Positions 1 through 64,000 of a stretch of 64,000 nucleotides of DNA are shown here, piece by piece. Every line of letters begins with the position of its first letter. The stretch's first letter is position 1. The stretch is from contig JACQFP010000049.1 of NCBI GenBank assembly GCA_016200005.1, positions 1 to 64,000 on the forward strand, given 5' to 3'. The position numbers and the translations under genes are program-made. The stretch is from Verrucomicrobiota bacterium. GTDB taxonomy: Bacteria; Verrucomicrobiota; Verrucomicrobiia; Limisphaerales; PALSA-1396. Below the pieces are notes generated by a model. It searched no databases. It was not told where the DNA came from and was given only the letters and a program-made list of their open reading frames with translations.

Positions 1-213
1 AGATTTTCATCAAGGTGACCAGTGAGATTTAATTCTCGAACAAAAACTGACGCGCTGGCGGCTCATTCGCGGAGCAATACTCCAATAATCCAGCAGAGTC
101 AAGTTGCCCGGCAGGTTCGCCGCGCAGCGGCTGGGTTCAATACCTAGATAGGCTTGCAAACCAAGCCGAGAAAATCTCTTTGCGCCTTGGCGGCTTTGCG
201 CTGAAATTCCGGC
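1..213. other. Leader region before uvrC
   Basis: No complete gene is seen here. The first 30 or so bases are open on the plus strand and could be the last codons of a gene outside the window, but this is too short to judge. At about 178-206 there is a purine/pyrimidine-biased tract of CTTTGCG-like units with a period near seven bases, related in style to the heptamer arrays found elsewhere in the window. Confidence 0.4.
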
Positions 214-1776
214 GTGCCTGCGACGGAACACATTCGCAAAAAGTTGAACGATCTGCCCCACAAGCCCGGCATCTATTTGATGAAGGACCGGTTCGGGACG
301 GTGATTTACGTCGGCAAGGCGCGTGATTTGCGCAAGCGGGTCAGCCAGTATTTTCATCCATCGCGGCGCATGGGCTGGGACTTGAAGTTCAACGCGCTGG
401 TCGAAGCTGTTCACGACTTCGATGTGCACACGGTGAAAAGCGAGCCGGAGGCGCTGTTGCTCGAAAGCAAACTCATCAAGGAGTTTCATCCGCGCTACAA
501 CGTCAGTTTCCGCGACGACAAACGCTTCATCCTGCTCAAGGTCAATTTGAACGACCCGATTCCGCGCTTTACGTTCACCCGCATCAAACAAGAGGACGGC
601 GCGCGTTACTTCGGTCCGTTCACGGATTCAGGCGCGGCGCGGTGGACGTTGGCGTTCGCCCGCAAACAATTCAACTTGCGCGGTTGCCGTCCATTGACGC
701 CGAACAAAACGGATTACAAGCATTGTCTCTACGCCAATTTGAAATACTGCACCGCGCCGTGCATCGGCAACGTGACGCGTGAACAATATCTGCAACAGGT
801 GGTCGCCGCCTGCGATTTCCTTTCCGGCCAATGCGAGGAACTCAAACAACAACTCGAAGCAGAAATGAAAAAAGCGGCGAGTGCGCAGGACTACGAAAAG
901 GCAGCGTCCATCCGCGATGCGCTGGCGGACTTGCGTAGCACCACGCAAAAGACCAGCAAGTTCGAGCGTCTGCCGTACAGTTTGCCGCTGGCCATTGATC
1001 CACGAAAGGATTTGGCGGAACTGGCGAAAGCGCTCGGGTTGCCATCGCAGCCGCAACGCATCGAAGGTTTCGACATCTCCAACATCAGCGGCACGTTTGC
1101 CGTCGCGTCGCTGGTCAGTTTCAAAAATGGCCGGCCCGACCGCGCGAATTATCGTCGCTTCAAAATGAAGACGGTCGTGGGTCAGGATGATTTCGCCTGC
1201 ATGGCCGAGACGGTGCGGCGGCGGTACACGCGGTTGTTGAATGAAACAAAAGAGTCAGTCCCTTCCGGTCACGCATCACGCATCACACATCACGCATCAC
1301 TTCCCGACCTGATTCTCATCGACGGCGGCAAAGGCCAGCTCAGCGCAGCGTGTGCGGAACTGGAGAAACTTGGACTGGCGCACATTCCCGTCATCGGGTT
1401 GGCAAAGGAATTCGAGGAGATTTACCGCCCCGGCCAAAGCGCGCCTTTGCGGTTGAGCCACGATTCTGGTGCGCTGAAATTGTTGCAACGGGTGCGGGAC
1501 GAATCACACCGCTTTGCCAACACCTACAACGCCCAACTGCGTTTGAAGAAGATTTCGGAAAGCTTGCTCGATGAATTTCCCGGCATCGGCGACCAGCGTA
1601 AGGCGGCGTTGTTGAAAAAGTTCGGCTCGGTGCAACGGCTGCGTCTGGCCACGGTTGAGAAAATCGCCGAAGTCCCCGGTTTCGGCGGCAAGGCGGCGGC
1701 TGAGTTGAAGAAGTTTTTGGAGGCGCGGACCGCCTCGGAAAGAGAACCACAGATGGACACGAATTCACACGAATAG
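214..1776 (+). CDS. uvrC: UvrC, excinuclease ABC subunit C
   Basis: This subunit makes the 3' and 5' incisions around bulky lesions in nucleotide excision repair, acting with UvrA and UvrB in the cytoplasm. An N-terminal GIY-YIG nuclease domain begins at residues 19-34 (PGIYLMKD, then YVGKARDLRKR). A UVR UvrB-binding helix lies near 210-240, an RNase H-like nuclease domain contains EGFDISNISG and LILIDGGKGQ, and a C-terminal helix-hairpin-helix pair contains FPGIGDQRKAALL and VPGFGGKAA. The start is GTG. At 520 residues it is shorter than the common length of about 600 but has every domain. Two oddities come from repeats: a TCACGCA heptamer array is read in frame at 1269-1300 just before the LILIDGG strand, and the last dozen codons lie in a dispersed repeat. 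Confidence 0.93.
   Translation: MPATEHIRKKLNDLPHKPGIYLMKDRFGTVIYVGKARDLRKRVSQYFHPSRRMGWDLKFNALVEAVHDFDVHTVKSEPEALLLESKLIKEFHPRYNVSFRDDKRFILLKVNLNDPIPRFTFTRIKQEDGARYFGPFTDSGAARWTLAFARKQFNLRGCRPLTPNKTDYKHCLYANLKYCTAPCIGNVTREQYLQQVVAACDFLSGQCEELKQQLEAEMKKAASAQDYEKAASIRDALADLRSTTQKTSKFERLPYSLPLAIDPRKDLAELAKALGLPSQPQRIEGFDISNISGTFAVASLVSFKNGRPDRANYRRFKMKTVVGQDDFACMAETVRRRYTRLLNETKESVPSGHASRITHHASLPDLILIDGGKGQLSAACAELEKLGLAHIPVIGLAKEFEEIYRPGQSAPLRLSHDSGALKLLQRVRDESHRFANTYNAQLRLKKISESLLDEFPGIGDQRKAALLKKFGSVQRLRLATVEKIAEVPGFGGKAAAELKKFLEARTASEREPQMDTNSHE
1269..1300. repeat. Heptamer array inside uvrC
   Basis: Four copies of a TCACGCA unit (one variant, TCACACA) plus a partial copy lie inside the uvrC reading frame. 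They encode a His/Ala/Ser-rich stretch (HASRITHHAS) just before the conserved DLILIDGGKGQ segment, where UvrC proteins normally have a loop. The frame is kept. The unit is closely related to the arrays at 12171-12191 and 12530-12557. Confidence 0.8.
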
Positions 1777-1940
1777 AGGCGCCGCCGCAATGGCCCCCTC
1801 ACCCCGTCCCTCTCCCCCTCGGAGGGGGGAGAGGGTGGCTTCCAGCCGGGTGAGGAGGAATGCTCGATCCATCTGTAACAATTGCTCGTGTTCCAATTCT
1901 GCCTCCTAAAAGAAATTCGTGCCAATTCGTGAAATTCGTG
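1745..1940. repeat. Composite inverted repeat after uvrC
   Basis: The end of uvrC and the following spacer hold a nested inverted repeat. An outer left arm of ACACGAATT-type words (about 1747-1774) is matched by an outer right arm of AATTCGTG-type words (about 1911-1940). Between them is a CCCCTCACC...GGGTGAGG palindrome at 1793-1856. The outer left arm overlaps the uvrC stop and supplies its last codons. The inner palindrome belongs to a family seen again at 13557-13602, 24987-25048 and, in looser form, inside ribD. Confidence 0.75.
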
Positions 1941-1956
1941 GCTTCCTCTTGGGCGT

Positions 1957-2391
1957 ATGAACATTCAGGTCGCCGTGCTCTGTGACGCCGCCACGGACAG
2001 CAACGGCAAGTTAAATCTCCTCGGCGCGTTCGATACCATCTACACGCAACAGCTCCCCGCCATTCATGCGCAATGCTCGATCGCACTGCGGGCGACGTTT
2101 TCCAACACCGAAGAGGGCGCGCACAAACTCACGATCAACTTCGTGGATGAGGACGGCCGGTCCATCATGCCGAACTTTCCACCGATTCCCGTGGACGTGG
2201 CGGTGCCGGAGGAAGCGCATTTCATCTCGCGCAACTTCATCATCAACCTCCAGCAACTCAAGTTCGAGACGCCCGGCTTTTACTCCATTGATATCACGCT
2301 TGACGACAAGGAGCAAATGAGCATTCCGCTTTTGGTCCGGCAAATGCCGACGCAAACGGAGCCCGGCGAAGCGTGGAAACAGACAACGTGA
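1957..2391 (+). CDS. DUF6941-type conserved protein
   Basis: This is a 144-residue soluble protein without signal peptide or membrane segment. It opens with a strand-rich segment (NIQVAVLCDAATDSNGKL followed by NLLGAFDTI) typical of the DUF6941 group, small beta-rich proteins of unknown role. The middle contains FVDEDGR and the end is a predicted beta sandwich with IDITLDDKEQMSIPL. The ATG follows a repeat-filled spacer. The next gene overlaps its 3' end by 19 bases, so the two are probably co-translated. Assignment to DUF6941 is from recollection of the family pattern; function is unknown. Confidence 0.7.
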   Translation: MNIQVAVLCDAATDSNGKLNLLGAFDTIYTQQLPAIHAQCSIALRATFSNTEEGAHKLTINFVDEDGRSIMPNFPPIPVDVAVPEEAHFISRNFIINLQQLKFETPGFYSIDITLDDKEQMSIPLLVRQMPTQTEPGEAWKQTT

Positions 2392-3212
2392 ACGAAACGC
2401 TGCTCCTCACGCTCCTGATCTTCATTGCCGCGCTGCTCTACTCCTCCGTCGGGCACGGCGGCGCGTCGGGTTACCTGGCGGCGATGGCCCTGTTCGATGT
2501 GGCGCCTGATGTGATGAAACCGACGGCGCTCGTGCTGAATCTCATCGTCGCGTCCATCGGAACAATTCGATTTTGGAACGCCGGATATTTTTCGTGGCAA
2601 CTGTTCTGGCCGTTTGCAGTTTGTTCAATTCCCTGCGCCTTCGTTGGGGGCGCGTTGAAACTACCGGTCGGTTATTACAAGGTGATCATTGGCGTCGTGC
2701 TGCTCTTCGCGGCATGGCGTCTGGCCGTGACACCATCCATGTCCGCGGCTGCGACCACGAAGCCGATCCCACTCCCGTTGGCCTTGGCGCTAGGCGCGGC
2801 GCTGGGTTTGCTGTCGGGCCTGACGGGCGTGGGTGGTGGGATATTTCTGAGCCCGTTGATTCTGTTGATGGGCTGGGCGGAAGTGCGGCAGACTGCTGCC
2901 ATCTCCGCGGCGTTCATCCTGGTGAATTCGTTTGCCGGACTGCTCGGTCACGTGGCGAGCGTCAAAATGTTGCCGGGAGCAATTCTCTGGTGGGCGCCAA
3001 CTGCGCTGCTGGGAGGATTGCTGGGGTCTGAACTAGGCAGCCGCCGACTGCCGCCGATCGCCATTCGCAGATTGTTGGCGGCCGTTCTGTTCGTGGCCGG
3101 AACAAAAATGTTGTTCTTGAGTTCGTCGCCTACTTCCGTGCGGCCACCGCCTCATCCGTCGCCTCCGACAACACCGCAAGCCCTTCTTCGAGGGCGTCGC
3201 GGGGAATGGTGA
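2373..3212 (+). CDS. TauE/SafE-family sulfite exporter-like permease
   Basis: This integral inner-membrane protein has about eight hydrophobic helices. The family moves small anions such as sulfite, sulfoacetate or other organosulfur compounds out of the cell. Typical features are SSVGHGGASGYLAAMAL near the N-terminus and the repeat signature GLLSGLTGVGGGIFLSPL in the middle. GTG at 2373 or GTG at 2388 could be the start; the second overlaps the stop of the upstream gene. The normal family end is near the GTKMLFL segment. The last 30 or so residues are proline/arginine-rich and are read antisense through the 3' end of the convergent aminotransferase gene, so they look like run-through after loss of a stop. 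Confidence 0.85.
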   Translation: METDNVNETLLLTLLIFIAALLYSSVGHGGASGYLAAMALFDVAPDVMKPTALVLNLIVASIGTIRFWNAGYFSWQLFWPFAVCSIPCAFVGGALKLPVGYYKVIIGVVLLFAAWRLAVTPSMSAAATTKPIPLPLALALGAALGLLSGLTGVGGGIFLSPLILLMGWAEVRQTAAISAAFILVNSFAGLLGHVASVKMLPGAILWWAPTALLGGLLGSELGSRRLPPIAIRRLLAAVLFVAGTKMLFLSSSPTSVRPPPHPSPPTTPQALLRGRRGEW

Positions 3213-4506
3213 GTGGCGGGGAGATTTTGACCGTCTGCCCCCACGCGCCGACGGGCGAGAAAAAGAGCAGCCCTTTGTGAAAGCAGCGTTCGATGATGTT
3301 GTGGGCGAGGTCGTGGTCAGGCTCTTTCGTGCCGGGCTTCACCGTTTGCATGCCGCCCACCAGACCGCGCGCCTTGATGTGGCCGACAACTTTGGGATGA
3401 CGGGATTGAATGTTTTTCAGGCCTTCAAGCAGCACAGGTCCGAGTCGCGCCGCATTCGCGGTCACATCTTCTTTGACCATTTTTTTGAGGTTGGCCAACG
3501 CGGCCGCGCAACAAACAGGATTTCCCGTGTGCGTGCTGCTCAACGAGCCGGGCGGGAATAAGTCCATCACGTCGGCGCGGCCAATCACGGCCGAGAGCGG
3601 CAACGAGCTGCTGATGCCTTTGCCGCAACAAATGAGGTCAGGCACCACGCCGTAATGCTCGAACGCCCAGAATTTCCCAGTACGCCCGAAGCCGGCCTGC
3701 ACTTCGTCGAAGATCAGCAGCGCGTCGTGCTTCCGGCAAAAGTCGGCCATGGCACGGACGTATTTTACCGGTGCAAAGTCCGGCCCGACGCCCTGATAAC
3801 TTTCCATCATGACGCCCGCGACATTGTCCGGCTCAAGGCCCTTGGCCTTCAACGCAGCGAGAAATGTGTCGAAGCTCGTGTCCGTTTGCCAATAACCGTC
3901 CGGGAACGGCGCGTTGAGAATGGCTGGGTCTTCGTTGACAATCCACGCTTTCCCATCCGTCAGACCACCGGCTTGTTGCGCGCCGAGGGTGCGTCCGTGA
4001 AATCCGCGTTCGTAACCGACGATGCCGATCTTTTTCCGGCCACCTTTCTTGATGCCGTAGGTTCGCGCGAGTTTGATGGCGCACTCAGTTGATTCCGCGC
4101 CCGTGGTGAGCAGGAAAACTTTCTTCAACGGTTCGGGCGCAAGGCCGACAAGAAACTCCACGAGCGCAGCCCGTTCTTCGCTGGGGAAAACGTAATTGTG
4201 CAGCAGCCCGCTGTTGACCTGGTCGATGATCGCCTGGCGAATCTCCGGCGCGCCGTGGCCGACGTTGGCGACGAGCACGCCGCTCGACCAATCGAGCCAC
4301 TGGTTGCCGTGCTTGTCATAGACAAAAATGTCCTCGGCGCGCTCCCACACAATCGGCGGCTGGCCGCGCATGGAGAACGGCTCGAACTGGCGGAGCTTCT
4401 TGAGCGTCGGCACGGAGTCCGGATGCGGCAACGGCGTGACGATGCGACGATACTTGGTTTCCACGCGCGGCACCTTGCGCGGCGTGATGCTGAATTCTTT
4501 GCCCAT
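3130..4506 (-). CDS. Class III PLP-dependent aminotransferase (4-aminobutyrate aminotransferase-like)
   Basis: A cytoplasmic pyridoxal-phosphate enzyme of the GabT/acetylornithine aminotransferase fold, which moves an amino group from an omega-amine to an alpha-keto acid. Visible motifs include SSGVLVANVGHG near the N-terminus, TTGAESTECAIKLAR for phosphate binding, LIFDEVQAGFGRTGKFWAFEH around the cofactor aspartate, and ICCGKGISSSLPLSAV holding the Schiff-base lysine. ATG at 4506 is chosen because the 18 codons upstream in frame lie in repeat-like sequence (GATGAACATGGATGG) unrelated to the family. The exact substrate cannot be told. Its 3' end overlaps the TauE gene tail to tail by 83 bases. 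Confidence 0.9.
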   Translation of the reverse strand: MGKEFSITPRKVPRVETKYRRIVTPLPHPDSVPTLKKLRQFEPFSMRGQPPIVWERAEDIFVYDKHGNQWLDWSSGVLVANVGHGAPEIRQAIIDQVNSGLLHNYVFPSEERAALVEFLVGLAPEPLKKVFLLTTGAESTECAIKLARTYGIKKGGRKKIGIVGYERGFHGRTLGAQQAGGLTDGKAWIVNEDPAILNAPFPDGYWQTDTSFDTFLAALKAKGLEPDNVAGVMMESYQGVGPDFAPVKYVRAMADFCRKHDALLIFDEVQAGFGRTGKFWAFEHYGVVPDLICCGKGISSSLPLSAVIGRADVMDLFPPGSLSSTHTGNPVCCAAALANLKKMVKEDVTANAARLGPVLLEGLKNIQSRHPKVVGHIKARGLVGGMQTVKPGTKEPDHDLAHNIIERCFHKGLLFFSPVGAWGQTVKISPPLTIPRDALEEGLAVLSEATDEAVAARK

Positions 4507-4602
4507 AGTTGAGACGACAGATGAACATGGATGGGCGCGGATGAAAAGCAGGAAGTGCACATCGCTCCCTCGCGGGCCAGGCCTGAAGCGGTCGGAGGGT
4601 TT

Positions 4603-5934
4603 CTAAGGCGGCGGGTTTGGCGCGGCGGGTTTTGATCGCTGGTTCAAGCGGTTCGCGCGCCTTGCCGGTCTGTCGGGTGGTGGCGGCGCTTTTTTGCCGC
4701 CCGCGGGATTAAGTTGATCGAGGACGCCCTGCAATTGCCGACGCGCGGCTTTCGCCGAGGCGTCTTGCGCATCGGCAGAGACCGGCTTCTCAACAAACGG
4801 AGAGTCTTTCATGTCGAAGAGTTCGCCGCGCTCGTTGAGCTTCCAGCCGTCATTGCGGGCGTACCACTTGTTGCCCAACTGAACGTAAATCCATTCGCGC
4901 GGATTGCCCTTCTCGCCACGTAATTGCGGGGCGAAGCTACGCCCATCAAACTTCACGTCCTCCGGCATTTTCGCGCCGGCGATTTCGGCAAACGTGGGAA
5001 AGAAGTCGCTGAAATCAACGAGGTCGTTGAGCACCCGGCCCGCGGGCACCGTGCCTTTCCAATTAGCGATCAACGGCACGCGCACACCGCCTTCCATCAT
5101 CGTGCCCTTATGACCGTTGATCTGCCGGCCGCCAATGGTGAACGAACGTTGCGCCGTTCCATTATCGATTGAGAAAAGGATCAGCGTCCGCTCGCGTAAC
5201 CCGAGCCGGTCAAGTTCACCGACAAGCTGGCCAATCTGCTTGTCGAGATAGGCGACGTTGTCGTCGTAAAGGGTTTCCCGGTTCGTCACTCCGGGCTTCG
5301 TGTCCGGTGTGCGCACGATCGGCCCATGCACGAGGTGCGTCGGGTAATAGAAATAAAACGGTTCGTCCTTGTGCCGCTTGAAGAAATCCTTCGCGAAGTC
5401 GCGGTACACATCCGGACAATAAACCTCCTTTTCCTCCTGCACGATTTTGCCGTTCTTGGTGTAACTCTTCTCCCAATACCAGCCGCCGGCGGTGTTGTCC
5501 GTGATGAACTCGTCAAAGCCCCAATCACCGGGCGAATCTCCCATCTGCCGCCACTTGCCCGCCATGCCGGTGACGTAGCCCGCTTGCTTGAGTGTCTTAG
5601 CCAGGGACGGTTCATTCTTGAACGATGGTTGTTTCGCCGTTGGATTGGTCAAACCGCCCGTGCGAAATCCGTAACGCGCCGTCATGATCTGGCAACGGCT
5701 TGGCCCGCACAACGGTGTCGAGTAGGCGCGCTCAAATCGGATGCCGGTCTTGGCGAGCGCGTCAATGTTCGGCGTCTTGTCCTTGAAGCGGTCCGATCCG
5801 TAACAACTGATGCCTTCGATACCGAGATCGTCGGCGAACAGGAACACGATATTGGGGCGCGCGGGTTTGTCTGCCGCGAGTGAATTGAAAGCAACGGCCG
5901 AAACGACGATCAAGGTCGTAAGAAGTTTTTTCAT
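4603..5934 (-). CDS. Secreted sulfatase
   Basis: An arylsulfatase-type enzyme that hydrolyses sulfate esters, probably of polysaccharides. Residues 1-21 form a signal peptide ending SLAADKP. The metal-binding start IVFLFADDLG lies at 29-38. The formylglycine motif CGPSR is at 76-80, so the catalytic residue is Cys76, modified by a formylglycine-generating enzyme. Further conserved parts are GKWRQMGD, ILFSIDNGT and GHKGTMMEGGVRVPLI. The C-terminus is a proline/alanine-rich tail. A second sulfatase lies at 9050-10528. Together with the saccharide-type genes they suggest use of sulfated glycans, although the actual substrate is unknown. Confidence 0.92.
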   Translation of the reverse strand: MKKLLTTLIVVSAVAFNSLAADKPARPNIVFLFADDLGIEGISCYGSDRFKDKTPNIDALAKTGIRFERAYSTPLCGPSRCQIMTARYGFRTGGLTNPTAKQPSFKNEPSLAKTLKQAGYVTGMAGKWRQMGDSPGDWGFDEFITDNTAGGWYWEKSYTKNGKIVQEEKEVYCPDVYRDFAKDFFKRHKDEPFYFYYPTHLVHGPIVRTPDTKPGVTNRETLYDDNVAYLDKQIGQLVGELDRLGLRERTLILFSIDNGTAQRSFTIGGRQINGHKGTMMEGGVRVPLIANWKGTVPAGRVLNDLVDFSDFFPTFAEIAGAKMPEDVKFDGRSFAPQLRGEKGNPREWIYVQLGNKWYARNDGWKLNERGELFDMKDSPFVEKPVSADAQDASAKAARRQLQGVLDQLNPAGGKKAPPPPDRPARRANRLNQRSKPAAPNPPP

Positions 5935-6026
5935 GATCCTGTGTGTGAGACGAAGTGAAGATGACGGAAGTTACTTTCAAAGTCACCTGGATTATTGGGT
6001 CTGAGTGCTGGGATGGGCAAGTTTCG

Positions 6027-6098
6027 TTGGAGTTCACGCTTTAGCGTGCTCTGGTGCCGCCGGCAAGACCCGAACAAGCTAAAGCTTCAACTCCAACT
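6027..6098. repeat. Palindromic element (GGAGTTCACGCT family), copy 1
   Basis: The left arm reads TTGGAGTTCACGCTTTAGCG and the right arm ends AAAGCTTCAACTCCAA, with about 30 bases between, forming an imperfect hairpin. Two related copies are at 23668-23718 and 45018-45090. It lies in the 270-base divergent space between the sulfatase and the MFS gene, in which no other gene is seen. Confidence 0.8.
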
Positions 6099-6206
6099 TA
6101 CTAAGGCGGTCAATTGCCAGGCATTTACAGTCATACCTTGGGTTATTTTCTTCTTCTCGCATCGGCGAAACGTCTCTACGGTTCGACGCAATCAATTCCA
6201 TTTGCT

Positions 6207-7469
6207 ATGCAGACTTCACTCAAAATCAAACTCAGCGTTTTCATGTTCCTCCAATACTTCATCTGGGGGTCGTGGTATGTGAGCATGGCCACGTATCTGG
6301 GCAAGACGCTGGCGTTCGAGGGCGGGCAGATCGGTCTGGCCTACGGCGCATTTGCGATCGGCGCGATGATTTCGCCATTCTTCGTCGGCTTGATCGCCGA
6401 CCGTTATTTCGCCTCGGAGAAACTGCTCGCCGCGCTTGGCATCCTGGGAGGCGCGCTGATGTTCACGTTGCCGAAGCTGACGACGTTTGCCGCCTTTTAT
6501 CCGGTGCTTATCATCTATTGCGCCTCCTATGTGCCCACGCTGGCGCTCGGCAATTCGCTCTCGCTGCACCATCTCGCGAACCCGAAACGCGATTTCCCGC
6601 TGGTCAAAACTCTTTCCGCGGTCGGTTGGATTGCCGGCGGTGTCACGCTGAGTCTGGTGCTCAAGGGTGAGCAATCCGCGGTGCAGTTTTATCTGGCCGG
6701 AGCGGTTTCCATTGCGCTGGGGTTGTTCTCCTTGACGCTGCCGCACACGCCGCCGAAGAAGACCGGCAAAGACGTTCGTCTCGGCGAAATCCTCGGACTC
6801 GACGCCCTCGCGCTGCTGAAGAAGCCGTCCTTCGCGATTTTCATCGCGTGCATGTTTCTCATCTGCGTGCCGCTCTATTTCTACTTCGTGAACATGAACA
6901 TGTATGTCACGGAACTCGGCTGGCGATACACCGCGGCGAAGATGTCCCTCGCGCAGGTATCGGATGTCATCTTTCTGGTCCTGCTGCCTTTCATGCTGAA
7001 AAACCTCGGCTACAAGAAGACGATCTTTATCGGCATCCTCGCCTGGGTGACACGCTATTTCCTGCTCGCCGGCAGCGTGAACAATTCCGGCCTCGCCACG
7101 TCACTCATCTTCGCCGCAATCCTGCTGCATGGCGTCTGCTACGATTTCCTTTTCATCGCCGGCCAACTCTATGTGGACGACGAATCCAACGAGCGGATTC
7201 GCGGCGCGGCTCAAGGCTTCATCGCGTTCATTCTCTGGGGCGTCGGCAATTTTGTCGGCAGCACACTCGCTGGCAAATCACAGGCGTTGCACACGCTCGC
7301 GCAACCGCAAGGCGCGATTGCCCATGACTGGCACGGCATCTGGATTTACCCGGCGTGGGGCGCGGCGGCGGTGCTGGTGATCTTTTTGATCTTCTTCCGC
7401 GACCCGCCGAAGAAGGCACACACGGACATCATCGCCGGTCGGAAAGAGGAAAATTTGGAAGCGCCTTGA
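6207..7469 (+). CDS. MFS transporter, NupG-like nucleoside permease family
   Basis: An integral inner-membrane protein of about 420 residues with twelve predicted helices. The N-terminus (KLSVFMFLQYFIWGSWYV followed by a glycine-rich GAFAIGAMISPFFVG) and the LIADRYFASEK loop fit the nucleoside:proton symporter (NupG/XapB) branch of the major facilitator superfamily. The mid-protein LGWRYTAAKMSLAQVSDVIF and the later DESNERIRGAAQGF segments fit too. ATG at 6207 is chosen because the 31 codons upstream in frame lack hydrophobic pattern and family similarity. In this phylum such permeases often sit near sugar-degradation genes, so the substrate may be a nucleoside or a sugar. Confidence 0.85.
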   Translation: MQTSLKIKLSVFMFLQYFIWGSWYVSMATYLGKTLAFEGGQIGLAYGAFAIGAMISPFFVGLIADRYFASEKLLAALGILGGALMFTLPKLTTFAAFYPVLIIYCASYVPTLALGNSLSLHHLANPKRDFPLVKTLSAVGWIAGGVTLSLVLKGEQSAVQFYLAGAVSIALGLFSLTLPHTPPKKTGKDVRLGEILGLDALALLKKPSFAIFIACMFLICVPLYFYFVNMNMYVTELGWRYTAAKMSLAQVSDVIFLVLLPFMLKNLGYKKTIFIGILAWVTRYFLLAGSVNNSGLATSLIFAAILLHGVCYDFLFIAGQLYVDDESNERIRGAAQGFIAFILWGVGNFVGSTLAGKSQALHTLAQPQGAIAHDWHGIWIYPAWGAAAVLVIFLIFFRDPPKKAHTDIIAGRKEENLEAP

Positions 7470-7479
7470 GTTCGGCCGC

Positions 7480-8892
7480 CTAAGCGGTTTTCTTCCGCGC
7501 TAGAAATGAGCCGAGCAAGATCAGCCCGTACCCCACCCAAACAGCCACGACCAGGTGTGACGCGGTAAAAAACATTCCGACCATCTCCACAGATTGTCGG
7601 TCAGGCGACGGATTCAGCAGCACCAACATCAGGAAAGACAACCCAAAGAAAATCGCCACCAAGCTGAGCATCCATCTACGCTCCCATGTTCGTATCTTGT
7701 GCAGAAAGCAAAATGGAATCATGGCAACTATCGCATAGAGCAGGCCAAATTGGCGGACAGTGATTTCGCCATAAATCGGAATCTGCCCCGCGAGTTTGGC
7801 AAAGTCCTCCGTCGCCCATGTCCGTTCAAATTGCCCGCGAGTCAGCACATGGACGAAACCTTCCACCGTTCGCGCATAACCCCAATTCACCGGCGGACTC
7901 GTCATCGAGGCCAGCGGCACGTAAAGGTAGGGTGACAGGCCTAGGAGGAACATCGCGACCAGGAGCATAATCGCTTTCCATTCCGTGAAGAAGCTTCGGG
8001 TCTTGACGGTAAGGCAGACGCAGATCGTGGTTGTGATTATGCCGAAGGCGAGGTAGAGCGCCCAAAGCGGGCTGGCGATTGACGCGGGCTGGTTGAGCGC
8101 GGAAAGGTATCCCATTTGACGTTCCACCCATACCGCCACCCACGCTATGGTTGCGAGAGATAAAAAATCCCGGCCCAGCTTGGTATCCGCGAGCACTACA
8201 ACGAACGGTAGTCCCACCACTGCCGGAGCAAGTGATTGGCTGCAAGTCAGGGTCACGCCATAAACAAAAACTGCGGCGTAGAGGTATCGCCTTCGCTCTG
8301 GCGAATAAAACCAGCGAAACAACAGGCAAATGCAGACCGACAACGACAACACGCTCAACGGCCATGGGCCAACGATCAGGGCTTCCCTCCAGAACGCACC
8401 GTCGAAACCCAGTCCCATTCCTGCTACAGCGCCGCAGACAACGCGAAGCACATTCTCCTCCTTCAACGTGAGCCGCTTCAATCCGGAAATCCCTTCGAGC
8501 ATCAACGCCCCGCCGCGCGACACCATCAACGCGATCAAACCGCACGTCAGCGCGCCAGCCACAGCGGAGGACACGGCCACGCGCCAGGCAATATTCGAGA
8601 AGGGCAATAGCTTCGTGAAGAGCCAGCCATAGATCGTCCAGACGGGAAATCCGGGTACTTGAGGCACGCCTGCGTACATTGCCGCGACTGAAAAAATGCC
8701 GGAATCTTCCAGTGTCACGTTCGGCGCGAGCGTCCAGAGGTACACCACCAATACCAACGTCGTCGTGACCGCAAAGCTCAACCAATCCGAGCGTTGGAAG
8801 AATCGGGTAGCGGCAGAAGTCGCGGGTAGAGCAGCCAACGATTCTTTCAGGGATTCATCGGACGGTGTCGGATTCTCTGTGTTGTCGTTCAC
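7480..8892 (-). CDS. DUF2723-family polytopic membrane protein
   Basis: A 470-residue protein with a soluble N-terminal tail of about 35 residues and around eleven hydrophobic segments. The early segment LAPNVTLEDSGIFSVAAMY followed by GVPQVPGFPVWTIYGWLF is the hallmark of DUF2723. Members resemble GT-C fold protein O-mannosyltransferases, with an acidic pair on the first outer loop. It lacks the long soluble C-terminal part of many members, so it is a short version. It converges on the MFS gene with 10 bases between the ends. The donor and acceptor substrates are unknown. Confidence 0.82.
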   Translation of the reverse strand: MNDNTENPTPSDESLKESLAALPATSAATRFFQRSDWLSFAVTTTLVLVVYLWTLAPNVTLEDSGIFSVAAMYAGVPQVPGFPVWTIYGWLFTKLLPFSNIAWRVAVSSAVAGALTCGLIALMVSRGGALMLEGISGLKRLTLKEENVLRVVCGAVAGMGLGFDGAFWREALIVGPWPLSVLSLSVCICLLFRWFYSPERRRYLYAAVFVYGVTLTCSQSLAPAVVGLPFVVVLADTKLGRDFLSLATIAWVAVWVERQMGYLSALNQPASIASPLWALYLAFGIITTTICVCLTVKTRSFFTEWKAIMLLVAMFLLGLSPYLYVPLASMTSPPVNWGYARTVEGFVHVLTRGQFERTWATEDFAKLAGQIPIYGEITVRQFGLLYAIVAMIPFCFLHKIRTWERRWMLSLVAIFFGLSFLMLVLLNPSPDRQSVEMVGMFFTASHLVVAVWVGYGLILLGSFLARKKTA

Positions 8893-9049
8893 TGTGTCGA
8901 AACGAAGCGTAAGGAATCGCCTTCACAGAATAGACACCGCGGGAATCGAAATTCGTATATCAATTTGCTTTCTGGTGAATCTGCTAAAACATTTTCCCAT
9001 CATCCACTCCCGTGATATCGAACTTGATGCCGCCGGTTGCAGAGCATCG

Positions 9050-10528
9050 TCACGGTTGTGCCTTAGCCCGCTGCTCTGCTCGAATCTTGAACGCGGACTG
9101 ACTCCGCAACGGAAACGGCGGCGGCGCGTCGGGTGGCAATGAGGCGAGAACTCGTTGCAAACGCTGGCGGGCTTCGACAGCGCCCGGTTCTGCGCTACCG
9201 GCGAGGTCGCGTTGTTCGTCAGGATCGGCATTGGCATCGAACAGGCGGCCATCGGAGTAGAGCTTGAAGCGCGCATCGCGCACGACGCGGTTGGTGTGAT
9301 ACTGATTGAAGATCCAGTCGCGCGGCGGTTTCGCGCTTGGTTCGCCTCGCAGAAAGCGAGCGAACGACCGGCCATCGAGCGTCACGCCTTTCGGCAGCGG
9401 AATACCCACCAGTTCGCACAGCGTCGGATACACGTCCGAAAAATCCGCCAGTGGCAACGTGCGTCCATCGGGAATAAGTTTCGGATTGTTCGCGAGCAAC
9501 ACCACTTCGCTGCCCGCTTCCGTCAGCGTGTAAAGTCCGCCGCGCACTTCGCGACCGTTGCGCCGGGCGGTGAATTCCTTTTCCGTGCCATTGTCGCTGG
9601 CGACGAAGACGATGGTGTTGTCGCGCAGCTTGAGTTCGTCGAGCGCGCGCACCAGGTCGCCGACCAGTTTGTCCGCGTAACGCAGCATGTCGGCAAACAT
9701 TTCCTGGTGCGGGCGGTTGGTGTTCAGATTGAGCGGTGTGGGCACGACCGGCTTTGTGAAAGTCTGGCCGTGCGTCAGCAACATCGGGTAGTAGAGCAGG
9801 AACGGTCTGCTGCGATGGCGGCGGATGAAATCGAGCGCGAACGCCTGCGTCACGTCAGGACCAAATTTGTCGGGATGCGTTTCGCGTTTGCCGTTGCGAA
9901 TGAACACCGGATTCCAATAGCGGCTTTCAATGTGTTGGTTGAATGCCAGCGTCTCGTCCACGGATTCGCGGCGGATGGCGTCCCTGAATTTTGCGAACTC
10001 AGCAGGAGGCACCTCGTTCGTATCCACGCTGCCCGGCCAGACGAGGTGTTCTTCGAAGCCGTGTTGACGGAGAACATCCGGCTCGTCGTAGAGATTGTTG
10101 ATCTGCCATTTGCCGGCGATGCCCGTGGCGTAACCGGCGTCGCGAAACGAACGCGCAAAAACGAATTCACGTTTGGGATCGAGTCCGCCGCCGCTGTAGA
10201 GCGCCGCGTCATGATGGAGGGTGAACCCGCTGCGTAACAGATAGCGACCCGTGAGCAGCACGATGCGGCTCGGCCCGCAGACCGGCGGGGTGTAACAATG
10301 TTCGACGCGCACGCCCGTTTGCGCGAGCCGGTCAATGTTCGGCGTGCAATGCTCCTCGCTGCCGTAACAGCCGAACCATTCCTGCCCGACGTTGTCGAGG
10401 AGGATGAACACGACATTGGGCTTCGTCGCTGGCGCTGCGTGTAACAGGTTGAAACCGAAGAACAGGAGAAATAGAAGCGCGATAAGTGTGTGTCCCAATT
10501 TCGCCCGGGCTTCAAATCGGCTTCTCAT
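9050..10528 (-). CDS. Secreted sulfatase
   Basis: A second sulfate-ester hydrolase. The chosen ATG at 10528 gives a basic N-terminus followed by a hydrophobic signal segment (IALLFLLFFGFNLLHAAPA). The metal-binding strand VVFILLDNVG follows, with the formylglycine motif CGPSR near residues 84-88 (Cys84), GKWQINN, IVFVASDNGT and a C-terminal FARFLRGEPS. The 35 codons upstream in the same frame are not signal-like and fall in a remnant of a Gfo/Idh gene. The chosen ATG lies inside that remnant, 17 bases before the remnant's aligned stop. This implies that the sulfatase once overlapped and was coupled to a Gfo/Idh gene. Confidence 0.9.
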   Translation of the reverse strand: MRSRFEARAKLGHTLIALLFLLFFGFNLLHAAPATKPNVVFILLDNVGQEWFGCYGSEEHCTPNIDRLAQTGVRVEHCYTPPVCGPSRIVLLTGRYLLRSGFTLHHDAALYSGGGLDPKREFVFARSFRDAGYATGIAGKWQINNLYDEPDVLRQHGFEEHLVWPGSVDTNEVPPAEFAKFRDAIRRESVDETLAFNQHIESRYWNPVFIRNGKRETHPDKFGPDVTQAFALDFIRRHRSRPFLLYYPMLLTHGQTFTKPVVPTPLNLNTNRPHQEMFADMLRYADKLVGDLVRALDELKLRDNTIVFVASDNGTEKEFTARRNGREVRGGLYTLTEAGSEVVLLANNPKLIPDGRTLPLADFSDVYPTLCELVGIPLPKGVTLDGRSFARFLRGEPSAKPPRDWIFNQYHTNRVVRDARFKLYSDGRLFDANADPDEQRDLAGSAEPGAVEARQRLQRVLASLPPDAPPPFPLRSQSAFKIRAEQRAKAQP

Positions 10529-10580
10529 AAATCTTCTGGAATACTTGCGTTCGCCAGAATACTTGAAGTTCAAGTCGCGG
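10512..10580 (-). pseudogene. Remnant of a Gfo/Idh gene 3' end
   Basis: On the minus strand this segment reads RDLNFKYS and then, in another frame, VFQKIYEKPI followed by a stop. The intact oxidoreductase ending at 11137 has RDLNFKYL and ends KVFQRIYEAAI. The stop codons align, and the last 33 bases match at roughly 24 positions by hand alignment. Between the two blocks the remnant has lost about 76 bases, which shifts the frame. The hicBA module sits exactly between the intact end and this second, decayed end. Confidence 0.7.
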
Positions 10581-10663
10581 AGGAGTCGCTTTTCCTCAGG
10601 ATGCCGGCGCACACAGATTCTGAATCTGTTCAACCGCCTGTATCAACTGTGATTCGCTCTGAA

Positions 10664-10885
10664 TCACGCTGGCATCGCATAGATTGCCGGACGATAAACC
10701 GGTTTGGGCACCCGCTGCTTATGCGCCCTGGCGCTGGCAAGCCACGCCTTTTTGGCGACCATGACTTCCCGCAATGCTTCATCCGGCGTCTCACCGTGAG
10801 CGGAACAGAATTTTAAGTCCGGGATGTCCGCAATCCAGCATTCGTCCTCGTTGCTCCAGAAAAGATTGATGTAATATTCGCTCAT
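10664..10885 (-). CDS. hicB: HicB-family antitoxin
   Basis: A 73-residue protein with the HicB partial RNase H fold: INLFWSNEDECWIADIPDL, then a glycine-containing turn and GETPDEALREVMVAKKAWL. HicB proteins bind and neutralise HicA mRNA interferases and often repress their own operon. There is no clear C-terminal DNA-binding domain, so it is the short type. Its ATG lies directly after the stop of the frameshifted hicA. A second hicAB pair lies at 53264-53718. Confidence 0.8.
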   Translation of the reverse strand: MSEYYINLFWSNEDECWIADIPDLKFCSAHGETPDEALREVMVAKKAWLASARAHKQRVPKPVYRPAIYAMPA

Positions 10886-11133
10886 CTAGTCGCCCAAAGT
10901 TAAGCCGTTTTCTTCCACCAATTCAAGCAATTGTCGCACTTGATAGAATTTGGCCTGCCGTTCCGGTCGGGCTGAAAGTTCACCATCAAGCCAGCGGGAT
11001 GCCGGAAAATGCGGTGGCTGCCGCTGGTGCGATCGTGCCGAAAGCCGAAAGCCACAGCCAACCGGCACAAATCCTCGAAGCGGATATTGCGCGAGCCGGA
11101 CAGGATTTTCTCGTAAACCTTGCGCGGGTTCAT
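10886..11133 (-). pseudogene. hicA: HicA-family toxin gene, frameshifted
   Basis: The first frame from ATG 11133 encodes a HicA double-stranded-RNA-binding-like fold with FEDLCRLAVAFGFRH and the conserved active-site region TSGSHRIFRHPAG, then loses similarity after QPDRNGR. The proper continuation, KFYQVRQLLELVEENGL with a stop at 10886, is in the next frame. Adding one G in the short G run at about 10953 would rejoin them, so this is a one-base deletion or a sequencing error. The ATG is three bases after the stop of the intact Gfo/Idh gene, so translation would be coupled. If real, the toxin is inactive and only HicB remains. Confidence 0.75.
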
Positions 11134-11136
11134 TCT

Positions 11137-12414
11137 TCAAATCGCCGCCTCGTAAATGCGCTGAAACACCTTTCCTTCGCTGGCGCGATTAGGATCAACG
11201 AGAGTGATGCCGTCATTGCCGAAGCGCGCCGTCACTGGCGCACCTTTGCCTTCTTGCAAGTATTTGAAATTCAAATCACGCACGAGGCGCGCGGCGTGGA
11301 CGATGGCGACAACGATGCGCGCTTCTTCGGCGGTTGGATAAATCTCCGCCACGGCGTCGCGCGACTCTTTCAAGAATTTCATCCGGCAAATTGCCACCAG
11401 TCCGGCGATGAGGCTGTCCACGCCGTAGCCGACGTACGCTTGCGAGCCGTCGGGGCGTCTCACTTCGCGCGTGAAATGATTGTTGCTCGTGCGCGAGCCG
11501 CCGCCTTTGTTCCACCAGCGGAAGCCACGATATTGCTGGTCACTCTCCACCTTGCCGTCCGCACCGACGATTTCGTGGCCCTGATTCACCGGCCCTTCAA
11601 AATCCGGCGGTGTGATCCAGTTGTTGTGGAAGTTGATGCTCATGCCGTTGGCGAAATCCACGCGCACTTGCACGGCGTCGTAGGCGTTGATGCCGTCGCG
11701 CACGAGGCGTTTCTTCTGGCCGACGGCCGTGAGCGAGACCGGCTTGCTCTTGTAGTAGTGATAAATCAGATCCACCCAATGCGGTCCGACGTAACTGAAC
11801 GGATCGCTCTGCTCAACCCACTTGAACGTGCTGGTGGAAACTTCCAGCGGCTCTTCGAGATACGCTGTGCCGTAAAGCGGCTGGCCGATGCGCTTCAGAA
11901 TGTCGTCGCGGATGCGCAGATGATCGGGGTCGTAACGCTTGTGCATGTCCACGGCCACGACGCGCTTTTTCGCGCGCGCCAGTTCGATGATCTGGTCTGC
12001 CTCAGCGATGTCGAGGCACATGGGTTTTTCGGTGACGACGTGAACGCCCTTCTCCAATGCGGCGAGGATGACGGGCGTGTGCAAATTGTCCGGCGTAGCG
12101 ACGGCCATCACGTCGAGATCGGGAACGTCGCGGAGGATATCGAGCCATGGGGTCTCGCCGAAGTAGGGGCGTGAAACGTGATGCGTGAAACTGGAAAACG
12201 ATTCGGCCGTGCGTTTTGCAGAAGCTTCGGTTCGGGCGGCAACGGCAACCAACTCAAATTTCACGTCCGCGAAGTCACGTGAATGGTGATCCAGTCCGAG
12301 GCGGGCGAGCTGGCCGGCGATGCCAAAGCGTTGCAGGTCGGCGTAGGTGCGCAGGTGGACGTCGCCACCGAACATACCCGCGCCGATGAGAGCGATTTTA
12401 ATTGTGCGTTCCAT
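11137..12414 (-). CDS. Gfo/Idh/MocA-family NAD(P)-dependent oxidoreductase
   Basis: The family oxidises or reduces hydroxyl groups on sugars and inositols using NAD(P). The N-terminal Rossmann motif IALIGAGMFGG lies at residues 7-17, and the nicotinamide-side motif VTEKPMCLD follows. DMHKRYDPDH sits where the catalytic lysine/histidine region is expected, and the C-terminal half forms the substrate domain. The 425-residue length is slightly long. Part of the excess is an in-frame heptamer array at 12171-12191 that encodes SFTHHVSRP in a loop before GETPWLDIL. No signal peptide is seen. It belongs to a minus-strand run of saccharide-type genes. Confidence 0.9.
   Translation of the reverse strand: MERTIKIALIGAGMFGGDVHLRTYADLQRFGIAGQLARLGLDHHSRDFADVKFELVAVAARTEASAKRTAESFSSFTHHVSRPYFGETPWLDILRDVPDLDVMAVATPDNLHTPVILAALEKGVHVVTEKPMCLDIAEADQIIELARAKKRVVAVDMHKRYDPDHLRIRDDILKRIGQPLYGTAYLEEPLEVSTSTFKWVEQSDPFSYVGPHWVDLIYHYYKSKPVSLTAVGQKKRLVRDGINAYDAVQVRVDFANGMSINFHNNWITPPDFEGPVNQGHEIVGADGKVESDQQYRGFRWWNKGGGSRTSNNHFTREVRRPDGSQAYVGYGVDSLIAGLVAICRMKFLKESRDAVAEIYPTAEEARIVVAIVHAARLVRDLNFKYLQEGKGAPVTARFGNDGITLVDPNRASEGKVFQRIYEAAI
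12171..12191. repeat. Heptamer array inside the Gfo/Idh gene
   Basis: Three tandem seven-base units (GTGAAAC, GTGATGC, GTGAAAC on the plus strand) are read in frame on the minus strand. They mix the two units seen separately at 1269-1300 and 12530-12557. Confidence 0.75.
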
Positions 12415-12529
12415 GTCCTGTGGTAGAGATACGTTTCAAAGTGCCTGAGCTTTGTTTTTTCCAGGGCAGATGCAAATCATTTTCTTCGCCACGCCATGCG
12501 TCCGGACGCTATTGGTGCCGGCTCTCAAA

Positions 12530-12557
12530 TCACGTTTCACGTTTCACGTTTCACGTT
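12530..12557. repeat. Heptamer array between nagB and the Gfo/Idh gene
   Basis: Four exact tandem copies of TCACGTT. They lie in the 168-base spacer between nagB and the upstream oxidoreductase gene. No other feature is seen in that spacer. Confidence 0.85.
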
Positions 12558-12582
12558 TTCACCGCCCATGTCTCGATGAACT

Positions 12583-13368
12583 CTATTGGAACTCGGTCCA
12601 CTCCGGTTCATTGGAGAAGATCCAGCGGTAATAGTCCGCGCCTCGCAATTGACGGGCGGCAGATTCGTCCACGACCACGGTGCAGCGTTGGTGAAGTTGC
12701 AGCGCGGTCGCGGAGATCATGGCGGTGATCGGACCTTCGACAGCCTTGGCGATGATTTCCGCTTTTTCGTCACCGGTGGCGAGCAACAAACAGCGCCGGG
12801 AACCCAGGATGGTGCCGACACCCATGGTGATGGCGCGGCGCGGCACGTTGTCCGGCCCGCCGAAGAACGCGGCGTTTTGCGCGATCGTCGCGGGCGCGAG
12901 CGCCTTCACGCGCGTGCGTGACTGCAGCGCGGAGAGCGGTTCGTTGAATCCGATATGCCCGGCGCGCCCGATGCCGAGCAGTTGCAGGTCGATGCCGCCG
13001 CACTTGCGGATGGACTCTTCGTAGCGCGCGCACTCGGCCTCCAGGTCTTGGGCCCGGCCGTTGGGGAGATAAGTGTTTCGCAAGTCGATTTCCACCTGGC
13101 GAAACAGGTGTTCGTTCATGTAATGGCGGTAGGAATGCGGATCGTGCTGAGCCAGGCCGACGTACTCGTCCAGATTGAACGTGCGACAGAGCGAGAAATC
13201 GAGGTTCGTTTCGCGGTGCGTGCGTGCGAGCTTGGCATAAACGGATTCCATCGTGCGGCCCGTGGCGAGACCGAGCACGAGGTGCGGATTGGCGCGCAAC
13301 TCTTTGGCGATGATCTGCGCCACCAAATCCGCGGCGGCGTCGGCGTCCGGTCGTATGATGACTTCCAT
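12583..13368 (-). CDS. nagB: Glucosamine-6-phosphate deaminase family protein
   Basis: NagB converts glucosamine-6-phosphate to fructose-6-phosphate and ammonia in amino sugar use. The 261-residue length is normal. Visible motifs are LVLGLATGRTMESVYAKL for phosphate binding, FNLDEYVGL (Asp67, matching the general base), and LGIGRAGHIGFNEP (132-144, with His138 and Glu143 matching catalytic residues). At position 136, where the E. coli enzyme has a catalytic-site Asp and many homologues have Asn, this protein has Ala. It could therefore have altered activity or act on a related amino sugar phosphate. Its neighbours are sugar-type oxidoreductases and a sulfatase, consistent with degradation of aminated, sulfated glycans. 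Confidence 0.85.
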   Translation of the reverse strand: MEVIIRPDADAAADLVAQIIAKELRANPHLVLGLATGRTMESVYAKLARTHRETNLDFSLCRTFNLDEYVGLAQHDPHSYRHYMNEHLFRQVEIDLRNTYLPNGRAQDLEAECARYEESIRKCGGIDLQLLGIGRAGHIGFNEPLSALQSRTRVKALAPATIAQNAAFFGGPDNVPRRAITMGVGTILGSRRCLLLATGDEKAEIIAKAVEGPITAMISATALQLHQRCTVVVDESAARQLRGADYYRWIFSNEPEWTEFQ

Positions 13369-13556
13369 CGCGGTGAGTTAAACAAAACGGACGCGAATGG
13401 ACACGAAGAAAAACCGGGACGGACAGCAAACCCGATCAACCAACCAGTCCCCCGCTTTGTCTCAGTCACTCAATTTCTTGAAGGCGTTGCCGGCCAAATG
13501 CTCCTTAAGGTGTGGGCTTGTCGTACCGCCAAGCTGCAACGATGTAGTTCAACGCG

Positions 13557-13602
13557 CCCCTCACCCTCACCCTCTTCCCGGCGGACGGGGAGAGGGTGAT
13601 GG
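13557..13602. repeat. CCCTCACCC-type palindrome
   Basis: CCCCTCACCCTCACCCTC on the left and GGGGAGAGGGTGATGGG on the right form an imperfect hairpin in the 250-base spacer between nagB and the second Gfo/Idh gene. It is related to the elements at 1793-1856 and 24987-25048. The rest of the spacer has no recognisable gene. Confidence 0.75.
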
Positions 13603-13621
13603 GTTTGTCGGTCCGCAGCCA

Positions 13622-14692
13622 TCAAGCGGGATATTCCTTCGCGCTTTCAGCAAGCGTGAGAATAACTTTCTTCGCCGGGACTTTTTCCTTGAGCAGCGCA
13701 ATTTCATCGACGCCGTTCGTCAGCGGCAAGGCGACCTGTCCGCCTTGCGCCGCGGAGCGGTAGAGCGAGGACATGATTTCAAAGCCTTGGTACGCGTGGG
13801 CGAAGCAGCAGGGGTGGATTTTGTTTTCATCGTCGAGCCAATCGGCCATTTGCTGGACGTAGGGCGGCATGTCGTAGTTGTAATCCATCCCGCCAGGGCC
13901 TGACTGAAAGCCGCCGCTCTTCGTGACTGCGCGCCAGCCGCCGCCGGTCATCACTTCAGTAAAACCTTCGCTGCCTTGCGCACCGATGCGGCACTTGCGC
14001 CACCAATACGGAACTTCTGGCACGTCAGGCGCGCCCCCGCCGCAATCGTAAATACCGCGCACGCCATTTTTGAAGTGCACCACGCCGGCGATATAATCGG
14101 GCGACGTGTGCAGGTCGGCGAGCTTGCCGCGACCCGCGGCCTGGGCCAGCGCCCACTCGGCCGGTTCGTAATGGTTGAACCAGCACGTGTAATCAATCAG
14201 GTGGCTGAGCATGTGCGCGGCCCAACCGGTGGCCGTGCCATAAACCGTGTGAACCCGGCCCAGCGCGCCGCTCGCCACGATTTCCTGTACCTTCTTGTAA
14301 TGCTCGCCGTAGCGGTGTTGATGGCTCACGACCGCCTTCACGCCGCTGCGGTCGAACGCTTGTTTGATTTGCAAACCCTCATTGCTTGTCATCGCGACCG
14401 GTTTCTCGAAGGCGATCAATTTCGCGCCGGACTCAATGCCAAGCTTGACAAAGTCCAGGCGCAAGTTGGGTAGCGTGCAAAAGCAGAACACATCCGGCTT
14501 GAGTTTTTTTGCCAGCGCGGCGGCGTCCAGACTTTTTTCGGGATTGCCGAGTTTGGGCGCGGCGTCGTCGAGACGCTTTTGGTCGATGTCGCAAATGCCG
14601 GCGACCTGGAAGCGCGGGTTGGCATGGAACGCGGTGGCATGATGGACGCCGCGTTTGCCCATGCCGACGATGAGAACGGAATATTTGGTCAT
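13622..14692 (-). CDS. Gfo/Idh/MocA-family oxidoreductase
   Basis: A second NAD(P)-dependent sugar dehydrogenase-type enzyme, 356 residues from ATG 14692. The Rossmann start is VLIVGMGKRGVHHA, with LIAFEKPVAMT for the EKP motif and VVSHQHRYGEHYKKVQE for the catalytic region. The 12 codons upstream in frame are not family-like. The upstream cupin-like gene ends inside that discarded 5' extension, 26 bases before the ATG. The protein is only distantly similar to the oxidoreductase at 11137-12414, so it is probably not a recent duplicate. The substrate is unknown. Confidence 0.88.
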   Translation of the reverse strand: MTKYSVLIVGMGKRGVHHATAFHANPRFQVAGICDIDQKRLDDAAPKLGNPEKSLDAAALAKKLKPDVFCFCTLPNLRLDFVKLGIESGAKLIAFEKPVAMTSNEGLQIKQAFDRSGVKAVVSHQHRYGEHYKKVQEIVASGALGRVHTVYGTATGWAAHMLSHLIDYTCWFNHYEPAEWALAQAAGRGKLADLHTSPDYIAGVVHFKNGVRGIYDCGGGAPDVPEVPYWWRKCRIGAQGSEGFTEVMTGGGWRAVTKSGGFQSGPGGMDYNYDMPPYVQQMADWLDDENKIHPCCFAHAYQGFEIMSSLYRSAAQGGQVALPLTNGVDEIALLKEKVPAKKVILTLAESAKEYPA

Positions 14693-14718
14693 AATGAATT
14701 GATTGGTTGAGACGGACT

Positions 14719-15285
14719 TTATACGCAATCGCCGGTTCCATTGTCAGGAGATCGAACCAGCGACAGCGGAGCTTTCTTCTTGTCGCCGGCCACGGCGGGA
14801 AGCTCGATGATCACGGTGAACCCGGACAATGAAACCTTGTGAATCACGTTGGCGGAAACGGCCAGCACGCCGCCGTCGGGCAGCGCAATCTCCTCCACCT
14901 GCTCGGATTCAACGTTACGGAAACGCGCGGTGATCGGCTGATCCGACACATAAATCTCGGCGTGATGCTCGTGATAATGCTCGTCCTGCTCCGCCCTCTC
15001 GTTGGCGAAAGAGAGCGCGAACGGTCCGGCTGTACCCGTCGCAGTTTCGCCATCCGTAAAATCGCTGGAAAGGCACAACGGGTTCGCCTCACCGGGAGCG
15101 GCGTGACGCCAGACATGGCCTTCGAATCGTTCCTCCGGTTTGGCCTTCCGTCCTTCCGAGCACAATTTCTGGAGCAAGGCCGGGCCAAGCATCTCCGGGG
15201 CGACCACTTTTAGGTCGTAGCGCCCGTTCATGGCGAAATGCGTCGCGACTTCGGATTTTGGTATGGCGAGGATTTTTCCGTTCAT
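14719..15285 (-). CDS. Cupin-like conserved protein
   Basis: A 188-residue soluble protein. The C-terminal half contains a cupin-like metal-site pattern (EHYHEHHAEIYVSD, and about 35 residues later a strand with NVIHKVSLSG). It may therefore be a metal-binding sugar isomerase or a small-molecule sensor. ATG at 15285 is preferred over 15312 because NGKILAIPKSE begins the folded part. It sits between a DegT aminotransferase and a Gfo/Idh oxidoreductase in the same direction, a combination common in modified-sugar pathways. I do not recognise a precise family. Confidence 0.6.
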   Translation of the reverse strand: MNGKILAIPKSEVATHFAMNGRYDLKVVAPEMLGPALLQKLCSEGRKAKPEERFEGHVWRHAAPGEANPLCLSSDFTDGETATGTAGPFALSFANERAEQDEHYHEHHAEIYVSDQPITARFRNVESEQVEEIALPDGGVLAVSANVIHKVSLSGFTVIIELPAVAGDKKKAPLSLVRSPDNGTGDCV

Positions 15286-15374
15286 AGCGTCTGTCGGCGG
15301 TGCTTGCCACACGCGGACTTGCCCGCTGAGGTCAACGCAAATGCTCTTCAGAAAACTGAATTTTCATCTTTGCG

Positions 15375-16502
15375 CTAAGCGGTCTGGCTCGCGTCCCATT
15401 CTTTGACCTTGGCGATCACGTAATCCACTTCGTCTTCCTTCAATTCAGGAAAGATCGGCAGCGAGACACAAGTTGCGGCGTTGCGCTCGGCGTTGGCGAC
15501 TGAGCCCGCGATGCGCGCGCCTTTACCCCACGGATAACCGGCCTGCTGGTGAATCGCGATGGAGTAGTGCGTCTTGGCGTCAATGTTATTCTTGACCAGA
15601 AAATCCACCAATTGATCGCGTTGCGCAGGCTGCTTCGTCTCCACGACGTAGAGATGGAAGATGTGCCGATAACCGGGCAGTTCGACCGGCAGTGTGATCG
15701 ACTTGCAATCCTTCAGTCCGGCGGTGTAGCGCGCCGACCACTTCCGCCGCAGATCGTTCCACGCGTCGATGTGTTTCAGCTTCGCGCTGAGGACGCCGGC
15801 CTGCAGGTCGTCGAGGCGGCTGTTGAAGCCGAAGCTGTGGACGTTGCGCGCGTTCGAGCCGTGATTGCGCAGCTTGCGGACGCGCTCGTCGATCTGCGGA
15901 TTGTTCGTCACCAACGCGCCGCCGTCGCCAAAGCAGCCAAGGTTCTTTTGAATGATGAAGCTGGTGGCCATGGCGTCGCTCAACTCGCCGATCTTGAAGC
16001 CGTTGCCGCGCGCGCCGATGGATTGGGCGTTGTCCTCGATCAGCTTGAGCTTGTGTTTGTCGGCGATCTTTTTGATGGCAGCCATGTCGGCGCATTGGCC
16101 ATAGAGATGAACAGGGACGATGGCCTTCGTCTTCGGCGTGATGGCGGCTTCGATCTTGGTTGGGTCAATGCACTTGGTTCTTGGATCGCAATCGACGAAC
16201 ACGGTCGTGGCGCCGGCAATCCAGATCGCCTCCGCCGTGGCGAAAAAAGTATTCGGGTGCGTGATGACTTCATCGCCGGGGCCAATTCCCAGCGCCATCA
16301 ACGCCAGCCAGATGGCGTCGGTGCCGTTGCCGACGCCGATGGCGTATTTCGTGCCGTGATACGCCGCGAGTTCGCCTTCAAACTGCTTGAGCATCGGTCC
16401 CATGACGTAGGCGCCGCTGAGCAGGACCTTCTGGATATTGGCGTCGATTTCCTTCTGGATGTTTTGGTATTGTCGGACGTGGCCGTAGAATTCAACTTTC
16501 AT
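15375..16502 (-). CDS. DegT/DnrJ/EryC1/StrS-family sugar aminotransferase
   Basis: A PLP-dependent enzyme that aminates keto-sugars, usually nucleotide-linked, to make amino sugars for surface glycans. It has the family order: GAYVMGPMLKQFEGELAAY at the N-terminus, GVGNGTDAIWLAL for phosphate binding, HLYGQCADM, IEDNAQSIGA with the cofactor Asp, and SFIIQKNLGCFGDGGALVTN with the Schiff-base lysine. NSRLDDLQAGVLSAKL follows. The 375-residue length is normal. It heads the minus-strand run of cupin-like and Gfo/Idh genes. Confidence 0.93.
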   Translation of the reverse strand: MKVEFYGHVRQYQNIQKEIDANIQKVLLSGAYVMGPMLKQFEGELAAYHGTKYAIGVGNGTDAIWLALMALGIGPGDEVITHPNTFFATAEAIWIAGATTVFVDCDPRTKCIDPTKIEAAITPKTKAIVPVHLYGQCADMAAIKKIADKHKLKLIEDNAQSIGARGNGFKIGELSDAMATSFIIQKNLGCFGDGGALVTNNPQIDERVRKLRNHGSNARNVHSFGFNSRLDDLQAGVLSAKLKHIDAWNDLRRKWSARYTAGLKDCKSITLPVELPGYRHIFHLYVVETKQPAQRDQLVDFLVKNNIDAKTHYSIAIHQQAGYPWGKGARIAGSVANAERNAATCVSLPIFPELKEDEVDYVIAKVKEWDASQTA

Positions 16503-16559
16503 GGGGCGAGAAGCTAACTGGCGGCAGACTGAGGTGACAAGTTTTTTGTCTGGGTTGGT

Positions 16560-16616
16560 GTTCCGCCATCAGGCGGTGCGTGAGGCAAAAGTCGTTTCAC
16601 CGCCTGAAGGCGGGAC
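16560..16616. repeat. Inverted repeat upstream of the GNAT gene
   Basis: TTCCGCCATCAGGCGGTG is matched by CACCGCCTGAAGGCGGGA about 20 bases later, giving an 18-base arm hairpin with few mismatches. It lies in the divergent space between the DegT and GNAT genes. It could act as a repeat element or a structured leader. Confidence 0.75.
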
Positions 16617-16650
16617 TCCGAACGGGCTTGCCGCCGGGCGCTGAAAACTT

Positions 16651-17193
16651 GTGAGCATCCTTGGAAAAAATCTTCCCGTCAAAATGGTGCGGGCGCACCT
16701 CGACAACGTGCCGGAGTTCGCGCTGCCCGACGGCTTTTCGCTGCGCCGGTACCAAGCCGGCGACGAAGCGCATTGGCTGCGAATCCATGCCGTCGCCGAC
16801 CGCTACAATGAAATCACGCAAGCGCTCTTTCGCCAGGAATTCGGATCGGACGAAAAACTTTTACGTGAGCGACAATTTTATCTGCTTGATCCGCACGGCG
16901 AAGTTATTGGCACGGGCGCGGCTTGGTTCAAAGATGGTTTTGAAGGCTTGCAGTGGGGTCGCGTGCATTGGGTGGCCATTGTGCCGGAGTACCAAGGCCG
17001 AGGTCTGGCAAAGCCACTGCTGACGGCGATTTGCCGCCGGTTACGCGAGCTCGGCCACGGCCGCGCCTACTTGTCCACGTCCACCGCACGCGCCGCAGCC
17101 ATCCGCTTGTATCTGCGCTTTGGTTTCAAGCCGATGATTCGGAGCGCGGAGGATGACGCGATTTGGAAGAAGATTCTCTCCGCTTCATGTTGA
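16651..17193 (+). CDS. GNAT-family N-acetyltransferase
   Basis: Transfers an acetyl group from acetyl-CoA to an amine of unknown identity. The fold is clear from RYQAGDEAHWLRIH near the N-terminus and the acetyl-CoA loop VPEYQGRGLAKPLL (motif A, Q-x-x-G-x-G/A). The next helix and the C-terminal RLYLRFGFKP strand complete it. GTG at 16651 gives 180 residues; ATG at 16684 gives 169 and keeps the whole domain. It may be co-transcribed with the MoxR operon 100 bases downstream. Confidence 0.85.
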   Translation: MSILGKNLPVKMVRAHLDNVPEFALPDGFSLRRYQAGDEAHWLRIHAVADRYNEITQALFRQEFGSDEKLLRERQFYLLDPHGEVIGTGAAWFKDGFEGLQWGRVHWVAIVPEYQGRGLAKPLLTAICRRLRELGHGRAYLSTSTARAAAIRLYLRFGFKPMIRSAEDDAIWKKILSASC

Positions 17194-17295
17194 AATTTGT
17201 TCGCCGCCGCGGTGCTTGCCGGAGTAGTCTGCCACCATGAATTCCGCCGAAACCTTTTCCGCCGAACGCGGTTTCAATACTCACAGAGGACACCG

Positions 17296-18243
17296 ATGAC
17301 CACGACACCTCAAATCGCGCACGCGATCTACCAAAACATTTCCGCCAACATTGCCCGCGTCATGCAAGGCCAGACGGCTGCGACGCGCAAACTGCTCGCC
17401 GCGCTGGCCAGCGGCGGGCATGTGTTGCTCGAAGATTTTCCCGGCACGGGCAAAACCACGCTGGCCAAGGCCCTCGCCCGCTCGATTGACGCCAAATTCA
17501 AGCGTGTGCAGTTCACGCCCGACCTGTTGCCGTCTGACATTCTCGGTGTTTCGATTTTCAACCAACGCGAGCAACAATTCTTTTTCCACGAAGGCCAGAT
17601 CTTCACGAACATCCTGCTCGCCGACGAAATCAACCGCGCCTCACCGCGCACACAGTCGGCCCTGCTCGAATCGATGGGCGAAAACCAGGTGAGCGTGGAT
17701 GGCGAGCGGCGCAATCTCTCGGAACTCTTTTTCGTTGTCGCCACGCAGAATCCGGTCGAGTTTCGCGGCACGTATCCGTTGCCGGAGGCCCAAATGGATC
17801 GGTTCGCCATGCAATTCAAGCTCGGCTACGTGCAACCAGCCGAGGAAGTCGCCGTGCTCTCGGCACAGGAACACATTCATCCGCTGGATGAACTTCAACC
17901 CTGCGCCTCGCTTGCGGACGTCCTCGCGCTCAAACGCGCGGCGCAAGGCGTTCGCATCAGCGACGAACTCAAGCGATACGTCGTGGACATCGTGGGCGCG
18001 ACGCGTGGCGCGAGTGGTGTACAACTGGCGGCCAGCCCGCGCGCATCCATTGCGTTGATGAAGGCAGCGCAAGCCCTGGCCTTGTTCGACGGTCTGGAGT
18101 TCGTCACACCGGAACAAATCCAGGAACTCGCCGTGCCGGTCATTGCGCATCGCGTGGTGATGGAGCCGCAGGCGCGGTTCTCCGGTCTGACGGCACGCGG
18201 CGTGGTCGAAGAAGTCGTAAAGAAAATCAAAGTGCCGGCGTGA
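17296..18243 (+). CDS. MoxR-family AAA+ ATPase
   Basis: MoxR ATPases act as chaperone-like remodelers, often with DUF58 and transglutaminase partners. Walker A is EDFPGTGKTTLAKALA and Walker B is LADEINRASPRTQSALLESM. Sensor 1 is FFVVATQNPVEFRGTYPLPE, with the MoxR-typical QMDRFAM after it. ATG at 17296, with AGAGGA upstream, is preferred over the longer frame from 17197, whose first 33 residues are not family-like. It begins a three-gene operon with the DUF58 and transglutaminase-like genes, a widely conserved grouping. Confidence 0.93.
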   Translation: MTTTPQIAHAIYQNISANIARVMQGQTAATRKLLAALASGGHVLLEDFPGTGKTTLAKALARSIDAKFKRVQFTPDLLPSDILGVSIFNQREQQFFFHEGQIFTNILLADEINRASPRTQSALLESMGENQVSVDGERRNLSELFFVVATQNPVEFRGTYPLPEAQMDRFAMQFKLGYVQPAEEVAVLSAQEHIHPLDELQPCASLADVLALKRAAQGVRISDELKRYVVDIVGATRGASGVQLAASPRASIALMKAAQALALFDGLEFVTPEQIQELAVPVIAHRVVMEPQARFSGLTARGVVEEVVKKIKVPA

Positions 18244-18255
18244 AGGCCGGGCAAT

Positions 18256-18352
18256 GAACATCCAACATCGAACATCCAACATCCAACGTTCAATGCCCAA
18301 GCGTTGGTTTATGCTTTGGGTGTTCGATGTTGGATGTTGGGCGTTGGATGTT
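18256..18352. repeat. Heptamer inverted-pair hairpin between moxR and the DUF58 gene
   Basis: The left arm is a run of seven-base units (GAACATC, CAACATC, GAACATC, CAACATC, CAACGTT and more). The right arm is the complementary run (GGGTGTT, CGATGTT, GGATGTT, GGGCGTT, GGATGTT). Folded, it gives a long imperfect hairpin that fills the gap between the moxR stop and the DUF58 ATG six bases later. It may set mRNA stability or translation inside the operon. Confidence 0.85.
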
Positions 18353-18357
18353 TTCCC

Positions 18358-19704
18358 ATGAATATCCTCTTCCGCCTCCTCTATCTCAACTATCGCATCT
18401 TCTCGACTCTCCAGTATTGGGCGATGCGGCGGTTCACGCGCCCAGGGTTGGCGCTGGTCGTCGCGGTCATTGTCGCAGCCACGCTGGGGGTCGATCCGGA
18501 AAACACCGTCGGCTACCAAGGGTTCACGCTGTTGTTTTCCCTGCTGCTCGTGGCGTTTCTGTTTGCAGGTTTTTTCAAGGTTCGCTTTACCGCCGAGCGA
18601 CTTCTGCCGCGCTTCGGCACGGTCGGCAAACCGTTTCACTATCGCGTTGCAGTCAGAAATCTCACGGGCAAAACCCAGAATGGTCTCACGCTGCTGGAGA
18701 ACATTGCCGATCCGCGACCTTCGTTTGCGGATTGGAAGGCGCGGCAACTCGACGACGAGCGACATCTCCGTCCGTTCAGCTTCAGCCGGCGGCGACGCGC
18801 GAATCCCTTCAAACTGGCGACGCTCAAAGATGCCGCGGTGCCCGCCGCTCCGCCGAATCAGGAAGTCGAGACGCGTGTGGAAGTGACGCCATTGCGGCGC
18901 GGCATTTTACGATTTGCCGGTTTGTCGCTCGCGCGGCCTGATCCGCTGGGACTGTTCCGCGCGATCCGCAAGATTTCGTTGCCCCAATCCATCCTAATCC
19001 TGCCGAAGCGCTACTGGCTTCCGCCCGTCGCGTTGCCGGGCGCGATGAAATATCAGCAAGGCGGCGTGGCGCTGGCGTCGAATGTCGGGCTGAGCGATGA
19101 GTATGTTTCGTTGCGGGAATATCGGCGCGGCGATCCGGTGCGGCACATTCACTGGCGGAGTTGGGCCAAAACCGGAAAGCCCATCGTCAAGGAATTTGAG
19201 GACGAATTTTTCGTGCGGCACGCGCTGGTGCTGGACACCTTCACCGACCAGTCGCACAGCGACGAGTTCGAGGAGGCGGTGTCGGTCGCAGCGTCGTTCG
19301 CCTGCACGGTGCTCACCCAGGAATCGTTGCTGGATTTGCTGTTCGTCGGGTCGCAGGCGTATTGTTTCACGGCAGGCCGCGGCCTGGCGCACGCGGACCA
19401 AATGTTGGAAATCCTCGCGTCGGTACGGCCTTGCCACGAACAGACGTTCACCTCGCTCGAGGATTTGGTTCTGGACCACGCGAGCGCGGTGAGTGGCTGC
19501 GTCTGCGTGCTGCTGGCGTGGGACAACGAGCGACAACAATTGGTGAGAAAGTTGAAGGCGCTTGGCTTGCCGGTGTTGGTGTTGGTGGTTCGGCCCGCTG
19601 GAAAAAATGAACCGCGCGATTCCGGTCCGATGCGCGACGAACCAGGCCACTTGCACTTTCTTGAAATCGGGCGGATAGAAGAACAACTGGCGGGGATGAT
19701 GTGA
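18358..19704 (+). CDS. DUF58 domain protein
   Basis: A membrane-anchored protein of unknown activity that partners MoxR ATPases. The N-terminal part has two hydrophobic helices (about 36-52 and 57-75). It is followed by a beta domain and the DUF58 core with VSLREYRRGDPVRHIHWR and WAKTGKPIVKEFEDE, then a von Willebrand factor A-like region starting LVLDTF. ATG at 18358 is used because the 18 in-frame residues upstream are translated repeat sequence. The 448-residue length suits the family. Confidence 0.9.
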   Translation: MNILFRLLYLNYRIFSTLQYWAMRRFTRPGLALVVAVIVAATLGVDPENTVGYQGFTLLFSLLLVAFLFAGFFKVRFTAERLLPRFGTVGKPFHYRVAVRNLTGKTQNGLTLLENIADPRPSFADWKARQLDDERHLRPFSFSRRRRANPFKLATLKDAAVPAAPPNQEVETRVEVTPLRRGILRFAGLSLARPDPLGLFRAIRKISLPQSILILPKRYWLPPVALPGAMKYQQGGVALASNVGLSDEYVSLREYRRGDPVRHIHWRSWAKTGKPIVKEFEDEFFVRHALVLDTFTDQSHSDEFEEAVSVAASFACTVLTQESLLDLLFVGSQAYCFTAGRGLAHADQMLEILASVRPCHEQTFTSLEDLVLDHASAVSGCVCVLLAWDNERQQLVRKLKALGLPVLVLVVRPAGKNEPRDSGPMRDEPGHLHFLEIGRIEEQLAGMM

Positions 19705-19708
19705 TTAA

Positions 19709-19837
19709 ATCCGAAATCCGAATGTCGAAATCCGAAACAAATCCGAAGATCGAAGTCCGAACCAGAAGGCTTGACCGCATTTCGGCATTCGGAATTCGGG
19801 ATTCTTTCGGATTTCGGATTTCGGGCTTCGGATTTTT
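19709..19837. repeat. Heptamer inverted-pair hairpin between the DUF58 and transglutaminase genes
   Basis: The left arm has seven units of the ATCCGAA type, with one four-base interruption. The right arm, from about 19779, is the complementary TTCGGAT type. The two are separated by about 17 bases, so the RNA could form a stem of roughly 50 base pairs with mismatches. It ends seven bases before the next ATG. Confidence 0.85.
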
Positions 19838-19843
19838 CAGCAA

Positions 19844-21973
19844 ATGAAGCCTCCTCCCTTGTTGCTCGGCGCCGCGCTGCTCTTCTGGGGCTGGCAATCC
19901 GATCTGCTGCTCGTGGGCGCGCTCCTGGCGGTCGTGCTCGAAAGCGCGCGGCTCACCAAGGCGCGTTGGGAATTTTCCGACGAAGACTTCAGCCGCATCT
20001 GGACTTTTTGCTGTGTGGTCTTTCTGGGCGCGGCGGTTTATGCGTTCACCTCCAACGAGGGCCCGGCAACCTTCGGCAGCCTTTTCCAGAATCCGAATTT
20101 CTACACCCAACGCAACGCCGGCGCCTCCACCGCCAAAACCGCCGCCTCACTCTTCCGCTGGCTGCCGATGATTTTCTTCCCGTTCCTGGCAATGCAAATG
20201 TTCAGCACGCGCGAGATGATTCCGCTGGCGACGATTTCGCTCATCCTGCGCCGCCGTTGGAAGAAGGCCAAGAAGGCCGGCAAACCCACGCCTGCGTCGC
20301 GCGATGTCAACATCGCGTATCCTTATTTTGGCGGCACGCTGCTGGCGGCGAGCGTGCACCCCGCCGAGGGCGCGACGTATTTCTGGGGTCTGTGTGCGCT
20401 GTTGGCATGGGCGCTGTGGGCCCAGCGCTCGCGGCGGTTCGCGGTTGTGGTCTGGGTCATTGCGCTGGCGGTGGCGGTGACGCTCGGTTTCTTTGGTCAG
20501 CGCAGCATCGGACAGTTTCAACGCTACCTGGAAAATTTCAATGCGCAGTGGGTCTCGCGGTTCATGCGGCGCGGATTCGGCTTCGACCCGACGCAAAGCC
20601 GCACCGCGCTCGGCAACATCGGCGAAATCAAGACCTCCGGCCGCATCGGCATCTGGCTCGAAACGAAGAACGGCAGCCCGCCGCCAACTTACCTCCGCGC
20701 GGCGAGTTACCGCGGCTACAAGTCGCCGATCTGGTTCGCTGGCTCGTCCAAGGACGATTTCACGAGCGTCCAGGAAGATGTCCTCAACAGCGGTGAGTGG
20801 ACATTGCTCCGGAGCAAATCCAACAACGCGTCGGTCAATATCACCTGTTATCTGGCCGGCAGGAAAGACAATTACCCCGCCGACCTGCTGCCGTTGCCAA
20901 CCGGGAGCGCACGGCTGGAAAACTTTTTCGCGTATCTGCTCCAGAAGAACAGCGCCGGCGCCGTGCTCGCCGAGGGGCCGCGTCTGGTGATGTTCGACGC
21001 GCTCTATGGACCGGGGGCAACGATTGATTCGTTTGCGGACACCAACGAGGACCTCAAAATTCCCGACCGTGAGAAGCCGGCGCTCGATTCGGTGATTGAG
21101 GATTTGCAACTTCGCGGACAAAGCGCGGAACAGGCGCAGCGGACGCTCGCCGCATTTTTTGCCGACAAATTCACCTATAGCAAGTGGCAGGGCCTGCCGC
21201 GCTTCAAAAAGAACGACGACACACCGCTGAGCCGTTTCCTGCTGCAGACCCGCAGCGGCCACTGCGAATACTTCGCCACGGCGACCGTGTTGTTGCTGCG
21301 CCGAGCCGCCATCCCGGCGCGGTACGCCGTGGGCTGGTCCGTGCATGAAGGTTCCGGCGGCAAATACGTCGTGCGCGCGCGCGACGCGCACGCGTGGTGT
21401 CTGGTCTGGGACAAGGAACAGGAAAAATGGCTGGACTTCGATACGACGCCAGCATCCTGGGTTTCGGCGGAAGGGAAAAACAAGTCGGCGTTCCAATGGC
21501 TCTCGGATTTCTGGACGCGTATCGGTCTGGAGATCTCGAAAATCCGTTACGGCCAGAGCAAGCTGCGGCAATATCTCCTGTGGATCATCGTGCCGGTGCT
21601 GGCGCTGTTGCTGTATCGAATCATCTTTCGTCGCGGGCGACGGCGACAGCGCGGAGCAAAACCGGGCAGCGCGGAAGTTCTCGACTGGCCGGGGCTGGAC
21701 TCGGAGTTTTACCAACTCGAAAACAAACTTGCCGAACGCGGCGTGCCGCGCGGGGCAAGCGAGCCGCTGAACGAATGGCTGCATCGCATGGCGGAAACGC
21801 CTGACCTCTCCGGGTTGCGCGCGCCGTTGGAGGAATTGTTGCGGTTGCACTACCGCTACCGCTTCGATCCGTTGGGTTTGAGCGAGGCGGACCGGGAATT
21901 GTTGAAGCGGGAGGCGAGGAAGTGTTTGGAGAAATTGTCGCGCGCGGAGAAGGCGGTTGTCGCCGGAAAATGA
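19844..21973 (+). CDS. Membrane-bound transglutaminase-like protein (TgpA type)
   Basis: A 709-residue protein. About seven hydrophobic segments in the first 220 residues are followed by a periplasmic transglutaminase-like domain. That domain has the Cys-His-Asp triad in SGHCEYFATATVLLLRRA, ARDAHAWCLVW and WLDFDTTP. A further membrane helix (LWIIVPVLALLLYRI) precedes a DUF4129-like C-terminal tail. TgpA-like proteins occur with MoxR and DUF58 and are thought to act on periplasmic proteins or peptidoglycan-linked substrates. It ends the operon. Confidence 0.9.
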   Translation: MKPPPLLLGAALLFWGWQSDLLLVGALLAVVLESARLTKARWEFSDEDFSRIWTFCCVVFLGAAVYAFTSNEGPATFGSLFQNPNFYTQRNAGASTAKTAASLFRWLPMIFFPFLAMQMFSTREMIPLATISLILRRRWKKAKKAGKPTPASRDVNIAYPYFGGTLLAASVHPAEGATYFWGLCALLAWALWAQRSRRFAVVVWVIALAVAVTLGFFGQRSIGQFQRYLENFNAQWVSRFMRRGFGFDPTQSRTALGNIGEIKTSGRIGIWLETKNGSPPPTYLRAASYRGYKSPIWFAGSSKDDFTSVQEDVLNSGEWTLLRSKSNNASVNITCYLAGRKDNYPADLLPLPTGSARLENFFAYLLQKNSAGAVLAEGPRLVMFDALYGPGATIDSFADTNEDLKIPDREKPALDSVIEDLQLRGQSAEQAQRTLAAFFADKFTYSKWQGLPRFKKNDDTPLSRFLLQTRSGHCEYFATATVLLLRRAAIPARYAVGWSVHEGSGGKYVVRARDAHAWCLVWDKEQEKWLDFDTTPASWVSAEGKNKSAFQWLSDFWTRIGLEISKIRYGQSKLRQYLLWIIVPVLALLLYRIIFRRGRRRQRGAKPGSAEVLDWPGLDSEFYQLENKLAERGVPRGASEPLNEWLHRMAETPDLSGLRAPLEELLRLHYRYRFDPLGLSEADRELLKREARKCLEKLSRAEKAVVAGK

Positions 21974-22132
21974 AATAGATTTGCAGCGTTTGTCCGCGCG
22001 GGTTTCAGGCTCATTTCAAAAGCAAACGGACGCTGGACTGAGATTCACGTCCAGTATACGGTTGCGACTTGAATCTGGATAGGCTTCAAACCCGGTCGCT
22101 TGGTTGGAGGTTAGTCTTCATCCAGTTCGCGC

Positions 22133-22381
22133 ATGGAATCAGCTTCCAAAACTGAGCGCCAAAAGAGCAAGCCGTGGATCACTATGGTGGTTGTCGGCCT
22201 CGTTCTATATTTCGTTAGTGTTGGCCCGGCTGCACGGCTGATGTATGGAAAGAATGCCAGCGCAACTGCTGCGCACACTTTCGAGACCATTTACGCACCA
22301 GTGATTTGGCTTCAGCACACTCCAATACTGGGTTGGTTCATCTATTGGTATGTAGACCAGTGGGAAGCTATTGACGACTAA
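22133..22381 (+). CDS. Small single-pass membrane protein, unknown
   Basis: An 82-residue protein with a basic N-terminus (TERQKSKPW), one membrane helix (MVVVGLVLYFVSVGPAARL) and an aromatic C-terminus with LGWFIYWYVDQW. I do not recognise a family. Base composition is less GC-rich than its neighbours. It stands alone, 159 bases after the transglutaminase gene and 27 before the convergent ygfZ end. It may be a real accessory gene, or a chance open frame. Confidence 0.5.
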   Translation: MESASKTERQKSKPWITMVVVGLVLYFVSVGPAARLMYGKNASATAAHTFETIYAPVIWLQHTPILGWFIYWYVDQWEAIDD

Positions 22382-22408
22382 TACGGAGATAGGCTGCAAT
22401 CGTTAGCG

Positions 22409-23599
22409 TCATTTTCCAAACGGCACCTGCACGATTCTCGCCCCGCTATCATTACCGGCACTTCGTAATTTCAATTCGGTACCAACTGCGTTTGCCTCGC
22501 GCCGCACGTAACCGAGAGCAACGTTGGCTTTGAGCGTTGGTGAGGCGATGGCGCTCGTGATGTGGCCGACTTCCTTGCCGTCTTTGAACAGTTTGTCGCC
22601 GCGCACGGGCAAGGTTTTCAAATCGTCGGCCAGACGCAGGCCGCGCAGTTCGCGGTTCACGTGGCCGATGGTGTGGATGCGGTTGATGACTTCTTGGCCG
22701 ATGTAGCAGCCTTTGTTGTAACTCACCGCGCGCGCCTCGATGCCGCACTCCAGCGCAATGTTCGTCTCGTCCATGTCCGCGCCGAATCGCGGAATGCCCG
22801 CCTCGATGCGTGCCATCTCCAAAGCCATCCACCCGCACGCAAGTCCGCCGACGCTTTTCGCGGCGGCGATGAGTTTGTCAGCCACCACTCCCAATGCAGG
22901 CAATGGCACGAACAAGTCAAAGCCTGAACGATCATGTGGCTCGTGACCGCTCACCGTAGCAGCCGACGTCAGTCGGCTCTGGCTCTCCTCGGGAGAAGCT
23001 TGAGCCGACTGACGTCGGCTGCTACGACGCCCCAGCCGCGACTGCTTCATCAAATAGATTTCGCCCAGAGTCGGGTCGGTGACTTTTAAGGAACTGAGCG
23101 TCGCGTTGGGGATTTCAGCAAACAGACTCAAGCTGCGCACGACGGATCCAGCTTTTGGCCCTTGCACGCTGAGCAAGCCGTAGTGCGGCGCGACATCCAC
23201 CACTTGCACATCGTCGGCGACGATGTATTTCTCCAGCCGTTGCGTCACGACGGCGGTGAGGCCCGGCTCGAAGTCGAGCAGCAGTTCGTCTTGCAGACAG
23301 AAGATGTTGAGGTCGCTCTGCATCTTTCCCTTGGCCGTGACGAGCGCGGCGTAACAACCTTCGCCGACGCGCAGGCGTTTCACATCATTCGTGACCTGAC
23401 CGTGCAGAAAGCGAACGCGGTCCTTGCCAGTCAGGCAAAGCCGGCTGCGAAAGCTCAGTTCAATTACGCCGGCGGTTTCGCGCAACGCCGCGTGCTCCGC
23501 CAGCGCGTCACCGTAATGACTGACGACCTCCGCGCCGTTCACCTCGGCGAAGGTGGCGTTCAGGTCTTGATGAAGTTCGTGCAGAGCCAGTCTTACCAT
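22409..23599 (-). CDS. ygfZ: YgfZ/GcvT-type folate-binding protein
   Basis: The YgfZ family uses folate to help repair or assemble iron-sulfur enzymes and is related to the aminomethyltransferase GcvT. The signature KGCYIGQEVINRIHTIGHVNRELRG is split by no repeat and is clear, as are LTGKDRVRFLHGQVTNDVK and LSVQGPKAGSVVRSL. ATG at 23599 (VRLALHELHQDL) is chosen; the 26 upstream codons are not family-like. A perfect 25-base inverted repeat at 22955-23026 is read in frame in mid-protein. It adds a serine/arginine-rich stretch of about 35 residues before GFDLFVPLP. Confidence 0.88.
   Translation of the reverse strand: MVRLALHELHQDLNATFAEVNGAEVVSHYGDALAEHAALRETAGVIELSFRSRLCLTGKDRVRFLHGQVTNDVKRLRVGEGCYAALVTAKGKMQSDLNIFCLQDELLLDFEPGLTAVVTQRLEKYIVADDVQVVDVAPHYGLLSVQGPKAGSVVRSLSLFAEIPNATLSSLKVTDPTLGEIYLMKQSRLGRRSSRRQSAQASPEESQSRLTSAATVSGHEPHDRSGFDLFVPLPALGVVADKLIAAAKSVGGLACGWMALEMARIEAGIPRFGADMDETNIALECGIEARAVSYNKGCYIGQEVINRIHTIGHVNRELRGLRLADDLKTLPVRGDKLFKDGKEVGHITSAIASPTLKANVALGYVRREANAVGTELKLRSAGNDSGARIVQVPFGK
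22955..23026. repeat. Perfect 25-base inverted repeat inside ygfZ
   Basis: The arms 22955-22979 and 23002-23026 are exact reverse complements around a 22-base spacer; the core word is CCGACGTCAGTCGGCTC. The element lies fully inside the ygfZ reading frame and keeps it open. This resembles the way Rickettsia palindromic elements sit in genes. Confidence 0.92.
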
Positions 23600-23667
23600 G
23601 GAGCGAATGTAACGATTCCTCATTCGCGAAGCACAATGAAAATTGAGAAGTCGGTGTGGGCGAAAGC

Positions 23668-23718
23668 TGGAGTTCACGCTTCAGCGTGGCCGGAACAAGC
23701 TAAAGCTTGAACTCCAAC
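23668..23718. repeat. Palindromic element (GGAGTTCACGCT family), copy 2
   Basis: The left arm CTGGAGTTCACGCTTCAGCG and the right arm CTAAAGCTTGAACTCCAA are separated by a few bases. It lies between ygfZ and the ABC ATPase gene, and its arms match those of copies at 6027-6098 and 45018-45090. Confidence 0.85.
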
Positions 23719-23739
23719 CAACGGACACGGTCCCCGCAT

Positions 23740-24879
23740 CTACACAATCGCCTTTCCCGTCGTTGGATCGAAGAAGTGCGCACTGCGCGTGTCGAAGACG
23801 AGGGAGGTTTTTTGCTTCACGGCCACTCGATCGGTTGCGTTAACGCGGGCGATAAACGAGTGCGAGCCGGTGGTGAGATAAATGTAGGTCTCAGAACCCA
23901 TCGGTTCGATGATTTCCACCGAGGCATCCACTATTCTTTCCGGCGGCGCTTCGCGGGCGTGAAGTTTATCAACGATGTTTTCCGGGCGGATGCCGAAAAC
24001 AATTTTCTTCCCGATGTAGTTGCTCAATTTTGGCGACATCACATCATCCAGTTGAACGGTGAAGTTGTCAGGTGCGGGAATCTGTGAGTGTTGTTCCCGA
24101 AAACAAAGTCCGTTTCCTGCTTGCGCTATCTCACCACAAAAGACATTCATGGGTGGCGAACCGATGAAACCAGCGACGAACAGGTTGGCTGGATGGTGGT
24201 AGATGTTCATCGGCTCGTCCACCTGCTGGATGACGCCGTTCCTCATTACCGCGATGCGGTCGCCCATCGACATGGCTTCCCCCTGGTCATGCGTGACGTA
24301 AATCATGGTGGCGGCGAGGCGGGCCTGGAGTTTAACGATTTCGGCGCGCATCTGCACGCGCATCTGGGTGTCCAAATTGGAAAGCGGTTCGTCGAAAAGG
24401 AAGACCCTGGGTTTGCGCACCATCGCGCGACCTACCGCCACGCGCTGACGCTCGCCGCCGGAAAGCGCCTTGGGCAAACTGTCGAGCCAGGCCGTGAGGC
24501 CAAGAATCTCTGCCGCTTCCTTGACGCGGTGTTCGATCTCCGCCTTGGGATGCTTCCGTAGCTTCAAGCCGAACGCCATGTTCTCATACACCGTCATGTG
24601 CGGATACAGTGCGTGGTTTTGAAAAACCATGGCGACGTCGCGGTCTTTTGGGGACATGTCATTCATCACCTCGTCATCAATGGAAATTGTGCCGCGAGTG
24701 ATTTCCTCCAAACCGGCGATCAGGCGCAACGTCGTAGTCTTGCCGCAACCGGACGGGCCGACGAGAACAAGGAGTTCCTTGTCCTCGACGGTGAGGTTGG
24801 CGTTGTTGACGGCGCAGATCTCCCGGCCTTTTCGCTCTTTGAAAACCTTGGTGAGGTTTTCGATCCGTACTCGTGCCAT
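23740..24879 (-). CDS. Sugar ABC transporter ATPase (UgpC/MsmK/MalK type)
   Basis: The ATP-hydrolysing subunit of an importer for sugars or glycerol-3-phosphate. Walker A is GPSGCGKTTTLRLIAG, the Q-loop is VFQNHALYPHM, and the signature LSGGERQRVAVGRA precedes Walker B FLFDEPLSNLD. The H-loop is IYVTHDQGEAMS. A C-terminal TOBE-type regulatory domain of about 140 residues (FGIRPENIVDKL) marks the MalK/UgpC group. No permease or binding protein is nearby, so it may serve several importers, as MsmK does. Confidence 0.93.
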   Translation of the reverse strand: MARVRIENLTKVFKERKGREICAVNNANLTVEDKELLVLVGPSGCGKTTTLRLIAGLEEITRGTISIDDEVMNDMSPKDRDVAMVFQNHALYPHMTVYENMAFGLKLRKHPKAEIEHRVKEAAEILGLTAWLDSLPKALSGGERQRVAVGRAMVRKPRVFLFDEPLSNLDTQMRVQMRAEIVKLQARLAATMIYVTHDQGEAMSMGDRIAVMRNGVIQQVDEPMNIYHHPANLFVAGFIGSPPMNVFCGEIAQAGNGLCFREQHSQIPAPDNFTVQLDDVMSPKLSNYIGKKIVFGIRPENIVDKLHAREAPPERIVDASVEIIEPMGSETYIYLTTGSHSFIARVNATDRVAVKQKTSLVFDTRSAHFFDPTTGKAIV

Positions 24880-25227
24880 GAATGAAGTGTTGAATGTTCA
24901 GCGCCAAACGTCGAGCGCGGAGTGATCCAGGTGCGGAGGGCGGAAGTTGTATCGGTTGCCAAAAGTAATCTCCAATTTGAACGACGCCCCCTCACCCTTC
25001 CCTCTCCCCATCCGATGGGGAAAGGGTGGCGAAGGCCGGGTGAGGGGTTGTTCATTTTTCTATCCGGAAATCTTTTTTGATAATCACTCCAAGACTTGCT
25101 TTTCCAGATGGCGAATATGGCGTTGACGCTGGCGCGAGCTTCTCCGCATGATGCGAATCGCGCCCGACAATCCAGCTTGAGCGAAGTGATCGGAGTCGGT
25201 TGTCGTGGCCAGAACTCAACACGGATC
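24880..25227. other. Divergent spacer with a repeat, upstream of apgM
   Basis: This 348-base stretch separates the ABC ATPase gene from the phosphoglycerate mutase gene. It holds the palindrome at 24987-25048. No open frame here has family-like sequence. The frames that run through it on either strand are extensions of the neighbouring genes. Promoters for both neighbours are expected, but I see no convincing -35/-10 pair. Confidence 0.5.
24987..25048. repeat. CCCTCACCC-type palindrome
   Basis: CCCCCTCACCCTTCCCTCT on the left pairs imperfectly with AAGGGTGGCGAAGGCCGGG and TGAGGGG on the right. It is the same family as 1793-1856 and 13557-13602. Confidence 0.8.
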
Positions 25228-26451
25228 ATGAATCTCGATGCGCTTTATTCGGAGCTGACGTTAAACACTGATGCGAAACTTGTTCTCCTCGTGCTCGACG
25301 GCCTGGGTGACATTGCCACAAAGGAACAGGGCTACTTGACGCCCCTGGAAGCAGCCGCGACGCCCAACCTCGATGCATTGGCCAAGGACGCAGCGCAGGG
25401 AAGGATGATTCCGGTCGCACCCGGCATCACACCCGGCAGTGGGCCGGGTCATCTCGCGCTGTTCGGTTATGATCCGTTGGAGTTTCAAGTCGGACGCGGC
25501 GTGATCGAAGCGCTCGGATTGGGTCTTGAGTTGAAAGCAGGCGACGTGGCCGCGCGTGCCAACTTTTGCACGCTCGACGCCAAAGGGATTGTGACGGACC
25601 GCCGCGCTGGGCGGATCGAAACCGAAATCTGCGAAGAGCTTTGCGAGTTGCTGTCGAAAAAGATCAAGAAGGTGGGCGACGCGCAGGTCATCATCAAAGC
25701 CGGCAAAGGTCATCGCTTTGTGGTCATCCTCCGCGGCAAGGGTTTGGAGGGGCCGCTGACGGACGCCGACCCGCATCGCGAAGGCGCGCTTATTCCTATT
25801 GCTCAACCAGTTAACCGCAAGTCGGCCAAGGCCAAGAAGGCGGCTAAATTGATCAAGGAGTTCTACAAATTGGCGTTGCCAATCATCGCGAAGCGAAAGC
25901 CTGCGAACGGCTTTTTGATGCGTGGCATTGCCCACCGACCGGCGATTCCGCTCTTCGAGGAGCGCTACCATCTGAAGCCTGCGTGCCTCGCTGTCTATCC
26001 GATGTATAAGGGGCTGGCGCAACTGGTCGGCATGACCAAACTTGAAGGACCGCAGACCATTGCCGGGCAATTCGAGCGTTACCTGGCCGAGTACGAGAAC
26101 TATGATTTCTTTTTCATTCATTACAAGTACACCGACATGCACGGTGAGGACGGCAACTTCGAAGCGAAGAAAAAGGCGATCGAAGAGTTCGACGCGGCGC
26201 TCCCCATCTTGCTGCGAAAGAGACCCGACGTCCTCGCGATCACTGGCGATCATTCCACGCCGTGCGCGTTACGGGGTCACTCGTGGCATCCGCAACCGGT
26301 GTTGCTGGTGTCGGCGACTTCCGGTTCGGACAAACTCGACCGTTTCACCGAGACGAATGCGAACCGTGGCTCACTCGGAGTGTTCGAAGCGAAATGGCTG
26401 ATGCGTCTCATGCAGGCGAACGCAAAAATGTTTGACAAGTTCGGAGCTTGA
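25228..26451 (+). CDS. apgM: 2,3-bisphosphoglycerate-independent phosphoglycerate mutase, archaeal type
   Basis: Interconverts 3- and 2-phosphoglycerate in glycolysis. The alkaline-phosphatase-like fold starts LVLLVLDGLGD at residues 18-28. Then come ATPNLDALAKDAAQG, GITPGSGPGHLALFGYDP with the catalytic Ser region, and the C-terminal metal-ligand segments KYTDMHGEDG and ITGDHSTPC. ATG at 25228 gives 407 residues, close to the family's usual size. The 44 codons upstream in frame carry no similarity. Confidence 0.92.
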   Translation: MNLDALYSELTLNTDAKLVLLVLDGLGDIATKEQGYLTPLEAAATPNLDALAKDAAQGRMIPVAPGITPGSGPGHLALFGYDPLEFQVGRGVIEALGLGLELKAGDVAARANFCTLDAKGIVTDRRAGRIETEICEELCELLSKKIKKVGDAQVIIKAGKGHRFVVILRGKGLEGPLTDADPHREGALIPIAQPVNRKSAKAKKAAKLIKEFYKLALPIIAKRKPANGFLMRGIAHRPAIPLFEERYHLKPACLAVYPMYKGLAQLVGMTKLEGPQTIAGQFERYLAEYENYDFFFIHYKYTDMHGEDGNFEAKKKAIEEFDAALPILLRKRPDVLAITGDHSTPCALRGHSWHPQPVLLVSATSGSDKLDRFTETNANRGSLGVFEAKWLMRLMQANAKMFDKFGA

Positions 26452-26609
26452 GCTGGAATTTTATCCAGTTGCCAAAAAACTTTTTCAAAAAATGTGTTGC
26501 ATGTCGGTAGAAAAGATTTTTTATTTTTTCAAAATAAGACTAGTCAGCAGAAAGATTTCTGTCTAAATGAACTTAGATGAACCCAAAAAACTGATCGGGG
26601 GTGATATTC

Positions 26610-26651
26610 GTGGCAGCTAAAAAGAAAAAAGCAGGAAAGAAAAAGAAGTAA
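26610..26651 (+). CDS. Possible lysine-rich micropeptide (13 residues)
   Basis: GTG at 26610 opens a 13-codon frame reading MAAKKKKAGKKKK before a TAA stop. GGGGGTGAT lies six bases upstream, a near-perfect match to the anti-Shine-Dalgarno complement GGAGGTGAT. It sits in a 286-base AT-rich island that separates two GC-rich genes. The composition resembles the tails of histone H1-like and nucleoid proteins, so nucleic acid binding is a guess. A hairpin with 10-base perfect arms follows. It could also be the leader of an upstream 17-codon frame starting near 26565. Confidence 0.45.
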   Translation: MAAKKKKAGKKKK

Positions 26652-26663
26652 CCATCACCCAAC

Positions 26664-26709
26664 ACCAGGATGGCAGGTCTGGTCCCAGCGACAGGTTTCC
26701 CATCCTGGT
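26664..26709. terminator. Hairpin after the lysine-rich frame
   Basis: ACCAGGATGG at 26664-26673 is exactly complementary to CCATCCTGGT at 26700-26709, with a 26-base loop. There is no T run, so it is not a classic intrinsic terminator. It might stabilise the 3' end of a short transcript or be part of a small RNA. Confidence 0.4.
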
Positions 26710-26737
26710 CAATTGATCTGTCTCGCCCCGCCGCCGC

Positions 26738-27457
26738 ATGGCCAAATTGGTTTTTGACATCGAGTCCTCCACGCTGCCACTGACAAACTTCGATGAAGTG
26801 CAGCAGGAGTATCTTTTTCGCGAGACGGAAAAAATCACCGACGTAGTCGCGCGCGAAACCCGCCGCGCCGAAATCCTTCAGCAGTTCAATCTCTGGCCCT
26901 TCACCGCCCAGGTGGTGTGCATTGCCATGCTCAATGCGGACACGGTGCGGGGTCAGGTGCTGTTCACCGCGGATGATTGCGAGGCGGACACTGCCGAGGC
27001 CGGGCCGGTCGAGTTTGTTGCCTGCGTGGATGAGACTGAACTACTGACGGCCTTTTGGGACGTGGCCCAGCATTATGAGGCGATTGTGACGTTCAATGGG
27101 CGCGGTTTTGATGTGCCCTTCCTTTACCTGCGGTCCGCTCTCTTGAACGTCCCGATCAAACGCAAGGACTGGCTCGGCTACCGTTTTCAAACTGAACCGC
27201 ATTGCGATCTGGCAGAACAACTTACATTTTACGGCGTCAGCGGTCGGGATGGGGCGGCGCGCAAGTTCAATCTCGATTTCTACTGCAAGGCCTTCGGCAT
27301 TGAATCACCCAAGAGTCACGGCGTCACGGGGCTGGACGTAAATCATCTGCTGGCGGAAGGCAAGTATCGCGAGATTGCCGAGTATTGTTTGCGGGACGTG
27401 CGCGCCACCGTGGAGCTTTACCGGATCTGGAAAGAGCGGCTGGCGGGAATCAAATGA
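26738..27457 (+). CDS. DEDD-type 3'-5' exonuclease / RNase H-like domain protein
   Basis: A 239-residue protein of the ribonuclease H-like exonuclease fold (PolB-like 3'-5' exonuclease group). The acidic motifs are visible: VFDIESSTL (Exo I), TFNGRGFDVPFLYLR (Exo II) and YCLRDVRATVELYRIW (Exo III). It probably trims single-stranded DNA or RNA in the cytoplasm. The ATG follows the AT-rich island at 26452-26737. Its stop overlaps the next gene's ATG (ATGA), so translation is coupled. Confidence 0.85.
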   Translation: MAKLVFDIESSTLPLTNFDEVQQEYLFRETEKITDVVARETRRAEILQQFNLWPFTAQVVCIAMLNADTVRGQVLFTADDCEADTAEAGPVEFVACVDETELLTAFWDVAQHYEAIVTFNGRGFDVPFLYLRSALLNVPIKRKDWLGYRFQTEPHCDLAEQLTFYGVSGRDGAARKFNLDFYCKAFGIESPKSHGVTGLDVNHLLAEGKYREIAEYCLRDVRATVELYRIWKERLAGIK

Positions 27458-28140
27458 GTGCGGAGTGCGGAGTGCGGAGTGCGGAATCCGAAGCGCGCCG
27501 CGGTCGTGAGAGGACGTTCGTTTGTTTTGCAGTCAAGGAGGAGGCGGCTGCGTTTCGAAAAATCGCAGCGGGCAGAACCGATGTTGCGATTCTCATCACC
27601 GGCATCGGACAGAACAACGCTCAAAGGTCGGTTCGCGATTTTCTCCGGCAGCATTCTCCTCAGCGTGTGTTCACCTGCGGTTTTGCCGGTGGTCTGAATC
27701 CCAAACTCAAAATTGGCGATGTGATTTTTCTCACTGTCTATCCCGATTTGGACAAGGCTCTGGCTGAGTCGGGCGCATCGCCAGCAAGTTTGTTTTGTGC
27801 ACAGCGCATCGTGACGACGGCGGCGGAAAAGCAAGAGTTGCGTCGCACCACAGGTGCCGACGCGGTGGAAATGGAATCAGGCGCGATTCAAGCCGTCTGC
27901 CGCGAGCGCGGAATTCCTTGCGCGACAGTGCGCGTGATCTCAGACACAGCCAACGAAGATTTACCGCTTAACTTCAACCGACTTGCGAAGCCGGACATGA
28001 GCCTCGATTACGGCAAGCTGGCGCTGGCAATTGCGAAATCGCCCGCGCAAATTCCAGCACTGTTGCGGCTGCAGAAGAATTGCCGGTTCGCAGCGGAGCA
28101 GCTCGCCCGTGTATTGGCGAAGGTCATCTGGCCGCCGTAG
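27454..28140 (+). CDS. Hopanoid-associated nucleoside phosphorylase family protein (HpnG-like)
   Basis: A protein of the MTAN/purine phosphorylase superfamily. HpnG removes adenine from adenosylhopane in the synthesis of extended hopanoids. The family start is FVCFAVKEEAAAFRK, followed by ITGIGQNNAQ, the turn CGFAGGLNPKLKIGDV, and the active-site segment DAVEMESGAIQAVCRERGIP. RVISDTANEDLPLNF has the conserved Asp. The first ten or so codons are translated from a GAGTGCG heptamer array, so the natural N-terminus may be later. A futalosine or MTA hydrolase role is possible, but HpnK- and HpnD-like neighbours favour a hopanoid role. Confidence 0.75.
   Translation: MSAECGVRSAESEARRGRERTFVCFAVKEEAAAFRKIAAGRTDVAILITGIGQNNAQRSVRDFLRQHSPQRVFTCGFAGGLNPKLKIGDVIFLTVYPDLDKALAESGASPASLFCAQRIVTTAAEKQELRRTTGADAVEMESGAIQAVCRERGIPCATVRVISDTANEDLPLNFNRLAKPDMSLDYGKLALAIAKSPAQIPALLRLQKNCRFAAEQLARVLAKVIWPP
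27456..27490. repeat. Heptamer array at the start of the HpnG-like gene
   Basis: Four exact tandem copies of GAGTGCG are followed by a diverged unit GAATCCG. The array begins at the overlap of the two genes and encodes the first residues of the downstream protein (SAECGVRSAES). Confidence 0.85.
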
Positions 28141-28558
28141 GCGTTTGGGCGGCGGGGATTGCGTCCGCCGGTTTGGACTTCGCCTTCTCGCTGTAGCTCA
28201 CCAGTGCCGCGCCGACGACTATCAGCGCCACGCCTGCCCAACGCAGCGCCGACACTTCTTCCTTGAGAATGATCTTCGCCGCAATGGCGGTGATGACGAA
28301 ACCAAGAGAAGTCAACGGCCAGATCAGACTGACATCCCGCTGGGAGAGCAGGTATAGCAAGCAGCCAAAAAAAATCGCCTCGAAGAAAATGCCCAGCAGA
28401 ATATTGCGGTTGACGGCACCGCGCGCCACGAGCCGGCCGATTTCCGCCAGGGTGACCTGTTGAAGTTCACCAATCTGTTTCAGGCCGGCGCTTAAAAAAA
28501 CCACGCCCACCGCCTCGAACAAAAGACCGATAATCAAGACAAACAGAATTTTGGTCAT
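28124..28558 (-). CDS. Small four-helix membrane protein (EamA/SMR type)
   Basis: A 144-residue protein with four hydrophobic segments: ILFVLIIGLLFEAVGVVFL, one near residues 50-68 (NILLGIFFEAIFFGCLLYLL), SLGFVITAIAAKIIL and WAGVALIVVGAALVSY. It fits the half-size drug/metabolite transporter fold. Such small proteins occur beside hpnK-type genes and may move lipid-linked intermediates. Its ATG is one base from the end of the HpnK-like gene, so it is in that operon. It overlaps the convergent HpnG-like gene by 17 bases. The C-terminal tail is soluble and proline/alanine-rich. Confidence 0.75.
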   Translation of the reverse strand: MTKILFVLIIGLLFEAVGVVFLSAGLKQIGELQQVTLAEIGRLVARGAVNRNILLGIFFEAIFFGCLLYLLSQRDVSLIWPLTSLGFVITAIAAKIILKEEVSALRWAGVALIVVGAALVSYSEKAKSKPADAIPAAQTPTAAR

Positions 28559-28559
28559 G

Positions 28560-29384
28560 CTATAAATCCTCGTAACGAATCAACTTGATGCCGAGTTCTT
28601 CAACCAGCGCCTTCACCCGTGGACTGACCAAGGCATCGAACTCGTGCTTAAATTCGTCGAGCGACGGATGCGAGTAAAGCTCCGAATCGCCGGCCGGCAA
28701 CTGCGGGAGAAGCCGCGTGACGAATCCTTGATCCACGCGCGCATTTTGCAGCAGGCCGAACACCTGCAAGGTATGTCGAATATTTTTGCGCTGAAGAACG
28801 GGAAGCGCGCGTCCGGAAAGCAAGCGATGAATCAACGCATGACTCACCCGATACCCCCAGTGGCCGGAAGCCAGGCGCGCATTCAACCAAAAAGGGTCGC
28901 GGGTGAAGCGGAAACGCCGGATGCCGAGCCGGTCGGCGTCCTCCATCAGAATCCGGAAGATGGTGGGGTGGAGGTGGAGGTGGAGATGCCCGTTGACATG
29001 GTCGAGCGGAAGACCGGTGGCGCGGAATTTTTCGAACTGCGCATGAATTTCCTGACGTAACTGATCGCGCAGGCTTTTTCGGGCGAAGTACCGAAGGCCG
29101 GCCTTAACCGGACAATCGACGAATTCGTGTTGCGGGTTGACCAGGCTGGGAATCTCTTCTGCGGACAATGCTGAATGACCGCCCAGCAGGGTCAGGTGCA
29201 GCCCCACGCCCAGGCGCGGATTTTCCTTCGCCAGCGCGACGGCTTCCGCAAAGGCCGGCTCGTTCACCATCAAACTGGCGGTGGTGAGGATGCCCTCCCG
29301 ATGAGCGCGGATGACCGCTAGGTTGATGGAACTGGAGCGGCCGAAATCGTCGGCGTTAACAATGAGGCGGCGGGCGGAGGTCAT
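28560..29384 (-). CDS. ChbG/HpnK-family carbohydrate deacetylase
   Basis: A YdjC-fold metal-dependent deacetylase of 274 residues. In hopanoid pathways HpnK removes an acetyl group from N-acetylglucosaminyl bacteriohopanetetrol. Metal and catalytic motifs are RLIVNADDFGRSSSIN at 6-21, LGVGLHLTLLGG, and DHVNGHLHLHLHP. The overall layout fits HpnK better than chitooligosaccharide deacetylase ChbG, and its neighbours include a squalene/phytoene synthase-type gene. I infer the hopanoid role from context; the family also acts on other amino sugars. Confidence 0.8.
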   Translation of the reverse strand: MTSARRLIVNADDFGRSSSINLAVIRAHREGILTTASLMVNEPAFAEAVALAKENPRLGVGLHLTLLGGHSALSAEEIPSLVNPQHEFVDCPVKAGLRYFARKSLRDQLRQEIHAQFEKFRATGLPLDHVNGHLHLHLHPTIFRILMEDADRLGIRRFRFTRDPFWLNARLASGHWGYRVSHALIHRLLSGRALPVLQRKNIRHTLQVFGLLQNARVDQGFVTRLLPQLPAGDSELYSHPSLDEFKHEFDALVSPRVKALVEELGIKLIRYEDL

Positions 29385-29402
29385 CAGGCGACGGGTGTTT
29401 GG

Positions 29403-29484
29403 TTCTTAATGTTAATCTTAATCTTGCTCTTCTGCTCCTCCTTCGCCGGCAGATTAAGAGGAAGATTAAGATTACGATTAAGAA
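29403..29484. repeat. Hexamer inverted-pair hairpin
   Basis: TTAATG and TTAATC units at 29405-29422 (period six) are mirrored by GATTAA units at 29452-29482. The two sides form a hairpin in the gap between the HpnK-like and HpnD-like genes. It shows the same design as the heptamer hairpins but with a six-base unit. Confidence 0.75.
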
Positions 29485-29495
29485 GCGAACAAGGC

Positions 29496-30365
29496 TTAGG
29501 GCGTGCCATAATTCGGCGCCAGGGCGCCCGAGACCAACCGACACCAGGTGCGGAAGATGAGCAGGAACTTCTGGCCCTTGTTCAAGCGCGTCGGTCGGTC
29601 GCCAAAAACGTTGAACTGCTGCCGCTCCAGTTTGCGCAACAACCGCCAGTAAACCGAGCCCATCAATTCCGCCGCAATCATGGCGCGACGGTCTTCAGCG
29701 GGCAAAGTCTCCCGGGCAAGTTGATAAAAATGGCGCGCGCGGCTGGCAACACTCGCCGCCAGTTCACGAAAGCGAGTTGAGTATTCAAGTCGTAGAATTT
29801 CCCCGGATGAAATTTGAAAGCGGGCCAGCTCGGCAAGCGGCAGGTAGATGCGGCCGCGTTCGGCGTCGGAACGCACATCGCGCAGGATGTTCGTCAGTTG
29901 CAAGGCCTTCCCCAGATGGATGGCATAATCGCGAGACGCCGGATTCTTGTAGCCGAAGATCTCGATGCTCAAGAGTCCGACGACGGAAGCCACGCGATAA
30001 CAGTATTGTTCCAGGTCGGCATAATTTTCGTAGCGCTTGATGGCCAAGTCCATCTCCACACCGCGGAGCAACTCATCAAAGTACTCGAACGGAAGCCGAT
30101 ATTGTTGAATGACCGGTTGGAGTTCGCGGTTGACTGGAAACTGTGGTGTCTCCGCTCCGCAGGCCCGGCGGATGTCGTCGCGCCACGCGGCCAGAACCTG
30201 GCGACGCCGGTCGATTGGCGAAGTTTCATCATCGGTCACATCATCCACTTCGCGGCAAAATGCGTAGAGGGCGGATATCCCATCGCGTTTGGTCCGCGGC
30301 AACAGCACGAACGCCAGCGCCAGGTTGGAGGCGCTTTTGCGGGTGATTTGCCGACTTTCTTGCAT
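29496..30365 (-). CDS. hpnD: Squalene/phytoene synthase-family protein (HpnD-like)
   Basis: A prenyl-condensing enzyme. In bacteria HpnD joins two farnesyl diphosphates into presqualene diphosphate, the first step of the HpnDCE route to squalene and hopanoids. Both aspartate-rich motifs are present: YAFCREVDDVTDD near 32-44 and LQLTNILRDVRSDAERGRI plus YLP near 155-175. The 289-residue length is right. It sits with HpnK- and HpnG-like genes, but hpnC, hpnE and squalene-hopene cyclase are not in the window. Phytoene synthase (CrtB) is the main alternative. Confidence 0.85.
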   Translation of the reverse strand: MQESRQITRKSASNLALAFVLLPRTKRDGISALYAFCREVDDVTDDETSPIDRRRQVLAAWRDDIRRACGAETPQFPVNRELQPVIQQYRLPFEYFDELLRGVEMDLAIKRYENYADLEQYCYRVASVVGLLSIEIFGYKNPASRDYAIHLGKALQLTNILRDVRSDAERGRIYLPLAELARFQISSGEILRLEYSTRFRELAASVASRARHFYQLARETLPAEDRRAMIAAELMGSVYWRLLRKLERQQFNVFGDRPTRLNKGQKFLLIFRTWCRLVSGALAPNYGTP

Positions 30366-30368
30366 GCC

Positions 30369-30749
30369 TTACTTTGGCGGTGGGGGTTGATCCTCCGGGC
30401 GGATGGGCGGGAGGCCGCCGGTTTCCGCGAGCGTGGGATTGCGCGGCCGATGTTCCTTGCGGTGCCGGTGCCTTCGGCGATGCCGGTGGCGCGGGGGACT
30501 GGCGGAGGCCCCGTCCGGTGAATGGATTTGGGCGAAGGAAGGTGGATGCGGAGTGCGCAACAGGCCGCGGCGGCGGTGTTTACGATGCAGGAGGTAGGCA
30601 AAGAGAAAAACCAATAATGTGATGGCCACCAGAACCGCCACAAAAATCGTCACCTCATCGAACCGACGCGTGGCGACCAGTTGGTTGGCTGGTTGAGCAT
30701 CGCTCACATTGGTATCAACCTGGGCCAGAATCAGACTGGTGGGTTTCAT
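30369..30749 (-). CDS. Single-pass membrane protein with a basic proline-rich tail
   Basis: A 126-residue protein of unknown function. A polar N-terminal part is followed by one membrane helix (VTIFVAVLVAITLLVFLFAYLL), then a strongly basic His/Arg stretch and a proline-rich C-terminus ending PPPPK. Its start overlaps the stop of the response regulator gene, and its stop lies three bases from the HpnD-like ATG. It therefore links the two-component pair to the hopanoid genes in one transcription unit. I do not recognise a family. Confidence 0.65.
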   Translation of the reverse strand: MKPTSLILAQVDTNVSDAQPANQLVATRRFDEVTIFVAVLVAITLLVFLFAYLLHRKHRRRGLLRTPHPPSFAQIHSPDGASASPPRHRHRRRHRHRKEHRPRNPTLAETGGLPPIRPEDQPPPPK

Positions 30750-32176
30750 AAAGAATCTTCCGCTTCAGCCGGCAACGCACTCACCTCACTACCCTCGGGC
30801 ACCGCGCTGATGTTCAATCGCCGCAGCCGGTAGCGCAGAGCGTGTCGGCTGATCTTCAACTGTTCGGCCGCCTTGGCGATGTTGTAGTGATGTTCTTCCA
30901 GCACACTGGTCACCAGTTCGCGTTCGAATTTGTCCAGCAGGGAATCCAGGGATTGGGTGCGGAGGGCGGCCGGCGCCCCGGGTTTGTGCAGCCGGGTTTC
31001 GATTTCAAAATCCGGCAGGCTGGCGGCTTGGATTTCGTCGGTCGTTTCCAAAATCAAGGCGCGCTCCACGACGTTGCGCAATTCCCGGACGTTGCCGGGC
31101 CAGTGATGGGCCAGCAACTGTTCGCGCGCTGGTCGGGAAAATCCTTTCGTGGGCTTGTTCACCACCCGGCTGAAATGATTCAAAAAATGGTCGGCGAGCA
31201 ACAACACATCGTCGCCTCGTTCGCGCAGCGGCGGCAGGCGGAATTGGAAGACATTCAAGCGGTGGAACAGATCCTCGCGGAAGGTGTCGTCGCGGATCGC
31301 CGCCACAATGTCCCGATTCGTGGCGGCAATCAGGCGCACATCGACCTTCAACGGCTGAGTGCCGCCGACGCGCGTGAAGCTGCCGTCTTCCAAGAAGCGC
31401 AGCAACTTGGCTTGCAGCGGCTTGCTCATGTCCGCAATTTCATCCAGAAAAATCGTCCCGCCGTCCGCTTCTTCCACGCGTCCGGGTTTCTGTTTGTGCG
31501 CACCGGTGAACGCCCCTTTCTCGTGGCCGAACAGTTCGCTTTCCAACAGCGTTTCGGGGATGGCAGCGCAATTGATGCGGATGTAATTGGCGGCGTGCCG
31601 ACGGCTCAGGCTGTGAATGGCGCCGGCCACCAATTCCTTGCCGGTGCCGCTTTCGCCGAGGACCAGCACGGTCGCATCAGTCGGCGCAACTCTTTGAATC
31701 AACTGCCGCAACTCCCGCATTTGCGGCGATTCGCCGATGATGTGTTCGAGGTGATACGTTTCAAAAGCCTGCGCGCGCAAGGCGACGTTTTCCTGCAGCA
31801 GGCGATAACGCTCGGCGCAACGCGAGACGGCGTGCAGCAACTCCTCGGGCGCAAACGGTTTGGCCAGATAATCAATCGCCCCTGCTTTGATGGCTTCCAC
31901 GGCCAGCTTGGGGGTGGCGTAGGCGGTGATCATCAGGATCGGCAGGTCCGGCCATTGGGCGCGCGCTTTGCGCAGGAATTCAAAGCCGCTCATGCCACCA
32001 AGCCGGGCATCCGTGATGACCATGAAAAAATTCTCCTGCGCCAGCAGGCTCAGCCCCGCTTCGGCCGATTCAACCGCGCGGGTCGAATAGCCTTCGTCGC
32101 CCAACACAGTCTCCAGGGAGAGACGCATGTTTTTTTCATCGTCCACGACGAGCACGGGTGGCAAGGGAAAGCTCAT
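30746..32176 (-). CDS. NtrC-family sigma54-dependent response regulator
   Basis: A transcription activator of 476 residues. The receiver domain has VLVVDDEKN and the phosphoacceptor Asp56 in VITDARLGGMSG. The AAA+ domain has Walker A LGESGTGKELVAGAIH, the sigma54-contact loop GAFTGAHKQKPG and Walker B GGTIFLDEIADM. A Fis-type helix-turn-helix ends the protein (HYNIAKAAEQLKISRHALRY). It overlaps the sensor kinase gene by four bases (ATGA). Target promoters are unknown, but it lies upstream in the same run as the hopanoid genes. Confidence 0.95.
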   Translation of the reverse strand: MSFPLPPVLVVDDEKNMRLSLETVLGDEGYSTRAVESAEAGLSLLAQENFFMVITDARLGGMSGFEFLRKARAQWPDLPILMITAYATPKLAVEAIKAGAIDYLAKPFAPEELLHAVSRCAERYRLLQENVALRAQAFETYHLEHIIGESPQMRELRQLIQRVAPTDATVLVLGESGTGKELVAGAIHSLSRRHAANYIRINCAAIPETLLESELFGHEKGAFTGAHKQKPGRVEEADGGTIFLDEIADMSKPLQAKLLRFLEDGSFTRVGGTQPLKVDVRLIAATNRDIVAAIRDDTFREDLFHRLNVFQFRLPPLRERGDDVLLLADHFLNHFSRVVNKPTKGFSRPAREQLLAHHWPGNVRELRNVVERALILETTDEIQAASLPDFEIETRLHKPGAPAALRTQSLDSLLDKFERELVTSVLEEHHYNIAKAAEQLKISRHALRYRLRRLNISAVPEGSEVSALPAEAEDSL

Positions 32177-33639
32177 GGGCCAAGTCTCAGCAACAGTTTC
32201 GCGGGGAACAATAATATGAAGCGCGCCCCTTGTCCAAGCTCTGATTCAACGCGCACAGTTCCACCGTAAAGCTCCACGTTGTGTTTGACGATCGCCAGCC
32301 CCAGTCCCGTGCCTCTTTCCTTGCTGGTAAAGTAGGCATCAAAAATCTTCCCCAACTTGTCGGCGGCGATGCCCGGCCCGTCATCCCGGACAATCACTTC
32401 AATGGAATAATCGCGCTGACAATGAGCGCTCAGAAAAATGTTTCCCTTTCCCCGCAATGCTTCACGAGCATTTTGCAGCAGGTTCACAAATACCTGGAGC
32501 AGATGGGCGCGCTGCATCAACAGCGGCGGAAAATGGGCCGCATAATCGCGATGGATTTGGATCTCATATTGCGCGCCGCGCGGAAAGACTTGCTCGACGG
32601 CGCGCTCCAGTTCCTCGATCACGCTCAATTTTTCCACACGACCTTCGCTCAACTGCGCATAACCAATCAGTTGCGTGATGATGCGGTCCGAGCGTTCCAC
32701 CTCCTCCTGAATGATTTGAATCTGTTGAGCCGCGTCGCCTTTGCCTTCACGCAACGCGCGCTGGAGGGAGAAGGCCGCATTGTTGATGATGCCCAACGGG
32801 TTTTTCATTTGATGGGCGATTTCGGCGGCCAGCCGGCCAGCGGCGGCCAACTGTTCCTGGCGGGCGGCAAATTCCTGCGCTTCCTCCTCCACATGACGTT
32901 GCTTTTCCAACAAAGCCCGCACCCCGTAACAACTAATGGTCATCAACCAAAGGATGATCAGGCGTAGTAGAAAGGGTTCAGTGGCGACCTCGGCGCTCGG
33001 GGCTTCGGGTTGTGAATTCACCAGAATCCGATGGCGGGCAGGTTGAGACTTGACCGATGGTTGAACAACCTTCCGGGTCGGCGGCAGATAAAGCGCGGTG
33101 GTTTCCAGCTCGCCGACGTTGATGGCCAGGCTGCCTGCGCCAAGGTAAAAACCGCTCAACATCAGATTCAACACGATTTGCGGCATCGCCAGCGGAATGC
33201 TCAGAGCGTTGACCACGATCAACCCTGGAAAAACCCAGAAAAGAATGCTTTCGAATCCGCCAGTCACCAACGTCAGGCCCGCCAGCATCAGACCGTCCAA
33301 CAAACCGACCGTAAACACCAGCCATTGGATCATCCCGAGGGGAAAGCGTTTCACCACTAGGAGAACGCTCGCGGCGCCGGCTTGAAACAGCACGTAGAAA
33401 ACAAAGAAGTTTTGCAGCGTTTCCAGGACGACGCCCTGCGTTGTGGCCACCTCGGCGAGCCAGCGCGAGTAAAACAGATAATAAAGCACCACTCCCGTCA
33501 CCATCACCCGCGCCGGCAAAACGATGTTGCGCTGCACCGCCAGAATGCGTGAGGTTTGCTGGGGCGGATCGGGGGCTGGAATTTCCAGCATTGCGGCCAG
33601 TTTTTTTGGCCATTGCCATTGGAATTGATTCATAGGCAA
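32173..33639 (-). CDS. Membrane sensor histidine kinase
   Basis: Partner kinase for the adjacent NtrC-type regulator. About six hydrophobic segments occupy the first 240 residues. A short coiled linker (EKQRHVEEEAQEFAARQEQL) leads to the H-box AAEIAHQMKNPLGIINNAAF, with the phospho-His in AHQMKNP. The ATPase has the N-box FVNLLQNAREALRG, G1 DDGPGIAADKLGKIF and the GTGLGLAIVKHNVELYGG end. There is no periplasmic sensing domain of note, so it probably senses a membrane or intramembrane signal. Confidence 0.94.
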   Translation of the reverse strand: MPMNQFQWQWPKKLAAMLEIPAPDPPQQTSRILAVQRNIVLPARVMVTGVVLYYLFYSRWLAEVATTQGVVLETLQNFFVFYVLFQAGAASVLLVVKRFPLGMIQWLVFTVGLLDGLMLAGLTLVTGGFESILFWVFPGLIVVNALSIPLAMPQIVLNLMLSGFYLGAGSLAINVGELETTALYLPPTRKVVQPSVKSQPARHRILVNSQPEAPSAEVATEPFLLRLIILWLMTISCYGVRALLEKQRHVEEEAQEFAARQEQLAAAGRLAAEIAHQMKNPLGIINNAAFSLQRALREGKGDAAQQIQIIQEEVERSDRIITQLIGYAQLSEGRVEKLSVIEELERAVEQVFPRGAQYEIQIHRDYAAHFPPLLMQRAHLLQVFVNLLQNAREALRGKGNIFLSAHCQRDYSIEVIVRDDGPGIAADKLGKIFDAYFTSKERGTGLGLAIVKHNVELYGGTVRVESELGQGARFILLFPAKLLLRLGP

Positions 33640-33664
33640 TCTGCCCTCCGGGCATCTTTACTTA

Positions 33665-34213
33665 TCAGGCCAGCAATTCCAGAACGCGGGCAGCCACTTT
33701 CTCCACTGGCCAGAGCCGTCCCAACCCTTCGTAACCGCAGGAGAGTAGCCCTTCCTCCGGCCCGATGAACTCGGCGCCGCGCGACTTGAGCGTTGCCACG
33801 TTTTGTTGCGTGGCCGGGTGCAGCCACATCTTGCCGTTCATGGCCGGCGCGATCAGCACCTTGGCTTTGGGATTCAGCGCCAGCGCAATGCACGTCAAGG
33901 CGTCATCGGCAATGCCATTCGCCATTTTTGCCAGCGTGTTGGCCGTCGCGGGCGCGACGAGCAACAGCGCCGCCTCATCGGCGAGTTTGATGTGGGTGGG
34001 TTTCCAACCTTCCTCCTCGTCGTAAAGGTCGGTGACGACCGGATGGCGGGACAGGGTCTTGAAGGCGAGCGGCGTGATGAAGCGGAGCGCATCCGCGGTC
34101 ATCACCACGTGCACATCACCACCCCGTTGCGTCAATTGGCTGGTCAACTCCGCCGCTTTGTAAGCCGCGATGGAGCCGGTCACTCCAAGAACAATATTTT
34201 TACTCTTGCTCAT
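33665..34213 (-). CDS. coaC: Phosphopantothenoylcysteine decarboxylase, CoaC domain only
   Basis: A flavoprotein that decarboxylates 4'-phospho-N-pantothenoylcysteine in coenzyme A synthesis. LGVTGSIAAYKAAELTSQL is the FMN-binding start, with the active-site His region in WKPTHIKLADEA. VAPATANTLAKMANGIADD and IAPAMNGKMW are the PASANT-like and substrate-clamp motifs. ATG at 34213 removes ten non-family residues. Most bacteria have a fused CoaBC of about 400 residues. Here only the CoaC half, about 180 residues, is present and no coaB follows. It belongs to the yicC-gmk-coaC group. Confidence 0.88.
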   Translation of the reverse strand: MSKSKNIVLGVTGSIAAYKAAELTSQLTQRGGDVHVVMTADALRFITPLAFKTLSRHPVVTDLYDEEEGWKPTHIKLADEAALLLVAPATANTLAKMANGIADDALTCIALALNPKAKVLIAPAMNGKMWLHPATQQNVATLKSRGAEFIGPEEGLLSCGYEGLGRLWPVEKVAARVLELLA

Positions 34214-34239
34214 CGGTTGCGCCTTGCGTCGGCCAGTGC

Positions 34240-34866
34240 TCAATCAACTGCCGGCGGTTGCGCCCGGGCCGGGCGCATTTTTTCCGCCTCTACGATCGCC
34301 TGCATCCGTCGCAAATCTTCGGCAATGGTCGTGCTGATCAATAGGTAATCGAAATTCTTCCACTGCGCAATCTCCTGCCGCGCCACGCCGAGTCGCTTTT
34401 GGATGGTTGCCGGCGAATCAGCGCCCCGTTTCTTGAGCCGGTTTTCCAATACAGCCAGCGAGGGCGGCGTCAGAAACGTCATGACCAGCGCCCGTTTCAA
34501 TTCCTCATCCTCTTCGGTCCGCGCGCGAATCGTGGCCGCGCCTTGCACATCCACGTTGAGCAGCACATCCCTGCCTTGCCGCAGCTTGCCCAGCACTTCG
34601 GTCTTTAATGTCCCGTAGCTGTGACCGTAAACTGTCGCGTGTTCCAGAAAATTGCCTGCCTGCACCCGTTTGAGAAAGGAGGCGGCGTCCAGAAAATAAT
34701 AATCCACTCCGTCGCGCTCGCCTTCCCGAGGAGGCCGCGTCGTGCAGGTGACGGCCCGCGTGAGACCGGGATTGGCCGCGAGTAGTTGCTGGCAAAGCGT
34801 CGTCTTGCCGCCACCGGAAGGCGCGGAAATGACAATCAACAATGGACTCGGATGCGCATCAGCCAT
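34240..34866 (-). CDS. gmk: Guanylate kinase
   Basis: Phosphorylates GMP to GDP using ATP. The P-loop is ISAPSGGGKTTLCQQLL, and the GMP-binding region CTTRPPREGERDGVDYYF follows. Then come FLEHATVYGHSYGT and DVQGAATIRAR. ATG at 34866 gives 208 residues, a normal size; the upstream 20 codons overlap a repeat-rich spacer. It follows yicC in the same direction, a common order. rpoZ, often found after gmk, is not seen between gmk and coaC. Confidence 0.95.
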   Translation of the reverse strand: MADAHPSPLLIVISAPSGGGKTTLCQQLLAANPGLTRAVTCTTRPPREGERDGVDYYFLDAASFLKRVQAGNFLEHATVYGHSYGTLKTEVLGKLRQGRDVLLNVDVQGAATIRARTEEDEELKRALVMTFLTPPSLAVLENRLKKRGADSPATIQKRLGVARQEIAQWKNFDYLLISTTIAEDLRRMQAIVEAEKMRPARAQPPAVD

Positions 34867-34926
34867 TTTGAAATCCGGCGTGGCCGGTGCGCAACAAGGT
34901 GCCGATACGAAGGCGCGCGGCAGCAC

Positions 34927-34961
34927 ACCTCCGACTTCCGACTTCTGACTTCTGACTTCGG
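34927..34961. repeat. Heptamer array between yicC and gmk
   Basis: Five seven-base units (ACCTCCG, ACTTCCG, ACTTCTG, ACTTCTG, ACTTCGG) lie in the short spacer after the yicC stop. Confidence 0.8.
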
Positions 34962-34965
34962 GTCT

Positions 34966-35847
34966 TCATTCCACGTTTTGCGCCTGTTCCCGGAATTTTT
35001 CCAGTTCGGCCTTGAGCACCACGACTTCTCGCGAGATCAAACTGTCATTGGCTTTGGCGCCGAGGGTGTTGATTTCGCGGTTCATCTCCTGCGAAAGAAA
35101 ATCCAGCGTGCGGCCGACCGGCTCCCTGGACTTCAAGCAATCCTCAAACTGCTGAAAATGACTTTCCAGTCGCGTGATCTCCTCGGAAACGTCCGAGCGA
35201 TCCGCGAAGTAAATCACCTCCTTGAGCAGTCGCTCGTCCTCCAGTCCCGGCACTTCGAGGCCGGCGTTCTTGATCCGCTCGCGCAATTGTTCCTGGTACC
35301 GCTTCGCGACCTCGGGCGCCTGTTTGCGCACCCGCGCCACCGATTGGCGGATCACCGCCATCCGCGATTTCAAATCGTGCGCCAGATGGGCGCCCTCCCG
35401 CTCGCGCATCTTCACCAGTCCCGTCAACGCCTTTTGCGTGGCCTTTTCCACGGCCGGCCAGAAGTCATCCGCGTCGGTCACCGGCTCGTCCGTTTGCAAG
35501 ACGCCGGGCGCGCGCGCCAGCAGTTCCAAGGAGACAGGGTCAGTCAGTTTAAGACTCCTGGCCAGTTTACGAAACTCGCGCGCATACGCCCTGGCCAGGG
35601 CCGCGTTCAACCGGACTTTGCCGCCTGCTTTTTCATCTGCGGAATGAAGCGAAACCCGCACCGTCAACCGGCCGCGCGCAATGCCGCGATTGATTTCATC
35701 CCGCAACCGCGACTCCAACGGCTCCAACTCGCGCGGTAAATTCACGGAGATATCGCTCTGTCGGCGGTTCACCGAACTGAGTTCCACCGTGATTTTGAAG
35801 CCGTCCTGCGCGCACTCGCCGCGTCCGTAGCCAGTCATGGATTTCAT
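34966..35847 (-). CDS. yicC: YicC-family endoribonuclease
   Basis: YicC proteins are RNA-cleaving enzymes linked to turnover of small RNAs. The N-terminus MKSMTGYGRGE is the family hallmark. ELSSVNRRQSDISVNLPREL follows, and the C-terminal DUF1732 part has EEITRLESHFQQF and FLSQEMNREINTLGAKAND. ATG at 35847 is set by that N-terminus. It leads the yicC-gmk-coaC group and is divergent from the haem protein gene. Confidence 0.93.
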   Translation of the reverse strand: MKSMTGYGRGECAQDGFKITVELSSVNRRQSDISVNLPRELEPLESRLRDEINRGIARGRLTVRVSLHSADEKAGGKVRLNAALARAYAREFRKLARSLKLTDPVSLELLARAPGVLQTDEPVTDADDFWPAVEKATQKALTGLVKMREREGAHLAHDLKSRMAVIRQSVARVRKQAPEVAKRYQEQLRERIKNAGLEVPGLEDERLLKEVIYFADRSDVSEEITRLESHFQQFEDCLKSREPVGRTLDFLSQEMNREINTLGAKANDSLISREVVVLKAELEKFREQAQNVE

Positions 35848-35967
35848 GCGTGCGGCGACTATGCGAAAACGTCGCCGCACAAGCGAACTTTTTTTGGACG
35901 TTCACCTCCCGATCCAAGAAATCACTTGCACTTGAGGTGTGCCCTGTCGAATCTCTGACCACTGATT

Positions 35968-38967
35968 ATGAAATCTCCGGCTGTGTGGGTGAATCTATTG
36001 ATCGGGCCGTCCCTCTTGATGGCCGCCGGCGCAACCAATGAAGTGTCCGTCAGCCCCAAGGACCTGCCGCGCGTCCCGCCCACCGAAGCGACCAACGCCC
36101 TCAGGAATTTCCGGATCAAAGCGGGGTTTCGGCTGGAACTAGCGGCCGCCGAACCGCTCGTCGTCAGTCCCGTCGCCATGTCCTTCGATGAGAACGGGCG
36201 CTTGTTCGTCGTCGAAATGATTGATTACTCCGAGCGCCGGCCGGAGCAACTCGGGCGCATCCGGCTGCTCGAAGACACGAACGGCGACGGGCGTTTCGAC
36301 AAGAGCACCGTGTTTGCCGACCATCTTCCCTGGCCGACGGCGGTGATTTGTTACGATGGCGGCGTGTTCGTCGGCGCCACGCCGGACATTCTTTTTCTGA
36401 AAGACACCGACGGCGACGGCGTGGCGGACGTTCGCCGTCAGGTGTTCACCGGTTTTGCCAGTGACTACGCGCCCTACGAAACCAACAAGCTCAACGTTCA
36501 GGCGATGCTCAACAGTTTCAACTGGGGACTCGACAATCGCATTCACGGCGCCACGAGCCTGAGCGGCGGCAAGGTCACGTCGGTGGAGAATCCGACCGCG
36601 CCCATCGATCTGCGCGGACGCGATTTTTCCTTTGATCCAAAAACGCTCACGCTGACCGCCGAAGCCGGCGGCGCGCAACACGGACTCAGCTTCGACGACA
36701 CCGGTCGAAAATTCCTTTGCAGTAACAGCGATCACATTCAGACGTTGATGTACGATGATCGCTACGCCGCGCGCAATCCGTATTACGCCATGCCCGGTTC
36801 GCGCGTCAGCATCGCGGCGGACGGGCCGGCGGCCGAGGTTTATCGCATCAGTCCCGACGAACCGTGGCGCGTCATCCGCACGAAATGGCGCGTCACCGGG
36901 GTGGTGCCCGGCCTCATCGAAGGGGGCGGGCGGCCCTCCGGTTACTTTACTGCCGCGACCGGCACCACGATTTATCGCGGCAACGCCTGGCCGACGGAAT
37001 ACCTGGGCGACGCATTCATTGCCGACTGCGGCAGCAATCTGGCGCATCGCAAAAAACTTTACCCAGATGACGTCGGGTTGCTGGCGAAACGTCCGCCGGG
37101 CGAAGAGCGAGTGGAGTTCCTGGCCTCGACGGACAACTGGTTTCGCCCGGTGCAATTCGCCAACGCGCCCGATGGCAGCCTGTATGTCATCGACATGTAT
37201 CGCGAAGTGATCGAACACCCGTGGTCGCTGCCCGAGCCGCTCAAGATACATCTCGACCTGAACAGCGGCAATGACCGGGGGCGCATCTACCGCATCGTGC
37301 CGTTGAATTTCAAGCAACCCAAACTCCCTCAACTCGGCAAGGCGACGACCACCCAACTCGTCGCCACGCTCGCGCATCCGAACGGCTGGCATCGCGACAC
37401 TGCCGCGCGACTGTTGTATGAGCGGCAGGACAAGACCGCGGTGCCGCTGCTCACGCGGTTGCTCAATGACTCCAAGTTTCCGCTGGGCCGGATGCACGCG
37501 CTTCATGCGTTGGACGGTTTGCACGCATTGACCGAAGCGCACGTGTTGCGTGGATTGCGAGACGCCGACCCGCGCGTGCGCGAACACGCGGTGCTGCTGT
37601 CGGAGAAATTGATTTCCAACAACGGCGTCATCGCCGAAGCGATTTGGAACCAACTGCGCATGCTGACTGCCGACCCCGCGCTCCGCGTGCGCTATCAACT
37701 GGCCTTTACGCTCGGTGAATTCAAACACGCGGGCCGCGTTGCGGTGCTCGCGCAAGTCCTCCGGAGCGATCTGCCCAGTAAATGGATGCAGGCCGCGGTG
37801 ATGAGTTCGCTCGCGGAGGGGACAGGAGAAATGTTCGTCACGCTGGCGTCAGACCCGGTTCTGCGCAACGCGCCGGTCGGCCAGGAATTTTTGAGTCAGT
37901 TGGCAACCGTCGTGGGCGCCAAGAATCAGCCGGAGGAAGTGAACGCAGTGTTGAATTTCATCGCCGGCCTGAACGAACAGCAGCCGCGCTTTACCTTCAC
38001 GCGCGCGTTGGGGGACGGACTGCTACGCGGTCACAGTTCGTTAACCGCGGCGGATCGGCAGGGAAAACTGAAATCCCTTTACTCGGAAGCGGTGGTGGTG
38101 GCGGCGAACCTCCGCATTCCTGAGCCTTTGCGGCTGCAAGCCATCCGACTGCTGGGTTCGACGAGCTACAATGAAGTGGGTGACACGCTGATCCGCCTGC
38201 TGGATCCGATTCAATCCCAAGCCGTGCAATCGTCGGCACTCACCACCCTCACCAGTTTCTCGGACCCCCGAATCGGCCACACTCTGGCGCAGCGCTGGCC
38301 CAACCTGACGCCGGCGCTGCGCAATCAGGCGCTCACCGCGCTGTTGGCCCGGCCGGAACGTGTGCCAGCGCTGCTGACCGCCATTGAGCAGGGAACCATC
38401 CGGCCGGCCGATCTTTCGCCAAACCAAACAAAGTTCCTGAAATCTTATCGCGATCAATCGATTCAAAAACGTGCTGTTAAAATTCTCGCGGAACCACCCA
38501 CCCGCGCACGCCAGGAAGTGGTGAACAATTTCATGCCGGCTCTGCAACTGAAGGGAAACGCGGCTGCCGGCAGGGAGATTTTTCTCGCCCGTTGCGCCAC
38601 GTGTCACCGGTTGGAAGGCGCCGGCTTTGCACTGGGGCCTGACCTCACCAGCGTCAAATCCAGCGGCAAGGAAACCATGCTCATCAACATCCTGGACCCG
38701 AATCGTGAAGTGCTGCCGAATTACATCAGTTATGTCATCGAAACCAAGACCGGCGACAGTTTGATCGGCTTGATCGCCAACGAAACCGCCACAAGTGTCA
38801 CGTTGAAGCAGGCCGGCGGTGTCGAGTCCGTGGTGCTGCGGTCCAACATTCAGTCGATTCAAAGCCAGGGCCAATCGACCATGCCGGAGGGGCTGGAAGC
38901 CGGCCTGACCGCGCAGGACCTCGCCAATTTGCTGGAATTCATTGCAACGGCCGGACCGTCCAAATAA
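35968..38967 (+). CDS. PVC-type haem-binding membrane-bound dehydrogenase-like protein
   Basis: A large secreted protein of 999 residues found mainly in Planctomycetes and Verrucomicrobia. A signal-like N-terminus (WVNLLIGPSLLMAAGA) is followed by a beta-propeller dehydrogenase-like domain with VAMSFDENGRLFVVEMIDY, DTNGDGRFD and LYVIDMYREVIEHPWS. HEAT-type helical repeats span about 450-830. A cytochrome c domain has the haem site CATCH at 876-880 and GPDLTSVKSSGKE. The family is thought to oxidise sugars or similar compounds at the cell surface; no substrate is proven. It stands alone upstream of nusB. Confidence 0.92.
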   Translation: MKSPAVWVNLLIGPSLLMAAGATNEVSVSPKDLPRVPPTEATNALRNFRIKAGFRLELAAAEPLVVSPVAMSFDENGRLFVVEMIDYSERRPEQLGRIRLLEDTNGDGRFDKSTVFADHLPWPTAVICYDGGVFVGATPDILFLKDTDGDGVADVRRQVFTGFASDYAPYETNKLNVQAMLNSFNWGLDNRIHGATSLSGGKVTSVENPTAPIDLRGRDFSFDPKTLTLTAEAGGAQHGLSFDDTGRKFLCSNSDHIQTLMYDDRYAARNPYYAMPGSRVSIAADGPAAEVYRISPDEPWRVIRTKWRVTGVVPGLIEGGGRPSGYFTAATGTTIYRGNAWPTEYLGDAFIADCGSNLAHRKKLYPDDVGLLAKRPPGEERVEFLASTDNWFRPVQFANAPDGSLYVIDMYREVIEHPWSLPEPLKIHLDLNSGNDRGRIYRIVPLNFKQPKLPQLGKATTTQLVATLAHPNGWHRDTAARLLYERQDKTAVPLLTRLLNDSKFPLGRMHALHALDGLHALTEAHVLRGLRDADPRVREHAVLLSEKLISNNGVIAEAIWNQLRMLTADPALRVRYQLAFTLGEFKHAGRVAVLAQVLRSDLPSKWMQAAVMSSLAEGTGEMFVTLASDPVLRNAPVGQEFLSQLATVVGAKNQPEEVNAVLNFIAGLNEQQPRFTFTRALGDGLLRGHSSLTAADRQGKLKSLYSEAVVVAANLRIPEPLRLQAIRLLGSTSYNEVGDTLIRLLDPIQSQAVQSSALTTLTSFSDPRIGHTLAQRWPNLTPALRNQALTALLARPERVPALLTAIEQGTIRPADLSPNQTKFLKSYRDQSIQKRAVKILAEPPTRARQEVVNNFMPALQLKGNAAAGREIFLARCATCHRLEGAGFALGPDLTSVKSSGKETMLINILDPNREVLPNYISYVIETKTGDSLIGLIANETATSVTLKQAGGVESVVLRSNIQSIQSQGQSTMPEGLEAGLTAQDLANLLEFIATAGPSK

Positions 38968-39042
38968 ACGTCCGCCATGGCTCGTTGCGCGGTCTGGAAG
39001 TTTTCCATTTCCCAAAGGCACATTCTCCGTCATCCTGCTGGC

Positions 39043-39543
39043 ATGGGCAAACGACGTGAGGCACGGGAACGCGCCGTGCAATTTCTTTATCAGTACGACC
39101 AGAATCCGACCGACGATCTCGATGAGGCCCTCAATCTATTCTGGGATTCGCAGCGCAAATCGGCGCTCGCGGAGGACAAAGCCGACTCCACCTGGGGGCA
39201 ACCGGTCGAGTTGGCGCCGCCGACTCCCGAGGAAGCTGCCCTGCGCCTCTTTGCTGAGCCGTTGATCCGCGGCGCGCTGGAGTATCGCGATGAACTGGAC
39301 GAGCAGATCAAGAAACACGCGCTGAACTGGGACTTGCACCGCATCGCCGTGGTGGACCGCAACATCCTCCGCCTCGCCATTTACGAAATGCTGCATCGCG
39401 AGGACATCCCGCCCATCGTCAGCATCAACGAGGCGGTGGACATCGCCAAAAAATTCTCAACCCCGGACAGCGGCAAATTCGTCAACGGCATTTTGGACAA
39501 GATCAAAGGCGAGTTGATGCGTCCGGCGAGGATTGTCAAATGA
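39043..39543 (+). CDS. nusB: Transcription antitermination factor NusB
   Basis: NusB binds boxA RNA with NusE (S10) in rRNA transcription and antitermination. The start GKRREARERAVQFLYQYDQN is typical, as is the end IYEMLHREDIPPIVSINEAV followed by DIAKKFSTPDSGKFVNGILD. ATG at 39043 is chosen since that start motif begins directly after it. An extra acidic middle segment makes it about 167 residues. Its stop overlaps the following PHP gene (ATGA). Confidence 0.93.
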   Translation: MGKRREARERAVQFLYQYDQNPTDDLDEALNLFWDSQRKSALAEDKADSTWGQPVELAPPTPEEAALRLFAEPLIRGALEYRDELDEQIKKHALNWDLHRIAVVDRNILRLAIYEMLHREDIPPIVSINEAVDIAKKFSTPDSGKFVNGILDKIKGELMRPARIVK

Positions 39544-40400
39544 TGTTCGCCGACCTCCATCTGCACACGAATTTTTCCGATGGCACGTACACGCCGGAGG
39601 AACTGGCGGTGTATGGCCGGCAGCACGGATTGGCGGCCATGTCGTTGACCGACCACGACACCATTGAAGGTTGCGCCCGGATGGCGGCGGCCTGCCACGC
39701 CACCGGCATCGAGTTCATTTCGGGCGCCGAATTGACGGCCGAATTGAACCACATCGAACTTCACCTGCTCGGTTATTGCATCGACATTCACAATTCCAAA
39801 TTGCTGACCGAAATTGCCCATTTCCAAATCGTCCGGCAAAACCGCATCCGCGAAATGGTGGCTCGGCTGAATCAACTCAACATTCCGTTGCAGGCGGATG
39901 CCGTGTTTGCGCTGGCCAATTGTAAAGCGCCGGGCCGGCCGCATGTCGCCCGCGCGCTGGTGCAGGCCGGGCTTTGCCCCAGCCTCGACGAAGCCTTCAA
40001 CCGTTTTTTGAAAAAGGGCCGGCCCGCGTGGGTGCCCAAGTTCAAAATCTCCGCGTTGGACGCCATTACCCTGATTCACCAGGCGGGCGGCGTGGCGGTG
40101 CTGGCGCATCCGGGTTTGAACCGCTCGGACGACATCATTCCCGATCTCGTTGCGGCGGGCTTGGACGGCCTCGAATGTTTTCACAGCAGACATTCCACCA
40201 CCACAGCGGAACATTACCTGATGTTGGCCGACGAACATCACCTCCTGGTCACCGGCGGTTCGGATTGTCACGGCATGAACAAAGGCAAACCGCTCATCGG
40301 CACGATCAAACTGCCTTACGAACATGTCGAAAAGCTCAAGACCACCGCGGCCTCAAGGCGCCATCACGAGCAACTGGCACTCGTAAATCGTAAATCGTAA
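39540..40400 (+). CDS. PHP-domain phosphoesterase (RNase AM/TrpH type)
   Basis: Members of this group degrade RNA 5'-3' or dephosphorylate 3',5'-bisphosphonucleotides with bound metals. The PHP motifs are FADLHLHTNFSDG (metal His residues), SLTDHDTIEGC, GRPHVARALV, VAVLAHPGL and VTGGSDCHG. The 286-residue length is right. The last residues (NRKS) and the stop lie in the heptamer array at 40382-40409. It is coupled to nusB upstream and sits just before ftsY. Confidence 0.9.
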   Translation: MMFADLHLHTNFSDGTYTPEELAVYGRQHGLAAMSLTDHDTIEGCARMAAACHATGIEFISGAELTAELNHIELHLLGYCIDIHNSKLLTEIAHFQIVRQNRIREMVARLNQLNIPLQADAVFALANCKAPGRPHVARALVQAGLCPSLDEAFNRFLKKGRPAWVPKFKISALDAITLIHQAGGVAVLAHPGLNRSDDIIPDLVAAGLDGLECFHSRHSTTTAEHYLMLADEHHLLVTGGSDCHGMNKGKPLIGTIKLPYEHVEKLKTTAASRRHHEQLALVNRKS

Positions 40401-40409
40401 ATCGCAAAT
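40382..40409. repeat. Heptamer array across the php stop and ftsY leader
   Basis: Three copies of CGTAAAT and one of CGCAAAT. The array contains the TAA stop of the PHP gene and leaves six bases before the ftsY ATG, so it makes up almost all of the gap. A close relative, AAATCGC, is inside ribD. Confidence 0.85.
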
Positions 40410-40415
40410 CCCCGC

Positions 40416-41327
40416 ATGGGCCTCTTCTCCAAGTTCAAAGCCGGTCTCGCCAGGACCCATGGCAAACTGGCGCACGAAATCAAACGCATCGTCACGCGCT
40501 CGCCCAAACTTACCAGCGAATCGCTTGAAGAACTCGAACACGCTCTCATCGCTGCCGACCTCGGCATGGCCGTCACGCAACAGATCATCGCCGCCGTCAA
40601 GCAAGCCTACGAATCCCAGGGCACGACCGGCCACGACGTGTTCGCCATCGCGCGCGCGGAAGTGGAAAGGAATTTGTCCTCGAACAAACCCGATCTGCTG
40701 AAAGCTCCCAGCGGCCCGACCGTCGTCTCCATCGTCGGCGTCAACGGCACGGGTAAGACCACGACCTCCGCCAAGCTTGCACACTACATCCAGTCGCAGA
40801 AAAAGACCGCTCTGCTCGCCGCGTGCGACACCTTCCGCGCCGCCGCCATTGAGCAACTCAAACTCTGGGGCGCGCGCCTCAAAGTCGAAGTCATCGCCAG
40901 TGCGTATGGCGCGGACGCCGCGTCCGTGGCGCACGACGCCGTCACCGCCGCGCAGGCGCGCAAGGCCGATTACCTCTTCATTGACACTGCGGGCCGCCTG
41001 CACACCAAGCACAACCTCATGCAGGAACTGCTCAAGCTCCATCGCGTCATCGGCAAGCAACTGCCCGGCGCGCCGCACGAAGTCCTGCTCGTGCTCGACG
41101 GCAGCACCGGCATGAACGCGCTGAACCAGGCGCGCGAATTCAACAAAGCCGTCCCGCTCACCGGCCTCATCGTGACCAAGCTCGACGGCACGAGCAAAGG
41201 CGGCATGGTGGTGGCGATCCAGAAGGAACTCGGCCTGCCCATCAAATTCATCGGCCTCGGCGAGCAACCGGACGATTTGCAACCCTTCGACGCGAAACAA
41301 TTCGCGCAGGCGTTGTTTGAGGAATAA
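40416..41327 (+). CDS. ftsY: Signal recognition particle receptor FtsY
   Basis: A GTPase that docks SRP-ribosome complexes at the membrane. The N domain (LTSESLEELEHALIAADLG) leads to the G domain: P-loop GVNGTGKTTTSAKL, DTFRAAAIEQL, DTAGRL and TKLDGTSKGG. The C-terminus is GLGEQPDDLQPFDAKQFAQ followed by ALFEE. At 303 residues it has no acidic A domain, as in many bacteria. A 75-base second copy of its 3' end lies after the Uma2 gene at 41941-42015. Confidence 0.95.
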   Translation: MGLFSKFKAGLARTHGKLAHEIKRIVTRSPKLTSESLEELEHALIAADLGMAVTQQIIAAVKQAYESQGTTGHDVFAIARAEVERNLSSNKPDLLKAPSGPTVVSIVGVNGTGKTTTSAKLAHYIQSQKKTALLAACDTFRAAAIEQLKLWGARLKVEVIASAYGADAASVAHDAVTAAQARKADYLFIDTAGRLHTKHNLMQELLKLHRVIGKQLPGAPHEVLLVLDGSTGMNALNQAREFNKAVPLTGLIVTKLDGTSKGGMVVAIQKELGLPIKFIGLGEQPDDLQPFDAKQFAQALFEE

Positions 41328-41368
41328 AAGCTCTTTCGCTGACGCCTAATTTCGGTTACTTTGCCACC

Positions 41369-41923
41369 ATGAACGCAGTCCTTGAAAACCCGGATAAAGT
41401 CTGGACGTATGAGGACTATTTGAGCCTCGACGATGGCGTCTATTTTGAAATCATCAACGGCAAGGCCCTTATGTCTCCCTCACCCGAACTTTTCCACCAA
41501 CGCTGGGCGCGCAAAATCTTTCTGGCTGTGGAACGCCATGTCGAAGCTCGGAAGCTGGGCGAAGTTTTTTTTGCGCCGATTGATGTGGTTCTGGATGAGA
41601 AGAACGTCGTTCAGCCCGACCTCATTTTTATCTCCAACGCCAACGCCCGCATTTTGGAACGTCGCGGTGTCATGGGCGCGCCCGATCTGGTAGTGGAAAT
41701 CATTTCTCCGACAAGCCTGCGCCGCGATCGTTATGACAAACGCGAACTCTATGCCCGCTTCAGCGTGAAGGAGTTCTGGCTGGCCGATGTCGCCAACCGA
41801 TCCATCGAAATCCTTTCGCTTCAGAAGAGCGGCTACCAATTGCTCTCTGGCGCCACGAATGAAGGGAAAATCCGCTCCGAAGTTTTTCCCGGATTTGAAC
41901 TCGACCTCGCATCGTTGGTTTGA
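41369..41923 (+). CDS. Uma2-family (DUF820) PD-(D/E)XK endonuclease-like protein
   Basis: A 184-residue protein of a family abundant in cyanobacteria and other phyla, with a restriction-endonuclease fold but unknown biological role. Motifs are YEDYLSLDDGVYFEIINGKA at the N-terminus, VVQPDLIFIS, and the catalytic core GAPDLVVEIISPTSLRRDRY ending in KRELYARFSVKEFWL. It begins 41 bases after ftsY and is followed after 17 bases by the ftsY 3' remnant. It looks like an inserted cassette. Confidence 0.88.
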   Translation: MNAVLENPDKVWTYEDYLSLDDGVYFEIINGKALMSPSPELFHQRWARKIFLAVERHVEARKLGEVFFAPIDVVLDEKNVVQPDLIFISNANARILERRGVMGAPDLVVEIISPTSLRRDRYDKRELYARFSVKEFWLADVANRSIEILSLQKSGYQLLSGATNEGKIRSEVFPGFELDLASLV

Positions 41924-41940
41924 ACCATGCTCAGCAGCGC

Positions 41941-42015
41941 GGGCTCGGCGAGCAACCGGACGATTTGCAGCCTTTCGGCGCGAAACGGTTTGTGGAGACG
42001 GTGTTCGAGGAATAA
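41941..42015 (+). pseudogene. Duplicated remnant of the ftsY 3' end
   Basis: These 75 bases align without gaps to the last 75 bases of ftsY (41253-41327), with about 63 identities by hand count, and share the stop codon. Read in frame they give GLGEQPDDLQPFGAKRF and then VETVFEE. The intact gene has DAKQFAQALFEE at the same place. There is no start or upstream part, so it is a scar rather than a gene. Confidence 0.9.
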
Positions 42016-42030
42016 ACTGAAAACAGATAT

Positions 42031-42495
42031 ATGTCCTGCATGTTCACAGTTTGTGGAACGAAGTTTGATCCAGACGCATTTCTCAAGCGTTCCAAGCTCA
42101 AACCCCATGTTGTTTGGCATAAGGGCGAGCCGGTGTTTCCGAGAACCAAACCGAAGGGAAGGAAGCTTCCCGCTTCGGGAATCAAATATGAAGCAAGCCG
42201 CAAAGGTTTTGGCAATCTGACGGGACAGATCAAAGATGCGTTGCACTTTCTGCAAAAGTGGCACCGCGAGGTATTGAAGCTCGCTCGTTATCCGGGGGTC
42301 GAGGAGGCTTACCTGGACTTCGGAATTTGGAGGCGGGACGTGGTGGGTCAGGTTGATAGTTTTCCACCCGAACTCGTTCAATCTGCTGGACGCGCTGGTG
42401 TCGGCATTGTCCTTTCTGTTTATGCCGTTTCGCCACCTCGAGGTTTGAAGCGCATCTTCAAATCGAAAGTCTGGAGTAAGAACCAAAAGCGATGA
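42031..42495 (+). CDS. Conserved hypothetical protein, possibly DUF4279/immunity-like
   Basis: A 154-residue soluble protein. The N-terminal TKFDPDAFLKRSKLKPHVVW is followed by KGEPVFPRTKPKGRK. A helix lies at GQIKDALHFLQKWHREVL, then YLDFGIWRRDVVGQ and FPPELVQSAGRAGVGIVLSVY. The pattern is reminiscent of DUF4279-type proteins, some of which are immunity factors. I am not certain. It lies between the ftsY and ribD remnants, so it may have been part of the older ftsY-ribD interval. Confidence 0.6.
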   Translation: MSCMFTVCGTKFDPDAFLKRSKLKPHVVWHKGEPVFPRTKPKGRKLPASGIKYEASRKGFGNLTGQIKDALHFLQKWHREVLKLARYPGVEEAYLDFGIWRRDVVGQVDSFPPELVQSAGRAGVGIVLSVYAVSPPRGLKRIFKSKVWSKNQKR

Positions 42496-42641
42496 CGCAT
42501 TACGAATGTAATCCGCGTTTACAGAAGTTGATCCGCGGTTGATTCTCATTCTGGCCGGCAGCCCTTTCCGTTTGGGCCTCTCCACCCGCCATCGTCTTTT
42601 GGCTTTGGCGTGACACGCGTCAGCGGCTACGATACGTGGCG

Positions 42642-42779
42642 ATGTCTGACGCCCAATTCATGCGCCTCGCTCTCCGGCTCGCTCGGCGCGGTTACGGCAC
42701 GACTACGCCGAATCCGGTGGTGGGTGCCCCTTTCGCGGTTTCTTTCACGCTCGTAACCAATTCATTTTCTGGCTATTGA
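42642..42779 (+). pseudogene. Duplicated remnant of the ribD 5' end
   Basis: ATG at 42642 opens a 45-codon frame reading FMRLALRLARRGYGTT, PNPVVGA and then unrelated sequence. The intact ribD has FMRLALRLARRGYGTTSPNP. About 64 of 71 bases (42657-42727 against 43781-43851) match by hand count without gaps. It ends where RibD proteins continue to the zinc site, so it cannot be functional. It lies upstream of the toxin-like pair that precedes intact ribD. Confidence 0.9.
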
Positions 42780-42871
42780 CCCGCGCCCATGAAAATTCGG
42801 TGGACGCCGCCGGATTCTCCTGACAACTCCGAAGGATTGCATTACGTCGCTTGCTCCTTTAGTTTCACGCC

Positions 42872-43105
42872 ATGAAACAGGTCGAGCTGAAAGCGGACAC
42901 AGCCTGGCGTAAATCGCGCCTGGCCGCGCGCCTGCTCATCCGCAAGGAATCCCGCCCGCTCCGCCCACGCGAGCAAGCACTGGCACGCCAACTCAGTCAG
43001 GATTTCGAAGTGACCAACCGGCTCATTCAACAGGCGCTTTATTTCCTGGGCATCGGCCCGCGCAAACATGCCTTCGATCAAAAATTGGTGGGCAGGCGAA
43101 ATTGA
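42872..43105 (+). CDS. Small basic protein, putative antitoxin partner
   Basis: A 77-residue basic protein. The first half is Lys/Arg-rich (AWRKSRLAARLLIRKE), and the second contains a possible helix-turn-helix-like segment (LARQLSQDFEVTNRLIQQAL). It overlaps the nucleotidyltransferase-like gene by 38 bases, an arrangement common for paired toxin and antitoxin genes. I do not recognise the family; the antitoxin role is inferred only from the arrangement. Confidence 0.55.
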   Translation: MKQVELKADTAWRKSRLAARLLIRKESRPLRPREQALARQLSQDFEVTNRLIQQALYFLGIGPRKHAFDQKLVGRRN

Positions 43106-43739
43106 CTGGGCCACGCCGGCGGGACAGTTACTCCAGAAATTTCTGGTCGCGCTGCCCACGAATCGGCCATTTCATTTCACCATCTATGGTTCGGCGCCGC
43201 TGCAACTCACCGTGGATCGCCAGTTGTTGAGCGGCGATGTGGATTTGTTTTCCGACGACGATGAGGATTTGTCGGCCTTCATCGCGGCAGCCAAACTGGA
43301 TAAGACGCAAGGCGGTTTTTACCTCGAACCGGGTTTCGAACTGAGCTTCCGCACCAGCCCGCGCTGGCGTCAGCGCGCGGCCAAGGTTCAACGCGGAAAC
43401 GTAACCCTTACCATTCCCCACCCGTTGGACATTCTCATCGGCAAACTGGATCGCCTCGACGCCAAGGATCTGAAAGCGTTCGAGCGAGTCGTCCAACTCA
43501 CAGGGCATCCCACGGCGGACGAATTCAAACGCGAACTCCAGAATGCGCTGGATTTGTTCCGTCCCGCCTTTGACGAGGATTCGCCAAATCGTTACCCGGA
43601 AAACACACGGCGGCTGTGGCGCGAAATCTTCCATGCCGAGATTGATGTCCGACGCGATATCATTGAGCCGGCCAACGCGCGGAGAAAACAAGGCTACGGC
43701 GAACTGCCGCCGGATTACAAAAAGGTTCTTGGCCAATGA
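43068..43739 (+). CDS. Nucleotidyltransferase-fold protein (AbiEii/DUF6036-like), putative toxin
   Basis: A 223-residue protein with the minimal nucleotidyltransferase pattern: FHFTIYGSAPLQLTV, then SGDVDLFSDDDEDL with the D-x-D metal ligands. Later PHPLDILIGKLDRLDAKDL resembles the third conserved block of AbiEii and DUF6036 proteins. Those families form type IV toxin-antitoxin or abortive infection systems that modify tRNA. The start may lie further downstream, as the first residues overlap the upstream gene. Its TGA overlaps the ribD ATG, so the pair is translationally coupled to riboflavin synthesis. Confidence 0.75.
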   Translation: MPSIKNWWAGEIDWATPAGQLLQKFLVALPTNRPFHFTIYGSAPLQLTVDRQLLSGDVDLFSDDDEDLSAFIAAAKLDKTQGGFYLEPGFELSFRTSPRWRQRAAKVQRGNVTLTIPHPLDILIGKLDRLDAKDLKAFERVVQLTGHPTADEFKRELQNALDLFRPAFDEDSPNRYPENTRRLWREIFHAEIDVRRDIIEPANARRKQGYGELPPDYKKVLGQ

Positions 43740-45034
43740 CCTGGCTGAGTTCGACCGATCTCGCCGACAAGGACGTGGGTTTCATGCGCCTCGCCCTCCG
43801 GCTCGCCCGACGCGGTTACGGCACGACTTCGCCGAATCCAATGGTGGGCGCGGTGCTGGTGAAGGGCGGCAAAATCATCGGACGCGGCTGGCATCGGCGC
43901 GCGGGTTTACCCCACGCGGAGATCGAGGCGCTTTGCGACGCGCACAAGGGCGGCCACAATCCCTGCGGCGCGACGCTTTTCGTGACGCTCGAACCCTGTT
44001 GCACGCACGGGCGCACGCCGCCTTGCACGGACGCGATCATCGCAGCAGGCCTCAAGCGCGTGATCGTTGGGGCGACTGATCCGAATCCGAAGCACGCCGG
44101 AAAGGGTATCAAGATTTTGCGACGCGCGGGGATCGAAGTGAACCAAATTGGTCAAACCCACCCCCGCCCCCTCCAAGGGAGAGGATCATTTGGTCGCCCG
44201 CGCCCGGCTAGTTCCCCTCTTGGAAGGGGTAAGGGGTGGGTTCACGCGAACAATCCAGCAAGACGTATCGCCGGCGAGTGCGCGAAGCTCAACGAGTCAT
44301 TCAATCATTGGATTGTCCGTCGCACACCATTCGTCACGGTGAAGGCCGCAATGACGCTGGACGGAAAAATCGCGACGGCCAGCGGCGAATCAAAATGGAT
44401 AACCGGTCCGCAAGCACGCGCTTACGGAATTAAGTTGCGGCAAGGGAGCGACGCGATTCTGGTCGGCATCAACACGATTCTGGCGGATGACCCTAGCTTG
44501 ACGGCGCGGACGAGGAAAAACATTCAACATTCAAAATCCAACATCCAACGCCCAAGATTGCGCCGCATCGTTCTGGATTCGCTGGCGCGCACGCCGCTGA
44601 ACGCAAAGGTTGTGAGGGACGAAGACGCCGCGTTGACAACGATTGTGGTGAGCAAACACGCGCCGAAAAGTCGTGTGGCGGCGTTGAGAAAGCATGTGAA
44701 CGTCATCATCGCGCCGACCAAAAAATCGCAAATCGCAAATCGCAAATCGCAAATCAATTTGCGCTGGCTGCTGAAGAAACTTGGTTCAGAAAACGTGACG
44801 AGCCTGCTGGTCGAAGGTGGTGGCGAGGTGAACGCATCGTTCCTGCTCGGCGGTTTCGCGCAACGCGTCGCGTTTTTCTATGCGCCAAAAATTCTGAGCG
44901 GTCGCGATTCACGCAAGGCGGTGGCGGGAGCGGGTGTGGAGCGACTCGCGGACGGGATTCAACTCAGCGCTGTGGAGTGGCGGCGACTGGGACCGGATTT
45001 GTTGTTGACCGCGCGGGTTGGAGTTCAAGCTTGA
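43736..45034 (+). CDS. ribD: Bifunctional riboflavin deaminase-reductase RibD
   Basis: RibD deaminates and then reduces the pyrimidine intermediate from GTP in riboflavin synthesis. The deaminase has RGYGTTSPNPMVGAVLVKGG, LPHAEIEAL with the zinc His-Ala-Glu, and LEPCCTHGRTPPCTDAI with the two zinc cysteines. The reductase has FVTVKAAMTLDGKIATASGE and SLLVEGGGEVNASFL. The 432-residue length is 50-60 above normal. Three in-frame repeat insertions account for the excess: a palindrome at 44155-44242 in the inter-domain linker and heptamer arrays at 44519-44560 and 44723-44757 in reductase loops. The stop lies in another repeat. Confidence 0.93.
   Translation: MTWLSSTDLADKDVGFMRLALRLARRGYGTTSPNPMVGAVLVKGGKIIGRGWHRRAGLPHAEIEALCDAHKGGHNPCGATLFVTLEPCCTHGRTPPCTDAIIAAGLKRVIVGATDPNPKHAGKGIKILRRAGIEVNQIGQTHPRPLQGRGSFGRPRPASSPLGRGKGWVHANNPARRIAGECAKLNESFNHWIVRRTPFVTVKAAMTLDGKIATASGESKWITGPQARAYGIKLRQGSDAILVGINTILADDPSLTARTRKNIQHSKSNIQRPRLRRIVLDSLARTPLNAKVVRDEDAALTTIVVSKHAPKSRVAALRKHVNVIIAPTKKSQIANRKSQINLRWLLKKLGSENVTSLLVEGGGEVNASFLLGGFAQRVAFFYAPKILSGRDSRKAVAGAGVERLADGIQLSAVEWRRLGPDLLLTARVGVQA
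44155..44242. repeat. G/C-rich palindrome inside ribD
   Basis: AACCCACCCCCGCCCCCTCC on the left pairs with GGAAGGGGTAAGGGGTGGGTT (read as its last 20 bases) on the right. The 88-base element is read in frame and encodes proline/glycine/arginine-rich sequence (THPRPLQGRG, SSPLGRGKGW) between the two enzyme domains. The arms resemble those of the CCCTCACCC family. Confidence 0.85.
44519..44560. repeat. Heptamer array inside ribD (first)
   Basis: Six seven-base units (AACATTC twice, AAAATCC, AACATCC, AACGCCC, AAGATTG) encode NIQHSKSNIQRPR in a reductase-domain loop just before the LRRIVLDS strand. The unit is the same kind as in the hairpin at 18256-18352. Confidence 0.85.
44723..44757. repeat. 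Heptamer array inside ribD (second)
   Basis: Four exact copies of AAATCGC and one variant are read in frame as KSQIANRKSQINL, between a beta strand ending VIIAPTK and the helix LRWLLKKLG. Related to the array at 40382-40409. Confidence 0.88.
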
Positions 45035-45090
45035 GCTTGTTTTCCAGAGCGGCTTCAACAAACTCAGACCAGCCGAAGCTTGAACTCCAA
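45018..45090. repeat. Palindromic element (GGAGTTCACGCT family), copy 3
   Basis: TTGGAGTTCAAGCTTGAGCT on the left and GAAGCTTGAACTCCAA on the right. The left arm contains the ribD stop codon, and the right arm ends six bases before the ribE ATG, so the element fills the ribD-ribE gap. Confidence 0.85.
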
Positions 45091-45095
45091 CGGCC

Positions 45096-45707
45096 ATGTT
45101 CACAGGAATCATTGAAGAAACGGGCGTTGTCGAACGCATCACGAAGACTGCGAAGGCGATTGAATTGACGTTGCGCGCGCAACGTTGCGGGCGCGGCTTG
45201 AAAGCGGGCGACAGTCTGGCCGTCAACGGTTGTTGTCTCACGGTGGCGAGGATCAAATCGCGCGGTCGTTCCAAAATCGTGCAACTGGATTTGCTTCAGG
45301 AAACCTGGCAACGAACGAATCTGCGTTTTGCCCACGTCGATTCGCTGATCAATCTGGAACGCCCGCTGCCCGTCAATGGGCGTTTGGGCGGGCACTTCGT
45401 CACCGGTCACATTGATGGGGCTGGAGAAATCATTCGCTGGGAGCGTGCCGGGCGGGACCACGTTCTGGACATCGCCGCGCCACCAGACGTGATGCGCTAC
45501 ATCGTGTTCAAAGGCTCGATTGCGGTGGATGGCATCAGTCTGACCGTGGCGGCGGTGCGGAAGAAAAGTTTTCGCATCTGGATCATCCCGCACACTTACG
45601 AAGTCACGGCATTGCGGGAACGGAAAGTGGGCGATGCGGTAAACTTGGAAGCGGACATCCTGGGCAAATATGTCCGGCAGTTTCTCAAGGCCGGGAAGCC
45701 GGCTTGA
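45096..45707 (+). CDS. ribE: Riboflavin synthase alpha subunit
   Basis: Converts two 6,7-dimethyl-8-ribityllumazine molecules to riboflavin. The N-terminus MFTGIIEETGVVERI is diagnostic. The two lumazine-binding barrels repeat the pattern: LAVNGCCLTV and GHFVTGHIDG in the first half, IAVDGISLTVAAV and NLEADILGKYVRQFL in the second. The 203-residue length is normal. It follows ribD, so the two probably form one unit. No FMN riboswitch is seen before ribD or ribE. Confidence 0.95.
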   Translation: MFTGIIEETGVVERITKTAKAIELTLRAQRCGRGLKAGDSLAVNGCCLTVARIKSRGRSKIVQLDLLQETWQRTNLRFAHVDSLINLERPLPVNGRLGGHFVTGHIDGAGEIIRWERAGRDHVLDIAAPPDVMRYIVFKGSIAVDGISLTVAAVRKKSFRIWIIPHTYEVTALRERKVGDAVNLEADILGKYVRQFLKAGKPA

Positions 45708-45942
45708 ATTGCGGCTCGCTTTCCTTGCTCATCGACGCGGGCGCAATCTCGCGCACGCGGCTCGCTGGAATGTAAACATCTTTGCCGGCCCCATCCTTGA
45801 AATGGTAACTACCGTGCTCCAAACGCGGTTTGGTGGCAGTCGTGATGATGCTGCCATTGGCGAGCTTGAGGTTGTAGTGCCGGGCGCAACCCGTCAGCAA
45901 CGCGGCGCAAAGGGCGCCGATGGATAGAAGGCGATTCTTCAT
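45685..45942 (-). CDS. Small YgdI/YgdR-like lipoprotein
   Basis: An 85-residue lipoprotein. The signal peptide is MKNRLLSIGALCAALLTGC with lipobox LTGC. The mature part has YNLKLANGSIITTATKP and YHFKDGAGKDVYIPASRV, which is the SH3-like small barrel of YgdI/YgdR lipoproteins. Its role is unknown; these are envelope proteins. ATG at 45942 is fixed by the signal peptide. The 3' end overlaps ribE tail to tail by 23 bases. Confidence 0.8.
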   Translation of the reverse strand: MKNRLLSIGALCAALLTGCARHYNLKLANGSIITTATKPRLEHGSYHFKDGAGKDVYIPASRVREIAPASMSKESEPQFKPASRP

Positions 45943-46214
45943 CAACGGGCAACCGGGTGAGTTCACCAATGTCGTTTTGGTGCGCCTGGCAGGATTTAAG
46001 CCGGCGTCCCGAACCGTTCGCGAATTGCTCATGACGGAGACTTAAATGACACAAGTTGCTCCTGCATTCAACCTTCGAGTGAAACTCTTCTCATCCATCA
46101 GCAGGCCGCAGGTTCGCACGGAGTGGCAAAGAAAAGCACGAAGCCCACGAACGATGGGGCGAGAATCCCAGCGATCAGAAATTCAACCGAAGATGAACCC
46201 GAATGGTCCCGGAT

Positions 46215-46736
46215 TCATCTGCCGCCAAGGAACGTTTCCTGAATCAAACTCTCCACGGAGATCATCGCGGCTTGCAATTCAGCGCGCTTCGAATTCAGCT
46301 CCGGATCAGCAGCGACCTCCGCTGAGAGCGCCAGCGCCTCCACGCAGCGCTCCTTCAAGGGCAGATAATCATCGCGCTGCCCCAACTCGACGACCAGTTC
46401 CTTGACGCGATCGATCCGCTGCAACGCCTCCGCAATCTTCGCTTTGGCCCGGTCCACCCCGACCTCGCCGCGCTTGACCTCCTGCAGCAACCGACACTCA
46501 AAAATCCGGCAACAATCCGGGCGATGCGGGTAAATGCTGCAGCGCTTACCCTTCAGCGCGCGACAGGGCTGCAACAACAGTCCGCCTTCTTTCTCGTCAA
46601 CGTCTTCAATCTCCAACCCCATGACTTCCAGCCCCGAGGCTTCGTCAGTACCGGCCAGCTCGACATCGGCAAACAACGACCCGTCGCAACAAAGCCCGCA
46701 CCGGGTGCACAGTTTGTCGGTCAGGCTCGGCTTCAT
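46215..46736 (-). CDS. YkgJ-type cysteine-cluster protein
   Basis: A protein of about 173 residues with a metal or iron-sulfur cysteine cluster: LCTRCGLCCDGSLF at the N-terminus, then LLLQPCRALKGKRCSIYPHR and PDCCRIFECRLL. The C-terminal half is helical (GVDRAKAKIAEALQRIDRV). The family (UPF0153, YkgJ) is of unknown function. ATG at 46736 is preferred to the longer frame because it places the first cysteine motif in the usual position. The 272 bases between it and the lipoprotein start contain no recognisable gene. Confidence 0.82.
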   Translation of the reverse strand: MKPSLTDKLCTRCGLCCDGSLFADVELAGTDEASGLEVMGLEIEDVDEKEGGLLLQPCRALKGKRCSIYPHRPDCCRIFECRLLQEVKRGEVGVDRAKAKIAEALQRIDRVKELVVELGQRDDYLPLKERCVEALALSAEVAADPELNSKRAELQAAMISVESLIQETFLGGR

Positions 46737-46882
46737 GCAGGGAAGATCAAAACGCCGACAGTAATGTCCATACCCGGCCAATTGGCAAGCACGGCGGGAG
46801 GGGAGAAGCATCGTGCGACACGCCCAGCTAGGAGGACCAAGGCAAACCGCAGAACATTCAACAGCGAGCGCGGGCCGATGGC

Positions 46883-49033
46883 CTACGGCGGACCAATGTT
46901 GATCGTGATGGTATTTGTCCCGCTAAAGGCGCCATAAGTGACGCCGAGGAGGACGGTGTAGTTGCCGTTGTTCGTGTAAGTGTGCTGCTGTTGAACCGGC
47001 GCTCCGATCTGCTCGGAGCTGGCGGTCGTGCCGTCGCCGAATGACCACCAGTAAGTGTATTTTTGCGTGCCCAACAACTGAATCTCCGCCAACTGGACGG
47101 CGACGGCGGTGAGCGGGTTGGCGACGGAGTCAATGCGCAGGCGGTAGATGTTGTAAGCAGCGGGGTTGGCGACAGGGAAAGCCCGGGCTTGATAACGATC
47201 CGTGAAGGCCTGATTGATTTGTGTATCCAGAGTAATCCAGGTCGCCCCGCCATTTGTAGAGCCGAGTAATGCCCAGGTGGCCGGATCGCGTTCAGGCGCG
47301 TCGTTGGCCGACATGATCGTGTAATGGGTCACCACACGGTCCAAGTCGCCGGGGTATTGATATTGGATCCAACTGGCGCGGGTGGCGGGGTTGTCATTGG
47401 CAAAGTCCAGCCATTTGGCCGGGGTGTTGTCGAAGGCATTGGCGGCCAACTCATAATTTCCGTTGAGGCCGTTGTTTTCTCCCGCAGCCGTCACGGTGCC
47501 GAGGTGATCATCAGTGGTGTCGAAGGGAACCGGGGCGGGGGTTCCGCCGCTCGCCTGCGCAGTGAATTGAACGGTAACAGGCGCGCCGCTGGCGTTGGTG
47601 GGTGTGGCCGACAGGCTGACTGCCAGTGGCGGCAATGGCGGCGATGGTGAAATAGGAATGGTAGCGGTATTGGGCCGCTCGCCGCTGAGAATTTTTGAGC
47701 CTTCGGCGGCCAGACGCAGATACCAATCGGCGGGCAGCCCGTCGTAAGTTACGAAATATGCCTGAGTCGGTGGTGTGTTGCTCACCTTGAAAATGGCGGT
47801 GCCTTCATCCACTTCGTCGAACATAGCCACGTAGGCCATGTCGAGGCCGAGGTCTGCGGCGGCATGGAATTGTTTCCAAAGGAACTCGCCACCGAGTCGG
47901 GGAATCAGGGACGAGCCGGGCGGCTGTTGCTGCAAATTATCCCAACTGAACCCCGGATAAATGACGGGCAGATAAAGCATTCCCGCGTTCGAGGCTTCCG
48001 GCAAATCCTGCGACCAGTAAGCGGTCGAAGCGTATTTGTTCGTGCCGTCAATGGAAACATTTCCCACGTTCCAAGGACTGTACACGTCGAAGCGCCGGAA
48101 AACGTTCGACCAGCCGGGTGCCGTTTCCGTCCGCCACCACCACGGGCCGCCGCCCACGAGCGTGACGCCGTAGGTCGGGTCGTTCTTGAAAAAATCGATG
48201 ATCTGATGGGCGAGGTTGGTGGAGAATCGTTCGGGGAAAAAGCCCCAGATCATCAGGACGGGTTTGCTATCGTGATGGAGGTAGCGCGGGTCTTGCGTAA
48301 TGTGCAGGTTGTCCACGAGCCAGACCCAGTCGTTGGTCAGCCGGCTGAAAAGACTGTTGGTGGACTGCCCACTCATGTCGTAAGTGATGGAAAATGTTCG
48401 TCCCGTGCGGTTGGCAGCTTTGCGCGCGTGGTCCAGCACGTTGGTTGGATGGCTTGCAACCCCAACCACAAATCGTTGCACAAAGACTCCGTCGATGCCG
48501 TAATCCAGCATCCAATCAAAATGCCGATCCACGGTCTGCTGGTCCTGCGAACTGAACAAGTACGCCTGGCTGCCATCAGGATATGTGAAGCCGGGGGCGG
48601 GATATTGGTTGGTGTATTCGCTCATGTCGGGCCACATCTCGAAAGTCAGAGTGTCGGATGCGATGGTGCTTGAGGAACGACTCCAATGAGTCCATTGACT
48701 GCCGCCGTCACCGGGACAGCGAAACCAGCCCTGGTAGCCGCAGAGGATTTTTTTATGGAGAGTGGTGGCGTCCACCGTTTGATTCAAACGAAAGAACTTC
48801 GCGCCGGTCATAATGGGGGTCGCGTACGGGTTTGGGGCGTTGGTAATCGTGATCCAAGGCCCGGAGATTTGAGCTGCCCATTCCAAAGCACCCCGACTGT
48901 CCCAACTGATGACCAGACTGCCATTGGTCTGTAGCGAGTGGGTCACCGCGGCGGCGGCGTGCAAGTTCACCGCACTGATGAGAACAAGAATGGTGGTCCG
49001 GGCGATTAGATTGATCATCCGCTGCTTTTTCAT
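46883..49033 (-). CDS. Secreted GH71/GH99-like glycoside hydrolase with nested discoidin in a PKD domain
   Basis: A 716-residue exported protein with signal peptide ending LHAAAAV. The catalytic part begins KKILCGYQGWFRCPGDG and includes WMLDYGIDGVFVQRF, PVLMIWGFFPE and MAYVAMFDEVDEGTAIF, which fits GH99-like endo-mannanase/mannosidase-type proteins. After residue 480 a PKD fold starts (AVSLSATPTNASG, VTVQFTAQASGGTPAP). It is interrupted by an F5/8 type C (discoidin) domain ending VAVQLAEIQLLG, and resumes with YTYWWSFGDGTTASSE and HTYTNNGNYTVLLGV. It probably acts on plant- or algal-type polysaccharide. Confidence 0.85.
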   Translation of the reverse strand: MKKQRMINLIARTTILVLISAVNLHAAAAVTHSLQTNGSLVISWDSRGALEWAAQISGPWITITNAPNPYATPIMTGAKFFRLNQTVDATTLHKKILCGYQGWFRCPGDGGSQWTHWSRSSSTIASDTLTFEMWPDMSEYTNQYPAPGFTYPDGSQAYLFSSQDQQTVDRHFDWMLDYGIDGVFVQRFVVGVASHPTNVLDHARKAANRTGRTFSITYDMSGQSTNSLFSRLTNDWVWLVDNLHITQDPRYLHHDSKPVLMIWGFFPERFSTNLAHQIIDFFKNDPTYGVTLVGGGPWWWRTETAPGWSNVFRRFDVYSPWNVGNVSIDGTNKYASTAYWSQDLPEASNAGMLYLPVIYPGFSWDNLQQQPPGSSLIPRLGGEFLWKQFHAAADLGLDMAYVAMFDEVDEGTAIFKVSNTPPTQAYFVTYDGLPADWYLRLAAEGSKILSGERPNTATIPISPSPPLPPLAVSLSATPTNASGAPVTVQFTAQASGGTPAPVPFDTTDDHLGTVTAAGENNGLNGNYELAANAFDNTPAKWLDFANDNPATRASWIQYQYPGDLDRVVTHYTIMSANDAPERDPATWALLGSTNGGATWITLDTQINQAFTDRYQARAFPVANPAAYNIYRLRIDSVANPLTAVAVQLAEIQLLGTQKYTYWWSFGDGTTASSEQIGAPVQQQHTYTNNGNYTVLLGVTYGAFSGTNTITINIGPP

Positions 49034-49089
49034 CTGAGTTCAGTATAGCAGCCGAGGGAGGAAGTGCCGACAGTAACCGCACGCAGTGC

Positions 49090-49926
49090 TCACCAGGCTC
49101 CGCGATGGCCTCCATCCAGGGTGTACGTCCAGTACTTTTCGTACATCCGCTGAATTGGTTTCCAGGTCACTGAGCCATCAACATAGCCGACATTGCCCCC
49201 GACCGCTCCCGCCTGTCGTGCGGTCGTGGGTTGGACGATTGGGTACTGGTAAATGCGACCATTGCGTTTCACGGCGCCGCCCTTTCCGTGCGGTGCGATG
49301 ACCCAGTTGTAGCCGCCCACTCCGTTGGCCGCCCAACTGTTTAGATCAGAAAAGAGCACCAGTTGTTGAGCTTCAGCCAGGGCGTTGCTGTTAATGAGGC
49401 TGGAGGCGTCGGTGAGTTTGATTACCGATTGCCAGCCGGCCGCTTTGGGCATGATACGGCCCCCATGATAATGGTAACCGATATAGTACCCGGTGCCGGT
49501 TTGATAGCGGCCATTGGGTGTGTCCGTAATACCCGGCAGGGAGAGAGGATAAACATTGGGACAATCAAAGACTTTGTCACCATAGGTGTTGCTGATCGAC
49601 TGGTACATCACCGACGAAATGCTCATCAGAAACGAATCGCCGCCATTGCGAATGCCATCAAAGACCCGGTCGTTGTTGTCGAGGGCATAGACGTGCGTGG
49701 CGATGCCGAGTTGCCGCAGATTGCTGACGCAGTTCCCTCGCTTGGCTTTCTCCTTCGCGGCGCTCAACGCGGGAAGGAGCAGACCGGCCAGGATCGCAAT
49801 GATGGCGATGACCACCAGGAGTTCAATGAGGGTAAAGCCGCCGGTGGAAACTATCGGTCGATCTGATAGAAATTTGCCTTTCAAAGCTGAGCGCGTAACA
49901 GAGAATTGATTCGCGTCGGTGGTCAT
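49090..49926 (-). CDS. Prepilin-like protein (type II secretion/pseudopilin N-terminus)
   Basis: An exported protein with a prepilin cleavage and methylation site: a basic leader, then [20 protein letters not shown] with the cleavage Gly and Glu+5. The C-terminal part ends GYVDGSVTW followed by [13 protein letters not shown], the DG motif typical of the planctomycete/verrucomicrobial group of such proteins. ATG at 49926 is chosen because the 129 in-frame codons upstream do not resemble family members. Function is unknown; these proteins are often near secreted polysaccharide enzymes. Confidence 0.85.
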
Positions 49927-50205
49927 GTTGTGAGCCTGCGTCTGAGCATTTTCAGCGTCAAGTGGCGTTTCACGCGCAATCGCCACCTCGTAACTGAGAT
50001 TTTTCGCACCGCGTTTTTTTCTGACCAGACCGCTTGCGCGGATTGCCCCTTCTCTCGCCAAGGCTATGGAGGGCTGGGCCGGAAGCGATCCTTGACAAGG
50101 ACCCTTAAGTAGATCGTGATGAGGCATGGCCGAGCGACACTGTTGTCCGGCGGGATTTTTCCACGGCGACGACTGGTTTTCAAATTCTGAAAGGGCTTCC
50201 GCTGA
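49927..50205. other. Divergent spacer between the prepilin-like and PepSY genes
   Basis: A 279-base region. It is open on the minus strand only as an unlikely upstream extension of the prepilin-like gene. TTGACA is present at 50092-50097 on the plus strand, but I see no matching -10 at the right spacing. No repeat family is recognised. Confidence 0.4.
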
Positions 50206-50835
50206 ATGAGAGGGCGATTTTACCGACTCATTCGCGATCTTCACTTGTACCTGGGGCTGTTCAGCAGCCCATTCGTGCTCGTCTTTGCCATCAGCGTGTT
50301 TTTTCTGGTCCACTCCTGGCTGCCAAAGATCGGTTCAGAAACTTCCAACACACGGGTTGTGTCCGGCTTGCCGCTTCCAGGAGACTTGCAGACACTTTCG
50401 GGCCGACCGCTCATTGATGCGCTTAAGGCGACGCTTGAAAAAGCGGATGTCCACGGTGAGGTCGGATTCATCCGGCACATGGTCAAAGAGGAGAAGCTGA
50501 TCATACCCGTAACAATTCCCGGACGCGAAACGATCGTGACCATCAACATCGCCAGCCGTGAGGCAACCATCGTGACCCGTGAGACCGGTCTGGCCGATGC
50601 CCTGGTGACGCTCCACAAATTTCCGGGTCAACACCTGGTCAATATCCGGATGAACTGGTTCTTTACGAAGGCGTGGCGTTGGATGGCGGACGCCACGGTG
50701 TACCTGATCCTGTTTATCTCGGTCAGCGGGATTTATCTCTGGTATGTGCTGCGCGCGGAACGCAAGGTGGGATTGCTCCTGCTTTTCGCGGGGGCGTTAT
50801 CGTTTTTTGGAATGGCCTATGCCCTCAGCCACTGA
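50206..50835 (+). CDS. PepSY-associated membrane protein
   Basis: A 209-residue inner-membrane protein. The N-terminus [20 protein letters not shown] and the later [19 protein letters not shown] are the typical PepSY_TM helices. The loop between contains a PepSY-like domain and the conserved [18 protein letters not shown]. Homologues are linked to iron-siderophore reduction and uptake. It overlaps the next gene, which is of the same family, by 17 bases, so the two may form a hetero-pair. Confidence 0.82.
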
Positions 50836-51502
50836 ACCAACCAGCAAATCGCCGCGAGCCTCTCGATTACGGGCCGGATTCGAGCGCTGGAATCGCAAGC
50901 TGCATTTCTACGCGGGATTGTTTTTGCTCTTCTTCCTGTGGCTGTTTGCCTTCAGCGGCCTGCTCCTGAACCATCCGACCTGGAGCTTTGCGGAATCCTG
51001 GACGAACCGCAAAGAGACGAATTACGAACGCGCGATTACTGCTCCCGGGCCGGAAGTGAAGGGTAACCTCGGACAGGCGCGCGAGATTCTGAGACAACTC
51101 GGAATCGAGGGTGAGATTCTGTGGACAACCACGAGGACGAACGCCAATCAGTTCGATTTTCAAGCCAGGCGCCCGGGCCATTTCTTTTTTCTCAAAGCCG
51201 ATCTGGCGCAGCGGCGCGTCACCGTGCGGCATAGTGTTGTGAACTTGTGGGGAGTGATCAAAGTGCTCCACACATTCACGGGCGTTCAAATGGATGATGC
51301 GCGCCAAAGCCGTGACTGGGCGCTCACGTTCTTGTGGGCCTTTTCGATGGATGGCGTTGCAGCGGGCATGATCTTCATGGTTCTAAGCAGTTTGTATATG
51401 TGGTGGGAGCTTCCGCAGAAACGCCATCTTGGGGCCGTTGTGCTTGGCCTCGGATCGCTAAGTTGCGGCCTGTTTTGCCTCGGTCTCCGCTGGCTTTTTT
51501 GA
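50819..51502 (+). CDS. PepSY-associated membrane protein
   Basis: A 227-residue partner of the preceding protein. It has the same plan: WNRKLHFYAGLFLLFFLWLF at the start, a periplasmic PepSY-like domain, then VLHTFTGVQMDDA, ALTFLWAFSMDGVAAGMIFM and a last helix. ATG at 50819 is preferred because upstream residues are antisense-like and the family starts with a similar short polar tail. It probably also belongs to an iron or redox function. Confidence 0.8.
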   Translation: MPSATEPTSKSPRASRLRAGFERWNRKLHFYAGLFLLFFLWLFAFSGLLLNHPTWSFAESWTNRKETNYERAITAPGPEVKGNLGQAREILRQLGIEGEILWTTTRTNANQFDFQARRPGHFFFLKADLAQRRVTVRHSVVNLWGVIKVLHTFTGVQMDDARQSRDWALTFLWAFSMDGVAAGMIFMVLSSLYMWWELPQKRHLGAVVLGLGSLSCGLFCLGLRWLF

Positions 51503-51527
51503 CGCCGCCCACGGCAGTCCTCCTCAT

Positions 51528-51695
51528 AAGAAACCAGACTTGACCGGGCGCATCGGCATCCGAGGGATTGACCTTCGCGCCGATGTTCTCGGCTTCGGGA
51601 CGGTTGAGCAGGTATTTTACGAAGGCTCGGGAGGAGACAAGTTGATGGTTGGCAGATTCCTGTGCGGGAATGAATGCACCTCTCAGTTTTCTGAG
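51528..51695 (-). pseudogene. Gene fragment next to tRNA-Leu
   Basis: Between the PepSY gene and the tRNA, the minus strand is open and protein-like without a start: LRGAFIPAQESANHQLVSS, RAFVKYLLNRPEAENIGAKV, then NPSDADAPGQVWF. Its codon use and charge pattern look like a real protein, but I do not recognise the family. It begins seven bases past the encoded CCA end of the tRNA and includes the perfect palindrome CTCAGAAAACTGAG. It may be a gene fragment left by an insertion at the tRNA. Confidence 0.35.
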
Positions 51696-51701
51696 TAATT
51701 A

Positions 51702-51786
51702 TGGTGCGCTTAGCAGGACTTGAACCTGCACGGGTTGCCCCACTACCACCTCAAAGTAGCGTGTCTGCCAATTCCACCATAAGCGC
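51702..51786 (-). tRNA. tRNA-Leu(GAG)
   Basis: The minus strand folds as a long-variable-arm tRNA. The acceptor stem GCGCTTA pairs with TAAGCGC, then comes discriminator A and an encoded CCA. The D region is GGTGGAATTGGCAGACACG. The anticodon stem CTACT/GGTAG encloses the loop TTGAGGT with anticodon GAG, the variable arm is TGGGGCAACCC, and GTTCAAGTCC is the T-loop region. The GAG anticodon reads CUC and CUU. Confidence 0.93.
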
Positions 51787-51883
51787 GACCCTGCATAATC
51801 AAGCAGGTCACCGCACAATTCGCAAGGCATTTTGTTTTCCGAGGTTGATGTTGAGATAAGTGTCAGTTAAGGTCATTCAATTT

Positions 51884-53263
51884 ATGACGTTGACAGAGAA
51901 AATATTGGCGCGCGCCGCCGGCAAAACCCGCGTCGAGGCGGGCGACAACATCTGGGTGAAGGCGGACATTCTGATGACGCACGATGTTTGCGGGCCGGGC
52001 ACGATCGGTGTGTTCAAGCGCGAGTTTGGCAAGACCGCCAGGGTTTGGGACAAAAACAAAATCGTCATCATCCCCGACCACTACATTTTCACCGCGGATT
52101 CCAAGTCGAACCGCAACGTGGACATCCTCCGCGACTTCTCGAAGGAGCAAGGCCTGCCGTATTTTTACGATGTGATTGACGACCCAAACGGCCACTGGGT
52201 CTTCGATGCTGCGAAGGGCAACCTGAAGCGGCAATACGGGGCGCACTACGCCGGCGTCTGCCACACGGCGTTGCCCCAGAAAGGCCACACGCGGCCCGGC
52301 GAGATTTTGTTCGGCACCGACTCGCACACCTGCATGGCCGGCGCGTTCAATGAGTTCGCCACGGGCATCGGCAACACGGACGCCGGTTTCGTGATGGGCA
52401 CGGGCAAGCTGCTGTTGAAGGTGCCGGAGACGATGCACTTTCGCCTCGAAGGAAAATTGCAACCCGGCGTGATGGCCAAGGATGTAATTCTGCATTGCAT
52501 CGGCGAGATTGGTTTCGACGGCGCGACTTATCGCGCGATGCAGTTCGACGGCCCGGGCGCGGCTGGCCTTTTGATGGACGACCGCATGACCATCGCGAAC
52601 ATGGCCATTGAAGCCGGCGGCAAGAACGGCATCTTCGAGTTTGATGAGAAAACGAAAGCGGCGGTGGATCGTCGGTGCAAAGCAAACGGCACTAAGTCCA
52701 GTTATCAACCGGTCGAACGGGATCGCGATGAAAAGTTTGTTTATGAACTGACGGTTGATCTCTCGAAACTCGAGCCGACCGTGGCCTGTCATCCGGATCC
52801 CGGTCAGCGCAAACTCGCGCGCGAATTGGGGCACGTGAAACTGGACCGCGCTTACATCGGCTCGTGCACCGGCGGCAAGACGAGCGATTTTCTTGAGTTC
52901 GCCCAGGTGCTGCGCGGCAAGCGGGTGGCGATTGATACGTTCGGCGTGCCGGCGACCCCGGAAATCGTCCATGATCTGCAGACCGCGACGTGGGACGGGA
53001 AGACCGTTTGGCAAATTCTTTTGGACGCCGGTGTCCAAATGACGGAGAACGCCGGTTGCGCTGCGTGCCTTGGTGGGCCGGTGGACACTTTTGGGCGGAT
53101 GAACTCGCCGATGAAATGCATCAGTGCGACGAACCGGAATTTCCCGGGCCGCATGGGACACAAGGAGTCACAGGTCTTCCTCGCGTCACCAGTCACGGTG
53201 GCCGCCAGCGCCCTCACAGGGAAGATCACCGACCCGCGTGAGTATTTGGAAATTGAGAAGTGA
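51884..53263 (+). CDS. leuC: 3-isopropylmalate dehydratase large subunit / aconitase family
   Basis: An iron-sulfur hydro-lyase. LeuC isomerises 2- to 3-isopropylmalate in leucine synthesis, and the same family includes homoaconitase. Family motifs: TLTEKILARAAGK at the start, FGTDSHTCMAGAF, GSCTGGKTSDF with the first cluster cysteine, and ENAGCAACLGG with the other two. It ends ALTGKITDPREYLEIEK. ATG at 51884 gives 459 residues. No leuD follows; instead a hicAB module starts at the next base after the stop. A decayed second copy of the leuC end lies at 53721-53768. Confidence 0.9.
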   Translation: MTLTEKILARAAGKTRVEAGDNIWVKADILMTHDVCGPGTIGVFKREFGKTARVWDKNKIVIIPDHYIFTADSKSNRNVDILRDFSKEQGLPYFYDVIDDPNGHWVFDAAKGNLKRQYGAHYAGVCHTALPQKGHTRPGEILFGTDSHTCMAGAFNEFATGIGNTDAGFVMGTGKLLLKVPETMHFRLEGKLQPGVMAKDVILHCIGEIGFDGATYRAMQFDGPGAAGLLMDDRMTIANMAIEAGGKNGIFEFDEKTKAAVDRRCKANGTKSSYQPVERDRDEKFVYELTVDLSKLEPTVACHPDPGQRKLARELGHVKLDRAYIGSCTGGKTSDFLEFAQVLRGKRVAIDTFGVPATPEIVHDLQTATWDGKTVWQILLDAGVQMTENAGCAACLGGPVDTFGRMNSPMKCISATNRNFPGRMGHKESQVFLASPVTVAASALTGKITDPREYLEIEK

Positions 53264-53509
53264 ATGGCCAGCGAGGAGAAATTGCTTGAGCGACTGCGGG
53301 ATTTTCAGCGCGATCGAAGCTGGCATTTCGAGGAGCTTTGTCGATTGTTGCAACGGCTTGGCTTTGAGATGCGGATTTCAGGAAGCCATCATTTTTTTCG
53401 CCGAGTCGGTTTGCGGGAGATAATAAATTTGCAACCGCAGTCGGGTCGTGCGAAGCCTTATCAGGTGCGGCAGGTGCGGAAAGTGTTGCAGACAAACGGA
53501 CTGTTATGA
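53264..53509 (+). CDS. hicA: HicA-family mRNA interferase toxin
   Basis: An 81-residue toxin with the double-stranded-RNA-binding-like fold: WHFEELCRLLQRLGFEMR, the active-site histidine in ISGSHHFFRRVG, and KPYQVRQVRKVLQTNGLL at the end. HicA cleaves mRNA when free of HicB. Its ATG follows the leuC stop with no gap, so it would be translated by ribosomes leaving leuC. Unlike the copy at 10886-11133, its frame is intact. Confidence 0.85.
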   Translation: MASEEKLLERLRDFQRDRSWHFEELCRLLQRLGFEMRISGSHHFFRRVGLREIINLQPQSGRAKPYQVRQVRKVLQTNGLL

Positions 53510-53718
53510 ACACGAAATACGAGATCGTGGTTTATTGGAGTGAGGAAGATGGCTGTTTTCTGGCCGAAGTACCGGAACTGCCGAAACTCATTACCGATGG
53601 AGCGACGCGAGTCGAGGCACTGTGCAATGCGGAAGCCATGATTGACGCTTACCTGCAAACTGCGCGTGAAGCCGGTTGGTCTGTTCCTGAGCCTTCTGGA
53701 CGCATGGCGTTCGCTTGA
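53506..53718 (+). CDS. hicB: HicB-family antitoxin
   Basis: A 70-residue protein overlapping hicA by four bases. EIVVYWSEEDGCFLAEVPEL then DGATRVEALCNAEAMIDAYL is the HicB fold. It neutralises HicA by direct binding. It lacks a clear C-terminal DNA-binding domain, so autoregulation would need another mode. The leuC-end remnant starts two bases after its stop. Confidence 0.85.
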   Translation: MNTKYEIVVYWSEEDGCFLAEVPELPKLITDGATRVEALCNAEAMIDAYLQTAREAGWSVPEPSGRMAFA

Positions 53719-53720
53719 CT

Positions 53721-53768
53721 TTGGCCGTGAGCACGCTGGCAGGGAGGCTTGTTAAGCCGCGCGAGTAG
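53721..53768 (+). pseudogene. Decayed remnant of a leuC 3' end
   Basis: Read in frame this gives LAVSTLAGRLVKPRE and then a stop. The intact leuC ends VAASALTGKITDPRE plus six residues. Seven of fifteen residues are identical and several more are conservative, in ungapped order. Base identity is about 29 of 45 by hand count. LeuC C-termini of this kind are conserved across bacteria, so chance is unlikely. Confidence 0.7.
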
Positions 53769-53795
53769 TGGGGGAATTAACCACACCCGATTCTT

Positions 53796-54032
53796 GTGAA
53801 AAGATACTGCTGTGTCACGACGTCTAAATTGGTCGGTTCAATTTGCGAACAACATCCTGACAGGTTCGATTGCCCAGACGCTCTCATTCATCACGCCGAG
53901 AGCACGGGAGAATACGGCATTATCATCCACGATGGTGGAACTTCGATTCTGACGATTTCATTTTGTCCGTGGTGTGGAAATCGTTTGGGATGCAGAGCCA
54001 GTTCGTCTGGGAAGCGAAAAATTGGCGTTTGA
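53796..54032 (+). CDS. Small zinc-ribbon-like protein (DUF6980 type)
   Basis: A 78-residue protein starting at GTG with a cysteine-rich plan: KRYCCVTTSKLVGSICEQH, then RFDCPDALI, YGIIIHDGGTSILTI and a C-terminal FCPWCGNRL pair. The two cysteine groups suggest a zinc site. I associate this with DUF6980 from memory; function is unknown. It lies just after the leuC remnant and may be part of the same accessory segment. The 118 bases that follow hold no clear gene. Confidence 0.65.
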   Translation: MKRYCCVTTSKLVGSICEQHPDRFDCPDALIHHAESTGEYGIIIHDGGTSILTISFCPWCGNRLGCRASSSGKRKIGV

Positions 54033-54150
54033 GAAAGTCAATTTTCGCTTCGCAAGATTCGCACCGGCAAACAAATCGTGAATGGCGTGCCTCCACAGAA
54101 GGAACAAAAATCTTGGTGCGCGACTCCCGAACTCATAGTCTGCTCATTGC

Positions 54151-56061
54151 ATGGACCGGGAAAAAATGGATCGTTGGTGCGAGCGCGGCATTCTGGGATT
54201 GGTGTTGGCCATCCTGATCTTTGGCCCGCTGGCCACCGGAGCCGTGCGCACCCTGGAGTTGCTCGTCATCCAAGGATTGACGCTCGGCGTGATTGTGCTT
54301 TGGGGCGCGCGCTTGTGGCTGAGCCAGCGGATGAAGTTGCTCTGGCCGCCGATTTGTTGGGCGGTTTTAGTGTTCGTGGGTTATGCGATAGTTCGTTACC
54401 AGTTGGCGGACATTGAATACGTGGCGCGGCAGGAGTTGATCAAGATTTTGATCTACGCGTTCCTGTTTTTTGCCATCCTCAACAATCTGCACGGCCGGGA
54501 GCCGGCCCAGATCATCTCGGTGACACTCATTTTTTTGGGCATGGGGATTTCCTTTTATGCGCTGTACCAATTCCTGACCGGTTCAACTCGCGTGTGGCAT
54601 TTCATCAGTCCGTACGCGGGACGCGGCATGGGCACGTTCATTTCGCCAAACAACCTGGCCGGTTTTCTTGAAATGCTTTTGCCGCTGGGACTGGCCTACA
54701 CGTTGACCGGACGGCTCAATCATTTGACCAAGGTTTTTGTGGGTTACGCGACGCTGGCACTGGCGGCGGGCATTGGCGTTTCAATCTCGCGTGGCAGTTG
54801 GGTGGCCACGGCGCTGGTGTTGATGATTTTCTGCTGCGTGCTGCTGCTGCGCCGCAGCCATCGCATTCAAGCCGCAGTCGTGCTGACGGTGTTGGTCGTT
54901 GGCACAGCAGTCTTTCTCACGAAAGGCGAGCGCGGCCAGGAGCGCCTGAAGCGCACGTTTTCGCAAGGCAAAGTGAGTGACACGCGCTTCGAACTCTGGG
55001 CGCCGACCGTCCAGATGTGGCAGGACAATTTCTGGTGGGGCGTCGGGCCGGGACATTTTGATTACCGCTTCCGCGCTTACCGTCCGCAGTCGATCCAGTT
55101 GCGCCCTGACCATTCGCATAACGATTATTTGAACACGCTGGCGGACTGGGGAGTCGTCGGCACGGTGATTGTATCGGCGGCGTGGCTGTTGCTCTACTGG
55201 GGGGTTTTTAAGACGTGGAGATATGTCGGCGGCGCGGTAAACGATTTTGGGGCGAGGCAGAGCAGTCGCTTCGCATTTGTTTTGGGGGCGTCGCTGGGCT
55301 TGCTCGCCATGCTGTTGCATTCGGTTGTGGATTTCAACATACACATTCCGGCCAATGCGATTCTGGCCATTGCGCTGATGGCGTTGCTCACCGGTCATCT
55401 GCGTTTCACCACGGAGCGATACTGGGTCACCAGCGGCTGGCCGGGAAAGTTGCTGGCCACAATGGTCTTGTTGGGAGGCATTCTTTATCTGGGGCAACAA
55501 GGTTGGCGGCGCGCCAATGAATATGTCTGGCTCAACCGGGGCGAAGTCGCGCCGAGTGATTCAACGGCGCAGATCGCAGCCATGGAAAAGGCGTTTGCGA
55601 TTGAGCCGATGAATTTCGAAACTGCGTTCGTCATTGGTAAAGCGCTTCGGGAGCAAAGTTTCCTAGCCAACAGTAATTTCCGGGAACTCGCCCAGAAGGC
55701 GATGGACTGGTACGAGCGCGCCCAGAATTTGAATCCTTACGATGGCTACAACTACCTGGGTTACGGCATGTGTCTCGATTGGCTTGAACGCCATTCGGAG
55801 TCGAAGCCTTATTTTGAGCGGGCTTATCAGCTTGATCCCAACGGCTATTTCACATTGGCCTACATCGGCAGGCACTATGTGGAGATGGGACAATACGCGG
55901 CGGCGAAACCGTGGTTTGAAAGATCTCTCCGATTACAATGGAAGGACAACCCGATTGCCGAGAACTACCTGGCCATCGCCAATGAACGACTGGCCGAAGC
56001 GGCTTCCCGCCAGGATGGCGTCCTGTTGCCCGGCCTCCGCCCTGCCGTCCAGCCCCCTTAG
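54151..56061 (+). CDS. O-antigen ligase-family membrane protein with TPR tail
   Basis: A polytopic protein of 636 residues. About twelve helices in the first 450 residues include the Wzy_C region GRGMGTFISPNNLAGFLEML and the large periplasmic loop with WGVGPGHFDYRFRAY followed by PDHSHNDYLNTLADWG. The histidine-rich HSHNDYL is the hallmark of O-antigen ligases and polymerases. The C-terminal 200 residues carry tetratricopeptide-like repeats (NPYDGYNYLGYGMCLDWLER and FTLAYIGRHYVEMGQYAAAK). It probably polymerises or transfers surface glycans. Confidence 0.9.
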   Translation: MDREKMDRWCERGILGLVLAILIFGPLATGAVRTLELLVIQGLTLGVIVLWGARLWLSQRMKLLWPPICWAVLVFVGYAIVRYQLADIEYVARQELIKILIYAFLFFAILNNLHGREPAQIISVTLIFLGMGISFYALYQFLTGSTRVWHFISPYAGRGMGTFISPNNLAGFLEMLLPLGLAYTLTGRLNHLTKVFVGYATLALAAGIGVSISRGSWVATALVLMIFCCVLLLRRSHRIQAAVVLTVLVVGTAVFLTKGERGQERLKRTFSQGKVSDTRFELWAPTVQMWQDNFWWGVGPGHFDYRFRAYRPQSIQLRPDHSHNDYLNTLADWGVVGTVIVSAAWLLLYWGVFKTWRYVGGAVNDFGARQSSRFAFVLGASLGLLAMLLHSVVDFNIHIPANAILAIALMALLTGHLRFTTERYWVTSGWPGKLLATMVLLGGILYLGQQGWRRANEYVWLNRGEVAPSDSTAQIAAMEKAFAIEPMNFETAFVIGKALREQSFLANSNFRELAQKAMDWYERAQNLNPYDGYNYLGYGMCLDWLERHSESKPYFERAYQLDPNGYFTLAYIGRHYVEMGQYAAAKPWFERSLRLQWKDNPIAENYLAIANERLAEAASRQDGVLLPGLRPAVQPP

Positions 56062-56090
56062 AATCCTGCGAGAAAACCTGGAATATTAGT

Positions 56091-56118
56091 TTGACAAGCA
56101 GGCGTGGAACACTAAAAT
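56091..56118 (+). promoter_or_regulatory. Sigma70-type promoter of the FecR gene
   Basis: TTGACA at 56091-56096 (perfect -35) is followed after 16 bases by TAAAAT at 56113-56118 (five of six -10 bases). Transcription would start near 56125, about 38 bases before the ATG. AGGAG lies close upstream of that ATG. This is the best match to the consensus in the window. Confidence 0.7.
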
Positions 56119-56162
56119 TCGCTTAAGTAAGAATTGATGACCCAATAAACACAGGAGATTCT

Positions 56163-57011
56163 ATGAAACTTTTGAGGAACTGTGCCAACAAACTGGTTGC
56201 CGGCAGCGTTGCGTTATTTGTGCTGGCGTGGGCGGCTGAACTCTCCGCCGCACCTGGAAAACAAGGATCAGGTCAGGGATCGGCCACGGTCAGTGGCGTC
56301 AAAGGTGCGACCCGATACAGCACCGATAACGGCCGGACCTGGCATCCGGTCAAAGTAGGATTGATCCTCAAGGCGCCAGCCCTCATCCAGACCGCGGCCA
56401 ATTCACACGTGGACCTTGTGTTGGGAGAACGTGAAGTTACCGGCCATGAACCGACCATTGGAAATCTGGTTTTCACTCCGGGAACGGGAGAAGACGCCAA
56501 CGTTTTGCGCATCACCCCGGACAGTATTTTGTCCATCGACAAATTGATGGTTGAGGAAACTGGTGCCGACGTGGTGTCCGATACGCAATTGGACCTGCGC
56601 GCGGGCCGGATCATGGGGAATGTGAAAAAATTGTCCGCGGCGTCTCGATATGAAGTCAAGTTCCCAACTGGCGTGGCCTGCATTCGCGGCACCATCTACA
56701 CGATTGACAAGAATGGATTGACCCGTGTTCTAACGGGATCGGTAGTGGTTTCTTACCTTAAGGACGGAGTCGTGCAGACTCAGGTCGTCATGGCTGGCTA
56801 TCAGTTTGACCCGGCCACCGGTTTAGTGACCCCCATTCCTGAGTTCGACAAGAAAGAAATGGTCAGAGAGTTCAGGGAATTAGGCGGGAAACCAAATGTC
56901 CCGCCCACGACCTTCACGGTGGATAACACCATCTATTACGTTTCACCCACTACAGGTCACAACGGCGTCGGCATTGGTCCGCCCCCGGGCGGCGTTGGGA
57001 AAGCCAATTAA
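56163..57011 (+). CDS. FecR-domain secreted protein
   Basis: A 282-residue exported protein with signal peptide ending WAAELSAAPG. The FecR fold follows: ATVSGVKGATRYSTDNGRTW, then LQIAA-like segments (ALIQTAANSHVDLVLGE), LDLRAGRIMGNVKKLSAAS and FPTGVACIRGTIYTID. Members sense or bind an unknown ligand at the surface. In this phylum they are often paired with CHASE2-adenylate cyclases, as here. The tail is glycine/proline-rich. Confidence 0.85.
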   Translation: MKLLRNCANKLVAGSVALFVLAWAAELSAAPGKQGSGQGSATVSGVKGATRYSTDNGRTWHPVKVGLILKAPALIQTAANSHVDLVLGEREVTGHEPTIGNLVFTPGTGEDANVLRITPDSILSIDKLMVEETGADVVSDTQLDLRAGRIMGNVKKLSAASRYEVKFPTGVACIRGTIYTIDKNGLTRVLTGSVVVSYLKDGVVQTQVVMAGYQFDPATGLVTPIPEFDKKEMVREFRELGGKPNVPPTTFTVDNTIYYVSPTTGHNGVGIGPPPGGVGKAN

Positions 57012-57072
57012 TTGGCCCCGGTTCATTTTCAAAGCCAGCGCGACCTTGTGTTGCTCTGGTTTTTTTGTTTAG

Positions 57073-59457
57073 TTGCCGGCAGTGAAGTTGAAAACCAACA
57101 AACTGGCACCTCTGCTCATCGCCATGGGCGTCATGGGGTTGGTTTGTCTGGTGCAGGCGTTGCGCCCCGCCTTCTTTGAACGGCTTGAGTGGATGACCTA
57201 TGATTGGCGGGTGCGCGAGGCGGTCAACTTTTCACCCACTGCGGCCACCAACCTGGGGTTTGTTTATATCAATGACAAAAGCATCGAAGCAGTTCACAGC
57301 GGCGAGTTGGGTTTTCATTTCGGCTTGTATTGGCCCCGCCTGGTTTACGGGCAACTGGTGCGGGAGTTGGCAGCTCAAGGGGCCAAAGCGGTAGCCTTCG
57401 ACGTGATCTTTGGCGAACTGCGCGCGGATCACCCCGATGTGCCGGTAGCGGACAAATCACTCCTCGCCATCGACAGGTTGTTTGGCCAGCCGCTCAACCG
57501 ATTTGAGGATAAGACGCTTCTGCCCTCTGACGTCTTTTTTGCCTGGCAAATGCAGAAGGCCGGCAATGTCATCATCGCCGACACAAAAAATGTCGCGCCT
57601 CACGAATTGTTTCGCACGAATGCCATGGCCATTGGGGACATCGACGCCGATAAAGATACCGATGGCGTTTTGCGCCGGGCGCGGGCCTTCAAGCTGCGGT
57701 GGCATCCCGTATTTCAAGCCGCCGCGAGCCAGTTGGGGATTGATCTGGGGAAGTCTCGCATCGAAAACAAACGCATACTTTTGCGGGCACCGGATGGCCA
57801 GGACACGAGCATCCCACTCGATGGCGACGGCAACTTCGATCTTGCGGATTTTGTGGGCGACAAAATTCCCAAAGGCTGGCCGCGCCACGACAAGCCGTTC
57901 CAACACATCTGGCACATGGGCATCGTCGTGGCCGCGCAGGAACTGAAACTGGACTTGTCCAGGGCCGAGGTGGATTGGGGACACGGCCGGATCGTTTTAC
58001 GCGGCGCCGACGGCGTGCAGCGGGTCATCCCGGTTGACCGTAACGGCTACTTTTACATCGACTGGAGCTTGCGGCGGACCGATGCGCGACTGACCGATCA
58101 AAATATCAAGGACGTTCTAAAGCAAGATCATGACCGGCTGGCCGACAAGGCAGCCGACCTCAAGAATCTTTGGCAAAACAAATTGGTGATCGTCGGATCA
58201 ACGGCGACCGGCAACGACCTGGCCGATTTGGGCGCCACACCACTCGACAAGGAAACCAATTTGATGAGCAAACACTGGAACATCGCGAACTCCGTGATCA
58301 TGGGTCGGTTCATTCAACGCAGCTCACTCCCAATGGAGTTGCTGTTGATCATCGTTGCGGGAGCAATCGTCGCCATCCTGACGTGGAGGTTGCGCTCGTT
58401 CACGGCGTTCCTGGCGGTCATGGCTTTGGCGACGGGGTACGTGGCGCTGGCCTTCTATCTTTACGTGCAGCAGCGCTACTGGCTGCCGCTGGTTCTGCCC
58501 GTCGGCTGCGCCATGCTGATGCAATACCTCTGCCTCGTCACTTACCGGGCCATTTTCGAGCAGGACGAAAAGCGCCGTCTCAAATCCATTTTTGCCAGAC
58601 TCGTCTCGCCCGACGTCTTCGACGAATTGGTGAAGACCGAAAAACTCTCCCTGGTCGGCGCGCGACGGGAAATCACTGTTTTCTTCACCGACGTTCGGGG
58701 CTTCACGGAGTTGACGGATACGAACCGGGAAAAGGCCGCGCAGTATATCCGCGAACACAAGCTCACCGGCGAAGCCGCCGAAGCGTGTTTCGATCAACAG
58801 GCGCAGGAGACCTTGAACGCCGTCAACCTTTATCTGGGCACGATTGCCGACATGGTGATAAAACATAACGGCACGCTCGACAAATACATCGGCGATTGCG
58901 TGATGGCATTTTGGGGAGCGCCCATTCCCAGCCGCACCCATGCGGTCGCGTGTGTGCGTGCCGCCATTGACGCCCAACGCGCCGTTCAGGAGTTGAATCA
59001 ACAGCGCAGTGTACAAAACCAGCGCCGCAGCGAGGAGAATGTGTCACGCGCCGCCGCGGGCCAGCCGCTGTTGCCACTGCTGCCAATTCTGGAAGTCGGT
59101 AGCGGGATCAACACCGGCGTCGCCACGGCGGGTCTCATGGGCCTGGACGTGCACTTGAATTACACGGTGTTTGGTCGCGAAGTGAATCTGGCCAGCCGAC
59201 TGGAGAATATTTCGGGACGCGCGCACATCATCATCGGAGAAGCCACGTATGCCGCCATTTCGAAGGACGACCCCAAGCTGGCCGCCTCGTGCGTGGCCCT
59301 GCCGCCAGTAAACGTCAAAGGCATCCGCAACGCCGTAAACATTTACGAAGTTCCGTGGCAGCCGATTAATCCGATGCCGGTCGCAAGCGACAAGAACACT
59401 CCAGCTCAGTCTGCCGATCTCCCCGAGGTCAACCCGGCCGCAACAACGCGGGCTTGA
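57073..59457 (+). CDS. CHASE2-domain class III adenylate/guanylate cyclase
   Basis: A membrane sensor that makes a cyclic nucleotide. The start is TTG at 57073 or GTG at 57082. One helix near residues 10-25 is followed by an extracellular CHASE2 domain of about 400 residues (YDWRVREAVNF, VYINDKSIEAV). Three hydrophobic helices come next (about 415-490). The cyclase domain has VFFTDVRGFTELTD, LDKYIGDCVMAFWGAPI with the second metal Asp, and INTGVATAGLMG with YTVFGREVNLASRLE. The short tail is alanine/proline-rich. It probably forms a unit with the FecR protein. Confidence 0.92.
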   Translation: MPAVKLKTNKLAPLLIAMGVMGLVCLVQALRPAFFERLEWMTYDWRVREAVNFSPTAATNLGFVYINDKSIEAVHSGELGFHFGLYWPRLVYGQLVRELAAQGAKAVAFDVIFGELRADHPDVPVADKSLLAIDRLFGQPLNRFEDKTLLPSDVFFAWQMQKAGNVIIADTKNVAPHELFRTNAMAIGDIDADKDTDGVLRRARAFKLRWHPVFQAAASQLGIDLGKSRIENKRILLRAPDGQDTSIPLDGDGNFDLADFVGDKIPKGWPRHDKPFQHIWHMGIVVAAQELKLDLSRAEVDWGHGRIVLRGADGVQRVIPVDRNGYFYIDWSLRRTDARLTDQNIKDVLKQDHDRLADKAADLKNLWQNKLVIVGSTATGNDLADLGATPLDKETNLMSKHWNIANSVIMGRFIQRSSLPMELLLIIVAGAIVAILTWRLRSFTAFLAVMALATGYVALAFYLYVQQRYWLPLVLPVGCAMLMQYLCLVTYRAIFEQDEKRRLKSIFARLVSPDVFDELVKTEKLSLVGARREITVFFTDVRGFTELTDTNREKAAQYIREHKLTGEAAEACFDQQAQETLNAVNLYLGTIADMVIKHNGTLDKYIGDCVMAFWGAPIPSRTHAVACVRAAIDAQRAVQELNQQRSVQNQRRSEENVSRAAAGQPLLPLLPILEVGSGINTGVATAGLMGLDVHLNYTVFGREVNLASRLENISGRAHIIIGEATYAAISKDDPKLAASCVALPPVNVKGIRNAVNIYEVPWQPINPMPVASDKNTPAQSADLPEVNPAATTRA

Positions 59458-59554
59458 AGAATTTTCAGGCTTGAAAGGCGCGCGACTTGAGCCGCCGCCC
59501 TAATGGCGGAATTTTTGAGTGGGAATCCGCAAGCAGTCGGCTAAACTGAATTCC

Positions 59555-60043
59555 ATGCGCATCGTGGTTTATCCTGGCAGCTTTGATCCTCTCACCAACG
59601 GTCATTTGGACGTGATCCAACGGGCGGCCAAGTTGTTTGACCGGGTCATTGTCGCGGTGGCGCAGAACGAAAGCAAAAGTCCGCTGTTCAATCTGAAAGA
59701 ACGGGTGAGACTGGTGAAAAGCTCGATTCAACATCTTGCGAATGTGGAAGCTGATTCGTTTTCCACGTTGCTGGTGGATTATGTGGAGCGGCGGACCGGC
59801 CACGCCATCATTCGCGGGCTGCGCGCGGTGTCGGACTTTGAATTTGAATTTCAACTGGCGCTGATGAACCGTAAATTAAACGAGCGCGTGGAAACCATCT
59901 TCATGATGCCCAAAGACACTTACACCTTTCTCAGTTCGCGCATCGTGAAAGAGATCGCGCGGTTGGGCGGCGATGTGAGCGCGTTCGTGCCGGGGCCGGT
60001 GCAGGCCGCCCTCATCAAAAAACTGGCCAAGGCGACCCGCTAA
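59555..60043 (+). CDS. coaD: Phosphopantetheine adenylyltransferase
   Basis: Transfers AMP to 4'-phosphopantetheine, the penultimate step of coenzyme A synthesis. The start IVVYPGSFDPLTNGHLDVI carries the TxGH nucleotidyltransferase motif. Further conserved segments are GHAIIRGLRAVSDFEFEFQL, MPKDTYTFLSSRIVKEIARL and GGDVSAFVP. ATG at 59555 begins directly at that motif, giving 162 residues, which is typical; the 12 upstream codons are not conserved. Confidence 0.95.
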   Translation: MRIVVYPGSFDPLTNGHLDVIQRAAKLFDRVIVAVAQNESKSPLFNLKERVRLVKSSIQHLANVEADSFSTLLVDYVERRTGHAIIRGLRAVSDFEFEFQLALMNRKLNERVETIFMMPKDTYTFLSSRIVKEIARLGGDVSAFVPGPVQAALIKKLAKATR

Positions 60044-60062
60044 TCCTTTAATTTATGAGGTT

Positions 60063-60548
60063 ATGCCATTGCTTGTTAATCTGCATCATGTCGAAGCGAA
60101 CAACCTGCGGTTGGTGGGCGAACTGGCGGTCAAGGAACTGGAGCTGGAGCAGGTGGATGAGTTGATCCACGCGGGTCAGCCGCTGCAGTACGACCTGGAA
60201 ACGCAAAAACTCGCCGATGCCATTCTCGTGCAAGGCCGATTGCAGATCACGTTGGATTGCGAGTGCGTTCGCTGTTTGAAATCTTTTAAATACAACCTGG
60301 AGTTGAACCACTGGGCCCGCCATCTGCCTCTGAAGGGAGAGGACAAGGTGCTGGTCGCCAGCGATTGCGTGGACTTGACGCCCTATGTGCGGGAAGATAT
60401 TCTCCTTGAGTTGCCGCGCCATCCGTTGTGTAAACCTGAATGCAGCGGATTGCTGAGAAAAGCAACGAACCAAAAGAAAAAAAACGGTGGCCGTGCGACG
60501 GAAGAGGTTTCGTCCGCGTGGGCTGAGTTAAACAAACTGAAATTGTAG
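60063..60548 (+). CDS. DUF177/YceD-family protein
   Basis: A 161-residue protein of the YceD group that almost always precedes rpmF and plays a part in 23S rRNA accumulation. The family core is clear: LDCECVRCLKSFKYNLELNH, with the cysteine pair, and CVDLTPYVREDILLELPRHP, then a second cysteine pair in HPLCKPECSGL. The C-terminal tail is lysine-rich. It lies 20 bases after coaD and 7 before rpmF. Confidence 0.9.
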   Translation: MPLLVNLHHVEANNLRLVGELAVKELELEQVDELIHAGQPLQYDLETQKLADAILVQGRLQITLDCECVRCLKSFKYNLELNHWARHLPLKGEDKVLVASDCVDLTPYVREDILLELPRHPLCKPECSGLLRKATNQKKKNGGRATEEVSSAWAELNKLKL

Positions 60549-60555
60549 AAAATTT

Positions 60556-60744
60556 ATGGGTGTTCCCAAACGCAAACCATCGAAGAGTCGTCAACGTCAA
60601 CGGCGCGCTTACAACAGCGTGCTCACCTTGCCTCAACTGAGCACCTGCCCGCAGTGCGCGGCGCCGTATATTCCACACCGGGTTTGTCCCGCTTGTGGCT
60701 ATTACAAGGGCCGCCAGGTGTTGACCGTCACCGCCGGAGCTTGA
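60556..60744 (+). CDS. rpmF: 50S ribosomal protein L32
   Basis: A 62-residue basic protein of the large ribosomal subunit. GVPKRKPSKSRQRQRRAYNS is the standard start, and CPQCAAPYIPHRVCPACGYY carries four cysteines for a zinc ribbon. The DUF177-rpmF-plsX-fabH order is a widespread unit linking ribosome and fatty acid synthesis. Confidence 0.97.
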   Translation: MGVPKRKPSKSRQRQRRAYNSVLTLPQLSTCPQCAAPYIPHRVCPACGYYKGRQVLTVTAGA

Positions 60745-60797
60745 TTCAGTAGCAAGAGCGCGGAGTTGGCGGCGTCCCTTCTGCGCTCTTTCCATTT

Positions 60798-61844
60798 ATG
60801 CGAATTGTAGTGGATGTCATGGGTGGCGACCACGGTTGCGGGGTTATTGTCGAGGGAGTCAAACTCGCGCTCAACGCCAACCGAAAAATCACCGAGCTTT
60901 ATCTGGTGGGCGACCAGGCGCAGATCAAGCCGGCCCTGACCCGCAGCCAGCTCCAGGATGCGCGTGTAAAAATAGTCCATACCGTCGAAGTCCTGACCAT
61001 GGAAGACAAACCGGTCGAGGGATTGCGACGAAAGAAGGACTGCTCCATTGCCCGCGCCATGGAACTGGTCAAGAACGGCAAAGCCGAGGCGGTGATTTCA
61101 CCCGGCAACACCGGCGGCATTTTTGCCGCGGCCACGTTCAAATTGGGCCGGCTTCCCGGCGTGGATCGGGGCGGCATCGCCACGGTGATTCCCGGAATGG
61201 ACAATGAATTTGTGCTGCTCGATTCCGGCGCCAACGTCGAGTGCAAGCCGCTGCATCTGCTGCACTACGCCGTCATGGGCAACGTGTATTCCCGCGAGAT
61301 TCTCGGCTACCCGAAACCGCGCGTCGGGGTGTTGAGCATCGGCACCGAGGATAGCAAGGGCAATGAATTGACGCTCGAAGCCTTTCAGCTTTGCAAGCAA
61401 GTGGACCTTAATTTTGTCGGCAATGTGGAAGGTCATGACCTGTTCAACAACCGCGTCGAAGTGGTGGTGTGCGACGGTTTCGTGGGCAACATTGTTTTGA
61501 AGACCTGCGAAAGTCTGGCGACCGGAATCTTCGCCATGTTGAAACGGGAACTGCTCCGCAATCCCAAGCGCAAGCTCGGCGCGCTCCTGGCTCAGAACGC
61601 CTTTCGCACGATCAAGCGCCGCATGGACCCGGATGCTCATGGTGGCGGTCTCCTGCTTGGGTTCAATGGGATTGTGCTGAAAGCCCACGGTTCTGCGCGC
61701 GAGCGCGCCATCATGAATGCCGTGCGCATTGCGTCCGAAACCATCCAGCACAACGTGACCGGTCTCATCAACCAGGAAATTGCCCGCGCCAATGAACTGT
61801 TGGCCCGGGCCAGCCCCAGCCTTCCCCACCCCGTTCCCGCATGA
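60798..61844 (+). CDS. plsX: Phosphate acyltransferase PlsX
   Basis: Makes acyl-phosphate from acyl-ACP for phospholipid synthesis. RIVVDVMGGDHGCGVIVEGV is the hallmark start. VISPGNTGGIFAAATFKLG and LLDSGANVECKP follow, then VVCDGFVGNIVLKTCE. The 348-residue length is normal. Its stop overlaps fabH (ATGA), so the two are coupled. Confidence 0.96.
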   Translation: MRIVVDVMGGDHGCGVIVEGVKLALNANRKITELYLVGDQAQIKPALTRSQLQDARVKIVHTVEVLTMEDKPVEGLRRKKDCSIARAMELVKNGKAEAVISPGNTGGIFAAATFKLGRLPGVDRGGIATVIPGMDNEFVLLDSGANVECKPLHLLHYAVMGNVYSREILGYPKPRVGVLSIGTEDSKGNELTLEAFQLCKQVDLNFVGNVEGHDLFNNRVEVVVCDGFVGNIVLKTCESLATGIFAMLKRELLRNPKRKLGALLAQNAFRTIKRRMDPDAHGGGLLLGFNGIVLKAHGSARERAIMNAVRIASETIQHNVTGLINQEIARANELLARASPSLPHPVPA

Positions 61845-62878
61845 AAACCAGTCCGACAAAGAAGATCGTTTACCCCCGCGCCAAACACGGCTTCCAGGGC
61901 CGCACTTGTGCCATCGCGGCCGTGGGGTCGTATGTGCCCAAGCGGATCCTGACCAACGCCGACCTGGAAAAAATAGTGGATACGTCGGACGAGTGGATCG
62001 TCACCCGCACGGGCATCCGGGAACGCCGGATGGCGGCGCCCAACGAATACACGTCGGACATGGCCGCGCGTGCCGCCATACTCGCCTTGCAGCGAGCGCA
62101 CGTCACCGCCGAGCAGATCGATCTGATCATTGTCGCCACCATCACGCCGGACCTGGTGTTTCCTTCCACGTCATGTCTGGTGCAAGCAAAGATCGGCGCC
62201 CATCACGCCGCGGCGTTTGACATCGAGGCCGCCTGTTCGGGATTTATATTCGGTCTGGAAATTGCCCAACAATTCATCATGTCCTGCACCTACAACACCG
62301 TCCTCGTGATCGGCGCGGAAAAACTTTCCTCCATCATCGACTGGCAGGACCGGAATACCTGTGTGTTGTTTGGCGACGGCGCGGGCGCCGCCATTTTACA
62401 AAACCGCCCGAACACGCACGGCCTGCTCACCACGGTCATGGGTGCCGACGGACGCAAAGCGAATCTGCTCTCCATGCCTGGTGGTGGAAGCCGCTGCCCG
62501 GCCACCGCCAAGTCGGTCGCCGCCCGTTTGCATTACCTGCGCATGGAAGGCAAGGAGACGTTCAAGAATGCTGTCAATGCTATGACCAAGGCCGGCGAGG
62601 AAGCGCTGCTCCGTTGTCAGCTCGACATCTCACAAATCAAGTGCGTCATTCCCCACCAGGCGAATCGCCGGATTATCGATGCCGTCGGCGAACGTCTGGG
62701 TGTGAAGCCGGACCAGATTTTCGTCAACCTTCACAAATACGGCAACACCTCGGCCGCCTCCGTCGCCATCGCTTTGGATGAGGCGGCGCAATTGAACCGC
62801 TTCCGTCGAGGCGATCTGATCCTGCTGGTGGTCTTCGGCGCGGGGTTGACTTGGGGCGCGGCGGTGATCGAGTGGTAG
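61841..62878 (+). CDS. fabH: 3-oxoacyl-ACP synthase III FabH
   Basis: Starts type II fatty acid synthesis by condensing acetyl-CoA with malonyl-ACP. The catalytic triad is visible: Cys in DIEAACSGFIFGLEIAQQF, His in CVIPHQANRRI and Asn in LHKYGNTSAASVAIAL. The start has SYVPKRILTNADLEKIVDTS after an N-terminal extension of about 20 basic residues. The length of 345 is slightly long for that reason. Confidence 0.96.
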   Translation: MKTSPTKKIVYPRAKHGFQGRTCAIAAVGSYVPKRILTNADLEKIVDTSDEWIVTRTGIRERRMAAPNEYTSDMAARAAILALQRAHVTAEQIDLIIVATITPDLVFPSTSCLVQAKIGAHHAAAFDIEAACSGFIFGLEIAQQFIMSCTYNTVLVIGAEKLSSIIDWQDRNTCVLFGDGAGAAILQNRPNTHGLLTTVMGADGRKANLLSMPGGGSRCPATAKSVAARLHYLRMEGKETFKNAVNAMTKAGEEALLRCQLDISQIKCVIPHQANRRIIDAVGERLGVKPDQIFVNLHKYGNTSAASVAIALDEAAQLNRFRRGDLILLVVFGAGLTWGAAVIEW

Positions 62879-62892
62879 AGACAAAGCTTTGT

Positions 62893-62920
62893 TTGACGTT
62901 CTTTTGGTGTGTGCTAGAGT
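62893..62920 (+). promoter_or_regulatory. Promoter of the PilZ-like gene
   Basis: TTGACG (62893-62898), a 16-base spacer and TAGAGT (62915-62920). Transcription would start within a few bases of the ATG at 62933, and no Shine-Dalgarno sequence is seen, so the mRNA may be nearly leaderless. Confidence 0.55.
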
Positions 62921-62932
62921 GATTTCACAACT

Positions 62933-63253
62933 ATGAGTGCAAGAAAACTAGAACCCTCCTCCGGTGACTTTTCGAATGTTAATGTTCAAGCTAGAAAGAC
63001 CAGCTTAACCCTGTCCGGCGGCGCTGTCAGCCTCAGCAAGAATGGCATTGAGTTTCGTTCCCCCACCGCCATAGCCCCTTGGACCGAGATGACGGTGGAT
63101 TTGCAAGCTCCCCGCAGTGTCAGGAAGCTTCACTGCACCGGCGTCGTGGTGGCGTGCCATGGCAATCGCCACAGCGGCTATCTCGTCTCCATGCTCTTCA
63201 CGGGCCTTTCCCGTCAGACGCAAGCGCAGTTGAACCTGCTGGCTTATTCCTGA
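62933..63253 (+). CDS. PilZ-like domain protein
   Basis: A 106-residue protein. GAVSLSKNGIEFRSPTAIAP is followed by WTEMTVDLQAP and the strand pairs LHCTGVVVACHGNRHSGYLV and SMLFTGLSRQTQAQLNLL, a layout like a PilZ beta barrel. The canonical cyclic-di-GMP motif RxxxR...DxSxxG is not evident, so binding is uncertain. It stands just before pilT, which supports a role in pilus control. Assignment is by fold pattern only. Confidence 0.6.
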   Translation: MSARKLEPSSGDFSNVNVQARKTSLTLSGGAVSLSKNGIEFRSPTAIAPWTEMTVDLQAPRSVRKLHCTGVVVACHGNRHSGYLVSMLFTGLSRQTQAQLNLLAYS

Positions 63254-63290
63254 CTGGCAAAGATTCTTCAGCCTCTGCTAGTCTCCGGGC

Positions 63291-64000
63291 ATGGAATTAT
63301 TCTATCGGATCTTAAAGACGGCCATTGAAGGAGGCGCGTCCGACGTTCACATCAAAATCGGCACGCCCGTCATTTTCAGGATCAATCGCCAGCTCGTTGC
63401 CATCGAGTGTCCCGTTCCCACGGAAGCCTGGATGAAAACGGTGGTGGACGCCATTGTGCCCCACCATTTGACCAAGAAGCTCGAAGTGGAGCGCGAGATT
63501 GATTTTTCCTATTATGTGCCTGAGATCGGCCGCTTTCGTACCAATCTTTTTCAGCAACGCGGCCAGTTCTGTCTGGCCATGCGGTTTGTCAAAACGCAGG
63601 TGCCGAGTTTCGAGCAACTGGGTCTCCTGGAGACCATCAAGAAGATTGCCGAATCACCGCGCGGCATCGTGCTGCTGGCCGGTTCGACCGGTTGCGGCAA
63701 ATCCACGACGCTGGCGGCGATGGTCGAGCATATCAACGCTCATTTCAAAAAACACATCATCACGATGGAAGACCCCATCGAATATGTGTTTGAAGACAAT
63801 CAATCCGTCATCGAACAGCGCGAGGTAGGGTTGGACACACTTTCCTTCCGCGAGGCGCTCAAACACGTCCTGCGGCAGGACCCGGACATCATCATGATTG
63901 GCGAAATGCGCGACGCCGTCAGCTTCACCGCCGCCATGAGCGCCGCGGACACCGGCCACCTCGTGCTCTCTACGCTCCATACGACCAACGCGTCCCAGTC
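63291..64000 (+). CDS. pilT: Twitching motility ATPase PilT (partial, runs off the window)
   Basis: The retraction motor of type IV pili. About 236 codons are visible; the 3' part lies outside. The N-terminal domain begins LFYRILKTAIEGGASDVHIK. The ATPase has Walker A LLAGSTGCGKSTTLAAMVEH, the Asp box TMEDPIEYVFEDNQSVIEQR and Walker B LRQDPDIIMIGEMRDA. The His box is TGHLVLSTLHTTNASQ. ATG at 63291 fits the family start. With the PilZ-like gene and the prepilin-like protein it suggests type IV pilus function. Confidence 0.95.
   Translation, partial: MELFYRILKTAIEGGASDVHIKIGTPVIFRINRQLVAIECPVPTEAWMKTVVDAIVPHHLTKKLEVEREIDFSYYVPEIGRFRTNLFQQRGQFCLAMRFVKTQVPSFEQLGLLETIKKIAESPRGIVLLAGSTGCGKSTTLAAMVEHINAHFKKHIITMEDPIEYVFEDNQSVIEQREVGLDTLSFREALKHVLRQDPDIIMIGEMRDAVSFTAAMSAADTGHLVLSTLHTTNASQ

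Follow-up and report, generated by a model that had tools for sequence, protein, structure and literature searches.

How a conserved enzyme gene can harbor several repeats and remain readable is the question raised by the ribD gene of the window, that is, the whole stretch of 64,000 nucleotides analysed here. Within its reading frame lie a palindrome and two tandem arrays of 7 bp, and a further palindrome overlaps its end (Table 1). Thus, we asked whether these segments are insertions, whether ribD is a special target for them, and which process could have placed them there.

The ribD Gene and Its Repeat Elements

Table 1. Features of the window discussed in the text (positions are those of the window).
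Feature	Position	Strand	Notes
ribD	43736-45034	+	Bifunctional riboflavin deaminase/reductase (vitamin-B2 enzyme), 432 aa
Palindrome, family A	44155-44242	+	In the inter-domain linker, read in the ribD frame
Heptamer array 1 (AACATTC/AACATCC, degenerate)	44519-44560	+	Loop after DDPSLTAR, aa 262-275
Heptamer array 2 (AAATCGC)	44723-44755	+	Loop before the INLRW helix, aa 330-341
Palindrome, family D	45018-45090	+	Between ribD and ribE
ribE	45096-45707	+	Riboflavin synthase; begins directly after palindrome D
GTAG-tagged palindrome, family E (GTAGCAGCCGACGT..ACGTCGGCTGCTAC)	22956-23025	.	Inside called gene 22409-23623
Heptamer array (TCACGCA)	1269-1300	+	Inside uvrC-like ORF 214-1776, aa 352-363; TRF

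The four elements that the original prediction had located in ribD were all recovered at their positions by inspection of the sequence and by TRF. Palindrome A (88 nt, beginning with AACCC) has arms of about 30 nt each (AACCCACCCC..CCTCC / GGAAGGGG..GGTGGGTT) and is part of a linker stretch of 45 residues (aa 134-178). For array 1, TRF called 44519-44549 with the unit AACATCC, the repeat continuing in degenerate form up to 44560; array 2 consists of 4.7 copies with a 100% match. Palindrome D (73 nt, beginning with TTGGAG, arms TTGGAGTTCAAGCTT..AAGCTTGAACTCCAA) contributes the last ribD codons (GVQA) and the stop codon (GCT-TGA, the stop at 45032-45034), so that the fourth element does terminate the gene, as had been proposed. 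At the opposite end, the ribD start and the stop of the upstream ORF overlap by ATGA.

The DNA hairpin of palindrome D is more stable than its dinucleotide shuffles (z -4.6). For palindrome A, the single-strand hairpin shows no such excess stability (z -1.5), and hairpin stability was thus rejected as proof of this element; for the same reason, the evidence for palindrome A is its copy number, reported below, and not its folding energy.

RibD scores 320 bits on the TIGR00326 profile (cut-off 156), and the conserved motifs are intact, in agreement with the original prediction. This equivalog score, together with the match of its fold to that of Bacillus subtilis RibG, places the protein in the RibD family. 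The relatives' genomes are metagenome-assembled, which might suggest an assembly artefact or a pseudogene; however, the frame is open over 432 residues, every motif is present, the coding score is clear, and the same positions are filled in independent assemblies, so that such an explanation is hardly credible.

Insertion Status and Structure of the RibD Loops

To place the segments in a comparative frame, the window RibD was aligned with 85 others from Limisphaerales (Verrucomicrobiota) and relatives, giving 86 distinct sequences; the close relatives of the window genome are Limisphaerales MAGs. At the inter-domain linker (site 1), 67 of the 86 proteins have seven residues and the window RibD has 45. 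The loop holding array 1 (site 2) is naturally variable: it counts 20 residues in the window RibD, compared to about 10-12 in the relatives with the shortest version, and is likewise long in Escherichia coli RibD. The loop holding array 2 (site 3) has nine residues in 54 of the 86 sequences and 16 in the window RibD, the gain of seven residues corresponding to 21 nt, i.e., three units. A second peak of site-3 lengths lies at 16 residues (11 sequences), again three heptamers. Since most of the other 85 proteins lack the residues, the ribD repeats are insertions; nor were the same residues found conserved in distant RibD proteins.

The alignment to B. subtilis RibG shows gaps at all three stretches, and this protein has only two residues between the two aligned domains. 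An AlphaFold model of the window RibD, built from a 54-sequence alignment, has a mean pLDDT of 88.7; its internal lows fall mainly at residues 140-170 and 261-270, and around 331-340 the value dips to 78. The model matches B. subtilis RibG over most of its length. The inserts thus occupy the least confident internal loops of the model. The RibG gaps, the low-pLDDT blocks, and the fold match together put these loops outside the conserved fold; according to the model, and provided that the gene is expressed, the inserts would be translated as surface loops. That the segments were inserted in frame, into a linker and into loops, is therefore upheld by both the relatives and the predicted structure.

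Slot Reuse among RibD Proteins

The same positions are filled with different repeats in different species. Among the 86 RibD sequences we found 25 period-7 arrays, all of them in site 2 or site 3 and none elsewhere, and autocorrelation at lags 3-12 revealed that lag 7 alone is enriched at the two sites (z 13.4 and 14.7). The site-3 units comprise AAATCGC, AAATCCA, AATTCAA, AATCGCC, CAATCGG, AAATCGA, TCACGCC, CACGCCC, TGTCACG, and ATTCGTC: the unit changes with the species, and the frame, the position, and often the length (+7 residues) stay constant. Site 1 behaves similarly with palindromes, of which three families (A, B, and C) occur there. Family A is found in the window genome and B in G001 (L007), the other member of the genus, the closest relatives L006 and L007 thus being A and B at the linker; B is also present in L008, L011, and L146, and C in L009, L136, L139, and L140, with the sister pair L140/L146 having C and B, respectively. 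Site 3 itself is filled by half of palindrome B in L007 and by C in L136.

In small samples of 20-40 kb per genome, heptamer arrays were seen in the majority of the close-clade members and in none of the more distant genomes. A distant comparison set of 42 further RibD sequences was also considered. The RibD of L193 (Nitrospinota, period 7) and that of L208 (Nitrospiraceae, period 8) carry an array in the same site-2 loop; the L193 protein harbors, in another loop, a further array and a palindrome-like sequence.

Part of the slot reuse is explained by shared ancestry, and related species are not independent samples. A rival reading is that each loop inherited a single ancestral heptamer array, whose units were re-homogenised by slippage or conversion rather than inserted anew. 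Site-3 loops that hold an array cluster in a single clade of the RibD tree, they share reading frame and length, and some units are one base apart (AAATTCA, AAATCCA, AAATCGA, AAATCGC), all of which would fit. However, the unrelated units TCACGCC, TGTCACG, and ATTCGTC reside in the same loop, which is also the one occupied by the palindromes of L007 and L136; L009, inside the clade, is empty (nine residues); and arrays exist beyond the clade, in L015, L141, and L157, as well as in other phyla (L193, L208). We regard a single inherited array as a serious possibility, somewhat short of even odds.

The recurrence of filled loops in many species and, for one loop, in two further phyla, together with the second modal length of 16 residues at site 3, might also indicate that the loops are functional (oligomer contact, regulation, or disorder-based binding), selection keeping the length and any repeat serving as filling. 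Such a role appears improbable: the residues are missing from most relatives, the composition is unconstrained, with palindromes, basic repeats, and empty states all represented, and unrelated genes undergo the same process. The inserted residues are themselves most likely functionless.

A further possibility concerns the origin of the units. A hairpin or quasipalindrome could copy a downstream coding 7-mer in inverted orientation, slippage then multiplying it. The site-3 units agree with the reverse complement of the downstream flank at 5.36 of 7 bases, compared to 4.85 ± 0.17 for permuted units, a value reached by 0.15% of 2000 permutations; L006, L008, and L012 match at 7/7. In the genome sample described below, inverted copies within 30 nt accompany five arrays against an expectation of 1.5 ± 1.2. 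The comparison is, however, post hoc, and the 11 species behind it are not independent; for several arrays there is no match, and the fold of array 2 with its flank is no more stable than shuffles. As the source of the units, templating by the flank is rather unlikely; the inverted match would possibly fit seeding by a hairpin or a template switch, and we treat it as a lead.

Distribution of the Repeat Families in the Genome

The genome sample comprised 742 kb including the window, with 610 genes called by our own hexamer model (approximate outside ribD). It contains 66 period-7 arrays, compared to none in a first-order Markov control; the other periods from 4 to 13 gave 0-4 arrays each, except for period 8 with 14. 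About 30 different heptamer units are represented. Since 37 of the 66 arrays lie inside called genes at a coding fraction of about 0.88, period-7 arrays are depleted in genes, though far from excluded. The ribD arrays are thus STRR-like in being 7-bp tandem repeats dispersed through the genome. The 14 period-8 arrays, of the ACCCAAAT and TACTCCAT types, are all extragenic (0/14 in called genes); 8 is likewise coprime with 3.

Palindromes A and D are also multi-copy. Family A gave 56 BLAST matches genome-wide and family D 74, which we read as roughly 40 and 50 loci, respectively, the matches exceeding the loci because some loci match on both strands. Palindrome A lies within a called gene at five of about 18 loci examined, and D within called genes at a minority of the loci examined; one of the latter genes, matching rlmD, has its profile match split into two stretches. 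Neither A nor D bears a GTAG or CGTC tag. Family E shows the GTAG..CTAC form, with several copies in uvrA, and is absent from ribD. The idea that all heptamer arrays sit within the loops of GTAG palindromes was rejected: this holds for some E loops only, and the ribD arrays stand alone.

The palindromes carry inverted repeats, and an exact empty site, against which a target-site duplication of the MITE kind could be scored, was not found for them; no transposase linked to families A, D, or E was found either. The genome has four Y1_Tnp (RAYT-like) genes. Within 1.5 kb of these four genes there were no arms of E or D and a single arm of A, in L134; a simple association of the palindromes with a RAYT transposase was sought and did not emerge. 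In L134, the Y1 (RAYT-like) transposase gene is flanked on both sides by perfect 16-17-nt inverted repeats (CGGAGCGCGGCTGTGT), apparently the palindrome family of the transposase gene itself.

Two regions of the window (18257-18352 and 19707-19835) harbor inverted pairs of heptamer arrays, AACATCC/GGATGTT and AAATCCG/CGGATTT, placed by the gene calls between genes or at gene edges; these pairs could form long hairpins, possibly acting as terminators.

Other Genes Harboring the Repeats

At least one repeat of these families was found in 39 of the 610 genes of the 742-kb sample (about 6%), as called by our hexamer model. The original prediction regarded so many insertions in one housekeeping gene as unusual; this view is not supported, given the share of decorated genes and the existence of a uvrA paralogue that holds six arrays in addition to several palindromes, and ribD was likewise rejected as a special target. 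Identities of the decorated genes were read from their translations and are in some cases backed by Pfam. Among these genes are uvrC, rimO (three arrays), mutL, and murG, as well as an aminotransferase gene in which two arrays lie within, or adjoin, GTAG palindromes. When uvrA, rimO, and murG were aligned to solved structures, most of their arrays coincided with gaps or with stretches left unaligned. In five relatives, the corresponding uvrA slots are either empty or occupied by different sequence, which often resembles repeats.

The uvrA paralogue just mentioned (L089 5591-8977; C6:65591-68977 of the same genome) has all six arrays in frame; its GTAG palindromes are also in frame, and the loop of one of these palindromes bears a heptamer array. 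The paralogue further contains a LSPSDGERDGVRG element, again in frame. Elsewhere in the genome (C13:2236-13984, L036), many different heptamer arrays form a dense cluster around an exosortase-like gene, five of them within that gene and in frame. In the window, the called start of a nucleosidase-like ORF (27454-28140) lies within a GAGTGCG heptamer array, and the true start may be located downstream.

A Possible Scenario for the Origin of the Insertions

On the basis of these data, we propose unselective insertion and slippage, filtered for in-frame events in loops, the lengthened loops then serving as buffers; we assign this scenario a probability of roughly 70%. Elements would insert or slip without regard to genes, the palindromes being presumably mobile and the arrays probably arising by replication slippage. 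In a conserved gene, an event would persist only if its net length kept the frame and the resulting peptide fell in a flexible surface loop, where it would be neutral. In ribD, the events retained would be those in the inter-domain linker and in two loops, with the fourth element at the gene end now providing the stop. A stop-free heptamer unit would be read as one cycle of seven residues in all three frames of its strand, the cycle being identical because 7 and 3 are coprime; moreover, three units (21 nt) make exactly seven residues, and heptamer arrays would therefore be easily absorbed. A loop once lengthened would act as a buffer, earlier elements giving way there to later ones and leaving fixed slots with changing contents.

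Coprimality alone cannot explain this tolerance, because none of the period-8 arrays is genic. A dedicated, 7-bp-specific process, seeded by inverted copying of the flank, could write and rewrite heptamer arrays at fixed, permissive loops. If so, orthologous loops would keep length and period and have their sequence repeatedly replaced; we consider this process unlikely.

Unselective insertion followed by loop filtering would be a case, on a large scale, of proteins absorbing selfish or slipping DNA. One and the same enzyme loop has no repeat in part of the species and, in the remainder, a wide choice of different ones, and what was a curiosity of Rickettsia and Opitutus genes becomes a system with many natural replicates. 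It permits direct tests of loop tolerance, of the rate at which insertions are exchanged, and of why the unit of bacterial tandem repeats is so often 7 bp long. For annotation, it is a warning that loop residues in such genomes may be repeats and not conserved protein.

Comparison with Known Systems

One close likeness is to intragenic GTAG/CGTC REPs. According to the parts of PMC3733652 covered here, Opitutus terrae (Verrucomicrobia) has double REP insertions in both uvrA genes, the ends of such elements can supply stop codons, and two Xanthomonas species hold different REPs at about the same recB site. As in the present case, these are short palindromes read in frame within conserved genes, uvrA among them, and the phylum is the same. 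Our family E fits that description of GTAG REPs, whereas palindromes A and D of ribD are untagged; heptamer arrays, or order-wide slots with differing content, are not described in those parts of the paper.

The likeness to the palindromic elements of Rickettsia genes put forward by the original prediction holds in part. RPEs are palindromes translated in frame within housekeeping proteins and probably neutral (Ogata 2000, 2002, reviewed in PMC2229807), and the rickettsial guanylate kinase stays active with its insert (PMC2229807). Palindrome A is of the same kind, an in-frame palindrome in a conserved protein whose translation is suggested by the open frame. RPEs measure 105-146 bp, A 88 and D 73, and the likeness drawn here is one of kind. 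The two heptamer arrays, which make up two of the three ribD inserts, are different, being tandem arrays and not palindromes: they resemble STRR-like 7-bp repeats, with a unit varying between species.

Heptamer repeats are themselves known from cyanobacterial STRRs and from the G-rich heptamers of Xanthomonas and Nostoc (PMC4692102); in the P6b stem of the Nostoc trnL intron, one fixed site holds either of two heptamer motifs, repeatedly replaced (PMC4476775). They share with ours the 7-bp period and the dispersal; however, those repeats are intronic (Nostoc P6b) or under-represented in coding regions, whereas ours lie in frame in many protein genes. In the open-access literature, we found no precedent for heptamer arrays in fixed protein loops with differing units across an order. 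Thus, earlier publications already cover both heptamer repeats and palindromes inside Verrucomicrobiota genes (uvrA of O. terrae), and what the present analysis adds to them is the slot reuse.
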